A stretch of 52,231 nucleotides of DNA, taken from contig NZ_GL883086.1 of assembly GCF_000204035.1 (NCBI RefSeq), positions 324,803-377,033 of the forward strand, read 5' to 3'. The notes beneath the pieces are model-generated. The model saw only the letters and a list, made by a program, of their open reading frames with translations. It searched no databases and was not told where the DNA came from. The stretch is from Brevundimonas diminuta ATCC 11568 (GTDB lineage: Bacteria > Pseudomonadota > Alphaproteobacteria > Caulobacterales > Caulobacteraceae). Shown here piece after piece: positions 1 to 52,231 of this stretch (positions are counted from its first letter, which is position 1; each line of letters opens with the position of its first letter). The position numbers were made by a program, and so were the translations under genes.

Positions 1-111
1 GCTGAGGCTGCGCGGGCCCAGACGGCGGCCGTCGCCGCCCGCGTTCCGCCGCGCTTGCGCCGCTGGCTAGGGAAGTCCCTAGCTGGGGAACGGCCTGACT
101 ACCGAGGATAG
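1..111 (+). CDS. C-terminal end of an unidentified protein (5' truncated)
   Basis: Frame 1 is open from the window edge to TAG at 109-111 and gives 36 residues rich in Ala and Arg, ending in a basic stretch. Third codon positions are mostly G or C, as in genuine genes of this genome, and the other two forward frames stop earlier. No domain can be recognised from so short a tail. A near-perfect inverted repeat (66-83) lies inside it, so this end could also be non-coding leader for the next gene. Confidence 0.35.
   Translation, partial: AEAARAQTAAVAARVPPRLRRWLGKSLAGERPDYRG
66..83. promoter_or_regulatory. 18-bp inverted repeat, possible operator or hairpin
   Basis: GCTAGGGA at 66-73 is mirrored by TCCCTAGC at 76-83 with only two bases between them. 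It lies about 120 nt upstream of the hypothetical gene at 200. It could be a dimeric regulator site or the base of a small hairpin. No known regulator was matched. Confidence 0.25.
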
Positions 112-199
112 GGGACGAGTGGTTTCGTGAGGTCGTCGGGTTTCCGGGCGAGGCGCCTGGCCGGCGAACCGGAAACGCACACTTATTCGGAGAAAGATC

Positions 200-871
200 A
201 TGTTCGGCATCGGCGGCGGCGGCTTCAACATCGGCAGCCTGGTCAGCACGGCGGCCTTGGCGGTCGCCACGGGCGGCACTTCTGTCGCGCTTCAGGCGGC
301 TCTTTCGACTGTTATGCAAACGGTGGGCAGCCAGATCCTGCAGCAGGTCGGCCAGCAACTGGGGTTGCCGCAGTCGGTTATTGATCTTGCTCAGGCTGCT
401 TTCGCGGGCGCTACGGGTAATCCAGCTGGCGTTGCTTCAAATCTTCAGGAAGCGACTCAGGGCGTATCTGATCTGTTTGGCGCCACACCGTATCAGGCTG
501 GCGAATTCCATCGTGCGAGCGAAGACTTCGTCCAGAAGATGTCGAACATGATCATCGACGGCATGAAGAATGAGAATGAAAAGGCGGCTTCGGCAGGCGG
601 TGTAGGCAACGCCAACGGCCAGTCATTCCTGGTCCGCCTCGGCATCGCTCTAGGTTCGGTGCTTGATCAGAAGATGGATCGGATGATGGCGATCTCGCGC
701 GAAATCGCCGGGCTCGGTAAGATTGATCAGAACAATCAATCCAAGCTGGCTGGGTTGACGGGTGAAATGCAAGGTATTGGTCAAGAGTATGGCTTGGTTT
801 CCAACGCCCTGAACAATACGCAGAAGGCGATTGGTGAAGGAAATAAAACCCTGGCTAGCAAGAACGGTTAA
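200..871 (+). CDS. Glycine-rich hypothetical protein
   Basis: The 223-residue protein is not recognised. It starts at ATG 200 behind a good ribosome site (GGAGAAAG). The N-terminus is Gly-rich (MFGIGGGGFNIG), followed by a small-residue hydrophobic stretch at about residues 15-50 and a Gln-rich segment. The C-terminal half (about 95-223) is polar with Asn, Gln, Lys and Glu and may be helical. No cleavable signal peptide is obvious. Codon use is less GC-biased than in the housekeeping genes downstream. It precedes the three DUF6683-type genes, separated from them by a strong hairpin. Secretion-system substrates can have this composition, but nothing specific supports that here. Confidence 0.75.
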   Translation: MFGIGGGGFNIGSLVSTAALAVATGGTSVALQAALSTVMQTVGSQILQQVGQQLGLPQSVIDLAQAAFAGATGNPAGVASNLQEATQGVSDLFGATPYQAGEFHRASEDFVQKMSNMIIDGMKNENEKAASAGGVGNANGQSFLVRLGIALGSVLDQKMDRMMAISREIAGLGKIDQNNQSKLAGLTGEMQGIGQEYGLVSNALNNTQKAIGEGNKTLASKNG

Positions 872-910
872 GACCGATCGCGCTGATTGGGACAGATTGT
901 CGGCTAAATT

Positions 911-936
911 CGCAGCCACTCTCAGGAGTGGCTGCG
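911..936 (+). terminator. Hairpin terminator after the hypothetical gene
   Basis: An 11-bp perfect stem (911-921 with 926-936) closes a TCAG loop, 40 nt after the stop at 871. Only a weak T-rich stretch follows. It separates the first gene from the DUF6683 genes. Confidence 0.55.
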
Positions 937-965
937 TTGGCGATTTAGAGCAGAGGCTGTGTAGG

Positions 966-1700
966 ATGAATTTTGAACGTTTCTGTAAGTCATTGATTCC
1001 GATGATCGGTGTCATGAGTTTGGGGCTGACTTATCCTGTGATCGCTCAATCCTATATGCCGATGGGCAGCTTTGAAGCGGTCGCCTATCCGGTCGCTATA
1101 ACGCCTCTTCCGCTGAACACCTCCGGGGCTCGTTCGGGCGCAACTGGCGCTGCTGCCGCGCCGCGCCGCGCTGAGCCTGTCGTGCAGACGACGTATCGTG
1201 CTCAGTCCGCAGTTACTCAGCGAGTGAAACGCCAGTTTACTGAATTCGTTGGACGCAATGGCGGGGACGCGGCCGGACTGGCGGTGGCCATGGAGCGTGA
1301 GGACTTTTTTGCACGTTGGGGGCGTCACGTATCGTCATATGGCTTACGTCGCGGGGATGCCGCCGACGCCATGACCGCTTACTGGATGATCAACTGGCAG
1401 ATAGCCAATGATGTGACCGATGTGAGCCGCAGTCAGGTGCTGGCGGTCAAGCGTCAGGTTCTTGCAGGCATGGGGGCGGACGCTGGATTCAGCCGTTTGA
1501 ACGATGCTGAAAAGCAGGAAATGGCAGAGGCTCTGATCCTCAATTTCATCATTCAGAGCGTTGCCTATGAAGACGCTATGAAGGCGAATGACGCGGCGAT
1601 AAAGGGTCGACTTCAAAGCGCTGCCGTCGCGCGATTCAGAAATGAGACGGGGGTCGATTTGCGACGTATCCGACTGACCGAGACGGGCTTTTCCTCTTGA
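966..1700 (+). CDS. Secreted DUF6683-type protein, copy 1, ending at a suspected readthrough UGA
   Basis: The 244-residue protein has an N-terminal signal peptide (basic MNFERFCK, then a hydrophobic core to about residue 28, mature start near QSYMP). A Pro/Ala linker follows, then a domain of about 170 residues. That domain carries VKRQF.EFV, YGLRRGDAADAM.AYW, EKQEMAEALILNF and the closing block DLRRI.LTETGF. The order fits the family I know as DUF6683; its function is unknown. ATG 966 is chosen because an upstream in-frame TTG at 831 would overlap the previous gene and bury the signal peptide. The domain is complete at the UGA (1698-1700), but the frame stays open to TAG 1857-1859. It is first of three tandem paralogues. 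Confidence 0.8.
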   Translation: MNFERFCKSLIPMIGVMSLGLTYPVIAQSYMPMGSFEAVAYPVAITPLPLNTSGARSGATGAAAAPRRAEPVVQTTYRAQSAVTQRVKRQFTEFVGRNGGDAAGLAVAMEREDFFARWGRHVSSYGLRRGDAADAMTAYWMINWQIANDVTDVSRSQVLAVKRQVLAGMGADAGFSRLNDAEKQEMAEALILNFIIQSVAYEDAMKANDAAIKGRLQSAAVARFRNETGVDLRRIRLTETGFSS

Positions 1701-1720
1701 AAGGGGCAGGGCGACAGCCC
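1693..1720 (+). promoter_or_regulatory. Putative UGA recoding element, copy 1
   Basis: Two small hairpins sit head to tail. CCTC (1693-1696) can pair with GGGG (1703-1706), placing the UGA in the loop UUGAAA. GGGC (1709-1712) pairs with GCCC (1717-1720) around GACA. The stretch 1693-1729 is the same, apart from one base, in all three paralogues, although the coding sequence just upstream has diverged. The recoding role is inferred. Confidence 0.45.
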
Positions 1721-1859
1721 GAAGGCCAATCCCGCGTCTGAAGTTTCGCATTATCCGTCGTCTTTGGGCCTTCTTGCCTATGGGGCCGCTGGATTGGCGA
1801 CAGGAGCTTTCTTCGTGGCGGCGGTCTGGGCGCTGATGCATCGGCGGCGCCGAAGTTAG
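1701..1859 (+). other. In-frame C-terminal extension after UGA, copy 1 (linker, TM helix, Arg tail)
   Basis: Reading on in frame gives 52 residues: a linker starting KGQGDSPKANP, a Gly/Ala-rich hydrophobic helix (about extension residues 22-46), then HRRRRS and TAG. This is the plan of C-terminal sorting or membrane-anchor tails. ATG of the next gene lies only 10 nt beyond this TAG, and its ribosome site (AGGAGA) follows directly. That is normal operon spacing if the extension is translated. If UGA were the only stop, the gap would be 169 nt. Confidence 0.6.
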
Positions 1860-1869
1860 GAGAAGCGCG

Positions 1870-2628
1870 ATGAAGCAGATGTGGAGAGCTGCAGTCGTAG
1901 CCTGTGTGTTGGCGGGTGCGTCGATGGCGCAAGCGCAGGACTATATGCCGTCTTTCAGCAGCGGTAATCTGTCGGCCGATATCGCCAACACCATCCTGAA
2001 TAATACTCTGATGGAAGCGCAGATGGGCATCAACCGGGAGCGCGGCGAAAGGGCTGCGCCGAGTGATCCCGCTATGCGCGCCCGCGCGTCTCGGGCGGGC
2101 GCCTATGCAACCACCTATCAGGCTTCGGCTGCCGTTACGGAGCGCGTCAAACGCCAGTTCGCGGATTTCGTGCGTTCGACGGGCGGGGACGGGGCCGGGA
2201 TCGCTGCTGCGATGAACGATCAGGACTTCTTCGCTCGCTGGGGCGGGCACGTGTCCCAGTATGGTCTGCGCCGGGGCGATGTGGCGGACGCCATGACGGC
2301 CTATTGGGTGTTGAACTGGCAGATCGCCAACGACGTTCGTTCGGTGGATCGCTCGCAGGTTCAAGCCGTAAAGGCGCAGGTGCGGCAGAACATGACGAGT
2401 AACGCTCAGTTTGGCGCTCTGAACAATGCGCAAAAGCAAGAGATGGCCGAGGCGTTGATCCTGAATTTCATCGCCCAGAGCGTCGCCTATGAAGACGCCA
2501 TGCGGGCCAATGACGCGACGATGCAGCGTCGTTTGCAGAATGCGGCGAGGACGCGGTTCCGTAATGAGATGAACGTGGATCTTCGCCAATTGCGTTTGGG
2601 CGGGAGCGGGTTCACGGCCGCCTCTTGA
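1870..2628 (+). CDS. Secreted DUF6683-type protein, copy 2, ending at a suspected readthrough UGA
   Basis: The 252-residue protein has a clear signal peptide (MKQMWRAAVVACVLAGASMAQA, mature start QDYMPSF). A variable spacer follows, then the same domain as copy 1 with VKRQFADFV, FFARWGGHVSQYGLRRGDVADAM, YW.LNWQIANDV and KQEMAEALILNFIAQSVAYEDAM. Start ATG 1870 has AGGAGA 6-11 nt upstream. Copies 1 and 2 are close in protein sequence but differ at many silent sites, so the duplication is not recent. The UGA at 2626-2628 is again followed by an open frame to TAG 2785-2787. The mature protein should be periplasmic or extracellular; its role is unknown. Confidence 0.85.
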   Translation: MKQMWRAAVVACVLAGASMAQAQDYMPSFSSGNLSADIANTILNNTLMEAQMGINRERGERAAPSDPAMRARASRAGAYATTYQASAAVTERVKRQFADFVRSTGGDGAGIAAAMNDQDFFARWGGHVSQYGLRRGDVADAMTAYWVLNWQIANDVRSVDRSQVQAVKAQVRQNMTSNAQFGALNNAQKQEMAEALILNFIAQSVAYEDAMRANDATMQRRLQNAARTRFRNEMNVDLRQLRLGGSGFTAAS

Positions 2629-2648
2629 AAGGGGCAGGGCGACAGCCC
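2620..2648 (+). promoter_or_regulatory. Putative UGA recoding element, copy 2
   Basis: GCCTC (2620-2624) can pair with GGGGC (2631-2635), one pair being U-G, and this puts UGA in the loop UUGAAA. A second stem, GGGC/GCCC (2637-2640 with 2645-2648), closes GACA. Copy 2 is identical to copy 1 for about 68 nt from the CCTC through the first 20 codons after UGA. The recoding role is inferred. Confidence 0.45.
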
Positions 2649-2787
2649 GAAGGCCAATCCCGCGTCTGAAGTTTCGCATTATCCGTCGTTTTCGGGCCTT
2701 CTTGCCTATGGGGCGGCCGGATTGGCGACCGGAGCCTTGTTGGTTGCGGCGGTCTGGGCCGTAATGCGTCGGCGACGCCAGAGTTAG
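2629..2787 (+). other. In-frame C-terminal extension after UGA, copy 2
   Basis: It encodes 52 residues with the same plan as copy 1: the KGQGDSPKANP linker, a Gly/Ala-rich helix and RRRRQS. Against copy 1, 14 of 52 codons differ, 7 silently and 7 mostly conservatively (F/L, L/V, H/R, R/Q), with no indel and no stop. TAG (2785-2787) is followed by the start of copy 3 at 2798, again a 10-nt gap. Confidence 0.6.
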
Positions 2788-2797
2788 GATGCTTGCT

Positions 2798-3514
2798 ATG
2801 AAGTATTTGGCGGTCATGGCGGTCATGGCTTGCGCGGTGGCAAGCGCGCCGATGGCTCGCGCCCAGGACTACGCCTTTCAGGGCTTTGCGACCGCGGACG
2901 CAATGAACCAGATGCACGCCGCCATGCGTGACAATATGACGGAGCCGCCTTCTGAGCCGCGACCGCCTGAGCGCAGCCGTGTCGCAGCGGCTACGACCTA
3001 TCGCTCGACGCCGGCTGTATCGACGCGCGTTCAGTCTCAGTTTGCTGACTTCATCGAGCGCACGGCAGGGCGCGAAGCCGCTGAGCGGACGCGTTCAGCT
3101 TTTCAGAGCGGCGACCCGATCGCCAGTTGGGCGGGCATCGTGCGTGAGGATGGCCTGCGTACTGGTGATCTGGCCGACGCCATGGCGACCTATTGGATTC
3201 TCAATTGGATCATGGCCAATCAGGGCTACAACAACCGGACCCAGGCGCTGGCCGTTCGCGATCAGGTGCGCGGGGTTATCGGCGGGTCGCCCGCCGTGGC
3301 GCGACTGGGCGATGCGGGGCGTCAGGAGATGGCCGAGGTGCTGATGCTGAACTTCCTGGTGCAGCAAGCGACTTATGTGGATGCGATGCAGCGGGGCGAT
3401 CAGGCGATGATGCGGCGTCTGGGCGATGCGGCTGTTGCGCGGTTCCGTAACGAGATGGGTGTTGATCTGCGTCGATTGCAGTTGACCGACGCGGGCCTGG
3501 TGTCTGCCTCTTGA
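2798..3514 (+). CDS. Secreted DUF6683-type protein, copy 3, ending at a suspected readthrough UGA
   Basis: The 238-residue protein starts MKYLAVMAVMACAVASA with a signal peptide cut near ARA/QDYAF. The domain is the most diverged of the three but keeps V..QFADFI, DGLRTGDLADAMATYW, RQEMAEVLMLNFLVQ and DLRRLQLTDAGL. ATG 2798 is preferred over the in-frame ATG 2789 because TTAGGA then sits about 9 nt upstream, matching the layout before copy 2. The UGA (3512-3514) has the same context as the other copies, and the frame continues to TAA 3668-3670. Confidence 0.82.
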   Translation: MKYLAVMAVMACAVASAPMARAQDYAFQGFATADAMNQMHAAMRDNMTEPPSEPRPPERSRVAAATTYRSTPAVSTRVQSQFADFIERTAGREAAERTRSAFQSGDPIASWAGIVREDGLRTGDLADAMATYWILNWIMANQGYNNRTQALAVRDQVRGVIGGSPAVARLGDAGRQEMAEVLMLNFLVQQATYVDAMQRGDQAMMRRLGDAAVARFRNEMGVDLRRLQLTDAGLVSAS

Positions 3515-3534
3515 AAGGGGCAGGGCGAGAGCCC
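3506..3534 (+). promoter_or_regulatory. Putative UGA recoding element, copy 3
   Basis: GCCTC (3506-3510) can pair with GGGGC (3517-3521) around UUGAAA. GGGC (3523-3526) pairs with GCCC (3531-3534) around GAGA, a GNRA tetraloop. The single difference from the other copies falls in this loop and leaves the stem intact. Similarity to the other copies is lost about 10 nt further on. Confidence 0.45.
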
Positions 3535-3670
3535 GAAGGCCAAACCTTCAACTGAACCGCCAGCGACGCCTGTGCCGGGCGTACTGTTTTTTGGCGTGGC
3601 GGGTCTGGCGGGGGCAGGCCTGAGCGCCTTGGCGCTTTGGGTCATGGGGCGGCGGCGCGGCCGAAAATAA
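3515..3670 (+). other. In-frame C-terminal extension after UGA, copy 3
   Basis: It encodes 51 residues. The first ten, KGQGESPKAK, match the other copies. The rest has diverged in sequence but keeps a Pro-rich linker, a hydrophobic Gly/Ala/Leu helix and a GRRRGRK tail. Conservation of the plan despite sequence divergence points to selection on the translated product. Confidence 0.6.
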
Positions 3671-3779
3671 AGCGAGCTCTTGTGGGACGTTGGCGGACGA
3701 CGGTTGTCGCCGCCATGCCGTTTTGCGGGTGCGCGAACAGCGCCGAAGAGGCGGGCGTCAGGCGCGCTAGACAACATCA

Positions 3780-3792
3780 GTATATCGTATAC
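3780..3792. promoter_or_regulatory. Palindromic operator before the TonB receptor (GTATA-N3-TATAC)
   Basis: The perfect inverted repeat GTATATCGTATAC lies 42 nt before the receptor start. Related sites occur at 9249, 9351, 11933 and 15651. The core resembles the T-N-GT-N-AC-N-A pattern bound by GntR regulators of the FadR/FCD group, and one such gene lies at 13987. Confidence 0.6.
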
Positions 3793-3833
3793 CTTATTCG
3801 CTCTCTTAAGAAGCTCTCAGGGGAGGGACAATT

Positions 3834-6755
3834 ATGAATGCGAGTAAGACGCCATGCGCCATCACGGGGCGCTGGAGGAGACGAGTTTTAGCGGCGGGCG
3901 TGAGCCTGGGCGCCATCGGCGCGCCGATGGCCGCCTTGGCGCAGAGCGCCGCGCCTGTCGGCGATGAGCCGGCGCAGGTCGATGAGATCGTGGTCACGGG
4001 GTCGCGCCTGCAACGCAGCGGGCTGGACGCGCCGACGCCTACCATGGCCATGACGGCCGAGACGATTGAGGCGAAGGGCATCACCAACATCGCCGAGATT
4101 CTGAACGAGATGCCTCAGGTGGCGACGGGCCTATCGAACGCCAACACCAGCTACAGCTTCGGCAACATCGGTCTGAACCAGGTTAATCTGCGCAACCTGG
4201 GCGTCCGCCGCACCCTGACGATGGTGGACGGCCGCCGCAGGGCCGGCACGCCGGACGACTCCAACTTCCTGGCCTTTGACCTGGGCAATATTCCCGCCGC
4301 CTTGGTGAAGCGGGTCGAGGTTCAGACGGGCGGCACCTCGGCCGTTTACGGCGCAGACGCCGTGGCGGGCGTGGTCAACCTGATCCTCAAGGATGATTTC
4401 GACGGCTTCGAAGCCAACGTTCAGTACGGTTCGGACGAGGGCGGCGACTACGACACCCTGACCTATGGCCTGACAGCCGGAGTCAACTATGAGCGTGGCA
4501 ACGCCGTTCTGCACGTCAGCCGCACCGAGAGCGGGGGACTGACGCGCGGCGACCGGGGTTTGGGTACAGCCTATCGCTTCGTGTCGAACCCCGCCAATAC
4601 GGGGCCTGCCGACGGCATCCCTGCGCGGATTCCCATGCGCGACCTGCGTTACGCCTATTTCGCGCTGGGCACGCCGACGAGCTATCTGCCGTTCGGTGAG
4701 AACGGCGCCTGGACGGATGTCATCTTTGATTCCGCCACCCAGACCTTCCGTCCGCTGAAGGCCGGTGAGCGGGGGGTGATCGACGGCTCCTATTCCACGG
4801 AAGAGGGCGGAAACCAGAACGCCGACACCCTGGTCGCGCCGCTGGAGCGGACGAATGTCTACGCCAAGGCCGACTATCGTCTGACGGACAAGCTGAAGGT
4901 CTTCACCGAAGCGGTCTTCTCCGACATCACCGCCCGCGACCGCATCAGCGCGGTGTTCGATTCTTGGAGCGGGGCGGTTTCCATCGACAACCCCTTCATG
5001 CCTACGGCGGTGCGGAACGGCTTGGTCGCTGCGGGCGAGGATTCTATGCAGTACGCCCGATCGCACGACGAGTTCGGCATGCGCGGCACCGACATGAACC
5101 GCAAATATTACAGCATCGCCGCCGGGCTGGAAGGTGAGTTCGGCGAGACCTGGAAATGGTCTACGGTCTTCGAATACGGCAAGTCGCAGACGACCAATCG
5201 CAATCTGAACGACCGTATCGACGGGCGCTGGTTTGAAGCCTTGGACGCCATTCGCGACCCATCCAGCGGCGACATCGTCTGTCGTAGCGTCGAGGCGCGG
5301 GCGCGGGGCTGCGTCCCTGTGAACATCTTCGGCCAAGACACGATTTCTGCTGAAGCCATCGATTACATCCGCGCCGATCACACCTCGACCACGGACACCA
5401 GCCAGACCCTGATCCAGGGGCTGATCGCGGGCGATCTGTTCCAACTGCCCGCCGGGGCGGTGAAGGTGTCGGCGGGCGCTGAATACCGCAAGGACGAGAT
5501 CGATTTCCGTCCGTCCTACGTCTGGGAGAATGCGCTCGGCTTTTTCGCCAGCCAGTTTTCGCCGATTCAGAAAAGCAACGACGTCCGTGAGGCCTTTGCC
5601 GAGGTTCTGGTCCCCCTGGTGCGCGACAAGCCCTTCGTCCACTCGCTGGAGATCGAAGGGGCCTATCGTCTGTCGGACTATGAGCGTGCGGGCAGCGTCG
5701 ATTCCTGGAAGCTGGCCGGCTCTTGGGCGCCGATTCCGGATATCCGTTTCCGCCTGACCAAGGCGACCGCCGTGCGCGCGCCCTCGCTGGGCGAGATGTT
5801 CAATCCGGGCAGCCGTGGCGCCGCGGGGCTGAGCGACCCCTGCGACCCCAATCTGCTGGACAGCGGTACGGAAAACCGGCGCAAGAACTGTCTGGCCCTG
5901 GGCTTCGATCCCGTCACCTGGGATCCGAACACGCGTCGCATGACCACCTTGGTGTTCAGCACCGGCAATCCTGATCTGGATGTCGAGGAAGCCGACACCA
6001 TGACGGTTGGAGCGGTGGTGCGTCCGCGCTTCTTGCCGGGATTCGCCTTCTCGACCGATTACTACAAGATCAAGCTGGACGGCGGCATCTCCCGCATCGG
6101 CGCCCAGCAGACGGTCGACAACTGCGTCGACCTGCCGTCGCTGGATAACCAGTTCTGCGGCATGCTGACCCGCAGGCCGGACGGCAATCTGTATGAGGTG
6201 CTCGACAGCTATATCAACGTCGCCTCGTTCGAGGTGGAGGGCGTCGATTTCGAGGCCACCTATCACGCTGAGCTGGCCGATCTTCTGCGGCGCGACGGCG
6301 ACCTGGGGCGCATCAGCCTGCAGGGCGTCGCCTCTTACCTGAAGCACAACATCTTCATTGATCGGGATGTGGCTACGGGCGAGGAGACCGCCTTCGACTA
6401 TGCCGGCGAGGCGGCTAATCCTAAGTGGCGCGGCATGTTGAACGCCACCTATTATCGCGGACCGATCCAGGTGAACTGGTCCAGCCGTTTCGTTGATGAG
6501 ACGGTGACGAACAACCGGCTGCCGAACCCGGCCGAAGACATCGGCGGCTACTACAACATTCCATCGGTCTGGTATCACGACCTGTCGGTCGCGGTGGACA
6601 CGCCGATGGACGTCCGGTTCACGGCCGGCATCCGCAATCTGTTCAACGAAGGGCCGCGTGATCACCCCTCGACTGCGCGCGGCAACCTGGGGATGGACGA
6701 CCTGATCGGTCGCTTCTTCTTCCTGGGCGCCAAGTGGCGCTTCGGCGGACAGTAG
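3834..6755 (+). CDS. TonB-dependent outer-membrane receptor
   Basis: The 973-residue protein has a signal peptide (basic start, hydrophobic core, cleavage near ALAQ at about residue 37) and a TonB-box-like DEIVVTGSR at about residues 50-58. A plug domain follows, with LRNLGVRRTL.MVDGRR and VEVQTGGTSAVYGADAVAGVVNLILK. The long 22-strand-type barrel ends in WRFGGQ. It should import a ligand across the outer membrane using TonB energy. Start ATG 3834 has GGGAGGG 8-14 nt upstream. The shared operator at 3780 suggests induction with the 4-hydroxyproline genes, so the ligand may be hydroxyproline-containing peptides. That substrate is inferred from context only. Confidence 0.92.
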   Translation: MNASKTPCAITGRWRRRVLAAGVSLGAIGAPMAALAQSAAPVGDEPAQVDEIVVTGSRLQRSGLDAPTPTMAMTAETIEAKGITNIAEILNEMPQVATGLSNANTSYSFGNIGLNQVNLRNLGVRRTLTMVDGRRRAGTPDDSNFLAFDLGNIPAALVKRVEVQTGGTSAVYGADAVAGVVNLILKDDFDGFEANVQYGSDEGGDYDTLTYGLTAGVNYERGNAVLHVSRTESGGLTRGDRGLGTAYRFVSNPANTGPADGIPARIPMRDLRYAYFALGTPTSYLPFGENGAWTDVIFDSATQTFRPLKAGERGVIDGSYSTEEGGNQNADTLVAPLERTNVYAKADYRLTDKLKVFTEAVFSDITARDRISAVFDSWSGAVSIDNPFMPTAVRNGLVAAGEDSMQYARSHDEFGMRGTDMNRKYYSIAAGLEGEFGETWKWSTVFEYGKSQTTNRNLNDRIDGRWFEALDAIRDPSSGDIVCRSVEARARGCVPVNIFGQDTISAEAIDYIRADHTSTTDTSQTLIQGLIAGDLFQLPAGAVKVSAGAEYRKDEIDFRPSYVWENALGFFASQFSPIQKSNDVREAFAEVLVPLVRDKPFVHSLEIEGAYRLSDYERAGSVDSWKLAGSWAPIPDIRFRLTKATAVRAPSLGEMFNPGSRGAAGLSDPCDPNLLDSGTENRRKNCLALGFDPVTWDPNTRRMTTLVFSTGNPDLDVEEADTMTVGAVVRPRFLPGFAFSTDYYKIKLDGGISRIGAQQTVDNCVDLPSLDNQFCGMLTRRPDGNLYEVLDSYINVASFEVEGVDFEATYHAELADLLRRDGDLGRISLQGVASYLKHNIFIDRDVATGEETAFDYAGEAANPKWRGMLNATYYRGPIQVNWSSRFVDETVTNNRLPNPAEDIGGYYNIPSVWYHDLSVAVDTPMDVRFTAGIRNLFNEGPRDHPSTARGNLGMDDLIGRFFFLGAKWRFGGQ

Positions 6756-6783
6756 GCGCAAGTTCCCCAGTCTTGACGCCGGG

Positions 6784-6810
6784 AAAGGGGCGGGCGCCGA
6801 CCGCCCCTTT
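6784..6810 (+). terminator. Rho-independent terminator of the TonB receptor gene
   Basis: A ten-pair stem (6784-6793 with 6801-6810) closes a 7-nt loop and is followed by TTCTGTTTTT. It sits 29 nt after the receptor stop. Confidence 0.8.
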
Positions 6811-6838
6811 TTCTGTTTTTCGATGCATCCAGACATGA

Positions 6839-6866
6839 AAAAGGCGGGTTGATGGACCCGCCTTTT
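6839..6866 (-). terminator. Terminator of the convergent S9 peptidase gene
   Basis: AAAAGGCGGGT (6839-6849) pairs with ACCCGCCTTTT (6856-6866). Read on the minus strand it lies 20 nt after the peptidase stop and ends in a T-run. It can also work on the plus strand. Confidence 0.75.
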
Positions 6867-6886
6867 CTATTCGGTTGTGTGCCTCC

Positions 6887-9226
6887 TCAGTCGAAGGCGC
6901 GCATCTTGTAGGCCGGGGGAGGGGTCTGGTGCAGCAGCTCCTGCACGAAGAAGTCCCAGCGTCGGCGCTGGTAGTAGGGCACGGCGTCCAGATAGTGGTC
7001 TGCGTTTGGCACCATCAGGAAATCGAAGTCCTTGTTCGCCTTGATGAGGGCGTCGACCAGCCGCAGCGAAGCCAAGGGCGGCACGTTCTCGTCCAGTTCG
7101 CCGTGGGCGATCAGCAACTGACCTTCCAACCTGGGCGCCCAGGTGATGTTGGAGTTCTGATCGTACAGGGAGCCAAGCTCCGTCCCCATCCACTGTTCGT
7201 TCCAAACCGCCTTGTCCAGGCGATTGTCGTGGTTGCCAGAGGCGGTGACGCCGACCTTGTAGAACTCGGGATGACGGGTCATGGCGCGCACCACGTCATA
7301 GCCCCCGGCCGAAAAGCCGTAGATGCCGACGCGCTCGACGTCCATCCAGGGGTTGCGGGAGGCGATATCGCGGATTCCGGCGATGTGGTCCTCCAGCCCA
7401 ACGCCATGCAGATTTTTGTAGGCGACCTGCTGGAAAGCGCGCGAACGGCCCCAGGTGCCGCGGCCGTCGATGGTCACGGAGATGACGCCCAACTGGGCGA
7501 TGGAGTTGGCGTTGCGCGAGGTCATTGCGGCCTCGAAGGACTTGGGCGTCATCACATGGTGGGGCCCGGTGTAGATGTCCTCGATGACCGGATAGCGTTT
7601 GGTCGGGTCGAAGTCTGCGGGTTTGAACAGGGCGCCGTAGATCGGCGTCACGCCGTCGGCCGCCAATGTCTGGAACGGTTCGGGCAGCCGATAGCCGGCG
7701 GCCACATAGGCGCTGATGTCGGCGCGACCCAACTCCATGACTATGCGCCCGTCGCTGGATCGGCGCAGCACCGAAAGGGTCGGCTGGTCGATCGTCGACA
7801 TGTTGTCCACGAAGAAGCGGCCATCAGGCGAGACCGAGACATCGTGGTCCATCGCCTCGGGCGTCAGCAGACGCGGCTGTCCGCCCGTCGTGGGAACGGA
7901 ATAGAGATGTCGCAGATAGGGATCGCGCCCGGTCTCGCGGCCCGAGCCGATGATCAACAGGCGTTTGGCCTTATGATCGGCGCCCGCCACGGATCGGGCG
8001 CGCCAGTCGCCGGACGTGATCTGTCGCCGTTCGCCCGTCCTAGCATCGACGGCGTAGATATGGGCGAAGCCGTCTGGATCCGCCGTCCAATAGTGGGTGT
8101 CCGACTTGTCATCATAGGACCAGTGGTGGCCGTAGAAGTCGACATAGGTGTCAGAACGATCCTCAGTCAGCAGACGCGTCTCGCCGGTCTCGGCTTCGAT
8201 GCGATGAAGTTGCAGAGCTCCGTAGCCCCGCACGGCGAAGCGCTCGAAGACAGCGCGGCTGTCGGCGCTCCATTCATAATAGGGGCCGCCATAGTATAGG
8301 ATAGGCCGGGCCGGGGTCTGCATGGGAATGCTGCGGCCGGTGGCGACTTCGAAGATGAAGCCCTGCGCCGACGCCGTCTCAGTGTCGCCGGTCAAGGGGT
8401 AGAGGTAGTCCAGAACGCGCGGCGGTCCGCCGTCCTTGGGCGTGGACTGCACCAACGACAGACGTCGCGCTTCTTCGCGGTTGATGCGGTAGGTGGCGAG
8501 ATAGCGTGAGTCGGGCGACCATCGGATCGCTGGGCGCACCACGGGGGCTGACGTGCCCTGGGCCACCATGTCGTTGAGGTTGATCAGCGGGGTGGCGTAG
8601 GGCGAGGCGGCGCCGTCCTGGGTCAGTCGTTGCTCGGCGTTGTCCGCTGTTGAAATCAGGATCAGATCGCCGCCGCGCACCACGGCGCGCCACCGGCCGT
8701 CGGGAGATTCGACGCCCTTGTCTTTGTCCAGCGCTTCGTCGATCGCCTCGACGACCCCGGTGGCGGGATCGAAGCGCCAGCTACGGCCGTCATGGGCGAA
8801 CTCCAGACGGCGGGTCTCAGTATCGACCTTGAGGCGTTTGAGCTCCAGGTTTTGACGCAACAACGGCTTGCCTGTGGCGGCCGCCAGTCGGGCAGTCAGA
8901 AAATCATGATCGAACAGGGGGCGGGTCTGACCCGAAAGAGGATCGACTTGCACATAGTCGCGTCCGCCGGGCGTTCGCCGCTCGAACCAGAACTCCGAGC
9001 CTTCGCCGATCCATTGCGGCCGGACGCTGAGCCCGAAGATGAGTTCATCGACATGCTGCGGCAGGACCGCCTCGGCTCTGCGGTAGACCTCGGCGGACAT
9101 GGCTGTCGCTGAAGTTCGGGCGGCAGCGGCAGGCCCCGCTGGTGCGGTTTCAGCGAAGGCGGGCGTCAGGGCCAGCGGCGCAGCGCTGGTCATCAGCAGC
9201 ACGGCCAGGGCGGATAGGCGCTTCAT
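6887..9226 (-). CDS. DPP-IV-like prolyl oligopeptidase family (S9) peptidase, exported
   Basis: The 779-residue protein starts MKRLSALAVLLMTSAAPLAL, a signal peptide cut near AFAE. ATG 9226 has GGGGAGAAA upstream; a longer in-frame start would precede the signal peptide. The first part (about 45-530) reads as a DPP-IV-type beta-propeller with WSPDSRY, YEWSADS and SVSPDGRFF blades. The catalytic domain has GFSAGG (Ser about 639), HGELDENVP (Asp about 712) and NADH (His about 744). S9 enzymes of this group cut short peptides, often after proline. The gene diverges from the catabolic genes, and the operator at 9249 lies just upstream. A role in releasing hydroxyproline or proline from imported peptides is therefore likely but unproven. 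Confidence 0.9.
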   Translation of the reverse strand: MKRLSALAVLLMTSAAPLALTPAFAETAPAGPAAAARTSATAMSAEVYRRAEAVLPQHVDELIFGLSVRPQWIGEGSEFWFERRTPGGRDYVQVDPLSGQTRPLFDHDFLTARLAAATGKPLLRQNLELKRLKVDTETRRLEFAHDGRSWRFDPATGVVEAIDEALDKDKGVESPDGRWRAVVRGGDLILISTADNAEQRLTQDGAASPYATPLINLNDMVAQGTSAPVVRPAIRWSPDSRYLATYRINREEARRLSLVQSTPKDGGPPRVLDYLYPLTGDTETASAQGFIFEVATGRSIPMQTPARPILYYGGPYYEWSADSRAVFERFAVRGYGALQLHRIEAETGETRLLTEDRSDTYVDFYGHHWSYDDKSDTHYWTADPDGFAHIYAVDARTGERRQITSGDWRARSVAGADHKAKRLLIIGSGRETGRDPYLRHLYSVPTTGGQPRLLTPEAMDHDVSVSPDGRFFVDNMSTIDQPTLSVLRRSSDGRIVMELGRADISAYVAAGYRLPEPFQTLAADGVTPIYGALFKPADFDPTKRYPVIEDIYTGPHHVMTPKSFEAAMTSRNANSIAQLGVISVTIDGRGTWGRSRAFQQVAYKNLHGVGLEDHIAGIRDIASRNPWMDVERVGIYGFSAGGYDVVRAMTRHPEFYKVGVTASGNHDNRLDKAVWNEQWMGTELGSLYDQNSNITWAPRLEGQLLIAHGELDENVPPLASLRLVDALIKANKDFDFLMVPNADHYLDAVPYYQRRRWDFFVQELLHQTPPPAYKMRAFD

Positions 9227-9248
9227 AGGTTTCTCCCCCTCAAAATCG

Positions 9249-9259
9249 GATACAGTATC
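9249..9259. promoter_or_regulatory. Palindromic operator before the S9 peptidase (GATAC-A-GTATC)
   Basis: A perfect 11-bp palindrome, 23 nt upstream of the peptidase start on the minus strand. It matches the sites at 3780, 9351, 11933 and 15651 in its GTAT/ATAC half-sites. Confidence 0.55.
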
Positions 9260-9350
9260 TGATAATGAAGTGGTGAAGCTGAACGGCGCCGACGTCAAGC
9301 GCCGGTTGTATTGCGATTGGGCTTGATGTTTTCCATGCGCACCGGCAGTT

Positions 9351-9360
9351 TCGTATACGA
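9351..9360. promoter_or_regulatory. Palindromic operator before the Ldh-family gene (TCGTATACGA)
   Basis: A perfect 10-bp palindrome, 20 nt upstream of the GTG at 9381. The same ten bases recur at 11933. Its position next to the start suggests repression by blocking RNA polymerase. Confidence 0.6.
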
Positions 9361-9380
9361 TTCAAGGTCGGGAGAGTGAT

Positions 9381-10409
9381 GTGAGCGTGTTTGAGGCCCA
9401 GGAGACGGTCGCCCTGTCGATTGACGAGGTGTTCGCCCTGTCGCGGCGGGTGCTGATGGGGGCAGGGCTGTCGGAACCGCACGCCGAGGCGGTGGCCCGC
9501 GCCATCACGGCGGGCGAGCGGGACGAGTGCGCCTCGCACGGGCTTTACCGGCTGCCGGGGTGCGTCATGACGATCCGCTCGGGCAAGCTGTCGCTGGATG
9601 CGGAGCCGGTGATCGAGGATGCGTCGCCAGCTCTGGTGCGGGTCGATGCGCGTCATGGCTATTCCCTGCTGGCGTTCGAGCGGGCGGCACCATTGTTGGC
9701 GCAGAAGGCCAAGGCGATCGGGGTGGCGGCGCTGGTCATCAACAACTGCTTCCATTTTTCCGCCCTGTGGCCCGAGATCGAGCAACTGACGGAAATGGGC
9801 GTGGCGGCGCTGGCCATGACGCCCAGCCATTCGTGGGTGGCGCCGGCGGGCGGCAGGAAAGGGCTGCTGGGCACCAATCCGATCGCCTTCGGCTGGCCGC
9901 GGCCGGGGCCGTATCCCTACGTCTTCGACTTCGCCACAAGCGCCATCGCGCGCGGAGACATGGCGCTGCACGACATCGCCGGAAAGCCGATCCCCGAGGG
10001 CTGGGGCGTGGACGCCGAAGGGCGGCCGACGACGAATGCGCGCGCGGCGCTGGACGGGGCCATGCTGACCTTCGGCGGACATAAGGGCTCGGCCCTGTCG
10101 ACGATGATCGAGCTGATGGCGGGGCCGTTGATCGGCGATCTGACCAGCCGCGAGTCGATGGCCTTTGACGACGGCGCCAAGGCGGCGCCCATGCATGGCG
10201 AGCTGATCCTGGCCTTTGATCCGGCCATCATGGGGGGCGGCGACGCCGAGGCGAACGCTGCACGGGCCGAGGCCCTGTTCGCCGCCTTCGCGGATCAGGG
10301 CGCGCGGCTGCCGTCGCAGCGCCGCTATGAAGCGCGGGCGCGCAGTCTGAAGCATGGGGTGCGCACGCCCAAGGTGCTTTATGATCAGATTCAGGCCCTG
10401 GGCTTCTGA
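9381..10409 (+). CDS. Malate/L-lactate dehydrogenase (Ldh2) family oxidoreductase, probably an imino-acid reductase
   Basis: The 342-residue protein is of the Ldh2/YlbC type, not classical lactate dehydrogenase. It shows ASHGLYRLPG near residue 55, LVINNCFHFSALWPEIEQL, GTNPIAFGWP near residue 177 and a GGHKGSALS.MIELM block near 235. Members reduce delta1-pyrroline-2-carboxylate, delta1-piperideine-2-carboxylate or 2-oxoacids with NAD(P)H. Beside hydroxyproline genes, pyrroline-2-carboxylate reductase is the best guess. GTG 9381 has GGAGAG 5-10 nt upstream. The operator at 9351 lies just upstream, and the aldehyde dehydrogenase gene follows after 49 nt, so both are probably one operon. Confidence 0.85.
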   Translation: MSVFEAQETVALSIDEVFALSRRVLMGAGLSEPHAEAVARAITAGERDECASHGLYRLPGCVMTIRSGKLSLDAEPVIEDASPALVRVDARHGYSLLAFERAAPLLAQKAKAIGVAALVINNCFHFSALWPEIEQLTEMGVAALAMTPSHSWVAPAGGRKGLLGTNPIAFGWPRPGPYPYVFDFATSAIARGDMALHDIAGKPIPEGWGVDAEGRPTTNARAALDGAMLTFGGHKGSALSTMIELMAGPLIGDLTSRESMAFDDGAKAAPMHGELILAFDPAIMGGGDAEANAARAEALFAAFADQGARLPSQRRYEARARSLKHGVRTPKVLYDQIQALGF

Positions 10410-10458
10410 CTTCTTTCCTATCTTCTGACGACACCGACGCACGGACGAAAGACACGCC

Positions 10459-11898
10459 ATGACTGCGACCATCGAACTGAGCCACTGGATCAACGGCGAG
10501 CGCCGGGGGGCCGGAACGGTCGAGAGCCTGAACCCGTCCGACACGCGTGAGGTCGTGGCCCTGGCGCCCGAAGGCGGGGCGGCCGAGGTCGATGAGGCGG
10601 TGGCGGCGGCCTCGGCGGCGTTCGACGGCTGGGCGGGCGCTTCGCCCGAGGTGCGGTCGGACGTGCTGGACCGGGCCGGGACGCTGCTGATGGAGCGGCG
10701 CGAGGCGGTTGGCCGTCTGCTGTCGCGTGAAGAGGGCAAGACCCTGGCCGAGGGCATCGGCGAGACGGCGCGCGCCGCTCGCATCCTGAAATATTTCGCC
10801 GGAGAGGCCCTGCGCCTGCATGGTCAGAACCTGTCCTCGACCCGGCCGGGGGTGGAGGTGCAGACCTATCGCCAGCCGGTCGGGGTGTTCGGCCTGATCA
10901 CGCCGTGGAACTTCCCTATCGCCATTCCGGCGTGGAAGGCGGCGCCCGCGCTGGCCTTCGGCAATACGGTGGTGATCAAGCCCGCCAGCCATACCCCCGC
11001 GACGGCTGAAGCCCTGGTCGCCATCCTGCATGAGGCGGGTCTGCCCAAGGGCGTGCTGAACCTGGTCATCGGCGGCGGCCGGGTGGGGCAGGCCATCGTC
11101 GACCACAAGGATGTGGCAGGCGTCAGCTTCACCGGCTCGCAAGGGGTCGGCGCGGGCGTCGCCGCCGGGGCCGCCGCGCGTCAGGCGCGGGTGCAACTGG
11201 AGATGGGCGGCAAGAACCCGCTGATCGTGCTGGACGACGCCGACCTGGACCGGGCGGTGAACATTGCTCTGGATGGCAGCTTCTTTGCGACGGGGCAGCG
11301 CTGCACGGCCTCCAGCCGCCTGATCGTGCAGGATGGAATCCACGACCGCTTCGTGGCGGCGCTGGCTGAGAAGGTCGCCGCCCTGCGCGTCGGTAACGCC
11401 CTTGATCCCGACACCCAGGTCGGTCCGGCGGTCAGCGAGGCGCAGCGCGAGACCTCCTATCGCTATATCGACATCGCCGCGTCGGAGGGCGGGCGCGTCG
11501 TCGCGGGCGGCGGTCGCCTGAACCGCCAGGCGCCCGGCTGGTACGTCGAACCGACCCTGATCGCCGACACCGACCCTGCCATGCGCATCAACAATGAAGA
11601 GGTGTTCGGCCCGGTCGCCTCGACCATCCGCGTCAAGGACTATGAAGAGGCGCTGGCCGTCGCCAACGGCGTCGAGTTCGGCCTGTCGGCGGGTATCGTC
11701 ACCCAGTCGCTGAAGCACGCGCGCGATTTCCAGCGCCGCGCCAAGGCAGGCATGACCATGGTCAATCTGGCCACGGCGGGCGTCGACTATCACGTGCCGT
11801 TCGGCGGCACGAAGGCCTCGTCCTACGGCCCGCGCGAGCAGGGCTTTGCGGCGGCCGATTTCTTCACCCTGACCAAGACCAGTTACAGCGCCGGATAG
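10459..11898 (+). CDS. Aldehyde dehydrogenase, probably 2,5-dioxopentanoate (alpha-ketoglutarate semialdehyde) dehydrogenase
   Basis: The 479-residue protein is a standard-length ALDH. NAD-binding features include [23 protein letters not shown] and FTGSQGVG. The catalytic Glu is about 248 (LEMGGKN) and the catalytic Cys is Cys282 (GQRCTA). C-terminal EVFGPV and PFGG.K.S are also present. In the 4-hydroxyproline pathway this enzyme would oxidise alpha-ketoglutarate semialdehyde to 2-oxoglutarate, and the neighbouring deaminase and epimerase support that. On sequence alone, succinate-semialdehyde or a sugar-derived semialdehyde cannot be excluded. It is cytosolic and cotranscribed with the Ldh-family gene. 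Confidence 0.9.
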
Positions 11899-11932
11899 GC
11901 GAACTTCGCTTGACTTCGTTCCAGATCAGATA

Positions 11933-11942
11933 TCGTATACGA
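11933..11942. promoter_or_regulatory. Palindromic operator before the deaminase-epimerase pair (TCGTATACGA)
   Basis: Identical to the ten-base palindrome at 9351. It lies in the 73-nt gap after the aldehyde dehydrogenase gene and ends 29 nt before the ATG at 11972. This suggests a separately regulated promoter for the next two genes. Confidence 0.6.
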
Positions 11943-11971
11943 AACTAAATCTGTTTGAGGAGGCGTATCTT

Positions 11972-12901
11972 ATGGCTGGGGCGAAGTTGGACTGGACCGG
12001 GGTGATCCCGGCGGCGACCACGCAATTCGATGAGGGGCTGGCGGTCGATCTGGACGCCACCCAGACGGTGCTGGACGGCCTGATCAAGGACGGCGTCGAC
12101 GCCATCATCGTCATGGGCACGGTCGGCGAGAACAACTCGCTTGAGCCCGAGGAAAAGCGCGCCGTGCTGAAGGCGGCGGTCGAGGTCGCCGACGGTCGCG
12201 TGCCGATCATCACCGGGGTCAGCGAACTGACCACGGCGCGGGCCGAACGCTACGCCAAGGACGCCGAGGACATCGGCGTGGACGCCCTGATGGTGCTGCC
12301 CGCCATGGTCTATGTGCCGACGCAGGCGGAGCTTGAGGCCCACTTCCGCGCCGTGGCGGCGGCCAGCGGCCTGCCCAACATGCTCTACAACAACCCGCTG
12401 ATGTATCGTCAGACGCTGAACAACGACGACCTGCGTCGTCTGTCGGACGTGCCGAACATCGTGGCCCTGAAGGAAAGCGCCCCGGACTCGCGACGCATCA
12501 CCGACATCTTCAACGAAGTGGGCGACCGTTACGCGGTCATGGTCGGTCTGGACGATGTGGCGCTGGAAGGCATGATCCTGGGCGCCAAGGGCTGGGTGTC
12601 GGGCCTGACCAACGCCTTCCCCGAAGAGTCCGTGGCTCTGGTCAGGGCGGTCAAGGATGGCGACATCGCCCGCGCGCTGGAGATCTATCGCTGGTTCATG
12701 CCGCTGCTGCACCTGGATTCGGTTTCGGATCTGGTTCAGTCGATCAAGCTGTCCGAGACGATCATGGGCCGGGGAACCGAGCGGGTCCGCATGCCGCGCA
12801 TGCCGCTGGCGGGCGCGCGCCGGGCCGAGGTCATCGCCATGGTCGAGAAGGCGGCGGAAACGCGCCCGATCGGCTCGGGCAAGGCCGTGAAGATCGTCTG
12901 A
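11972..12901 (+). CDS. DHDPS-family enzyme, probably delta1-pyrroline-4-hydroxy-2-carboxylate deaminase
   Basis: The 309-residue protein is a class I lyase of the DapA/N-acetylneuraminate-lyase family. It shows MGTVGENNSL (the GTTGE-like loop), MLYNNP with Tyr139 and VALKESAPD with the Schiff-base Lys167. True dihydrodipicolinate synthase is unlikely given the neighbours. In 4-hydroxyproline catabolism this family member converts delta1-pyrroline-4-hydroxy-2-carboxylate to alpha-ketoglutarate semialdehyde and ammonia. GAGGAGG upstream is a strong ribosome site. The epimerase gene follows after 12 nt. Confidence 0.88.
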   Translation: MAGAKLDWTGVIPAATTQFDEGLAVDLDATQTVLDGLIKDGVDAIIVMGTVGENNSLEPEEKRAVLKAAVEVADGRVPIITGVSELTTARAERYAKDAEDIGVDALMVLPAMVYVPTQAELEAHFRAVAAASGLPNMLYNNPLMYRQTLNNDDLRRLSDVPNIVALKESAPDSRRITDIFNEVGDRYAVMVGLDDVALEGMILGAKGWVSGLTNAFPEESVALVRAVKDGDIARALEIYRWFMPLLHLDSVSDLVQSIKLSETIMGRGTERVRMPRMPLAGARRAEVIAMVEKAAETRPIGSGKAVKIV

Positions 12902-12913
12902 TCGGGACACTGA

Positions 12914-13912
12914 ATGCGCGACGTCTTCTTCTGCATTGACGGTCATACCGCCGGCAACCCGGTTCGCCTGGTCGCCGGCGGCGCGCCCCTGTTGTCAGGG
13001 GCCAGCATGGCTGAGCGGCGGCTGGATTTTCTCAGCCGCTACGACTGGATCCGCACCTCGCTGTGCTTCGAGCCGCGTGGCCACGACATGATGAGCGGCG
13101 GCTTCCTGTATCCGCCGACCCTGCCGGATGCGGACGCGGGCATTCTCTTCATCGAGACCAGCGGCTGCCTGCCCATGTGCGGCCACGGGACCATCGGCAT
13201 GATCACCTTCGGCATCGAGCACGGCCTGATCCGGCCGCGCACGCCGGGGCGGCTGAAGGTCGAGGTTCCGGCGGGCGTTCTGGACATCGCCTATGAGACC
13301 GAGGGCGACCGCGTGACCTCGGTGCGCATCCGCAATGTCCCGGCCTATCTGGCGGCGGAAGGAATCGAGATCGAGGTTCCGGGCCTTGGTCCGCTGAGCG
13401 TCGATGTCTCCTACGGCGGCAACTACTACGCCATCGTCGAGCCGCAGGGCGCTTACGCCGGGCTGGATGATCTGGGCGCCAGCCGCATCATCGAACTGAG
13501 CGGCCTGGTGCGCGAACGGGTGCGGGCGGCCTTCCATCCGGTCCACCCGGACGAGCCGTCGATCAACGGCGTCAGCCACGTCCTGTGGGCCGACAGGCCG
13601 AAAGGGCAGGGCGCCGACGGCCGCAACGCCGTCTTCTATGGCGACAAGGCCATCGACCGCAGCCCGTGCGGGACCGGCACCTCGGCGCGGCTGGCCCATC
13701 TGCACGCCAAGGGGCGGTTGAAGGTCGGCGACGCCTTCGTCCATGAAAGCTATATCGGCAGCCGCTTCATCGGCCGGGTCGAGGCGGAGACGACGGTGGG
13801 CGAGCACAAGGCGATCGTGCCTTCCATCGAGGGATCGGCGATCGCCACAGGCTTCAACACCATCTGGGTGGATCGCCGCGATCCCTTCTGGGCCGGCTTC
13901 CAGGTGGTGTGA
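12914..13912 (+). CDS. 4-hydroxyproline 2-epimerase (proline racemase family)
   Basis: The 332-residue protein belongs to the proline racemase family. Both catalytic cysteines are present: Cys89 in MCGHGTIG and Cys252 in DRSPCGTGTS. A Cys/Cys pair marks racemases or epimerases, whereas trans-3-hydroxyproline dehydratases have Thr at the second site. With the deaminase directly upstream, conversion of trans-4-hydroxy-L-proline to cis-4-hydroxy-D-proline is the likely reaction. It acts in the cytosol and opens the pathway to 2-oxoglutarate. Proline racemase is the main alternative. Confidence 0.9.
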   Translation: MRDVFFCIDGHTAGNPVRLVAGGAPLLSGASMAERRLDFLSRYDWIRTSLCFEPRGHDMMSGGFLYPPTLPDADAGILFIETSGCLPMCGHGTIGMITFGIEHGLIRPRTPGRLKVEVPAGVLDIAYETEGDRVTSVRIRNVPAYLAAEGIEIEVPGLGPLSVDVSYGGNYYAIVEPQGAYAGLDDLGASRIIELSGLVRERVRAAFHPVHPDEPSINGVSHVLWADRPKGQGADGRNAVFYGDKAIDRSPCGTGTSARLAHLHAKGRLKVGDAFVHESYIGSRFIGRVEAETTVGEHKAIVPSIEGSAIATGFNTIWVDRRDPFWAGFQVV

Positions 13913-13949
13913 CGTATTCCACATCGTAATTGCGGACTTTGCGGGTTAT

Positions 13950-13979
13950 GGCTGGGCTGGGCGACCGGCCCAGCCTTTT
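13950..13979 (+). terminator. Terminator after the epimerase gene
   Basis: CTGGGC (13957-13962) pairs with GCCCAG (13968-13973), or alternatively GGCTGGG (13950-13956) pairs with CCCAGCC (13969-13975). TTTT follows at 13976-13979. It separates the epimerase from the regulator gene. Confidence 0.65.
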
Positions 13980-13986
13980 CCATTTG

Positions 13987-14682
13987 ATGAACCGCATGGC
14001 CGCAGCTCCGCTTGAAGTCCGCACCCTGTCCGACCGCCTGACGGAGGTGGTGCGCGACATGATCCTGTCCGGCGCGATCGCGCCGGAGGTGCCGATCCGA
14101 CAGGATTCGCTGGCGGCTGAACTGAACGTATCCAAGATTCCCCTGCGCGAAGCCCTGGTGCGGCTGGAGCAGGACGGTCTGGTGGTGTCGCACGCCAACC
14201 GGGGCTTCTTTGTGCGCGGCATGAGCGCGGCTGAGGCCGAGGAAATCTATGAACTGCGCCTACAACTGGAGCCGGAAGCGGCGGCCCAGGCCTGCCTCAT
14301 CGCCGACGACGCCCAGCGCGCGACGGCCCAGCGCGTGCTGGTCGAACTGGATGCGGCGGCGGCCGCTCATCTGCCTAGCGTCGGGCCGTTGAACCGCGCC
14401 TTCCACATGGCGCTGGTGCAGCCGGGCCAGCGAGTGTTGACCGCCGAGATCACCGCCCGACTGCATGTCATGGCGGACCGCTACGTCCGCAAGCACCTGG
14501 AGCACAAGGGCCGCCACCTGACGGCCGAGGTCGAACACCGCGAGATTCTGCAGGCGTGGTTGGATCGGGACGCCGACGCCGTGCGTCGCCTGGCGAACGC
14601 GCACCTTGCGCACACCTTGCGTGACCTGCGCGAGGAGTTCGAGCTGGACGCGGCCGAAGCCGTCGAACGCAAGGCTTCCTGA
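13987..14682 (+). CDS. GntR-family transcriptional regulator with FCD domain
   Basis: The 231-residue protein has an N-terminal winged helix (about residues 12-72: DRLTEVVRDMILSG, LAAELNVSKIPLREAL.RLEQDGLV, GFFVRG). A helical C-terminal FCD ligand domain (about 80-210) contains YELRLQLEPEAA and FH.ALV. FCD regulators usually bind organic or amino acids and sites with a GT-N-AC core. It is the obvious candidate to bind the repeated GTATAC palindromes of this island, with hydroxyproline or a pathway intermediate as effector (inferred). No good ribosome site is seen before ATG 13987, so a leaderless message or ATG 13996 is possible. No clear operator precedes its own gene. Confidence 0.88.
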   Translation: MNRMAAAPLEVRTLSDRLTEVVRDMILSGAIAPEVPIRQDSLAAELNVSKIPLREALVRLEQDGLVVSHANRGFFVRGMSAAEAEEIYELRLQLEPEAAAQACLIADDAQRATAQRVLVELDAAAAAHLPSVGPLNRAFHMALVQPGQRVLTAEITARLHVMADRYVRKHLEHKGRHLTAEVEHREILQAWLDRDADAVRRLANAHLAHTLRDLREEFELDAAEAVERKAS

Positions 14683-14692
14683 CCGAGGGGGC

Positions 14693-15580
14693 TCAGCTCT
14701 CCTTGATATCTGCGGGGGCGGCGGCGGGACGCGCTGATTTCAGGGCGGTCGTCAGCAGGCTGGCGGCGGCGTAGAGGACCACCACCACCACGCCCCAGCG
14801 CAGCACCGTCAGCGGCAGGGAGGTGATGACGAAGGCGGCCAGCAGCACGGCCGGTATCCCGCCGATCGCCATGCCCAGCACCAGGCGCAGGTCGATGCGC
14901 TCGCTTCTGATGAAGCGCAGGCTCGACACCGGCATCAGGAAGGCGCAGGCGCCCATCATGATCGGGAAGGCCGCCGTCGGGTTCATCCCCATCAGGCTGA
15001 GCATGATCAGGGACGGCGCATAGAGGCCGATGCCGAAGCTCATCAGCGCCCCCATGACCAGGTGGGCGAGGATGGCGACGATGAACAGGTTTCCCTCCAG
15101 CGACACCGCCTCGCCGCCCGCCGGCATCAGGTTCAGATTGGTCATCGCGTAGAGGACGGCGGCGATCAGCAGGGCCGCGCCGACCACCATCTGCACCGCG
15201 CGCACCGGCAGACGCAGCACGATGGGCGCGCCGATCACGGCGCCCAGGATCGAGGCGCCGATACAGGCGATAAGCAGCACCGGATCGACCTGGATCAGCT
15301 TCATGAAGACCAGACCCTGCATCACCGTGGGCAGGCAGTGGCCCGCGTTCAGCACGGCGGGCAGGAAGCTGTCAGGCACCAGCTTGCGGAACCGCAGCCA
15401 GGCCGTCGTCGGCGCGAAAGAGCCGATGCCCAGGGCGTCGAAGAAGTTGGCGACGGCGCCGATGGCCACGCCTTCGGCCTTGGGCCTGAGCTCGCCGCGC
15501 GCCCTAGCCGTGCGGACCAGTTGAACGGCGTAATAGGCGGCCAGCAGCGCCAGCGCCGTCAGCAGAACGGCTACGATCAT
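14693..15580 (-). CDS. TauE/SafE-family membrane transporter
   Basis: The 295-residue, strongly hydrophobic protein has about eight predicted membrane helices and begins MIVAVLLTALALLAAYYAV. The family features are the early G.GSFAPTTAWLRF block near residue 55 and a repeated half with GIGLYAPSLIMLSLMGMNP. TauE/SafE proteins are proposed exporters of sulfite or small organosulfur and organic acids. ATG 15580 has GGGAGGGAAAA upstream and is preferred over a longer start. The gene converges on the regulator gene with 10 nt between stops. An operator-like site at 15651 lies upstream, linking it to the hydroxyproline regulon. Its substrate there is unknown. Confidence 0.85.
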   Translation of the reverse strand: MIVAVLLTALALLAAYYAVQLVRTARARGELRPKAEGVAIGAVANFFDALGIGSFAPTTAWLRFRKLVPDSFLPAVLNAGHCLPTVMQGLVFMKLIQVDPVLLIACIGASILGAVIGAPIVLRLPVRAVQMVVGAALLIAAVLYAMTNLNLMPAGGEAVSLEGNLFIVAILAHLVMGALMSFGIGLYAPSLIMLSLMGMNPTAAFPIMMGACAFLMPVSSLRFIRSERIDLRLVLGMAIGGIPAVLLAAFVITSLPLTVLRWGVVVVVLYAAASLLTTALKSARPAAAPADIKES

Positions 15581-15650
15581 GTTTTCCCTCCCCCGAGGTC
15601 TCGCCGTCCTTGCCGGACGGTCTGAACCGAAGAAAAACACGGCTAAAAAT

Positions 15651-15667
15651 CAGATACAATATACGCA
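15651..15667. promoter_or_regulatory. Imperfect operator-like site before the TauE/SafE gene
   Basis: On the minus strand it reads GTATATTGTATC flanked by CG and TG, an imperfect copy of the GTATA-N-TATAC site at 3780. It lies about 70 nt upstream of the start at 15580. Confidence 0.45.
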
Positions 15668-15775
15668 AATATTTTTGGCGCTGCTTGGCCCGGCCCCCGG
15701 CGCGCCGAGCATTCTGAGGGTCGGGCTGGGGCCGAGGTTGGGCGCTGCGCGCGCGCTAGCTTCGTTAAGCTGTGG

Positions 15776-16423
15776 TCAGGGGCGGGCGGTGAAGACGCGG
15801 TAGCCCTTCTCCTCGGCTGCCGCGATCATCTGGGCGTCGCCCGAGGTGTCGCCATAGGCGGCGGCCAGCTCCATGTCCGACCCGTAGACGGCGCGCAGGC
15901 GGTGCATCTTCTCTTCGCCCCGGCAATTGCCGCCGACGAAGGTTCCCAGCACGCGATTCTGCTCGTCAAAGGCCAGGCGGGTGCCGATCAGGTTCTCGGC
16001 GCCCAGCCTGCGGGCGAAGGGAGCGACGGTGGTTTCGGGCGAGGCGGTGACGATGACGCGGTGGGCGCCGCGACGGCCCCAGTCTTCCCATGTCGCCAGG
16101 GCGTCGGGGCGCATGAAGCGCGGCCAGATCTCGGCGGCGAAGCGTTCGGCCTCGGCCTCCAGGGCCTTGCGGTCTGCGTCCATCAGGAACTCGCGCACCG
16201 AGGCGACCTTGATGCGGCCCCGGTCGCGGTCGCCCAGATAGGCGAAGACGGCGGGGATCAGGCGCGTCAGGCCCTGGATCCAGCGCAGGGGCCCGGCGCG
16301 CCATTTCAGGAAGCTGGTGAAGCTGTCGCGAATCGTCAGGGTGCCGTCGAAGTCGAAGGCGACGATGGCCTGGCCGGGGGCAGGGGACTGGTGAAAGGCT
16401 TTTTCGCTTCCCATGTCAGACAT
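15776..16423 (-). CDS. cicA: HAD-IB family phosphatase, CicA-like
   Basis: The 215-residue protein is a SerB-like HAD hydrolase. Motif I is DFDGTLT (Asp24, Asp26), motif II is VTASPE, and the last motif is YGDTSGDAQM. A C1-type helical cap lies between about residues 35 and 110. It should remove phosphate from a small substrate that is not known. In Caulobacter crescentus a homologue, cicA, lies between clpP and clpX and runs opposite to clpX. The divergent arrangement with clpX is kept here, but clpP is not next to it. ATG 16423 is used; ATG 16414 is also possible. Confidence 0.85.
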   Translation of the reverse strand: MSDMGSEKAFHQSPAPGQAIVAFDFDGTLTIRDSFTSFLKWRAGPLRWIQGLTRLIPAVFAYLGDRDRGRIKVASVREFLMDADRKALEAEAERFAAEIWPRFMRPDALATWEDWGRRGAHRVIVTASPETTVAPFARRLGAENLIGTRLAFDEQNRVLGTFVGGNCRGEEKMHRLRAVYGSDMELAAAYGDTSGDAQMIAAAEEKGYRVFTARP

Positions 16424-16619
16424 TAGCCGTGATCCCCATATTATCTGTCCTGTCCGTTCTCCGAAGCGCGCTGCGGCGCCGCAACGGGGTTGTGGCGGAA
16501 CGTGTGATGGGTGATTGTCATTTTTTGAAGACCTTCGATGATAGATTCCCTGGATCGATCGTGAAGGAAGCGCTTTTCGTCCCAATGTCGGGGCGGATTG
16601 CGGATAGTGAGAAGGGTCT

Positions 16620-17888
16620 ATGACCAAAGCCGCCGGCACAGACGCCAAAAGCACGCTCTACTGCTCGTTCTGCGGCAAGAGCCAGCACGAAGTCCGCAAA
16701 CTGATCGCCGGACCGACCGTCTTCATCTGCGATGAATGCGTCGAACTGTGCATGGACATCATCCGCGAAGAGCACAAGATCGCCTTCAAGACCTCCAAGG
16801 ACGGCGTGCCCACGCCCAAGGAGATCCGCGACGTCCTCGACGATTATGTGATCGGCCAGAGCCACGCCAAGAAGGTGCTGAGCGTCGCCGTCCACAACCA
16901 CTACAAGCGCCTGAACCACGCGACGAAGAACAACGACGTCGAGCTGGCCAAGTCGAACATCATGCTGATCGGGCCGACCGGCTCGGGCAAGACGCTGCTG
17001 GCCCAGACGCTGGCGCGCATCATCGACGTGCCGTTCACCATGGCCGACGCCACGACCCTGACCGAAGCCGGTTATGTGGGCGAGGATGTCGAGAACATCA
17101 TCCTGAAGCTGCTTCAGGCGTCGGACTACAACGTCGAGCGGGCCCAGCGCGGCATTGTCTACATCGACGAAATCGACAAGATCTCGCGCAAGTCGGACAA
17201 CCCGTCGATCACCCGCGACGTGTCGGGCGAAGGCGTGCAGCAGGCCCTGCTGAAGATCATGGAAGGCACCGTCGCCTCCGTGCCGCCGCAAGGCGGCCGC
17301 AAGCATCCGCAGCAGGAGTTCCTCCAAGTCGACACCGCCAACATCCTGTTCATCGTCGGCGGCGCCTTCGCCGGCCTGGAGAAGGTGATCTCGGCGCGCG
17401 GGGAGGGGGCCTCAATCGGTTTCGGCGCCAAGGTCAAGGAGATCGACGAGCGTCGCACCGGCGAAATCCTCAAGCAGGTCGAGCCTGACGATCTGATGCG
17501 CTTCGGCCTGATCCCCGAGTTCATCGGTCGTCTGCCGGTCCTGGCGACGCTGGAGGATCTGGACGAGGTCGCTCTGATCAAGATCCTGACCGAGCCGAAG
17601 AACGCCCTGGTCAAGCAGTACAAGCGCCTGTTCGAGATGGAGAACGTGACGCTGACCTTCACCGACGACGCCCTGTCGGCGGTGGCCAAGAAGGCGATCA
17701 CCCGCAAGACCGGCGCCCGCGGCCTGCGCTCCATTCTGGAAGGCGTGCTGCTGGAGACCATGTTCGAACTGCCCACCTATGAGGGCGTCGAGGAAGTCGT
17801 GGTCAACGCTGAGGTGATCGACGGCAAGGCCCAGCCGCTGCTGATCTATTCGGAAACCAAGAAGAAGACGGCCGACGGCGCCGCCTGA
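16620..17888 (+). CDS. clpX: ATP-dependent Clp protease ATP-binding subunit ClpX
   Basis: The 422-residue protein has full ClpX length. The N-terminal zinc-binding domain uses Cys15, Cys18, Cys37 and Cys40. The AAA+ module has Walker A GPTGSGKT (118-125), Walker [10 protein letters not shown] and the pore-loop region GYVGEDVE. The C-terminus carries the sensor-2 motif [10 protein letters not shown]. ClpX unfolds tagged substrates and feeds them to ClpP; in Caulobacterales it degrades CtrA during the cell cycle. GAGAAGGG precedes the ATG. A terminator-like hairpin separates it from lon. Confidence 0.98.
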
Positions 17889-17911
17889 CGCTGAGGTCCG
17901 ATCCAAACGAA

Positions 17912-17940
17912 AAGGGGCGGCTCGCCACGGGCCGCCCCTT
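17912..17940 (+). terminator. Terminator-like hairpin after clpX
   Basis: AAGGGGCGGC (17912-17921) pairs with GCCGCCCCTT (17931-17940) around a 9-nt loop, 23 nt after the clpX stop. Only a short T-stretch follows, so termination may be partial. Confidence 0.65.
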
Positions 17941-18018
17941 CATCGTTTCAGGGACGCCCTAGGCGTCGGCTGAAATCACACGCTTTTTCACGCTTCTGTG
18001 GGCCGCCGCCCCGTTACG

Positions 18019-18046
18019 CTTGAACCGCGTCCAGACAGAACCACAT
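18019..18046 (+). promoter_or_regulatory. Probable sigma-32 heat-shock promoter of lon
   Basis: CTTGAA (18019-18024) and CCACAT (18041-18046) are separated by 16 nt. They match the heat-shock sigma pattern CTTGAA and CCCCAT. The site lies about 115 nt before lon, a classic heat-shock gene. Confidence 0.5.
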
Positions 18047-18162
18047 ACTCACACGAAAGCCGCTCAAAAATAGCGGGTCGAGTCGAGACGAGGCGGCAGT
18101 CACGCCAAGTCGGATCGGTTCGGCGGGTCTGAGATTCACGAAGGCCCCGGAAAGTACGCATC

Positions 18163-20562
18163 ATGACCGAGAGCAAAATCCTCCCTGTCCTGCCGCTGAG
18201 AGACATCGTCGTCTTTCCGCACATGGTCGTGCCCCTGTTCGTCGGGCGCGAGAAGTCCGTGCGCGCCCTCGACGAGATCATGAAGGGCGAGAAGCAGATC
18301 CTGCTCGCCACCCAGAAGAACTCTGTCGATGACGATCCGGCGACGGACGCCATCTATTCGACGGGCGTGCTGGCGACGGTGCTGCAACTGCTGAAGCTGC
18401 CGGACGGCACCGTGAAGGTGCTGGTCGAAGGCAAGTCGCGCGCGCGCCTGACCCGCTTCACTGACCGTGAGGACTATTACGAAGCCGAAGCCGTCGAGAT
18501 CGACGATGAGGCAGGCGATCCGTCGCAGAGCGAAGCCCTGCTGCGCGCCGTGATCGAGCAGTTCGAAAACTATGTGAAGCTGAACAAGAAGGTTCCGCCC
18601 GAGGCCCTCAGCGCCATCCCCCAGATCACCGATCCGTCCAAGCTGGCGGACTCGGTCGCCGCCCATCTGTCGGTCAAGATCGCCGACAAGCAGGCCCTGC
18701 TCGAAACCGTGGTCATCCCGACCCGGCTGGAGAAGGTCTATGGCCTGATGGAAGGCGAGATCAGCGTCCTGCAGGTCGAGAAGAAGATCCGCAGCCGCGT
18801 GAAGCGGCAGATGGAGAAGACCCAGCGCGAGTACTATCTGAACGAGCAGATGAAGGCGATCCAGCGCGAGCTGGGCGAGACCGACGACGCGCGCGACGAA
18901 CTGCTGGAGCTGGAAAAGCGCATCAAGAAGACGCGCCTGTCCAAGGAGGCCCGCATCAAGGCCGAGGCGGAGCTGAAGAAGCTGCGCAACATGTCGCCGA
19001 TGTCGGCGGAATCAACCGTGGTGCGCAACTACCTCGACTGGCTGCTGTCGATCCCGTGGTCGAAGACCAAGCCCAAGGCCATCGACCTGCAGAAGGCCGA
19101 GGACATCCTCGAAGAGGATCACTACGGCCTGGAGAAGGTCAAGGAACGGATCATCGAGTATCTGGCCGTTCAGGCGCGGACCGGCAGCTTGAAAGGCCCG
19201 ATCCTGTGCCTGGTTGGCCCTCCCGGCGTTGGCAAGACCTCGCTGGCTCAGTCCATCGCCAAGGCTACGGGGCGTGAATACGTCCGCATGTCGCTGGGCG
19301 GCGTGCGCGATGAGGCTGAGATCCGCGGCCACCGCCGGACCTATATCGGCTCCATGCCCGGCAAGATTATCCAGTCGATGAAGAAGGCGAAGACGACCAA
19401 CGCCTTCGTCCTGCTGGACGAGATCGACAAGTTGGGCGCCGACTGGCGCGGCGACCCGTCCTCGGCCCTGCTGGAAGTGCTGGACCCGGCCCAGAACTCG
19501 ACCTTCGGCGACCACTATCTGGAGGTCGACTACGACCTGTCGCCGGTAATGTTCGTCACCACGGCCAACAGCCTGAACATGCCCCAGCCCCTGCTGGACC
19601 GCATGGAGGTCATCCGCGTCTCGGGCTACACCGAGGACGAGAAGGTCGAGATCGCCAAGCGCCACGTCCTGCCCAAGCAGCTCAAGGACCACGGCCTGAA
19701 GGAAGATGAGCTGATCGTCCCCGATGAGACGATCCGCGACCTGATCCGCTACTACACGCGTGAAGCGGGCGTGCGTTCGCTGGAGCGCGCCCTGGGCGGT
19801 CTGGCACGTAAGGCGGTGCGCGAGATGGCCAAGACCAAGGCGGCCTCGATCACCGTGGATGCGGCCAAGCTGGCCGAATACGCGGGCGTGAAGAAGTTCC
19901 GCTATGGCGAGACGGACGCGGAAGATCAGGTCGGCATCGTCACGGGCCTGGCCTGGACCGAGTTCGGCGGCGACATCCTGACCATCGAAGCCCTGAAGAT
20001 GCCGGGCCGCGGCCGCATGACCGTGACTGGCAACCTGAAGGAGGTCATGAAGGAGTCGATCTCGGCGGCGGCGTCCTATGTCCGCAGCCGCGCGCTCAGC
20101 ATCGGCGTCAAGCCGCCGGTGTTCGAGAAGACCGACATCCACGTCCACGTTCCCGACGGCGCCACGCCCAAGGACGGCCCCTCGGCCGGCGTGGCCATGA
20201 CGGTGGCCATGGTGTCGGTCCTGACCGGCATCCCGATCCGCAAGGACATCGCCATGACCGGCGAGATCACCCTGCGCGGCCGGGTCACGGCCATCGGCGG
20301 CCTGAAGGAGAAGCTGCTGGCGGCCCTGCGCTCGGGCGTGAAGACCGTGCTGATCCCCCAGGAGAACGAGAAAGACCTGGAGGACGTGCCCGAAAACGTG
20401 AAGGCCGCCCTGGAGATCGTGCCGATCTCCACCGCCGATGAGGCGCTGAAGTGGGCCCTGACGGGCACGCCGACCCCTGTCGAGTGGGACGAGGCGGCCG
20501 AGCCGATGACGCCGACGCCGCCCGCCCCGACGGCGGGCGAGGGGGCCAGCGTCAGCCACTGA
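18163..20562 (+). CDS. lon: Endopeptidase La (Lon protease)
   Basis: The 799-residue protein has full Lon length. The N-terminal substrate domain begins LPVLPLRDIVVFPHM. A coiled-coil stretch (about 200-270) follows. The AAA+ domain has Walker A GPPGVGKT (352-359) and Walker B FVLLDEIDK. The serine-lysine protease domain has Ser674 in PKDGPSAG and Lys717 in GGLKEKLL. Lon degrades damaged proteins and regulators; in Caulobacter these include DnaA, CcrM and SciP. It follows clpX, as in related genomes, but has its own putative heat-shock promoter and a strong terminator. Confidence 0.98.
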   Translation: MTESKILPVLPLRDIVVFPHMVVPLFVGREKSVRALDEIMKGEKQILLATQKNSVDDDPATDAIYSTGVLATVLQLLKLPDGTVKVLVEGKSRARLTRFTDREDYYEAEAVEIDDEAGDPSQSEALLRAVIEQFENYVKLNKKVPPEALSAIPQITDPSKLADSVAAHLSVKIADKQALLETVVIPTRLEKVYGLMEGEISVLQVEKKIRSRVKRQMEKTQREYYLNEQMKAIQRELGETDDARDELLELEKRIKKTRLSKEARIKAEAELKKLRNMSPMSAESTVVRNYLDWLLSIPWSKTKPKAIDLQKAEDILEEDHYGLEKVKERIIEYLAVQARTGSLKGPILCLVGPPGVGKTSLAQSIAKATGREYVRMSLGGVRDEAEIRGHRRTYIGSMPGKIIQSMKKAKTTNAFVLLDEIDKLGADWRGDPSSALLEVLDPAQNSTFGDHYLEVDYDLSPVMFVTTANSLNMPQPLLDRMEVIRVSGYTEDEKVEIAKRHVLPKQLKDHGLKEDELIVPDETIRDLIRYYTREAGVRSLERALGGLARKAVREMAKTKAASITVDAAKLAEYAGVKKFRYGETDAEDQVGIVTGLAWTEFGGDILTIEALKMPGRGRMTVTGNLKEVMKESISAAASYVRSRALSIGVKPPVFEKTDIHVHVPDGATPKDGPSAGVAMTVAMVSVLTGIPIRKDIAMTGEITLRGRVTAIGGLKEKLLAALRSGVKTVLIPQENEKDLEDVPENVKAALEIVPISTADEALKWALTGTPTPVEWDEAAEPMTPTPPAPTAGEGASVSH

Positions 20563-20586
20563 CGCCGGGTCTCTGATCTGATGAAG

Positions 20587-20623
20587 GAAGGCGGTTCGGG
20601 GCGACCCGGACCGCCTTCTTTTT
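20587..20623 (+). terminator. Rho-independent terminator of lon
   Basis: A 14-pair stem with one T-G pair (20587-20600 with 20605-20618) closes a GCGA loop and is followed by five T. It lies 24 nt after the lon stop. Confidence 0.9.
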
Positions 20624-20682
20624 GACCCGCCCGCCGACAGAGGCTTAAGTGCGCGCTTCGTTTCGCGAGGGGAGCCGCAGAC

Positions 20683-20958
20683 ATGACCAAGACGGAACTG
20701 ATCGGCCGCATGGCCGAGGCGGCGGGCATCAGCCGCGACCAGGCCAAGCTGGCGCTGGAAGCCTTCACCGATCAGGTGACAGGCTCGCTGGTTCAGGGAC
20801 GCGACGTGCGCCTGGTCGGCTTCGGCAGCTTCGTCGCCGTGGACCGCAAGGCGGGGGTGGCCCGCAATCCTCAGACCGGCGAAGAGATCGCTCGTCCGGC
20901 CTCGCGCACCGCGCGCTTTCGTCCCGGCGAAGGCTTGAAAAGCGCCTTGAACGGCTGA
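20683..20958 (+). CDS. hup: HU-family DNA-binding protein
   Basis: The 91-residue protein is HU/IHF-like: MTKTELIGRMAEAAGISRDQA for the dimer helices, VRLVGFGSF, then the DNA-binding arm with RKAGVARNPQTGEEI and RPASRTARFRPGEGLK. HU bends and packs DNA. GGGGAG lies about 11 nt before the ATG. It follows lon, as in other Caulobacterales, but the lon terminator makes it an independent unit. The Pro in the NPQTGE arm is the intercalating residue. Confidence 0.95.
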   Translation: MTKTELIGRMAEAAGISRDQAKLALEAFTDQVTGSLVQGRDVRLVGFGSFVAVDRKAGVARNPQTGEEIARPASRTARFRPGEGLKSALNG

Positions 20959-21004
20959 CCGTCACAGGGCATGAAGCCTGTCCCGATGATGAGTCGGATG
21001 ATGT

Positions 21005-21081
21005 GGGCGGCTAGCTCAGCTGGTCAGAGCATCTCGTTTACACCGAGAGGGTCGGCGGTTCGAACCCGTCGCCGCCTACCA
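21005..21081 (+). tRNA. tRNA-Val (anticodon TAC)
   Basis: The 77-nt sequence folds as a cloverleaf. GGGCGGC pairs with GCCGCCT at the acceptor (one G-U). TCTCG/CGAGA encloses the loop TTTACAC with anticodon TAC. The T arm has GGTTCGAACC and the CCA end is encoded (21079-21081). Confidence 0.97.
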
Positions 21082-21100
21082 CTCCCTTTATCTTGAAATC

Positions 21101-21490
21101 CTATTCCGACGTCGTGCCGTCGAAATGCTCTTCGGCTTCGTCGGCCTTGGTCGGGTGGATCACGTCGTGGCGATGCTCGGGCGGGCCGTACAGGGTGTAG
21201 AGCTTCAGCGGCTCGGTCCCCGTGTTGATCAGGTTGTGACGGGCGCCGGCCGGCACGATGATGCCGGACTCGGCTTCTGCCGGGCGTGACAGGCCGTCGA
21301 TCACGATCTGGCCCTGGCCCTGTTCGATGCGGAAGAACTGGTCGTGGCCCTCGTGGACCTCTTCGCCGATCTCCTCGCCGGGCTGGAGCGTCATCAACAC
21401 CAGTTGCAGGTGACGGCCGGTGTAGAGCACCCGGCGATAGTCCTCATTGTCGAGCGTCGCGCGTTCGATGTCGTCCAGATAGCCTTGCAT
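21101..21490 (-). CDS. Cupin-domain protein
   Basis: The 129-residue protein is a single small cupin barrel. The first metal-site motif is about residues 42-60 (GEEVHEGHDQFFRIEQGQG) and the second is near PAGARHNLINTG (His85). The C-terminus is acidic. Proteins of this kind are often annotated as sugar isomerases or metal-binding cupins, but the substrate cannot be read from sequence. AAGGAAGG sits a few bases upstream of ATG 21490. It lies between tRNA-Val and gltA on the minus strand, and a gltA terminator upstream makes it a separate unit. Confidence 0.88.
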   Translation of the reverse strand: MQGYLDDIERATLDNEDYRRVLYTGRHLQLVLMTLQPGEEIGEEVHEGHDQFFRIEQGQGQIVIDGLSRPAEAESGIIVPAGARHNLINTGTEPLKLYTLYGPPEHRHDVIHPTKADEAEEHFDGTTSE

Positions 21491-21577
21491 GTCGCCTTCC
21501 TTGTCGATGATGGGCAGGGGGATACCTTAGCCAGGGTTCATGGCTGCCGCGCGTTGATCTTGCGCAAGAGCCAAGAA

Positions 21578-21605
21578 AAACGCCGGAGCTTTCGCCCCGG
21601 CGTTT
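21578..21605 (-). terminator. Terminator of gltA
   Basis: AAACGCCGG (21578-21586) pairs with CCGGCGTTT (21597-21605). On the minus strand the stem runs into a T-run and lies 25 nt after the gltA stop. Confidence 0.8.
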
Positions 21606-21629
21606 CTGCATTCTGCGCTGGGCGACGTC

Positions 21630-22931
<1,302 letters not shown>

Positions 22932-22998
22932 CTAGGCCCCTTGTTCTTCTTTCGACCGGCGCGCGGGGAGGCGGACGGCCTGAGTTGGTTATGGGTGA

Positions 22999-24414
22999 TC
23001 ACTTAGTCTGTTGCAGCGCATCATCCAAGCGTCCGAGACTTTCGTCGCGCCCGAGCGCGCAAAGAGTGCGTGCGATATCTGGCGACGCCGAGCCGCCCGT
23101 CAAGGCGGCGCGCATGGAAGGCCCGATTTTTCCGAAGCCTACGCCTTCTTCTTCGGCAAAGGCCTTAAGTTCGGCTTCCAGGGCGAAGACGTCCCAGCTC
23201 TGGAAAAGACCTAGCCGTTCACGCAGTCGTGAAATTCGCTGACCGCTTTCGCCCTGCAGCAAACCGGCCGATTTCTCGTTCAACGCGAGCGGACGCGCCT
23301 GCAACACGAATGCCGTTTGATCGGCCAGTTCGGGGATGGTCTTGGCGCGATCCTTGACGAAAGGCATGGCCCGCAGAAGCCGTTCCTCGTCGTCCGGCTG
23401 CAACGCGCGGCCGCGCCCCAGATGGGCGTCCAGGGTCAGTTTGGCCAGGCGATCGTCGTCAGCCAGGCGCAGCCAGTGGGCGTTGACGTGGGCCAGCTTG
23501 TCGAAGTCCAGGCGGGCGGGGGCCTTGTTGACGCCGGTCAGGTCGAACCAGGCCAGGGCCTGCTCGTCGCTGAACAGTTCGTCATCGCCGTGCGCCCAGC
23601 CCAGGCGGGCCAGATAGTTGCGCATGGCCTCGGGCAGATAGCCCATGTCTGCGTATTCGTGCACCGCCTGGGCGCCGTGGCGCTTGGACAGCTTGGCGCC
23701 GTCCGGGCCGTGGATCAGGGGGATGTGGGCGAAGGTCGGCCGCGTCCAGCCCAGGGCGTCGTAGATCAGGCTCTGGCGGGCGGCGTTGTTCAGGTGATCG
23801 TCGCCGCGGATGACGTGGGTCACGCCCATGTCGTGGTCGTCCACCACCACGGCCAGATTGTAGGTCGGCGCCCCGTCAGAGCGCAGGATCACCAGGTCGT
23901 CCAGCGACGCCGATTCCCATCGCACGGTTCCCTGGACGGCGTCATCGACCGCGACGGCCTGATCCAGCGGGCGGCGGAAGCGCACCGTGTGCGGCCTGGT
24001 CAGATCGTCGACGCTCGGTTCGCGATCACGCCAGGGGGAGACGAAGTCACGGCCTTCAGCCTTGGCCTGGTCGCGCAGGGCCGTGGTCTCGTCGGCGGTC
24101 AGGAAGTCGCGATAGGCGTGGCCGGTCGCCAGCAGTTCATTGACCACGTCGCGGTGGCGGTCGGCGCGGGCGAACTGGAAGACCGGCTCTTCGTCGCCGA
24201 ACAGTTCGAGCCAGGACAGGCCGTCGAAGATGGCCTTCACCGCCTCGTCGGTCGAACGTTCGCGGTCGGTGTCCTCGATGCGGATTAGGAATTTGCCGCC
24301 GCGCCCCTTGGCGTACAGCCAGTTGAATAACGCAGTTCTCGCCCCGCCGATATGCAGGTAGCCTGTGGGCGAGGGAGCGAAGCGGGTGACGACGGTCGAG
24401 GAAGGGGAGGTCAT
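22999..24414 (-). CDS. gltX: Glutamate--tRNA ligase
   Basis: About 471 residues. This class I synthetase has the HIGH-type motif as HIGG in RFAPSPTGYLHIGGARTALF and the KMSKS-type motif as KLSKRHGA. IEDTDRERS is also visible. It charges tRNA with glutamate and, in many alphaproteobacteria, tRNA-Gln as well. ATG 24414 gives the usual start MTSPSSTVVTRFAPSP; ATG 24429 (five residues longer) is equally possible. A TATAAG hexamer just upstream may be a -10 box. The start region faces comEC divergently. Confidence 0.95.
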   Translation of the reverse strand: MTSPSSTVVTRFAPSPTGYLHIGGARTALFNWLYAKGRGGKFLIRIEDTDRERSTDEAVKAIFDGLSWLELFGDEEPVFQFARADRHRDVVNELLATGHAYRDFLTADETTALRDQAKAEGRDFVSPWRDREPSVDDLTRPHTVRFRRPLDQAVAVDDAVQGTVRWESASLDDLVILRSDGAPTYNLAVVVDDHDMGVTHVIRGDDHLNNAARQSLIYDALGWTRPTFAHIPLIHGPDGAKLSKRHGAQAVHEYADMGYLPEAMRNYLARLGWAHGDDELFSDEQALAWFDLTGVNKAPARLDFDKLAHVNAHWLRLADDDRLAKLTLDAHLGRGRALQPDDEERLLRAMPFVKDRAKTIPELADQTAFVLQARPLALNEKSAGLLQGESGQRISRLRERLGLFQSWDVFALEAELKAFAEEEGVGFGKIGPSMRAALTGGSASPDIARTLCALGRDESLGRLDDALQQTK

Positions 24415-24454
24415 AGAGGCAGGGTCCATAGGGCAGGGTCTTATACGCCCGCCC

Positions 24455-26563
24455 GTGGGGAAGCGAACCCTTGCGGCCCGGTTAATTGACAGTCTTCGCG
24501 ATGACGTGCGGGCGCAGGCGGATCGCTGGCCCTTGTGGTCGTCCGTCTGTTTCGGCGCAGGGTGCGCCGCCTATTTCGTGCTGAAGGATGAGCCGGCGAC
24601 GTGGCCGCCGGCGGCGGCGGCCTTCGTGCTGCTCTGCATATGGATCGTCGGGCGGGCGCGGGGCTTGCCGCGTTGGGGGACTTTGCTTCTGTTGATGCTG
24701 GCCTGCTTTGGCGGCGGGTTGGCGGTCGCCAAGCTGAGGGCTGTGGCCGTGGCGGCGCCGATCGCGCCTGCGGACATGAAGCCTACGCAGCTTGAAGGCT
24801 GGGTCATGGATGTGGACTCGCCGGGCCAGAACGGCGCCCGCGTCGTCGTGGCGCCGGTGACGGTGCGCGGTCTGGCGCCCGAGGCGACGCCCGAGCGATT
24901 GCGGGTCACGGTGAAGGGGACGCCGCCGCCGCCCGGCGCGGCGATCCGCGTCTTCGGCATCCTGAATCCGCCGCCGCCCCCCGCTAGCCCCGGCGCCTAT
25001 GACTTCGGCCGCAACGCCTATTTTCAGGGCATGGGCGGGACGCTGTTCGCCCTGGGACCGACGCGCACCGCCGATCTGGCGCCGCCGCCCTGGCGGGTGC
25101 GGATGGCGATGAAGATCAACGCCGTGCGCTACGCCCTGGCCGAGCGGATCGTGGCGCGGCTGGGCGAGCGGACCGGCGGGGTGGCGGCGGCCATGACCAC
25201 GGGGCACGAGACCTGGATCCAGAGCCCGGACCTGGACGCCATGCGGGATTCGGGACTGGCGCATATCCTGTCGATCTCGGGCCTGCACATGGCGGTCGTG
25301 GGGGGCTTCGTCTTCTTCGCGGCGCGCCTGCTGGTCGCGGCCTGGCCGTGGCTGGCGTTGCGTGTTTCAGGCAAGAAGGTCGCGGCGATCGCGGGCCTGA
25401 TCGCCGTCGGGACGTATCTGGTGATCTCAGGCGCGCCGCCCCCGGCCGAGCGGGCGGCGGTCACGGCCTCCATCGCCTTTCTGGCCGTACTGACGGACCG
25501 GCAGGCGGTGACGATGCGGGCGTTGGCGGCGGCGGCCTTCGTCGTTCTGTTGCTGCGGCCCGAGGCCGTGGTGACGTCGGGGTTCCAGATGTCCTTCGCA
25601 GCGACGGCGGCTCTGGTCGCCCTGGTCGAGGTCTGGCCGCGCCGCATCCGAGAGTTCGCCGCGCCCTGGCCCATCGTCGCCGTGCAGAGGTTAGGCAGTT
25701 GGCTGCTGGCCGCCTGCGCCGCCAGCCTGGTCGCGGGAATGGCGACGGGGCCGTTCGCCATGCAGCATTTCAACCGCACGGCCGTCTATGGACTGATCGC
25801 CAATCTGGCGACGGCGCCGCTGGCGGACTTCATCATGATGCCCGCCCTGGCGCTGGGCGCGGCGCTGGAGCCGCTGGGCCTGGGCGCGCCCTTCCTGTGG
25901 CTGGCGGGCAAGTCGGTGGATGTCATGCTGGCGGTTGGCCATTGGGCGGCGGGTCTGCCCGGCGCGGTTCAGGCGATCCCCAGCGCCCCGGCGGCGGCTC
26001 TTCCGGTCGCCTTCCTGGGCATATTGTTCATGTGTCTGTGGCGCGGCGGATGGCGCTGGCTGGGCCTGCCCTTAGCGGCGGCGGTGCTGATCTGGCCGCG
26101 CCCGGCTCCGCCGGACGTCTGGATCGGCGATGGCGGGGCGAATGCGGCGTATCGGCAGGGGGAGCAGGCGGTTGTCATGCGGCCTGCCGTGCGTCAGTTC
26201 GCCAGCGACCTGTGGTCCCGGCGGCGAGGGCTGGAGGCGGTCGGGCGGCTGGGCGAAGGCTGGACCTGCAAGCGGTCCTTCTGCGCGCCGGAGGGCGAGG
26301 AAGGCGCGCTCGCGCTGTGGTGGGGCAAGGCGGCGCCGGGCGCCGAGCAGATGGATCAGATGTGCCGCAGCGCCGAGGTGGTCAGCGTAAGGGCCGAGGT
26401 CGCGGTCCTGCCGTCGTCATGCGAGGGGCGACTGGTGCTGGACGGCGCGGATCATGCGCGCGGCGGGTCGGTGGAGCTGTGGCGGGATGAGGCGGGCGGC
26501 TGGCGTGCCCTGTGGGCGGCGGAGGTGCGGGGACGGCGCCCGTGGAACGGGGCTCACTCCTAA
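24455..26563 (+). CDS. comEC: ComEC/Rec2-family DNA-uptake channel protein
   Basis: About 702 residues, integral to the inner membrane. The N-terminal DUF4131 region (hydrophobic helices, then a small beta domain near VMDVDSPGQNGARVVV) is followed by the competence domain. That domain contains TGHETWIQSPDLDAMRDSGLAHILSISGLHMAVVGG and many helices. The C-terminal part is short and lacks the HxHxDH metal motif of the nuclease-like domain found in full ComEC. The start is uncertain: GTG 24455 lacks a ribosome site, and a longer in-frame GTG at 24365 would overlap gltX. ComEC carries single-stranded DNA into the cytosol during transformation. Confidence 0.88.
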   Translation: MGKRTLAARLIDSLRDDVRAQADRWPLWSSVCFGAGCAAYFVLKDEPATWPPAAAAFVLLCIWIVGRARGLPRWGTLLLLMLACFGGGLAVAKLRAVAVAAPIAPADMKPTQLEGWVMDVDSPGQNGARVVVAPVTVRGLAPEATPERLRVTVKGTPPPPGAAIRVFGILNPPPPPASPGAYDFGRNAYFQGMGGTLFALGPTRTADLAPPPWRVRMAMKINAVRYALAERIVARLGERTGGVAAAMTTGHETWIQSPDLDAMRDSGLAHILSISGLHMAVVGGFVFFAARLLVAAWPWLALRVSGKKVAAIAGLIAVGTYLVISGAPPPAERAAVTASIAFLAVLTDRQAVTMRALAAAAFVVLLLRPEAVVTSGFQMSFAATAALVALVEVWPRRIREFAAPWPIVAVQRLGSWLLAACAASLVAGMATGPFAMQHFNRTAVYGLIANLATAPLADFIMMPALALGAALEPLGLGAPFLWLAGKSVDVMLAVGHWAAGLPGAVQAIPSAPAAALPVAFLGILFMCLWRGGWRWLGLPLAAAVLIWPRPAPPDVWIGDGGANAAYRQGEQAVVMRPAVRQFASDLWSRRRGLEAVGRLGEGWTCKRSFCAPEGEEGALALWWGKAAPGAEQMDQMCRSAEVVSVRAEVAVLPSSCEGRLVLDGADHARGGSVELWRDEAGGWRALWAAEVRGRRPWNGAHS

Positions 26564-26564
26564 C

Positions 26565-26703
26565 CGCTCATCCCGACGGACGCCGGGATCCAGTAAGAGA
26601 TACACGCGCTGTCGTTGGCCAGAGGAGGCTAGATTACAGGCAAACTTCCAGACGACCTGCTTGAAGCCAAAGCACTGGATCCCGGCGTCCGCCGGGACGA
26701 GCG
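26565..26703. repeat. REP-like inverted repeat pair between comEC and lexA
   Basis: A 30-bp arm at 26565-26594 is the reverse complement of 26674-26703 with two mismatches, and both could be G-U pairs in RNA. Each arm contains a smaller palindrome of the CCCGGCG..CGCCGGG type. The two flanking genes converge here, so the element can serve as a two-way terminator. Such GGGATCCAG-bearing units resemble dispersed bacterial palindromes. Confidence 0.75.
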
Positions 26704-26715
26704 GGGATGGGGGCC

Positions 26716-27420
26716 TCAGTGATAGCGGCGCAGCAGGCCGACCAGCTTGCCTTGAACCTCGACCTGATCGGGGCCGAAGATGCGGGTCTCATAGGCGCTG
26801 TTGGCGGGCTCGAGTGCGATGGACTGGCCCTTCTTGCGTAGGCGCTTCAGCGTGGCTTCCTCGCCTTCGACCAAGGCGACGACGATCTCGCCCGAGGAGG
26901 CGTTCTCCACCCGCTTGATGATGACGGTGTCGCCGTCGAGAATGCCGGCCTCGATCATGGAGTCGCCTTCGATCTCGAGCAGGTAGTGCTCGCCCGCGCC
27001 CAGCATGGCTTCGGGGACGGGCAGGCGCTCGCGTTCGTGCTGGATGGCGGCGATGGGGGTGCCGGCGGCGATCTTGCCCAGCAGGGGCAGGTCGCGCACA
27101 TCATTGGCGGCCTCGGCGACGGCGGGGCGAGGGTTCAGGCCGCCGCCCTGGATCACGTCGGGCTTGAAGGGCGCGCGGCCCTTGGCCGGGGCGGCGGTCG
27201 TGGCCTGCTCCGGCAGCTTCACCACCTCCAGCGCGCGGGCGCGGTGGGCCAGGCGGCGGATGAAGCCGCGTTCCTCCAGCGCCGTGATCAGGCGGTGGAT
27301 GCCGGACTTGGACGCCAGGTCCAGCGCCTCCTTCATCTCGTCGAAGGACGGCGAAACGCCCGTCTCCCGGATGCGCTCATGAATGAACATCAGGAGTTCG
27401 TGCTGTTTCTTCGTGAGCAT
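26716..27420 (-). CDS. lexA: LexA repressor
   Basis: The 234-residue protein begins [17 protein letters not shown] with the winged-helix DNA-binding domain (about 1-65). A longer linker than in E. coli follows. The self-cleavage site is Ala119-Gly120 (KIAAGTP) and the peptidase dyad is Ser154 (EGDSMIE) and Lys192 (ATLKR). It represses SOS genes until RecA stimulates autocleavage. Two SOS boxes of the alphaproteobacterial kind lie directly upstream, so it represses itself. The length fits alphaproteobacterial LexA. Confidence 0.97.
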
Positions 27421-27433
27421 GGCGCAGAATCCA

Positions 27434-27448
27434 GAACAAGGCGTGAAC
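27434..27448 (-). promoter_or_regulatory. SOS box 1 (GTTC-N7-GTTC) of lexA
   Basis: GAAC-N7-GAAC on the plus strand is GTTC-N7-GTTC on the minus strand. This is the alphaproteobacterial LexA site, 14 nt before the lexA start. Confidence 0.8.
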
Positions 27449-27458
27449 CGTTGATGAT

Positions 27459-27473
27459 GTTCTGTAAGTGTTC
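27459..27473. promoter_or_regulatory. SOS box 2 (GTTC-N7-GTTC) of lexA
   Basis: GTTC at 27459-27462 and at 27470-27473 have seven bases between them. The orientation is opposite to box 1 and the centres are 25 bp apart. Confidence 0.75.
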
Positions 27474-27542
27474 TGGTTAAAAGTCAACTAACGCCACGCT
27501 GAACCCCGGCGCCCGCCGCATGACGGGCGCGGGGACAGGGCC

Positions 27543-29639
27543 TTATTGCGCCGGAGCGGCCGGTGCGCCGTCCTTGTAGCGCGCGAACCATTCGATCATG
27601 GCGTTCATGCGGGCGGCGTTCTGGGACGGGCGGACGGCCAGGCTGTGGCCGACGCCGGGGATCTTCACCAGGGCCGTTGGCACGCCGCGCAGTTGCAGGG
27701 CGGTGTAGTACTGCTCCGACTCGCTGACGGGTGTGCGATAGTCCTCGTCGCCGACGACGACCATGGTCGGGGTCTTGACGTTGCCGACCAGCGACAGCGG
27801 CGACCGGCGCCAGTAGGCTTCCGGATTCTCCCACGGATATTCGCCGAACCAGTAGCGGGCGAAGAAGGCCGGGTTGTCGGCCGTCAGCACGAAGCTGGCC
27901 CAGTCGATGACCGGCTTCTGGACGACGGCCGCCTTGAAGCGGTCGGTCTTGCCCACGATCCAGCTGGTCAGCACGCCGCCGCCCGAGCCGCCGGTGACGA
28001 ACAGCTTGTTCGGGTCAGCGATCCCCTGAGCGATAATGGCGTCGACGCTGCTGATCAGGTCGTCATAGTCGTTCGACGGATAGTTGTGGTGGATCAGGTT
28101 GGCGAACTCGTCCCCATAGGAGGTCGAGCCGCGCGGATTGACCGACAGCACCGCATAGCCCGCAGCGGCGAACAGCTGGTTGTCGGTGGCGAAGTGCGGG
28201 CCGTAGGCGGCGAACGGGCCGCCGTGGATCTCCAGCACCAGCGGATAGCGCTGGCCCTCGACATAGTCGGCCGGCAGCGTCAGCCAGCTTTCGACCGCGC
28301 GCTGGTCGTGGGAGGAGGCGACCTGGACGCGGCGCACCTCGCCCAGGCGACGGGCGCCGAGGAAGTCGGCGTTCAGGCGGGTCAGCTGGGTGCTGCGGCC
28401 GCCCTTCAGGACGTGGACGTCGGCCGGACGCGTCGGCGTTCCGCGCGTATAGGCGATGGCGCCGTCGTCGGCCACGGTGAAGCCGCCGCCGGTGTAGGGG
28501 CGGCCGATGTCGTCGCCGGTCAGATCCTCGATCAGGGTGGTGACGGCGCCGTCCATGGACACGCGGGCGACCTTGGTGCGGCCCTGGTCGTCGTAGGCGA
28601 CATAGACCGAGCGGCCGTCGCGGCTCCACACCGGGGACTGGACCGAGCGATCGAGGCTCTCGGTCAGGGCGCGGCTGTTCGAGCCGTCGGCGTCCATCAC
28701 ATAGAGGCGGGTGTTGTGATAGCCCATCCGCTTGTCGTCATAACCCAGGTAGGCGATGCGGCGGCCGTCGGGCGAGGCGACGGGGGCGTTGTCCGGCCCC
28801 GCGCGGCTGGTCAGGGCGGTCAGGCCGCCGGTCTGAACATCCAGGGCGAAGACTTCGCTGTCGGCGGCTTCACGCTGCCAGTCGGGGCGACGGTTGGCGC
28901 TGAGGTAGAGGGTGCGGGAATCGGCCGACCAGGACAGGCCGCCGCCGTGGTGGAAGTCGCCGTGCGTCAACTGGCGCGCTCCGCCGCCCTGAGATCCGAC
29001 GACGAAGACGTGGCGGAATCCCGGCTTCAGATAGCCCTGGCCGTCGGAGCGGTAGGAGACGCTGTCGATGATCTCCAGGGGCGGCGCCCACTGGGCGCCC
29101 TCAGGCTTGGCCAGGGGCGAGCCGATCTTGGGCTTTTCGCCGGGGACCAGGACGGAATAGGCCAACTGCTCGCCGTTGGGCGACCAACTGACGCTGGACG
29201 GGGTGTTGGGCAGGTTGGTGACGCGGACCGATTCACCCGACGCCATCCAGCGCACGAACAACTGGGGCGCGCCGCCCTCGGCGCTGGAGATGTAGGACAG
29301 GCGCGTACCATCCGGCGACCAGCGCGGCTGGCGATGTGAACCGGCCGAGGCGACCAGGGGCGAATGACGGCCGGTCTTCACGTCGATCAGCCAGATGGTC
29401 GGGCGCATCCGGTCGGTCATGATGTCGGCCGTCTGGCGGACATAGGCGATCTGCCCGCCGTCTGGACTGATCTGGGCGTCGGAGGCGACCTCCATGCCGA
29501 ACAGGTCTTGCGCGGTGAACAGGCCGCGGTCGGCGGTCGGCAGGCTGGGCGCGGCGGCTGGCTGAACGGCGGTTTGCGCCATCGCGGGCGCGTGGGCGCT
29601 GAGGATCAGGGCGCAGGCCGCCCAGGCGAACTTGTTCAT
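27543..29639 (-). CDS. S9 family prolyl oligopeptidase-type peptidase, exported
   Basis: The 698-residue protein has a signal peptide (MNKFAWAACALILSAHAPAMA). An N-terminal beta-propeller with repeated WSPDG, WSADSR and WSRDGR blades follows, then an alpha/beta-hydrolase domain. The catalytic residues are Ser552 (GGSGGG), Asp633 (GDEDYRTP) and His665 (GVGHS), numbered from ATG 29639. GAGGGGG upstream supports this start. It resembles acylaminoacyl-peptidase (S9C) more than DPP-IV. It is a different type from the S9 peptidase at 6887 and has no GTATAC operator, so it is probably a general periplasmic peptidase. Confidence 0.92.
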   Translation of the reverse strand: MNKFAWAACALILSAHAPAMAQTAVQPAAAPSLPTADRGLFTAQDLFGMEVASDAQISPDGGQIAYVRQTADIMTDRMRPTIWLIDVKTGRHSPLVASAGSHRQPRWSPDGTRLSYISSAEGGAPQLFVRWMASGESVRVTNLPNTPSSVSWSPNGEQLAYSVLVPGEKPKIGSPLAKPEGAQWAPPLEIIDSVSYRSDGQGYLKPGFRHVFVVGSQGGGARQLTHGDFHHGGGLSWSADSRTLYLSANRRPDWQREAADSEVFALDVQTGGLTALTSRAGPDNAPVASPDGRRIAYLGYDDKRMGYHNTRLYVMDADGSNSRALTESLDRSVQSPVWSRDGRSVYVAYDDQGRTKVARVSMDGAVTTLIEDLTGDDIGRPYTGGGFTVADDGAIAYTRGTPTRPADVHVLKGGRSTQLTRLNADFLGARRLGEVRRVQVASSHDQRAVESWLTLPADYVEGQRYPLVLEIHGGPFAAYGPHFATDNQLFAAAGYAVLSVNPRGSTSYGDEFANLIHHNYPSNDYDDLISSVDAIIAQGIADPNKLFVTGGSGGGVLTSWIVGKTDRFKAAVVQKPVIDWASFVLTADNPAFFARYWFGEYPWENPEAYWRRSPLSLVGNVKTPTMVVVGDEDYRTPVSESEQYYTALQLRGVPTALVKIPGVGHSLAVRPSQNAARMNAMIEWFARYKDGAPAAPAQ

Positions 29640-29702
29640 ATGAAACCCCCTCTGGTTTGGAGGGATCATAGAAAGGCGCGAGGGGGCGGCAAGATAGGGA
29701 AA

Positions 29703-29734
29703 GGGCCGCCGGAACGAATCCGGCGGCCCTTTTT
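29703..29734. terminator. Hairpin terminator between the autotransporter and S9 peptidase genes
   Basis: GGGCCGCCGG (29703-29712) pairs with CCGGCGGCCC (29720-29729) around a 7-nt loop. TTTTT follows on the plus strand and TTT on the minus strand. Both neighbours run on the minus strand, so it should stop transcription from the autotransporter gene. Confidence 0.75.
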
Positions 29735-29755
29735 CATTCGCGTTCCGAAGAAAAG

Positions 29756-32700
29756 TCAGAACTTGAAGCTGGCCCGCAGCAGCAGGGTGTAGCGGACGTA
29801 GTCTTCCAGCAGTTCGGCGTCGCCGGTGATGGCTAGCATGCCCAGATCGTTGCCGACGTTCAAACGGAAGCCCAGGATCGGACCGCCCCCCTCGATGCTG
29901 GCGGGCGTCAGGGTGAAGGCGTCGCCGCCCGAAGCCAGGCGGGCGATGGTGGTCCCGGCGTCGACCGAGAAGTTCTGACGCCAGCCCAGACGGACCTCGG
30001 GGCGGATCCAGCCGTCCTTGCCGAAGCCGTAGCCGATATTCACCGCGGCCACGCCCGAGAAGATGTGACCGTCGCGTTCGTCGATCTTCAGATCGAAGCC
30101 GTCGCCGCCGCCCTTTTCGGTACGAGCGTCCTCGCTCAGCGAGAAGTATTCGACATAGGCTTCGGGACGGATGTTCAGGCGGCCGAAGTGACGCTCGTAC
30201 GACGCGCCCCCGGCGGCGGCCAGGGTCAGGCCGTGCCAGTCGGACTCGTTCTTCAGATTGATGCCGTCGGCGACCAGTTTGCGCGTGGCGCTGAAGGAGG
30301 CGTAGCCGCCGGCCGCGCGCGCCCAGGTCGTCCAGTACTGGCCCTGAGCGCGCCAGTAGAGGCCCAGCTCGAGCAGGTTGGCCGACAGGACTTCTTCAGC
30401 CGCCGCTTCGGGGTCTTCCAGATCCGACGAGGTGAAGGCCGCCGTCAGGCCGAAGGCGCCCATGTTGGTGCCGCGCTCGACGCCGCCCGCCAGGCCGAAG
30501 CCTTCAGAACGGAAGCCGTAGGTGTCGGTCTTGTCCTTGTCGGCGTAGAAGTTGATCTCCTGCACCCAGGCGCTGGTTTCGCCCGGCGTCGCGGCGGCGT
30601 TGCGGCCGGTCAGGGCGCGGGTCACGGCGTCGACGCCGCTGGCCAGCGACAGCAGCGGACCGCCCGAGTGGTCAGGCAGCAGCTGCTGATAGATGTTGAA
30701 GAAGCCGTCGCGGTCGGTCTGGTTCAGCATGGCCGCGCGGATCAGCTCATTGTCGGCCAGGCCGGCGTAGAGCACGTCATAGGCGGCGGCCTCGGCCTTG
30801 ATCATGCCGGCTTCTTCCGCCGTGCGGCGACGGGCGTCGACCGTCAGCTTGCCGGCGGCGTCGTCGACGTTGGCCTTGACCACGAAGGCGTAGGGCGAGT
30901 TGGACTGAAGCGCGTCCTGGTCGATGGCGCCGACGTTCAGGTCGCCCGCCTCGATGATGGTGAAGGACGTCGGATCCTGGATCAGGGAGTTGAAGCGAAC
31001 GCCCAGACCCGCGCCGTCGGCCAGGTCGGCGCTGCCGCTGACCTTGAAGCCGCCGTTGGCGTTGTTGGCGGGGTCCAGGGTGACGATCAGATTGCCGTCG
31101 GCGCCGACGTTCAGGTCGCTGACCTGAAGCTGACCCGTATGACGCGCATCCAGCGTGCCCTTGGAGACGTCGATGTCCAGTTGGCCGTCGCCGTTGGACA
31201 GCTTGCCGGTCACCACGGCGCCGCCGCTGATGGACAGGCGGTCGGCGCCGGTTCCGAAAGAGATGTCGCCGGTCACCGTGCCGTTGCGGATGTCCAGCAC
31301 ATCAGCGCCCGAACCCAGGCGGATGTCGCCGCGGATGGCGGGTTCATTGGCGTCGGGCACGCCGTCCTTGTCGGCGTCCGGCAGCTTGTGGTCGGGAATG
31401 ACCACGCCGTCCTGCACCAGGGTGACGCCCGTGCTGTTGGCGCTGACGTCCACGGCGATGGCTGACCCGGTCTGGGCCACGTCCTTTTCAGGGCTGACGA
31501 CCGCCAGGATCCTGCCGGTGTTGTTGATCGAAGTCAGCGTGCCGGATTGATCGCGCACGGCGACGGCGTCGCTCTTGGAGCCGTTCACGCCCGCCGACAG
31601 GGTGCCGGAGTTGCTGAGCGAAGAGACGTTGGCGCCTTGAGTGATCAGCACGCCCGCGGCCACATTGGCTTCGGAACCCGCCGAGACGCTCTGAATCGTG
31701 CCGGAGTTGAAGATGCTGGGGACCGTCGCGCCCGCGCCGACCAGCACGCCGGTGCTGTCGCCGGTGTTCGCCGTGGCGGTGATCGTGCCCTGGTTCTTCA
31801 GGCCGCCGGCCAGGCTGACCGTCTGGCCCGTGCCGCCGATCTGGACGGCGGCGGCGTCGATGTTCTTGTAAACGCCGGCGGCCTCGATGGCGCCGCGGTT
31901 GATCAGCGCATAGGCGTTGTCGCCGGTTCCGACCGCGCCCAGTGTGATGGCCTTGTCGGTCGAGCCTACCAGCAACGCCGGCGCGCCGCCGAAGGAGCGG
32001 ATGGAGGCCGTCGTTTCCTGAGCGTCGGGAATGCCGTCGCCGTCGCGGTCGTCGTCCTCGCGGTTCTTCTTGCCGTCGCCGTCGTCGTCCTCGTCGCCGT
32101 TCTTGACGCCGTCGCCGTCGTCGTCTCCCTCGATTCCGCCGGCCCCATAGGACGGCGCAGTGTCGAACAGAACGCCCTTGGCGACGTCGCCCGCGATGCG
32201 GACAGCCGGGCCGCCTTGCAGCAGGTCGTCGGCGTCCAGGTTCTCGAGATAGGTCGCGCCTTCACGGGGTTGGCCCGTGGTCGGCTTAGATGGGGGCGCC
32301 GTGGTGTAGCGATAGCCGGTGCTGGTGACGGCCCCTTGAATCTTGACCGCGCCGTCGACGGCTCCGTCAATGGCGACGCCGACCGCGTTTTCGCCGACGG
32401 CGGCGACGCTGCCCAGGAGGGTGACGTCGCCCGTGATGTCGCCGGTCGTATGGATGCCGTAGGTGTCATTGCCGACGACGCTGATCTGGCCCTGGCTGAA
32501 GAGGTTGCCGGTCAGCGGGGCCTCGACGGTCAGGCCCGACGAATTGTTGCCCTCGACCTTGATTGAGCCGGACGATTCGATGCGGATGTTTCCGACCAGC
32601 GGGGCCGAGCCCGTGACGCGGACGCCGTGACGGTTCGTGCCGTCGGCGAACGGGCCGTCCAGGTCGCCGTCCTTGTCGTCGTCCTTATACTCCTCGATGG

Positions 32701-33034
32701 AGTCGGTGATGTTGATGGCGCCGCCGATGGTGATGTCGCCGGTGTTGCCGCCGTTGACCAGGACGCCCGTGGCGCCGTCGGCGGACTTGAGCATGTCGAT
32801 CTTGGAGCCGGCGTCCAGCTTCACGTCATTGCTGGAATTCAGCGTCACGGCGGCGCCCGAGGTCACGGTGATCGAACCGCCGTTGGCGAGCCGAACGTCA
32901 TCGGGAGCGCCGTTGTTGGCGGTCGCGGTGCTGATGGGCGTGGTCCGCCCGTTGGAAATGACCTGTTCAGCTTGAACGCCGGAAGCGACCAACAGGGGAG
33001 CGATCGCAACGGCGCTCGCGAGCAAGATACGCAT
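29756..33034 (-). CDS. Autotransporter with beta-helical passenger and Asp-rich inserts
   Basis: About 1092 residues. A signal peptide (MRILLASAVAIAPLLVASG, cut near VQA/EQ) leads a long passenger (to about residue 780) of Gly/Asn/Thr-rich repeats such as GDITIGGAIN and G.VTLLGSV, typical of a beta-helix. Two inserts, near residues 310-350 and 570-585, are dense in Asp-Gly (GDDDGDGVKNGDE, DADKDGVPDANE), like calcium-binding thrombospondin type-3 repeats. The last 270 residues read as an autotransporter barrel ending LLLRASFKF. The passenger should be displayed or released at the cell surface. The chosen start has GAGGGG upstream; an in-frame TTG at 33160 is longer and lacks a signal peptide. 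Confidence 0.9.
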   Translation of the reverse strand: MRILLASAVAIAPLLVASGVQAEQVISNGRTTPISTATANNGAPDDVRLANGGSITVTSGAAVTLNSSNDVKLDAGSKIDMLKSADGATGVLVNGGNTGDITIGGAINITDSIEEYKDDDKDGDLDGPFADGTNRHGVRVTGSAPLVGNIRIESSGSIKVEGNNSSGLTVEAPLTGNLFSQGQISVVGNDTYGIHTTGDITGDVTLLGSVAAVGENAVGVAIDGAVDGAVKIQGAVTSTGYRYTTAPPSKPTTGQPREGATYLENLDADDLLQGGPAVRIAGDVAKGVLFDTAPSYGAGGIEGDDDGDGVKNGDEDDDGDGKKNREDDDRDGDGIPDAQETTASIRSFGGAPALLVGSTDKAITLGAVGTGDNAYALINRGAIEAAGVYKNIDAAAVQIGGTGQTVSLAGGLKNQGTITATANTGDSTGVLVGAGATVPSIFNSGTIQSVSAGSEANVAAGVLITQGANVSSLSNSGTLSAGVNGSKSDAVAVRDQSGTLTSINNTGRILAVVSPEKDVAQTGSAIAVDVSANSTGVTLVQDGVVIPDHKLPDADKDGVPDANEPAIRGDIRLGSGADVLDIRNGTVTGDISFGTGADRLSISGGAVVTGKLSNGDGQLDIDVSKGTLDARHTGQLQVSDLNVGADGNLIVTLDPANNANGGFKVSGSADLADGAGLGVRFNSLIQDPTSFTIIEAGDLNVGAIDQDALQSNSPYAFVVKANVDDAAGKLTVDARRRTAEEAGMIKAEAAAYDVLYAGLADNELIRAAMLNQTDRDGFFNIYQQLLPDHSGGPLLSLASGVDAVTRALTGRNAAATPGETSAWVQEINFYADKDKTDTYGFRSEGFGLAGGVERGTNMGAFGLTAAFTSSDLEDPEAAAEEVLSANLLELGLYWRAQGQYWTTWARAAGGYASFSATRKLVADGINLKNESDWHGLTLAAAGGASYERHFGRLNIRPEAYVEYFSLSEDARTEKGGGDGFDLKIDERDGHIFSGVAAVNIGYGFGKDGWIRPEVRLGWRQNFSVDAGTTIARLASGGDAFTLTPASIEGGGPILGFRLNVGNDLGMLAITGDAELLEDYVRYTLLLRASFKF

Positions 33035-33333
33035 TCGTAAGAAACCCCTCGTGGTCGCACGCGCAAGGATTGAAGGCGACCCTCCTATCAGGGTCCACGC
33101 CCGCACGCCCCAAGTTTCTCGAATTTGAGGCGAATGCAAGACCGGCCGTAGGGAGATCAACCTGAACGGCAGATGAAAAGCGGCGGCGGGCGACTGGAAA
33201 GCAGCGGCCTCTTGAGCGTGACGGTTGCAAGCGGTAGGGGCCGAAAAGCACGGTGCAGATTAACCGGGCCCGTCGCATCCAAAGCCGGAGCTTTAGCGTT
33301 AGCGTGAAGAACGACAGGCAGAAGGTCCACCGC

Positions 33334-34584
33334 ATGAGCGCGAGCTATATCGACGTCCAGGAAAGCGAACTGAGGCTGTTTCCCGGCCTGGACGAAGAGG
33401 TGGCCGACACCTTGCGGGCGATGAAGGCGGCAGCCGCTGATTCCCGCCCGCGCCTGGTCGACACCACCATGCTGTTTGCGCCCCGCTCGGGCGGGGTGAA
33501 GCGCTATCTGCTGTCGAAGAAGACCTGGCTGGAGGCCAATCGGCCGGGCGTGGCGCACAATCTTGTCGTGCCGTGCGCGGCGTATAAGGCGGAGCCGGAC
33601 GGCGTCGTCCGTCTTCATGCGCCCAAGCTGCCGTTCGGCGACGGCTATCGTTGGCCCAGTTCCGTGCGCCGCTGGGGCGCCTGGGTGTCGTCGCTCAACC
33701 CCTCGCTGATCGAGGCGGGCGACCCTTATACGCCGGGCCAGGGCGCGCTGGAGGCGGGCCAGAGGGTCGGCTGCCCGGTCGTCGGCTTCTGCCACTCGGA
33801 TCCGGCGGCGCTGGCGGCGCTGCATTTCGGCGAATGGGCCAAGAAGCCGGTCGAGAAGCGCTGGGCCAAGCTGTTCTCGCAATTCGATCGCGTCGTCTCG
33901 CCCAGCCGATTCATCGCTCAGCGTCTGGAAGAGGCGGGCGTGGGGGGCATTGCGATTCGTCCGCTGGGCGTCGAGGTCGACACCTTCCACCCGGATCGCC
34001 GGGATCGCGACTGGCTGTTGAAGCGGCTGGGACTGGGCGCCGACGCCCGCCTGTTGTGCTTCGCCGGGCGTCCGGCCAAGGAAAAGAACGTCGGCGTCCT
34101 GATCGACGCGGTGCAGCGGCTGGGCGCGCCCTATCATCTGGTGCTGGTCGGCGCGGGGGCGGGGATGCCGCCCGAGGATCGGGTCATCTCCCTGCCGTAT
34201 GAGAAGGATCCGCGCGCCGTGGCCCGCATCATCGCCAGCTGCGACGCCTTCGTGCACGCCAACGACAAGGAGCCGTTCGGCCTGATCGTGCTGGAGGCCA
34301 TGGCCTGCGGCCGGGCCGTGGTCGGCGTCAATGCGGGCGGCGTCGCCGAGACGGTGGACGAGAGCGTGGGACAACTGGCCGCCTCGGCTGATCCGGTCGA
34401 TTACGCCGAGGCCATCGAAGCCTTGTTCGCGCGCGACGTGGAGGCTCTGGGCCAGGCGGCGCGGGTCAAGGCGGTCGAGCAGTTCGCCTGGAACCGCGTG
34501 TTCGAGGATCTGACCATGCTTTACGGCGAACTGACCGGGAAGGCCGAGTTCGTCACGCCGCAAGAGGCGCTGCCGATCAACTAA
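33334..34584 (+). CDS. GT4-family glycosyltransferase
   Basis: The 416-residue protein is a GT-B glycosyltransferase. The N-terminal acceptor domain has FAPRSGGVKRYLLSKK. The C-terminal nucleotide-sugar domain has CFAGRPAKEKNVGVLIDA near residue 250 and the E-x7-E signature in KEPFGLIVLEAMACG near 315. It transfers a hexose-type sugar to an envelope polysaccharide or lipid; the precise acceptor is unknown. ATG 33334 is used; an in-frame start at 33253 adds a basic leader without support. The 299 bases separating it from the divergent autotransporter hold both promoters but no recognisable element. Confidence 0.88.
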   Translation: MSASYIDVQESELRLFPGLDEEVADTLRAMKAAAADSRPRLVDTTMLFAPRSGGVKRYLLSKKTWLEANRPGVAHNLVVPCAAYKAEPDGVVRLHAPKLPFGDGYRWPSSVRRWGAWVSSLNPSLIEAGDPYTPGQGALEAGQRVGCPVVGFCHSDPAALAALHFGEWAKKPVEKRWAKLFSQFDRVVSPSRFIAQRLEEAGVGGIAIRPLGVEVDTFHPDRRDRDWLLKRLGLGADARLLCFAGRPAKEKNVGVLIDAVQRLGAPYHLVLVGAGAGMPPEDRVISLPYEKDPRAVARIIASCDAFVHANDKEPFGLIVLEAMACGRAVVGVNAGGVAETVDESVGQLAASADPVDYAEAIEALFARDVEALGQAARVKAVEQFAWNRVFEDLTMLYGELTGKAEFVTPQEALPIN

Positions 34585-34599
34585 CCGTCTGCTGTGGTC

Positions 34600-34622
34600 G
34601 CCCTCGGGCTCGTCCCGAGGGC
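34600..34622 (+). terminator. Terminator-like hairpin after the glycosyltransferase gene
   Basis: GCCCTCGGG (34600-34608) pairs with CCCGAGGGC (34614-34622), 15 nt after the stop. There is no real T-run. Confidence 0.55.
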
Positions 34623-34708
34623 TTGAGGCCGGACATGGCGGAACAGACGCGTGAAAGCTGCGTCTGCGATCAATCTCGATTTTCTGAGAGGGGAGAGGGA
34701 AGGGCGGT

Positions 34709-34743
34709 GCGCCACTCCCTCAGATCCCTGAGAGGAGTGGCGC
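34709..34743 (-). terminator. Hairpin at the 3' end of tRNA-Asp
   Basis: A 15-bp stem with one bulged A (34709-34723 with 34728-34743) and an ATCC loop overlaps the last six bases of the tRNA. It may stop transcription or guide 3' processing. No clear T-run follows on the minus strand. Confidence 0.55.
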
Positions 34744-34814
34744 GAGTGACGGGGCTCGAACCCGCGACCTCCGGCGTGACAGGCCGGCACTCTAACCAAC
34801 TGAGCTACACCCGC
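34738..34814 (-). tRNA. tRNA-Asp (anticodon GTC)
   Basis: The 77-nt cloverleaf on the minus strand has acceptor GCGGGTG with CACTCGC (one G-U). Anticodon stem CCGGC/GCCGG encloses CTGTCAC with anticodon GTC. The T arm has GGTTCGAGCC and CCA is encoded. Confidence 0.97.
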
Positions 34815-34907
34815 GTTCCCATCCGAAGCGCTGTGCGCCGCGGCGAGGGGCGTCGTTTAGGCGGGGCCGCGCCGCACGTCAAGCGACGCGGCTGTGGATA
34901 AATCAAA

Positions 34908-36524
34908 TCATCTCGCCGAGGGGGCTGCGGCGGCCTGCGGCGGGGCTACGGGACCGGCGATTCCGCCGTCTGCGGGCAGTTGCGAGGCCGTGGCGGGCGG
35001 CGGCGGTTCATAGTGCACGCCCACGCCCGGCCCCAGCGGCAGATCCAGCGCCACCCAGGACGCCACCATGATCAGGCCTGCGATCAGGAAGGCGCCGGCG
35101 TAGGGCAGCATGGTCGCCATCAGCGAGCCCAGGCCGAACTTCGGATCCCAGCGCTGGGCGAAGGTCAGGATCAGCGGGAAGTAGCTCATCAGCGGCGTGG
35201 CGATATTGGTGACGGAATCACCCATGCGATAGGCGGCGGTCGTCATCTCGGGGCTGATGCCCAAAAGCATGAACATGGGCACCACGATGGGCGCCAGGGC
35301 CGACCACTTGGCCGAGGCCGAGCCGATGAACAGGTCGAAGATGCAGGACACCAGCACCACCACGATCAGCAGCAGCGGTGTGGGCAGGGCCAGTTCGCGC
35401 AGGGAGGCCGCCGCGTTGACCGCGAGGATCGGCCCCAGGCCCGACCAGTTGAACATGGCGACGAAGTGAGCGGCGAAGAAGGCCAGGACGATATAGGGGG
35501 CCAGTTGGCTGATCCCCTCGCGCATCATGCGAACCAGGTCGTGGTGGGTCTTGATCGAGCCTGAGCCTGCGCCGAAGGCCGCGCCCGCCATGAAGAAGGT
35601 CAGGGCGAAGAAGGCGACCAGAGAGCGGTACAGGGGATTGAAGCGCTGCTCCGGCTCGGCGTCGGCGTCGACGAAGGGCGAGCCGGGCAGGAAGGTCACG
35701 GTCGCCCAGACGGCGATCATGGCCAGGATGGTCAGGCCCGCCCAGGCCAGGCCGCGTTTTTCGGCAGCGGTGAGGGGCGTCTTCTCCTCGGCGGCGACCG
35801 GGGCGGCGCTATGCGGAAGCCAGGGGCCCAGGCGCGGCTCGATCACCCGGTCGGTCAGGAACCAGACGATGGGGGTGAAAACGATCACCACCCCGACGAT
35901 GAAGAACCAGTTTCCGGCGATGCTGACGGCGTAGGACGGATCGATCAGGTGGGCGGCTGGCTCGGTGATGCCCAGGATCAGGGCGTCGCTGGCGCCGGGG
36001 AACAGATTGCCTGCATAGCCGCCCGAGACGGCGGCGAAGCCGGCGGCCAGACCGGCCAGCGGGTGACGGCCCGCTGCGGCGAAGATGACGGCGGCCAGCG
36101 GAATCACCACGACATAGGAGGCGTCCGAGGCGTGGTGCGACACCATGCCGGTGATCACCACGATCGGCGTCAGGATGAAGCGCGGCGCGTTCAGCAGCGC
36201 GCCTCGGATCGCCGTGGAGAACAGGCCCGTCCGTTCGGCCACCGAGGCGCCGTAGATGATGGTGATGACGATCCCCAGCGGCGGAAAGTCGGCTAGGGTG
36301 CGCGGCATGCCGATGAACAGCCGCTCCAGATTGGCGGGCGACAGCAGGCTTTGCGCCTGAAGCACCTCGCCCGTCACCGGATTGACCGCGGACCAGCCCA
36401 GGCCCGCGCCGATCAGGCTCAAGGCCACCAAGCCCAGGATCAGCCATAGGAATAGGAAAACAGGATCTGGCAGCCGATTGCCGATGCGTTCGATGGAGTT
36501 CAGCAGGCGGGCGGCCAGGTTCAT
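34908..36524 (-). CDS. AbgT-family transporter
   Basis: About 538 residues with some 11-13 hydrophobic helices. The family blocks are NLFPGASDALILGITEPAA, SHHASDASYVVVIPLAA and SCIFDLFIGSASAKWSALAPI near the C-terminal hairpin. AbgT-family proteins import p-aminobenzoyl-glutamate or act as drug (sulfonamide) exporters such as MtrF. Which applies cannot be told here. ATG 36524 follows GAGAG. The C-terminal 35 residues are Pro/Ala-rich and probably disordered. It diverges from the nuo operon. Confidence 0.9.
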   Translation of the reverse strand: MNLAARLLNSIERIGNRLPDPVFLFLWLILGLVALSLIGAGLGWSAVNPVTGEVLQAQSLLSPANLERLFIGMPRTLADFPPLGIVITIIYGASVAERTGLFSTAIRGALLNAPRFILTPIVVITGMVSHHASDASYVVVIPLAAVIFAAAGRHPLAGLAAGFAAVSGGYAGNLFPGASDALILGITEPAAHLIDPSYAVSIAGNWFFIVGVVIVFTPIVWFLTDRVIEPRLGPWLPHSAAPVAAEEKTPLTAAEKRGLAWAGLTILAMIAVWATVTFLPGSPFVDADAEPEQRFNPLYRSLVAFFALTFFMAGAAFGAGSGSIKTHHDLVRMMREGISQLAPYIVLAFFAAHFVAMFNWSGLGPILAVNAAASLRELALPTPLLLIVVVLVSCIFDLFIGSASAKWSALAPIVVPMFMLLGISPEMTTAAYRMGDSVTNIATPLMSYFPLILTFAQRWDPKFGLGSLMATMLPYAGAFLIAGLIMVASWVALDLPLGPGVGVHYEPPPPATASQLPADGGIAGPVAPPQAAAAPSAR

Positions 36525-36733
36525 GCGCAAGCTCTCGGCTGTGTTGAAGGCGATGACGCATTTCGCGGATCAACGGCATAAGAGGCAATCACGCGGCCTG
36601 CGGCAAATCGCCCAAAAAACTGCGAACCGTTCGCAACAAAAAACCTTTGCCGACATGGGTTTGAACCCTGGCGAGGTTGGGTCTAAGAAGCCCCGAATCC
36701 GCCCCCTACCTCCCGGCGGGCGAGGCAGCTCGA

Positions 36734-37111
36734 ATGAACGAATTTCTTCTAGAATATCTTCCGATCGTCGTTTTCCTGGGCATCGCCATCGTGCTCGGCG
36801 CCGGCTTCATGCTGGCGGCCTGGGTGCTGGCTCCCAAGAACCCCGATACCGAGAAGCTCTCGGCTTATGAGTGCGGCTTCAACGCCTTTGACGACGCGCG
36901 CATGAAGTTCGACGTGCGCTTCTATCTGGTGTCGATCCTCTTCATCATCTTCGACTTGGAAATCGCCTTCCTGTTCCCGTGGGCTGTGTCGATGTTCGAC
37001 CTGTCGCACGGCGGCATGGTCTTCGCCTTCTGGTCGATGATGGTCTTCCTGGGCGTCCTGACTGTCGGCTTCATCTACGAATGGAAGAAGGGAGCCCTGG
37101 AATGGCAGTGA
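36734..37111 (+). CDS. nuoA: NADH-quinone oxidoreductase subunit A
   Basis: The 125-residue membrane protein has three helices and the TMH1-2 loop with YECGF (Cys of the conformation-sensitive loop) and [10 protein letters not shown] in helix 2. It belongs to the proton-pumping arm of complex I near the quinone site. It is first in the operon. ATG 36734 gives the usual N-terminus [10 protein letters not shown]. Its TGA overlaps the nuoB start. Confidence 0.96.
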
Positions 37112-37680
37112 TCGCCCCCTCCAGTCCTCTGGTCCCCGCCGGCTCGGCTGCGCGTTCGACCGTCGAGGGCTATGATCCCAAGATCCACGACAAGTTCTTT
37201 GAGTCCGTCAATACGGAGCTGGGCGAGCGCGGCTTCCTGACGACCTCGCTGGACGATGTCATCACCTGGGCGCGCACGGGCTCGCTGATGTGGATGTCGT
37301 TCGGCCTGGCCTGCTGCGCCGTCGAGATGATCCACCTGTCGATGCCGCGCTTCGACCTGGAGCGTTTCGGCACCGCGCCGCGCGGTTCGCCGCGCCAGTC
37401 GGACCTGATGATCGTCGCCGGGACGCTGACCAACAAGATGGCTCCGGCCCTGCGCAAGGTCTACGACCAGATGCCGGACCCGCGCTACGTCATCTCGATG
37501 GGCAGCTGCGCCAACGGCGGCGGCTACTATCACTACAGCTACAGCGTCGTGCGCGGCTGCGATCGCGTGGTGCCGGTGGACGTTTACGTTCCGGGCTGCC
37601 CGCCGACCGCCGAGGCCCTGCTGTACGGCATCCTGCAACTGCAGAAGAAGATCCGCCGCACGGGGACCATCGAACGATGA
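37102..37680 (+). CDS. nuoB: NADH-quinone oxidoreductase subunit B
   Basis: The 192-residue protein binds the terminal cluster N2. The ligands are in [10 protein letters not shown] (two adjacent Cys), [10 protein letters not shown] and VPGCPP. It passes electrons to ubiquinone. ATG 37102 lies inside the end of nuoA (10-nt overlap), and an ATGA overlap joins it to nuoC, indicating tight coupling. Confidence 0.97.
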
Positions 37681-38300
37681 GCGAACTGGTGCGTGTCGCG
37701 GAGCGCGAATCCGCCCTGACGCCTCTGGGCACGGAAATGGTCGCGGCGCTCGGCGTCGAGGCTGTGGTGGCCTATGGCGAACTGACCCTGATCGCCCAGC
37801 GCGAGAAGATCGTCGAGGTCATGACGGCCCTGCGCGATCAGTTCGGCTTCCAGCAGTGCATGGATGTCTGCGGCGCCGACTACCCCGACCGCGCCGAGCG
37901 GTTCGAGGTCGTCTATCACCTGCTGTCGCTGACGCGCGCCGCGCGCGTTCGCGTCAAGGTGTCGACCGATGAGGTCAAGCCGGTCCCCAGCGTGTCGTCG
38001 GTCTATCCGTCGGCGGGCTGGTTCGAGCGTGAAGCCTTCGACATGTACGGCATGATCTTCTCGGATCACCCGGACATGCGCCGCATCCTGACCGACTACG
38101 GCTTCCAGGGGCACCCGCTGCGCAAGGACTTCCCGATGACGGGCTATGTCGAGGTCCGCTACGACGAAGAGCAGAAGCGCATCGTCTATGAGCCGGTGAA
38201 GCTGACGCAGGAATTCCGCAACTTCGACTTCCTGTCTCCGTGGGAAGGCGCCGACTATCCGACCGTCCTGCCGGGCGATGAAAAGGCGGGAGCGCAGTAA
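37677..38300 (+). CDS. nuoC: NADH-quinone oxidoreductase subunit C
   Basis: The 207-residue protein is the 30-kDa peripheral-arm subunit. Visible are DVCGADYP, the signature ERE.FDM.GI-like block [22 protein letters not shown] and GHPLRKDFP. It stands alone, not fused to NuoD. Start and stop overlap nuoB and nuoD. Confidence 0.97.
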
Positions 38301-39571
38301 TGGCCGACGTCAAGAACATGCCCGCGCCGCTGGGCGCCGCCATCGACCCGTTCGAGGACTATGAAGACGGCCTGACCCCGCACGCGCGGGCGATGGACGA
38401 CCGCAAGTTCACCATCAACTTCGGCCCGCAGCACCCGGCCGCGCACGGCGTGCTGCGCCTGGTGCTGGAGCTGGACGGCGAGCTGGTCACGCGCGTCGAT
38501 CCGCACATCGGCCTGCTGCACCGCGGCACCGAGAAGCTGATGGAGGCGCGCACCTACCTCCAGAACATCCCCTACCTGGACCGGCTGGACTACGTCTCGC
38601 CGATGAACCAGGAGCACGCCTTCTGCCTGGCCATCGAGCGGTTGCTGGGTCTGGACGTGCCGTATCGCGGCCAGCTGATCCGGGTTCTGTACTCGGAGAT
38701 GGGCCGCATCCTGAACCACCTTCTGAACGCGACCATGCAGGCCATGGACGTGGGCGCCCTGACCCCGCCGCTGTGGGGCCACGAAGAGCGCGAGAAGCTG
38801 ATGGTCTTCTACGAGCGGGCCTGCGGCGCGCGTCTGCACGCCAACTACTTCCGCCCGGGCGGCGTCCACCAGGATCTGACGCCCGAGCTGATCGACGACA
38901 TCGGCCGCTGGTGCGCCGAGTTCCCGGCCAAGCTGGCGGACATCGAAAGCCTGGTCACCGAAAACCGCATCTTCAAGCAGCGCAACGTCGACATCGGCGT
39001 GGTGTCCAAGGAGAACGCCCTGGCGTGGGGCTTCTCGGGCGTCATGCTGCGCGGCTCGGACATCGCCTGGGATCTGCGCAAGGCCCAGCCGTACGACTGC
39101 TACGCCGACATGGAATTCGACATCGCCGTCGGCAAGAACGGCGACTGCTGGGACCGCTACCTTGTCCGCGTCGAAGAGATGCGCCAGTCGGTGCGCATCA
39201 TGGAGCAGTGCATCCACAAGCTGCGCAACTGCCCCGGCGAGCCGGTCCTGTCGGAAGACCACAAGGTCACGCCGCCGCGTCGCGGTGAGATGAAGCGTTC
39301 GATGGAAGCGCTGATCCACCACTTCAAGCTCTACACCGAGGGCTTCAAGACGCCGGAAGGCGAGGTCTATGCGGCCGTCGAAGCGCCCAAGGGCGAGTTC
39401 GGCGTCTATCTGGTGTCGGACGGCACCAACAAACCCTACCGCGTCAAGCTGTCGGCCCCCGGCTTCCGTCACCTGCAGGCGATGGACTGGATGAACCGCG
39501 GCCACATGCTGGCGGACGTGTCCGCCATCCTCGGCTCGCTCGACATGGTGTTCGGAGAAGTGGACCGATGA
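38300..39571 (+). CDS. nuoD: NADH-quinone oxidoreductase subunit D
   Basis: The 423-residue 49-kDa subunit forms the quinone pocket with NuoB. It keeps [13 protein letters not shown] near residue 36, [12 protein letters not shown] and the ending [15 protein letters not shown] overlaps the nuoC TAA by one base. Its TGA overlaps the nuoE ATG. Confidence 0.97.
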
Positions 39572-40242
39572 GCGTTCGTCGTCTGGCCAAGGAGCAACCA
39601 GCCTCTTTCGAGTTTTCGAAGGAGACGATGGACAAGGCTCAGTGGTGGATCAAGAAATACCCGGAATCGCGTCGCCAGTCGGCCGTGATCCCGATCCTGT
39701 GGCTGGTCCAGAAGCAGGAAGGCTGGGTGTCCGAGCCGTCGCTGCGCGCTGTCGGCGAGCTGCTGGGCATGGCCTATATCCGGGTGCTGGAGGTCGCGAC
39801 CTTCTACACCATGTTCCAGCTGACGCCGGTCGGCACGGCCGCGCTGATCCAGGTGTGCGGCACCACGCAGTGCATGCTGCGCGGCTCCAACGATCTGATG
39901 CGCGTCTGTCGCGAGAAGATCGGCCCCAAGGACGAGCTGTCCGCCGACGGCCGCTTCACCTGGCAGGAGATCGAGTGCATCGGCGCCTGCTCGAACGCGC
40001 CGGTGGCCCAGATCAACGACCTCTATTACGAAGACCTGACGCCTGAAAACATGGCTCAGATCATCGACGACTTCGCCGCGGGCAAGACGCCCAAGCCGGG
40101 CAGCTATGTCGGCCGTCACACGTCCGAGCCGCAGGGCGGCGCGCGGACGCTGACCGACCCGGCATTGTACGACGGTTCGGCCGCCAAGAAGATCAAGAAG
40201 CTGCCGAACTCGGAGCCCGTCGCTGAAAAGGCGCCGGTCTGA
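39568..40242 (+). CDS. nuoE: NADH-quinone oxidoreductase subunit E
   Basis: The 224-residue 24-kDa subunit binds cluster N1a through [10 protein letters not shown] and [10 protein letters not shown]. The C-terminal 50 residues extend beyond the thioredoxin-like fold with a basic Ala/Lys/Pro tail, as in alphaproteobacterial and mitochondrial forms. It sits beside NuoF at the NADH end of the complex. Its TGA overlaps the next ATG. Confidence 0.97.
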
Positions 40243-40511
40243 TGGGGCGGCCGAATCTCGAGACAGAAGCGGGCAGGGCGGCCTATCGGGCCGAGCTGCG
40301 TCGCGTCGGCTGGCGCCCGCGGTGGGCGGGGCTGGCCTGTATCGTGGTTGCGGCCGCATTGGTTTTGTTCGCACGTGAAGGCCGTTTCGGCCTGACAGAC
40401 AACGCGGTGATGGCGGCCTATGGCCTGTTGGCCGTCGGATGGGTGCTGGTGATCTACGCCGTCTTCCAGCGCACCCGCCATCATAAACGCCGCATGGCGG
40501 AAGGACTTTAA
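40242..40511 (+). CDS. Small membrane protein embedded between nuoE and nuoF
   Basis: The 89-residue protein is not recognised. It has a basic N-terminus, two hydrophobic helices (about 29-45 and 57-75) and a basic His/Arg tail (TRHHKRRMAEGL). The topology should place both ends in the cytosol. ATG overlaps the nuoE TGA, and the stop lies 6 nt before nuoF. Translational coupling suggests a role in complex I assembly or stability, but nothing in the sequence proves this. Confidence 0.85.
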   Translation: MGRPNLETEAGRAAYRAELRRVGWRPRWAGLACIVVAAALVLFAREGRFGLTDNAVMAAYGLLAVGWVLVIYAVFQRTRHHKRRMAEGL

Positions 40512-40517
40512 GGGATC

Positions 40518-41831
40518 ATGGTCGGCATCCTCCAAGACAAGGATCGGATCTTCACCAACCTCTATGGCTTCCACGACTGGGGCCTTGAGGGTGCGAAGAA
40601 GCGCGGCGCGTGGAACGCCACCAAGGACATGCTGGACCTTGGCCGCGATTGGATCATCGCCAACGTCAAGAACTCGGGGCTGCGCGGACGCGGCGGCGCC
40701 GGTTTCTCGACCGGCCTGAAGTGGTCCTTCATGCCCAAGGAAGTGAAGGATCGCCCTCACTACCTGGTCATCAACGCCGACGAGTCCGAGCCCGCGACGT
40801 GTAAAGACCGCGAGATCATGCGTCATGATCCGCAACTGCTGATCGAAGGCGCCCTGATCGCCTCCTTCGCCATGCAGGCCCACGCCTGCTACATCTACCT
40901 GCGCGGCGAATACATCCTTGAGCGCGAGCGCATGGAAGCCGCCGTCAAGCAGGCCTATGAGGCCAAGCTGATCGGTGACGACAACGTCCACGGCTGGGAC
41001 TTCCACGTCTATATCCACCACGGCGCCGGGGCCTATATCTGCGGCGAAGAGACGGCCCTGCTGGAAAGCCTGGAAGGCAAGAAGGGCCAGCCGCGTCTGA
41101 AGCCGCCGTTCCCGGCGGGCGCAGGTCTGTACGGCTGCCCGACGACCGTGAACAACGTGGAATCGATCGCCGTGGTCGGCACCATCCTGCGTCGCGGCGC
41201 GGACTGGTTCGCCGGCTTCGGTCGCCCGAACAACACCGGCACCAAGCTGATGTCGCTGTCGGGCCACGTGAACACGCCCTGCGTGGTCGAAGAGGCCATG
41301 TCGATCCCGCTGCGCCAGTTGATCGAGGATCACGGCGGCGGCGTGCGCGGCGGCTGGGAAAACCTGAAAGCCATCATTCCGGGCGGCGCGTCCTGTCCGG
41401 TCATCACGCGCGAACAGGCTGAAGTCGCGCTGATGGACTTCGACTCCATGCGCGAAATGCGCTCGTCGCTGGGCACCGCCGGCGTCACGGTCATGGATCA
41501 GTCTACCGACATCGTGAAGGCGATCGCCCGCATCAGCTACTTCTTCAAGCACGAGAGCTGCGGCCAGTGCACGCCGTGCCGTGAAGGCACCGGCTGGATG
41601 TGGCGCGTGCTGGAGCGTATGGCGATCGGCGACGCCGACCCGTCGGAGATCGACCTGCTGCTCGACGTGGCCGGTCAGGTCGAAGGCCACACCATCTGCG
41701 CCCTCGGCGACGCCGCCGCCTGGCCCGTTCAGGGCCTGATCCGGCACTTCCGTCACGAGATTGAAGAGCGCATCCACACCTACCGCAGCCGCCGCGCGAA
41801 CTTCGCCGGCCACGCGATCGCGGCGGAGTAA
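40518..41831 (+). CDS. nuoF: NADH-quinone oxidoreductase subunit F
   Basis: The 437-residue 51-kDa subunit binds NADH, FMN and cluster N3. Visible are [20 protein letters not shown] (NADH/FMN), [28 protein letters not shown] and the cluster ligands in [12 protein letters not shown], with a further Cys in HTICALGD. It takes electrons from NADH on the cytosolic side. Confidence 0.98.
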
Positions 41832-41836
41832 TCGTA

Positions 41837-43882
41837 ATGCCTATCGCCAAGGTCAACGGCGTTGAAGTCGAGTTCGAACCGGGCATGACCGTGCTGCAGG
41901 TCGCCGAGCGCGCCGGGCAGGAAATCCCGCGGTTCTGCTACCACGAGCGCCTGTCCATCGCCGGCAACTGCCGCATGTGCCTGGTCGAGGTGAAGCCTGG
42001 ACCGCCGAAGCCGCAGGCTTCGTGCGCGCTGCCGGCCGCCGACGGCCAGGAAATCTTCACCGACACGCCGATGGTGAAGAAGGCCCGCGAAGGGGTGATG
42101 GAGTTCCTGCTCATCAACCACCCGCTGGACTGCCCGATCTGCGACCAGGGCGGCGAATGCGACCTGCAGGATCAGGCGGTCGGCTACGGCCGCGACGGTT
42201 CGCGCTACGGCGAGAACAAGCGCGCGGTCGAAGAAAAGAACATGGGCCCGACGGTCAAGACGTTCATGACGCGCTGCATCCAGTGCACGCGTTGCGTCCG
42301 CTTCATCACCGAAGTGGCGGGCGTGCCGGACATCGGCATGATCTCGCGCGGCGAAAGCGCCGAGATCACGACCTATCTGGAAAAGAACATCGACAGCGAA
42401 CTGTCGGGCAACGTCAACGACCTGTGCCCGGTGGGCGCCCTGACGCACCGCCCTTGGCAGTATCACTACCGCCCGTGGGAGCTGAAGAAGACCGAGACCA
42501 TCGACGTGATGGACGCGCTCGGCTCGAACATCCGCGCCGACTCGCGCGGCGCCGAGGTCATGCGCGTCCTGCCGCGCGTGAACGAGGGCATCAACGAGGA
42601 GTGGCTGTCGGACAAGAGCCGCTACGCCGTCGACGGCCTGCAGGCGCGTCGTCTGGACCGTCCGTGGGTGCGTGAGAACGGCAAGCTGCGTCCGGCGTCT
42701 TGGGACGAGGCCCTGTCGGTCGTGGCGGACAAGCTGAAGGCGGCCCCGGCCGACCGCATCGGCGCCATCGCAGGCGACCTTCAGGACGCCGAGTCGATGA
42801 AGGCGACGCTGGACCTGTTCCGCGCACTGGGCTCCGCCAACACGGACTGCCGTCAGGACGGCGCCGCGCTGGGCGGCGAGGCTCGCGAGGGCTGGTTGTT
42901 CAACTCCGGCCTGCAAGGCATTGAAAACGCTGACGCCATTCTGATCGTCGGCGCCAATCCGCGCAGGGAAGCGCCGCTGCTGAACGCGCGCATCCGCAAG
43001 ACCTGGCTGAAGGGCGGCGTCGAAGTCGGCGTCATCGGCCCGCAAGCTGACCTGACCTATGACTACGCCTGGCTGGGCGCCGGTTCGAAGACCCTGGGCA
43101 AGCTGCCCAAGGCTGCGACCGACTTCCTGACCAAGGCTGAACGTCCGGCGATCATCGTCGGCGCGGGCGCCCTGACGGGCGAAACCGGTCCGGCCGTGCT
43201 GAACGCCTTGGGCGCGCTGGCCAAGAAGGTCGGCGTGGTCAAGGACGGCTGGAACGGCTTCAACGTCCTGCACAGCGCCGCCGCGCGCGTCGGCGGTCTG
43301 GACATGGGCTTCTTGCCGGGCGAGGGCGGTCTGGATGTCGCCGGCATGCTGAAGCCGGGCGCGCTGGACGTTCTGTTCCTGCTGGGCGCCGATGAGGTGA
43401 ACGCCGATGCGTCGGGCGCCTTCCGCGTCTATCTGGGTTCGCACGGCGACCGCGGCGCGCACGGCGCGGACGTGATCCTGCCGGGCGCGGCCTACACCGA
43501 GAAGTCGGGCCTGTACGTCAACACCGAGGGCCGGGTGCAGATGGCCGAGCGCGTGGTCTTCCCGAAGGGCGAGGCCAAGGACGACTGGGCCATCATCCGC
43601 GCCCTGTCGGAGCGCGTCGGCTGCAAGCTGCCGTTCGACACCTTGGAGCAACTGCGTACGAAGCTGATGGGCGACCATCCGACCTTCGGCCGCATCGACT
43701 ATCTGGCCCCCGCCGCGACGTTCGACGTCGCCAAGCTGGGCGCCAAGGGAGACCTGGGCGACGTCGCCTTCGTCTCCGTCATCGCCGATCCCTACCTGAC
43801 CAACCCGATCGCGCGCGCCAGTGAAACCATGGCCCAACTGTCCGCTGAGCGGACGGCGCCGGTCGCCCTGGCGGCGGAGTAA
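41837..43882 (+). CDS. nuoG: NADH-quinone oxidoreductase subunit G
   Basis: The 681-residue 75-kDa subunit carries an N-terminal [2Fe-2S] ferredoxin domain (RFCYHERLSIAGNCRMCLVE). The next clusters are ligated by DCPICDQGGECDLQDQ and RCIQCTRCVRF. A molybdopterin-oxidoreductase-like domain without active-site function makes up the rest. Its length matches alphaproteobacterial NuoG rather than the longer E. coli form. It follows nuoF after 5 nt. Confidence 0.97.
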   Translation: MPIAKVNGVEVEFEPGMTVLQVAERAGQEIPRFCYHERLSIAGNCRMCLVEVKPGPPKPQASCALPAADGQEIFTDTPMVKKAREGVMEFLLINHPLDCPICDQGGECDLQDQAVGYGRDGSRYGENKRAVEEKNMGPTVKTFMTRCIQCTRCVRFITEVAGVPDIGMISRGESAEITTYLEKNIDSELSGNVNDLCPVGALTHRPWQYHYRPWELKKTETIDVMDALGSNIRADSRGAEVMRVLPRVNEGINEEWLSDKSRYAVDGLQARRLDRPWVRENGKLRPASWDEALSVVADKLKAAPADRIGAIAGDLQDAESMKATLDLFRALGSANTDCRQDGAALGGEAREGWLFNSGLQGIENADAILIVGANPRREAPLLNARIRKTWLKGGVEVGVIGPQADLTYDYAWLGAGSKTLGKLPKAATDFLTKAERPAIIVGAGALTGETGPAVLNALGALAKKVGVVKDGWNGFNVLHSAAARVGGLDMGFLPGEGGLDVAGMLKPGALDVLFLLGADEVNADASGAFRVYLGSHGDRGAHGADVILPGAAYTEKSGLYVNTEGRVQMAERVVFPKGEAKDDWAIIRALSERVGCKLPFDTLEQLRTKLMGDHPTFGRIDYLAPAATFDVAKLGAKGDLGDVAFVSVIADPYLTNPIARASETMAQLSAERTAPVALAAE

Positions 43883-43885
43883 GAC

Positions 43886-44962
43886 ATGGACGCTGCGACT
43901 TCCTTCTGGGCCACCCCCGTCGGCTGGACCCTCGCCACTCTGGGCGGAATCCTGCTGGTCGTGGTCGGCATTCTGATCTCCCTGGCCTTCCTGCTGCTGG
44001 CCGACCGCAAGATCTGGGCGGGCGTTCAGCTGCGCAAGGGTCCGAACGTGGTCGGCCCCTTCGGCCTGCTGCAGTCCTTCGCCGACTTCTTCAAGTTCGT
44101 GCTGAAGGAGATCGTCATCCCGGCCGGGTCGGACAAGGTGGTCTTCATCCTGGCCCCGCTGATCAGCTTCGTCCTGGCTTTCATCGCCTGGGCGGTGATC
44201 CCGTTCGCGCCGGGCTGGGTGGTGTCGGACCTGAACGTCGGCATCCTGTACATCCTCGCGATCAGCTCGCTGGGCGTCTACGGCATCATCATGGGCGGCT
44301 GGGCTTCGAACTCGAAGTATCCGTTCCTGGGCTCGCTGCGTTCGGCGGCGCAGATGGTGTCCTATGAGGTCTCGATGGGCCTCATCATCATCAACGTCAT
44401 CCTGCTGGCGGGGACGATGAACCTGACCGAGATCGTGACCCAGCAACAGGGTTGGATCTGGAACTGGAACGCCTTCGGCGGCGGCCTCGAGACCCTGCCG
44501 ACGATCATCGTCATGCTGCCGATGACCATCGTCTTCTTCATCTCGGCCCTGGCCGAGACCAACCGCCCGCCGTTCGACCTGCCCGAAGCGGAATCGGAAC
44601 TGGTGGCCGGTTATCAGGTCGAATATTCCTCGACCCCCTACCTGCTGTTCATGATCGGCGAATACGCCAACATCGTCTTCATGTGCGCCATGATCACCCT
44701 GCTGTTCTGCGGCGGGTGGAATCCGGGCTTCCCGACCGACTTCCTGAACAGCGTCCCGGCCTTCGTCGCCAACCTGTTCTACCTGGCGGTCTTCGCCGTG
44801 AAGGTGGTCTTCTGGTTCTTCATGATCGCCCTGGTGAAGGCCTTCGTGCCCCGCTACCGCTATGACCAGCTGATGCGTCTTGGCTGGAAGATCTTCCTGC
44901 CGGCCTCGTTGGTGGCCGTGGTCTTCGTGGCGGCGTGGCGCGTCTTCGCGGTGGGTGCGTGA
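43886..44962 (+). CDS. nuoH: NADH-quinone oxidoreductase subunit H
   Basis: The 358-residue membrane subunit has eight or nine helices and forms part of the quinone chamber. Recognisable are [17 protein letters not shown] near residue 33, [10 protein letters not shown] and [23 protein letters not shown] in the conserved acidic loop. The TGA overlaps the ATG of a small lipoprotein gene. Confidence 0.97.
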
Positions 44963-45189
44963 TGGGCGCTCGCGCCACAGTTCTGATCGCGCTGGCGCTC
45001 GCCGCCGGCCTGTCGGCCTGCACCTTCAAGCCGATGGATCCGGCTGCGCCCGAGACCGCGTCCGCGCGTCTCGAGCGGCTGGACCGCGAGCGGGGAGAGG
45101 AGGCGGACAAGCGCGCCTATTGCCAACGTCTGTCGCGGGACGATCCGCGCTTCAGCAGGGACGGCTGCGAACGCCGGATCGGCGGATGA
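44962..45189 (+). CDS. Small lipoprotein between nuoH and nuoI (first of two)
   Basis: The 75-residue protein has a lipoprotein signal peptide with lipobox LSAC (lipid-modified Cys20). A charged helix-like segment follows, with two more cysteines, Cys54 (AYCQRLSRD) and Cys69 (RDGCERR), 15 residues apart. It should be tethered in the periplasm, where the two Cys may form a disulfide. The family is unknown. It overlaps nuoH by one base and the second lipoprotein gene by four (ATGA). It resembles its neighbour in layout and is probably an old duplicate. Confidence 0.82.
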   Translation: MGARATVLIALALAAGLSACTFKPMDPAAPETASARLERLDRERGEEADKRAYCQRLSRDDPRFSRDGCERRIGG

Positions 45190-45401
45190 AGACGAAAGCC
45201 GCAGCCCTGATGTTCGCCCTGGCCGCGCCCATGCTGGCGTCGGCCTGCGCGCCCTATGAGGCCGACCCGGTGTCGGTCTATCAGTGGGAGCGCAAGGTGC
45301 AGGAAATCGAACGGCGTGAGGCGGAACGCCAGCGCCTTTGCCAGACCCTCGACAAGGAAAGCGCCCGCTATGAACGCGAGTGCGCCGGAGTGAAATCGTA
45401 A
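45186..45401 (+). CDS. Small lipoprotein between nuoH and nuoI (second of two)
   Basis: The 71-residue protein has lipobox ASAC (Cys21), a charged helical segment ([20 protein letters not shown]) and Cys52 (LCQTLDK) and Cys66 (RECAG), 14 residues apart. The C-terminal CQ.L...... plan matches the first lipoprotein. Its stop overlaps the nuoI start by one base. The function is unknown. The coupling to nuoH and nuoI suggests a periplasmic partner or assembly factor of complex I. Confidence 0.82.
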
Positions 45402-45892
45402 TGCTGACCCGTATCGTTCAGGCGGCCAAGGGCGCGATGCTGACCGACGTGTTCGGCGCCGTCGGCCTGTCGATGAAGTACATGATGAAGCCGAAGGCGA
45501 CGGTGAACTATCCGTTCGAGCGCAACCCGCAGTCGCCGCGCTTCCGTGGCGAACATGCGCTGCGCCGCTATCCGAACGGCGAAGAGCGCTGCATCGCCTG
45601 CAAGCTGTGCGAGGCCATCTGCCCCGCCCAGGCCATCACCATCGAGGCCGAACCGCGCGCCGACGGCAGCCGCCGCACGACGCGCTACGACATCGACATG
45701 GTCAAATGCATCTACTGCGGCCTGTGCCAGGAGGCCTGCCCGGTGGACGCCATCGTCGAGGGACCGAACAGCGAGTTCGCCACCGAGACTCGCGAAGAAC
45801 TGCTTTATGACAAGGCGCGCCTGCTGGATAACGGCGACCGCTGGGAGCGTCTGATCGCGAAGAATCTGGAACTCGACGCTCCGTATCGCTAA
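45401..45892 (+). CDS. nuoI: NADH-quinone oxidoreductase subunit I
   Basis: The 163-residue 23-kDa subunit binds clusters N6a and N6b through two ferredoxin motifs, [16 protein letters not shown] and [16 protein letters not shown]. The N-terminal helix contacts NuoH. It overlaps the second lipoprotein gene by one base. A 113-nt gap follows before nuoJ, the widest in the operon. Confidence 0.97.
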
Positions 45893-46005
45893 ACGGAGCG
45901 GCGATTCCGCCACGCTGACCCTGACCTTCGGGCCGGGGCCGATTTTGGAAGGGTCCGGGGTTTCCCCTCGGGCCATTGGTTTTGAAGAGGGGCGTCGTCC
46001 CGCAC

Positions 46006-46632
46006 ATGTTGCAAGGCCTGGCCTTCTATCTTCTGGCGACGGTCGCCGTGGTTTCCGCCCTTCTGGTGGTGACCGCGCGCAATCCCGTGCACTCCGTTCT
46101 CTGGCTGATCCTGACCTTCTTCTCGGCAGCCGGTCTGTTCGTTCTGCTGAGCGCCGAGTTCCTGGCGATGCTGCTGGTCGTCGTCTACGTCGGCGCCGTG
46201 GCGGTGCTGTTCCTGTTCGTCGTCATGATGCTGGACGTCGACTTCGTGAAGCTGCGCGAAGGATACGCGCGCTACCTGCCGCTGGCGGGCATCGTGGCGG
46301 GCGTTCTGCTGGCCGAGATGATCATGGTGTCGATCACCGTCGTTCAGGGCGGCGCCGCCAGGGACGCGACCTCGCCGGTTCCGGCCGGGCCTGACGTCAC
46401 CAACATCGAGACGATCGGCCGCGTGCTCTACACGGACTACGTCTACTTCTTCCAGGCGGCGGGCGTGGTCCTGCTGATCGCCATGATCGGCGCCATCGTC
46501 CTGACCCTGCGCCACCGTCCGGGCGTGCATCGCCAGGATCTGGCCGCCCAGGCCAACCGCGAACGCGCCAAGGCCGTCGAGATCAAGTCCGTGACCACGG
46601 GCCAGGGCGTCACCCCCGAGGAGCTTCTGTAA
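46006..46632 (+). CDS. nuoJ: NADH-quinone oxidoreductase subunit J
   Basis: The 208-residue membrane subunit has five helices, with [17 protein letters not shown] as the conserved helix 3 carrying the pi-bulge. The C-terminal tail is polar. ATG 46006 has GAGGGG upstream; an in-frame TTG at 45976 would add ten residues. Its TAA overlaps nuoK. Confidence 0.95.
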
Positions 46633-46940
46633 TGGATATCTCGCTCCAGCATTATCTGGCGGTCGCCGCCATGCTGTTCACCATCGGCGTCTTCGGCATC
46701 TTCGTGAACCGCAAGAACGTCATCATCATCCTGATGTCGGTCGAGATGATCCTGCTCGCGGTGAACATCAACTTCGTGGCCTTCTCGACCCACCTGAACG
46801 ACGTGTCGGGTCAGCTGATGGCCATGTTCGTCCTGACCGTCGCCGCGGCCGAGGCCGCCGTCGGCCTGGCCATTCTCGTGACCTTCTTCCGTAACCGCGG
46901 CGACATCGCGGTCGACGACGCCTCCGTGATGAAGGGCTGA
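46632..46940 (+). CDS. nuoK: NADH-quinone oxidoreductase subunit K
   Basis: The 102-residue membrane subunit has three helices. [18 protein letters not shown] carries the conserved Glu and [11 protein letters not shown] the second Glu, both on the proton route. It overlaps nuoJ by one base. Confidence 0.97.
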
Positions 46941-46948
46941 TCGGAACC

Positions 46949-48988
46949 GTGACTATCCAGACTCTCGTCACTCTCGGTGTCTTCGCCCCCCTGCTGGGGG
47001 CCATGATCGCCGGCTTCTTCGGTCGCCGGATCGGCGACGTCGCCTCGCAGGCCGTCACCACGGGCCTGCTGTTCTTCTCGTGCGCGGTCTCCTGGATCGT
47101 GTTCAGCCAGTGGACCTGGGGCGGGCTGGAAGCCTTCACCGTGCACCTGGCGCCGTTCATCCATGTCGGCGAGTTCCAGTCGAACTGGTCGATCCGCGTT
47201 GACGCCATGTCGGCGGTCATGCTGATCGTGGTGACCTCGGTGTCCTCGCTGGTTCACCTCTATTCCTGGGGCTACATGAAGGAGGACGACAGCCGTCCTC
47301 GCTTCTTCGCCTATCTGTCGCTGTTCACCTTCATGATGCTGGCGCTGGTGACGGCGGCCGACTTCCTGCAGATGTTCTTCGGCTGGGAAGGCGTGGGCCT
47401 GGCGTCCTATCTGCTGATCGGTTTCTGGTACAAGAAGCCCTCGGCCACCGCTGCCTCCATCAAGGCCTTCGTGGTCAACCGCGTCGGCGACTTCGGCTTC
47501 CTGCTCGGCATGATGACCGTGTTCTGGATGTTCGGCACGATCGAGTTCGCCAAGCTGTTCCCGCTGATCGCCGGCAAGGCCGGGACGGGCTGGGAATTCC
47601 TGGGCCACACCTGGTCGGCGCTGGATCTGGCCGGTCTGCTGCTGTTCATCGGCGCCATGGGCAAGTCGGCGCAGTTCTTCCTGCACACCTGGCTGCCGGA
47701 CGCGATGGAAGGCCCGACGCCCGTGTCGGCCCTGATCCACGCGGCCACCATGGTTACGGCCGGCGTCTACATGGTCTGCCTGCTGTCGCCCCTGTATGAG
47801 CACGCGCCCGTCGCGTCGCAGTTCATCGCCATCATCGGCGGCGTCACGGCCATCTTCGCCGCGACCGTCGGCATGATGCAGAACGACATCAAGCGGATGA
47901 TCGCCTATTCGACCTGTTCGCAGCTGGGCTACATGTTCTTTGCGGCGGGCGTCGGCGCCTATCAGCCCGCCATGTTCCACCTGTTCACGCACGCCTTCTT
48001 CAAGGCCCTGCTGTTCCTGGGCGCCGGTTCGGTGATCCACGGCATGCATCATGAGCAGGACATGCGGAAGATGGGCGGCCTGTGGAAGCTGCTGCCCGTC
48101 ACCTATGCGACCATGATGATCGGCACCATCGCCATCACCGGCCTGGGCATGCCCGGCGTCGGCGGCTTCGCCGGCTTCTACTCCAAGGACTCCATCCTCG
48201 AGAGCGCCTATGCGGCGGCGACGACCGGCCACTCGGCCGCGGGCATGTTCGCCTTCGTCATCGGCATCTCGGCGGCCCTGCTGACGGCTTACTACTCGTG
48301 GCGTCTGGTGTTCATGACCTTCCACAACAAGCCTGTGTGGAAGGAAGAGGAGGGCGCGCACCATGCCGACGCCCACGCTCATGACGATCATGCGCACGAC
48401 GACCATCATCATGGTCCGTTGAAGCCGCATGAGAGCCCGCTGGTCATGGTCGTGCCGCTGCTGGTGCTGTCGATCGGCGCGGTGTTCGCCGGCATGATCT
48501 TCGCCCCGCACTTCATCGGCCATCATGAGGCTGAGTTCTGGCGCGGCGCCATCTTCGTTGGGGCTGAGAACCACGTCCTGCACGAAAGCCACAACGTCCC
48601 GACCTGGGTGAAGTGGGCGCCGCTGATCGTGACGCTGCTGGGCACGGCCATCGCCTACTGGCTGTATGTCGTGAAGGAAGGCGCGGCCAAGGAGATGGCC
48701 GACCGCAAGGGCCCGCTGTGGACCTTCCTCTACAACAAGTGGTTCTTCGATGAGCTGTACGACGCCGTCTTCGTGAAGGGGACCAAGGCGATCGGCGACT
48801 TCTTCTGGAAGATCGGCGACGTGAAGATCATCGACGGCCTCGGTCCGAACGGCGCGGCCTGGGCTTCGCTGAAGTCGGGCGGCTGGTTGTCCCGGTTCCA
48901 GTCCGGTTTCGTCTACTTCTATGCATTCGTGATGCTGATCGGCGTGGCTGCGTTCCTTGCCTTCGCCATCTTCACGTGGGGAGCCTGA
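46949..48988 (+). CDS. nuoL: NADH-quinone oxidoreductase subunit L
   Basis: The 679-residue antiporter-like subunit is the distal proton pump. [17 protein letters not shown] carries the conserved Glu, and [26 protein letters not shown] carries the key Lys-helix region and broken helix. A His/Asp-rich cytosol- or membrane-edge loop (about residues 470-490) is inserted before the C-terminal helices. The start is GTG 46949, 9 nt after nuoK. Confidence 0.97.
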
Positions 48989-48993
48989 GCCTC

Positions 48994-50481
48994 GTGCCTC
49001 ACATTCTGAGCATCGTCACCTTCCTGCCGCTTCTCGGCGCGGCCGCGATCCTGGTCGCGCGCCTGCTGAACAAGGGCGGTCAGGACGCCGCGGCCCCGGC
49101 CGCCCGCTGGATCGCCCTGATCACCACCATGGTGGTGCTGGCCGTGTCCGTCCTGCTGGTCGCCCAGTTCGATCCGTCGAACCCGGCCTATCAGTTCGTC
49201 GAGAACTACGCCTGGTTCGCGGGCGCCGGCTATCACCTGGGCGTGGACGGGATCTCCATCCTGTTCGTCCTGCTGACGGCCTTCCTGCTGCCGATCTGCA
49301 TTGTGGCCAGCTGGAAGTCGATCGAGACGCGCGTCGTCGAATACATGATCGCCTTCCTGATCCTGGAGACCATGGTCATCGGCGTGTTCACCTCGCTGGA
49401 CCTGTTCCTCTTCTACATCTTCTTCGAAGGCACCCTGGTCCCGATGTATCTGATCATCGGCATCTGGGGCGGCGCCAACCGCATCTACGCAGCGTACAAA
49501 TTCTTCCTGTACACCCTGCTGGGATCGGTCCTGATGCTGCTGGCCATGCTGTGGATGGCCCACACGACCGGCACCACCAGTATTCCGGAACTGAAGCAGT
49601 ACGCCTTCGACCCGGCGGTGCAGCCGCTGCTGTGGCTGGCCTTCTTCGCCTCCTTCGCGGTGAAGATGCCGATGTGGCCGGTGCACACCTGGCTGCCCGA
49701 CGCCCACGTTCAGGCGCCGACGGCGGGTTCGGTCATCCTGGCCGGCATCCTGCTGAAGCTCGGCGGCTACGGCTTCATCCTGTTCAATATCCCGATGTTC
49801 CCGCTGGCGTCGCAGATGTTCACGCCGCTGGTGCTGACGCTGTCGGTCATCGCCGTGGTCTACACCTCGCTGGTCGCCTTCCGTCAGACGGACATCAAGA
49901 AGCTGATCGCCTATTCGTCGGTCGCCCACATGGGCTTCGTGACCATGGGCATTTTCGCGGGCAACGACACCGGCGTTCAAGGCGCCGTCTTCCAGATGCT
50001 GAGCCACGGCCTGATCTCGGGCGCGCTCTTCCTGTGCGTCGGCGTGGTCTATGACCGGATGCACACCCGTGAGATCGCCTTCTACGGCGGCCTGACGGCG
50101 CGGATGCCCTGGTATGCGGCCATCTTCCTGATGTTCACCATGGCCAACGTCGGCCTACCGGGCACCTCGGGCTTCATCGGCGAAGTGCTGACGATGACGG
50201 GCGCCTATCAGGTCTCGACCTGGGCGGCCCTGATCGCGGCCTCGGGCGTGATCTTCTCGGCGGTCTATGCGCTGACGCTGTTCCGCAACGTCATGTACGG
50301 CCCGATCACCAATCCGGCGCTGGAAAGCATCACCGACATCGACAAGCGCGAACTGCTGATCTTCGTGCCCCTGATCGTCGGCACCATCTGGCTGGGCCTC
50401 TATCCCAACGCCGTTCTCGACTACACCGGGCCAACTGTTGAAGCCCTGACCAGCGCCTATCGCGCCGCGATCGGCGGGTGA
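48994..50481 (+). CDS. nuoM: NADH-quinone oxidoreductase subunit M
   Basis: The 495-residue antiporter-like subunit has [18 protein letters not shown] with the conserved Glu, and [25 protein letters not shown] 48994 has GGGGAG about 10 nt upstream and gives the expected [15 protein letters not shown]; an earlier GTG at 48976 would overlap nuoL. Confidence 0.96.
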
Positions 50482-50488
50482 GACCATA

Positions 50489-51931
50489 ATGCCTGATCTG
50501 TCCTCCGCTCTCCAACTCGCCGCCCCGGAGCTGACCCTTGCGGTCGGCGGGCTGGTGCTGCTCATGCTCGGCGCCTTCGCCGGCGAGAAGTCCACGCGCC
50601 TGGTCTCGGGCCTGTCGGTGTTGCTTCTGCTGGCGGCGACGGCTCTGGCCGTCGTCGGTCCGCTGGGGTCCGCCTTCAACGGGGCCTATGTGGCTGATCC
50701 GCTGGCCGTCTTCGGCAAGGCGGTGATCTTCCTGTCCGCCGCCGTGGCCGTGGTGCTGGGCGACGGCTGGATGCATCGCAACAACATCGCCAAGTTCGAA
50801 TATCCGGTCCTGATCGTGCTGGCCTCGGTCGGCATGGGCATGATGGCGTCGTCGGGCGATCTGATCTCGCTCTACATCGGCATCGAGATGCACTCGCTGG
50901 CCCTCTACGTCCTGGCCGCCTATCGCCGGGACGACCTGAAGGCCTCGGAAGCGGGCCTGAAGTATTTCGTCCTGGGCGCCCTGTCGTCGGGTCTGCTGCT
51001 GTACGGCGCCAGCCTGATCTACGGTTTCGCCGGTTCGATGCGGTTCGAGGACATCGCCGCCTTCGCCACCGCCAACCCCGGTCCGGGCCTGATCTTCGGC
51101 CTGGTCTTCCTGATCTGTGGTCTGGCGTTCAAGGTTTCGGCCGCGCCGTTCCACATGTGGACGCCCGACGTCTACGAAGGCGCCCCGACCCCGGTCGTGG
51201 CCCTGTTCTCGACCGCGCCCAAGGTGGCGGCCATGGTGCTGATCATCCGCGTGCTGGTCGAAGGCTTCGGTCTGGCCCATGCGCAGTGGGCCCAAGTGCT
51301 GATCCTGATCTCGCTGATCAGCTTCGCGGTCGGCGCCTTCGGCGGCCTGATGCAGAAAGATATCCAGCGCCTGCTGGCCTATTCGTCCATCATCAACATC
51401 GGCTACGCCCTGCTGGGCGTGGCGGCCGGCACCCAGGTCGGCGTCCAGGCGACCCTGATGTTCATGACCCTGTATGTCGTGGATCAGATCGGCTTCTTCG
51501 CCATCCTGTTGTCGCTGAGCCGCAACGGCCGTCCGATCCGCAAGATCGCCGATCTGGCCGGTCTGAAGAAGGACCGTCCGGTGACGGCCGTCGCCCTGAC
51601 GATCCTGTCGCTGTCGGCCGTCGGCATTCCGCCGATGTCGGGCTTCTGGGGCAAGTTCTACGTCTTCGGCGCCGCCGCCGACGCGGGTTACTGGATGGCG
51701 GGCGCTGCGGGTCTGGTGGCCTCGGTCGTCGCGGCCTTCTACTATCTGCGCATCATCAAGGTGATCTGGTTCGACACGCCTGAGTTCGACGTGACGACGG
51801 ACAAGGCGCCGGCCGGCGCGCAATGGATCGGCTGGGCGGCTGCGGCCTTCAGCTTCCCTGTGCTGCTGATCGCCCTGACCTGGCTGGAGCCGCTGACGCG
51901 CGCGGCGGCCGCGGGCGTCGGGATCGGATAA
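50489..51931 (+). CDS. nuoN: NADH-quinone oxidoreductase subunit N
   Basis: The 480-residue antiporter-like subunit has YIGIEMHSLALYVLAAY, FKVSAAPFHMWTPDVYEGAPTPVVA and PPMSGFWGKFYVF. It is last of the 14 nuo genes, so this operon encodes a complete complex I. The stop is 6 nt before birA. Confidence 0.97.
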   Translation: MPDLSSALQLAAPELTLAVGGLVLLMLGAFAGEKSTRLVSGLSVLLLLAATALAVVGPLGSAFNGAYVADPLAVFGKAVIFLSAAVAVVLGDGWMHRNNIAKFEYPVLIVLASVGMGMMASSGDLISLYIGIEMHSLALYVLAAYRRDDLKASEAGLKYFVLGALSSGLLLYGASLIYGFAGSMRFEDIAAFATANPGPGLIFGLVFLICGLAFKVSAAPFHMWTPDVYEGAPTPVVALFSTAPKVAAMVLIIRVLVEGFGLAHAQWAQVLILISLISFAVGAFGGLMQKDIQRLLAYSSIINIGYALLGVAAGTQVGVQATLMFMTLYVVDQIGFFAILLSLSRNGRPIRKIADLAGLKKDRPVTAVALTILSLSAVGIPPMSGFWGKFYVFGAAADAGYWMAGAAGLVASVVAAFYYLRIIKVIWFDTPEFDVTTDKAPAGAQWIGWAAAAFSFPVLLIALTWLEPLTRAAAAGVGIG

Positions 51932-51937
51932 GGGGCC

Positions 51938-52231
51938 TTGGCGGCTCCGGTCCTGATCCTCGAAGAGACCGACTCCACCAACGCCGAGGCGCGTCGTCGC
52001 GCCGAGGCGGGCGATGCCGGGCCGCTGTGGATCGCGGCCCGGCGTCAAACCGCCGGACGGGGCCGTCGCGGCCGCGCCTGGGACAGCAGGGACGGCAATC
52101 TGGCCACGACCCTGCTGCTGACGCTGAACCGCACTCCGGCCGAGGCGGCGCAACTGACCTTCGCCGCCGCCCTGGCGGTGGCCGATCTGCTGGACCGCTA
52201 TGTTCCGCCCGCGCTGGTCAGCATCAAATGG
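51938..52231 (+). CDS. birA: Biotin--[acetyl-CoA-carboxylase] ligase, 3' truncated by the window
   Basis: The first 98 residues are present. LILEETDSTNAEARRRAEAG and the biotinyl-AMP motif GRGRRGRAWDS with GNLATTLLL are typical of the BirA catalytic domain. There is no N-terminal helix-turn-helix, so it is the enzyme-only, non-repressor type. The start is TTG 51938 with AAGGGG just upstream. BirA next to nuoN is common in alphaproteobacteria. Confidence 0.9.
   Translation, partial: MAAPVLILEETDSTNAEARRRAEAGDAGPLWIAARRQTAGRGRRGRAWDSRDGNLATTLLLTLNRTPAEAAQLTFAAALAVADLLDRYVPPALVSIKW

What the first reader, a model, noticed from the sequence alone, without database searches (positions are those of the whole stretch)
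966..3670. Three tandem paralogues with a conserved in-frame UGA followed by a conserved membrane-anchor extension: likely programmed stop-codon readthrough
Seen directly: after UGA at 1698-1700, 2626-2628 and 3512-3514 the frame stays open for 52, 52 and 51 codons. All three extensions encode linker, one hydrophobic helix and an Arg cluster. Between copies 1 and 2 there are 14 codon differences, 7 silent and 7 mostly conservative, with no indel or stop. Copy 3 has diverged but keeps the same plan. A dead tail would not stay open and keep its plan in three copies. The upstream domain is complete at the UGA. I infer that some ribosomes read UGA as an amino acid and make a second, C-terminally anchored form. 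I know of no described system of this kind for this family.
Basis: partly seen in the sequence, partly recalled or inferred. Interest (0 to 1): 0.93.

Follow-up and report, generated by a model that had tools for sequence, protein, structure and literature searches.

The report
Stop-codon readthrough adds membrane anchor
In a small group of Brevundimonas bacteria, genes for one predicted secreted protein family carry a conserved UGA stop codon followed by a conserved stretch encoding a predicted membrane anchor, so a fraction of ribosomes likely reads through the stop and makes a second, membrane-tethered form; other members of the same family encode an anchor of the same plan at the same point with no stop in between.

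Summary
Among 131 genomes of the genus, three others carry the same UGA plus tail, one copy each (53, 50 and 49 codons), so all length changes keep frame. The tails show purifying selection (combined p about 0.002), and a simplified neutral-decay simulation keeps an open anchor plan in all six copies in at most 0.13% of runs. The ten codons after the UGA show no synonymous variation in six copies, against 149 of 208 informative domain columns; a hairpin is predicted 8 nt after the UGA. New here: another set of DUF6683 proteins carries linker, helix and basic end at the same junction with no stop, while Caulobacter-type genes have none, so an anchored form is an ordinary family layout. Selenocysteine and UGA reassignment are not supported. 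Likely mechanism: partial programmed UGA readthrough giving soluble and anchored isoforms. No expression data were available; readthrough itself is inferred. Rivals (relic tail, separate small membrane protein, recombination-conserved patch) are weaker but not excluded.

The parts
966..1697 (+). copy 1 (W1): DUF6683 gene up to the UGA, 244 codons, signal-peptide-like N-terminus
   Evidence: PF20388 E 3.6e-17; translation
1698..1700 (+). copy 1 in-frame UGA
1701..1856 (+). copy 1 tail, 52 codons: linker, hydrophobic helix, RRRR
1857..1859 (+). copy 1 tail stop UAG, inside the ribosome-site-like TAGGAG before copy 2
   Evidence: sequence
1870..2625 (+). copy 2 (W2): DUF6683 gene up to the UGA, 252 codons
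   Evidence: PF20388 E 2.5e-18
2626..2628 (+). copy 2 in-frame UGA
2629..2784 (+). copy 2 tail, 52 codons
2785..2787 (+). copy 2 tail stop UAG, inside TAGGATG before copy 3
   Evidence: sequence
2789..3511 (+). copy 3 (W3): DUF6683 gene up to the UGA (241 codons from 2789; start may be 2798)
   Evidence: PF20388 E 8.5e-18
3512..3514 (+). copy 3 in-frame UGA
3515..3667 (+). copy 3 tail, 51 codons, followed by UAA 3668-3670
1695..1729 (+). frozen patch around the UGA, copy 1 (TCT-TGA to GGCCAA)
   Evidence: 0 of 10 synonymously variable codons after the UGA in six copies; alignment A2; coordinates
2623..2657 (+). frozen patch, copy 2
3509..3543 (+). frozen patch, copy 3
1709..1720 (+). predicted hairpin GGGC-GACA-GCCC, 8 nt after the UGA (copy 1)
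   Evidence: stem invariant, loop varies between copies
2637..2648 (+). predicted hairpin, copy 2
3523..3534 (+). predicted hairpin GGGC-GAGA-GCCC, copy 3

Best explanation
The three tandem DUF6683 genes are likely dual-product genes in which most ribosomes would stop at the UGA and a minority would insert an amino acid (probably tryptophan) and continue into a conserved tail, giving a soluble and a C-terminally membrane-anchored form. Shown: the UGA, the in-frame tail with its hydrophobic stretch and basic end, their conservation in four genomes, selection on the tail, the synonymously frozen patch after the UGA, and a domain-plus-anchor layout without a stop in other family members. Inferred: that readthrough occurs, its rate, the inserted residue, the stimulatory role of the patch (predicted hairpin 8 nt after the UGA, and UGAA as the loop of a second predicted hairpin), and the topology (signal peptide exports the domain; the helix holds it in the inner membrane with the Arg cluster in the cytoplasm). 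Also inferred: since the tail's UAG lies inside the next copy's ribosome-site-like sequence, readthrough ribosomes could couple translation to the next copy.
For: UGA plus tail in 6 of 6 copies across the window genome and three other genomes; of 131 genus genomes searched, 5 have a DUF6683 match and 4 of those 5 carry UGA plus tail. Tail lengths 52, 52, 51, 53, 50, 49, all in frame. Fewer amino-acid changes than random placement of the same substitutions in three pairs taken as independent (p 0.026, 0.053, 0.018; combined 0.0016; 0.003 without codons 1-11) and milder hydropathy changes (0.019, 0.0047, 0.149; combined 0.001). Simulated neutral decay keeps open frame, helix and basic end in all six in 0.03-0.13% of runs. 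Patch: 0 of 10 codons synonymously variable versus 149 of 208 in the domain; none of 172 gap-free 10-codon domain windows has fewer than 3. In a search with P0082, 43 of 71 proteins pass a C-terminal helix criterion (two of them through the domain end only); in the 15 aligned, linker and helix follow the conserved ...GF.. domain end in frame. Tail stops of copies 1 and 2 abut the next gene's start. Published context: UGA is the leakiest stop in E. coli, most often read as Trp (5 of 10 cases), and its leak rises at low temperature and in poor nutrition (PMC11126739, passages).
Against: No protein or ribosome evidence. The clade is narrow (four genomes); a fifth genus genome with a 30% identical DUF6683 (G058) has no tail. 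The purifying signal is moderate: pair W1-L5 has dN about equal to dS (0.24, 0.23) and p 0.18, and without the first 11 codons four of nine pairs tested exceed 0.05. Copies recombine: tail and domain have different histories, so copies are not independent and part of the patch's identity could be gene conversion; in the three single-copy genomes alone the frozen patch is only p about 0.02, and 34 of 253 domain windows are equally frozen there. No covariation supports the hairpins; folding z-scores are only -0.1 to -2.1. In E. coli proteome data a G after the stop raised readthrough and a T lowered it (PMC11126739); here the next base is A, so the bare context is not specially leaky by that measure.
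Confidence: 0.7

Rival explanations
1. Relic tail: an ancestral anchored protein (as in other family members) was truncated by a sense-to-UGA mutation, and the tail is decaying or is kept similar only by recombination between copies.
For: Other family members have an anchor without a stop, so a truncation is easy to imagine; array recombination is evident; openness alone is not rare under neutrality (7.5-16% of simulations).
Against: Anchor plan kept in all six at 0.13% or less under simulated neutral decay; nonsynonymous changes depleted; UGA and the following ten codons are the most conserved part, the reverse of decay; three genomes gave one match each, so conversion between copies cannot act there now, unless copies are missing from those assemblies.
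Confidence: 0.12
2. The tail is a separate small membrane protein translated from an internal start, coupled to termination at the UGA.
For: AAAGGGG after the UGA resembles a ribosome-binding site; some tails have an in-frame ATG, GTG or TTG before or at the helix (L006, L007, copies 1 and 3).
Against: No ATG, GTG or TTG lies within 20 nt after AAAGGGG in any of the six copies; in-frame starts are not at a shared position, and copy 2 and L005 have none before the helix (sequences); the frame-conserved KGQG.SP.A.P part would be untranslated.
Confidence: 0.08
3. The frozen patch is a DNA recombination point at which tails are exchanged between copies, and its conservation says nothing about translation.
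For: Tails and domains are mosaic: L7 tail dS 0.33 to copy 3 but domain dS 1.33; L5-L7 domain dS 0.26 but tail dS 1.20; copy 1-copy 2 tail dS 0.25 but domain dS 1.95. The patch contains a short inverted repeat.
Against: The patch occurs nowhere else in the window genome at up to 3 mismatches, and its exact pattern was found in only three genome contigs, all of this clade; the exchange can be ordinary homologous recombination; it does not explain constraint on the tail.
Confidence: 0.07
4. UGA encodes selenocysteine with the hairpin as a SECIS element, or UGA is generally reassigned.
For: UGA followed by a predicted hairpin; an Rfam tRNA-Sec model matched just above its cut-off in 4 of 4 genomes.
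Against: That match is tRNA-Ser(TGA) by ARAGORN in all four. SelB is over its cut-off in 0 of 4 genomes; the two best sub-threshold matches are a contig-end piece of EF-Tu and IF-2. 223 of 345 sampled ORFs end in TGA and the L5 tail itself ends in TGA. The tRNA-Trp found at 1 of 13 places examined (of 36 pattern matches in G000) has anticodon CCA and an ordinary 5-bp anticodon stem. Caveat: the four genomes are 86-100% complete or so, and the SelB search listed no EF-Tu in G000, so absence is not proven.
Confidence: 0.01

Closest known systems
Leaky-UGA and stimulated readthrough genes (phage Q-beta A1 coat extension, recalled; gammaretroviral gag-pol readthrough with a 3' pseudoknot, passages of PMC5009743)
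   Same: in-frame stop followed by a conserved coding extension; possible RNA structure a few nucleotides 3' of the stop; presumed minority product
   Different: here a bacterial chromosomal gene family in tandem, the extension is a predicted membrane anchor, the structure is only predicted, no product seen
Eukaryotic functional readthrough giving dual localisation (fungal and animal peroxisomal isoforms, PMC4207609; MDH1, PMC5133446; both seen as search listings)
   Same: one gene, a leaky UGA, a short C-terminal localisation signal on a minority isoform
   Different: the signal is a predicted transmembrane anchor in a bacterium; UGA is followed by AAG, not by the CUA context of the eukaryotic cases (recalled)
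DUF6683 (PF20388) proteins with a fused C-terminal helix (P0082, P0112, P0131, P0136 and others)
   Same: same domain, same junction, linker plus one helix plus basic end
   Different: no stop codon: the anchored form would be the only full-length product; homology of the tails themselves was not tested
C-terminal anchor/sorting signals (PEP-CTERM, MYXO-CTERM, PVV-CTERM)
   Same: linker, helix, Arg cluster at the extreme C-terminus
   Different: all matches below the curated cut-offs

Membership tests
DUF6683 (PF20388) | match above the Pfam gathering score | tested here: met
   63.2, 67.0 and 65.3 bits against 23.6
Programmed stop-codon readthrough | in-frame stop with conserved open extension in related species | tested here: met
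   6 of 6 copies in 4 genomes
Programmed stop-codon readthrough | protein-level selection on the extension | tested here: met
   combined p 0.0016 (0.003 without the first 11 codons) and simulation
Programmed stop-codon readthrough | conserved stop codon identity and 3' context | tested here: met
   UGA within TCTTGAAAGGGGCAGGGCG invariant in six copies; 0 of 10 synonymously variable codons
Programmed stop-codon readthrough | stimulatory RNA structure | tested here: inconclusive
   hairpin predicted, stem invariant, no covariation, weak z-scores
Programmed stop-codon readthrough | extended product made in cells | not testable with these tools
   needs proteomics, profiling or a reporter
Selenoprotein | SelB and tRNA-Sec in the genome | tested here: not met
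   SelB over cut-off in 0 of 4 (best sub-threshold matches are EF-Tu and IF-2); tRNA-Sec match is tRNA-Ser
UGA reassignment (code 4-like) | UGA not used as stop; suppressor tRNA | tested here: not met
   223 of 345 sampled ORFs end in TGA; the one tRNA-Trp found is CCA with a 5-bp stem; a suppressor tRNA elsewhere in the genome was not excluded
CTERM sorting domains (NCBIfam) | match above curated cut-off | tested here: not met
   best PVV-CTERM 19.9 bits against 27, copy 2 tail alone

The most novel reading that the evidence does not exclude
A bacterial chromosomal gene family uses a UGA recoding element as a two-state localisation switch: termination status of the ribosome (release-factor activity, temperature, nutrition) sets the ratio of soluble to inner-membrane-anchored DUF6683 protein, and readthrough ribosomes, ending inside the next copy's ribosome-binding site, pass the signal down the tandem array.
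Probability: 0.3. Interest if true: 0.92.

Novelty: new variant of a known kind. Interest (0 to 1): 0.82.

Why it matters
Functional stop-codon readthrough is documented for viruses and eukaryotes. In nine searches of an open-licence library (listings, with passages of four papers) I saw no described bacterial chromosomal gene of this kind apart from selenocysteine and pyrrolysine recoding, although one review says in its abstract that recoding, readthrough included, is well known in bacteria (PMC8211752, passages). This locus supplies natural replicates (six copies, four genomes), a defined 30-nt candidate element, and two natural controls in the same protein family: members that lack the anchor and members that always have it. 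That makes programmed readthrough of a bacterial chromosomal gene directly testable with a simple reporter.

Tried and rejected
Selenocysteine (SelB, tRNA-Sec) and global UGA reassignment: tested, not supported. Rfam scan of window 1-8000: no match on the UGA patches. A known sorting signal on the tail: none above cut-off. Translation of the tails in the other two frames: every one of the six has at least one stop in +2 and five of six in +1. Phage, viral or plasmid origin: no match in phages or viral contigs; 7 plasmid records with domain matches under 60% identity, none counted as covering 80% of the query. Wider class sample: DUF6683 in 3 of 385 genomes, own included. Solved structures by sequence: best E 0.19. 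Structure model: domain mostly above pLDDT 90, linker below 50, tail helix about 60, so the anchor rests on sequence, not on the model. Caulobacteraceae (21 of 299 genomes with DUF6683): of the 30 loci returned, 4 are Brevundimonas ones, 7 were not matched by the script's motif, and 19 were read, holding 19 distinct genes; their best post-stop helix score is 1.24 against 1.69-2.25 in the six Brevundimonas tails. Fold comparison with solved structures could not be run. No phylogenetic tree was made: 'branch' and 'independent pairs' rest on pairwise similarity.
Full report
What is there. At 966-3670 lie three tandem genes of Pfam family DUF6683 (63-67 bits, cut-off 23.6), each with a signal-peptide-like start (by eye). 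Each ends in UGA, and the same frame runs on for 52, 52 and 51 codons: KGQG[DE]SPKA, a Pro/Ser/Ala linker, a hydrophobic stretch (max 19-residue hydropathy 1.83, 1.94, 2.08) and 4-5 basic residues in the last 12.

More than chance. In 20 stretches of 20 kb plus the window (452,231 bases, 345 heuristic ORF calls), 144 ORFs have an in-frame tail of 40 or more codons; 39 of these tails overlap other called ORFs by less than 20%. Of the 144, 14 have a helix score of at least 1.6 and 5 of those also have at least 3 R/K in the last ten. Three of the five lie 95% or more on another called ORF; the other two are copies 2 and 3. Copy 1 was not picked by that caller. One other tail with little overlap (L062, 52 codons, score 2.0) has only 1 R/K.

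Other genomes. A protein search of 131 genomes of the genus found DUF6683 in five, the window's included; in four of them every listed copy has exactly one stop inside the extended match, and it is TGA. The fifth, G058, has only a 30% identical domain and no tail. A scan of the genome-contig collection (11.3 million contigs) with TGAAAGGGGCAGGGCNNNAGCCCGNAGGC, exact, found only those three contigs; the window's own record may be left out of that scan. Within the window genome the pattern, at up to 3 mismatches, occurs only at the three copies.

Selection on the tail. Six tails of 52, 52, 51, 53, 50 and 49 codons all keep frame. Placing the observed substitutions at random gives more amino-acid change than seen in three pairs that I take as independent (W1-W2, W3-L7, L5-L6: p 0.026, 0.053, 0.018; combined 0.0016; 0.003 if codons 1-11 are left out) and larger hydropathy change (0.019, 0.0047, 0.149; combined 0.001). 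Six further, non-independent pairs: W1-L5 is not significant (0.18); the other five lie between below 0.001 and 0.047 for the whole tail; without codons 1-11 four of the six exceed 0.05. Neutral decay simulated on an approximate tree, for the part after codon 11, leaves all six open in 7.5-16% of runs, open with helix in 0.03-0.33%, and open with helix and basic end in 0.03-0.13%. The tree and substitution counts of that simulation are my approximations and it has no indels.

The patch after the UGA. From TCT-TGA to GGCCAA the six copies are nearly identical. Over the first ten codons after the UGA no codon varies synonymously (0 of 10), against 149 of 208 informative columns in the domain, and none of 172 gap-free ten-codon domain windows has fewer than three variable columns. 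This points to a nucleotide-level element. RNA folding puts a hairpin GGGC-GNNA-GCCC 8 nt after the UGA with invariant stem and varying loop, and a second hairpin with UGAA as its loop, whose outermost pair is missing in copy 1. Neither shows covariation, and z-scores run from -0.1 to -2.1, so the structure is a suggestion. Within the three single-copy genomes alone the freeze is weaker (0 of 9; about p 0.02; 34 of 253 windows equally frozen).

Recombination. Domain and tail have different histories: the L7 tail is close to that of copy 3 (80% identical) while its domain is closer to copy 2; the L5 tail is closest to copies 1 and 2. The array has probably expanded, contracted and converted. 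This is the main caution: copies are not independent, and some patch identity may come from exchange.

The family context. The first protein search returned 82 relatives (7,996 candidates scored); none of P0001-P0081 has a hydrophobic C-terminus, and they end near the UGA position, while P0082 runs on in frame through a linker and helix. Searching with P0082 gave 71 proteins, itself included (7,997 candidates scored); 43 pass a C-terminal helix criterion (P0138 and P0151 do so through the domain end, and P0134 just misses), with ends such as SPPYLLLAAAGGAGLGGVFLLGKMMGRRG. In the 15 that I aligned with the Brevundimonas proteins, linker and helix follow the same conserved ...GF.. end of the domain. 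Source names among them include Sphingomonas sp. DT-207, Parasphingorhabdus litoris and 'Pseudonocardia sp. TMWB2A'. The remaining members of that list have no tail, and the 19 Caulobacter-type genes read have none. So soluble and anchored DUF6683 proteins both exist as ordinary gene products elsewhere; the Brevundimonas genes put a UGA at the boundary between the two. Whether the tails themselves are homologous was not tested. Four members of the P0082 list, two with and two without anchor, show the same longest-contig length (16,819), which hints at arrays holding both kinds; I could not check it.

Mechanism. I conclude that partial UGA readthrough most likely makes a minority, inner-membrane-anchored isoform (confidence 0.7). 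UGA is the leakiest stop in E. coli, is most often misread as Trp, and its leak rises at low temperature and in poor nutrition (PMC11126739, passages), so the isoform ratio could respond to conditions. In the same paper a G after the stop raised readthrough and a T lowered it; here the next base is A, so any programming would have to come from the patch rather than from that one base. Tail stops of copies 1 and 2 are UAG codons inside the next copy's TAGGA ribosome-site-like sequence, so readthrough could couple translation along the array. These points are inference. Selenocysteine and code change are not supported, with the caveat that the genomes are not all complete and that the SelB search listed no EF-Tu in G000. 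No paper on DUF6683 was found, and none of eight further searches listed a bacterial chromosomal readthrough of this kind (listings only, with passages read in PMC5009743, PMC8211752, PMC11126739 and PMC13092985).

Noticed in passing
L052 (G000:C5:304803-324802), 1.9-17.1 kb, minus strand; 3.8-19 kb upstream of window 966: Type III secretion gene cluster: secretin, FHIPEP, EscN-like ATPase, FliN_C, FliP and Bac_export_1 proteins with a LuxR-type response regulator. Whether it is linked to the DUF6683 genes is unknown.
   Followed up: partly
window 200-871 (+): A 223-aa protein (FGIGGGGFNIGSL...) directly upstream is conserved at the same place in L005, L006 and L007 but has no family match over cut-off.
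   Followed up: partly
window 966-3670; L005, L006, L007: Domains and tails of the array are mosaic between copies and species, as expected from unequal exchange in a tandem array.
   Followed up: partly
G000:C5:691671-691756 and matches in three relatives: Rfam tRNA-Sec (RF01852) rings just above its gathering score (49.6 against 47) on tRNA-Ser(TGA) in four Brevundimonas genomes: a false positive to beware of.
   Followed up: yes
protein clusters P0082, P0084, P0100, P0106: Two anchored and two unanchored DUF6683 proteins show the same longest-contig length (16,819), suggesting arrays that hold both forms as separate genes.
   Followed up: no
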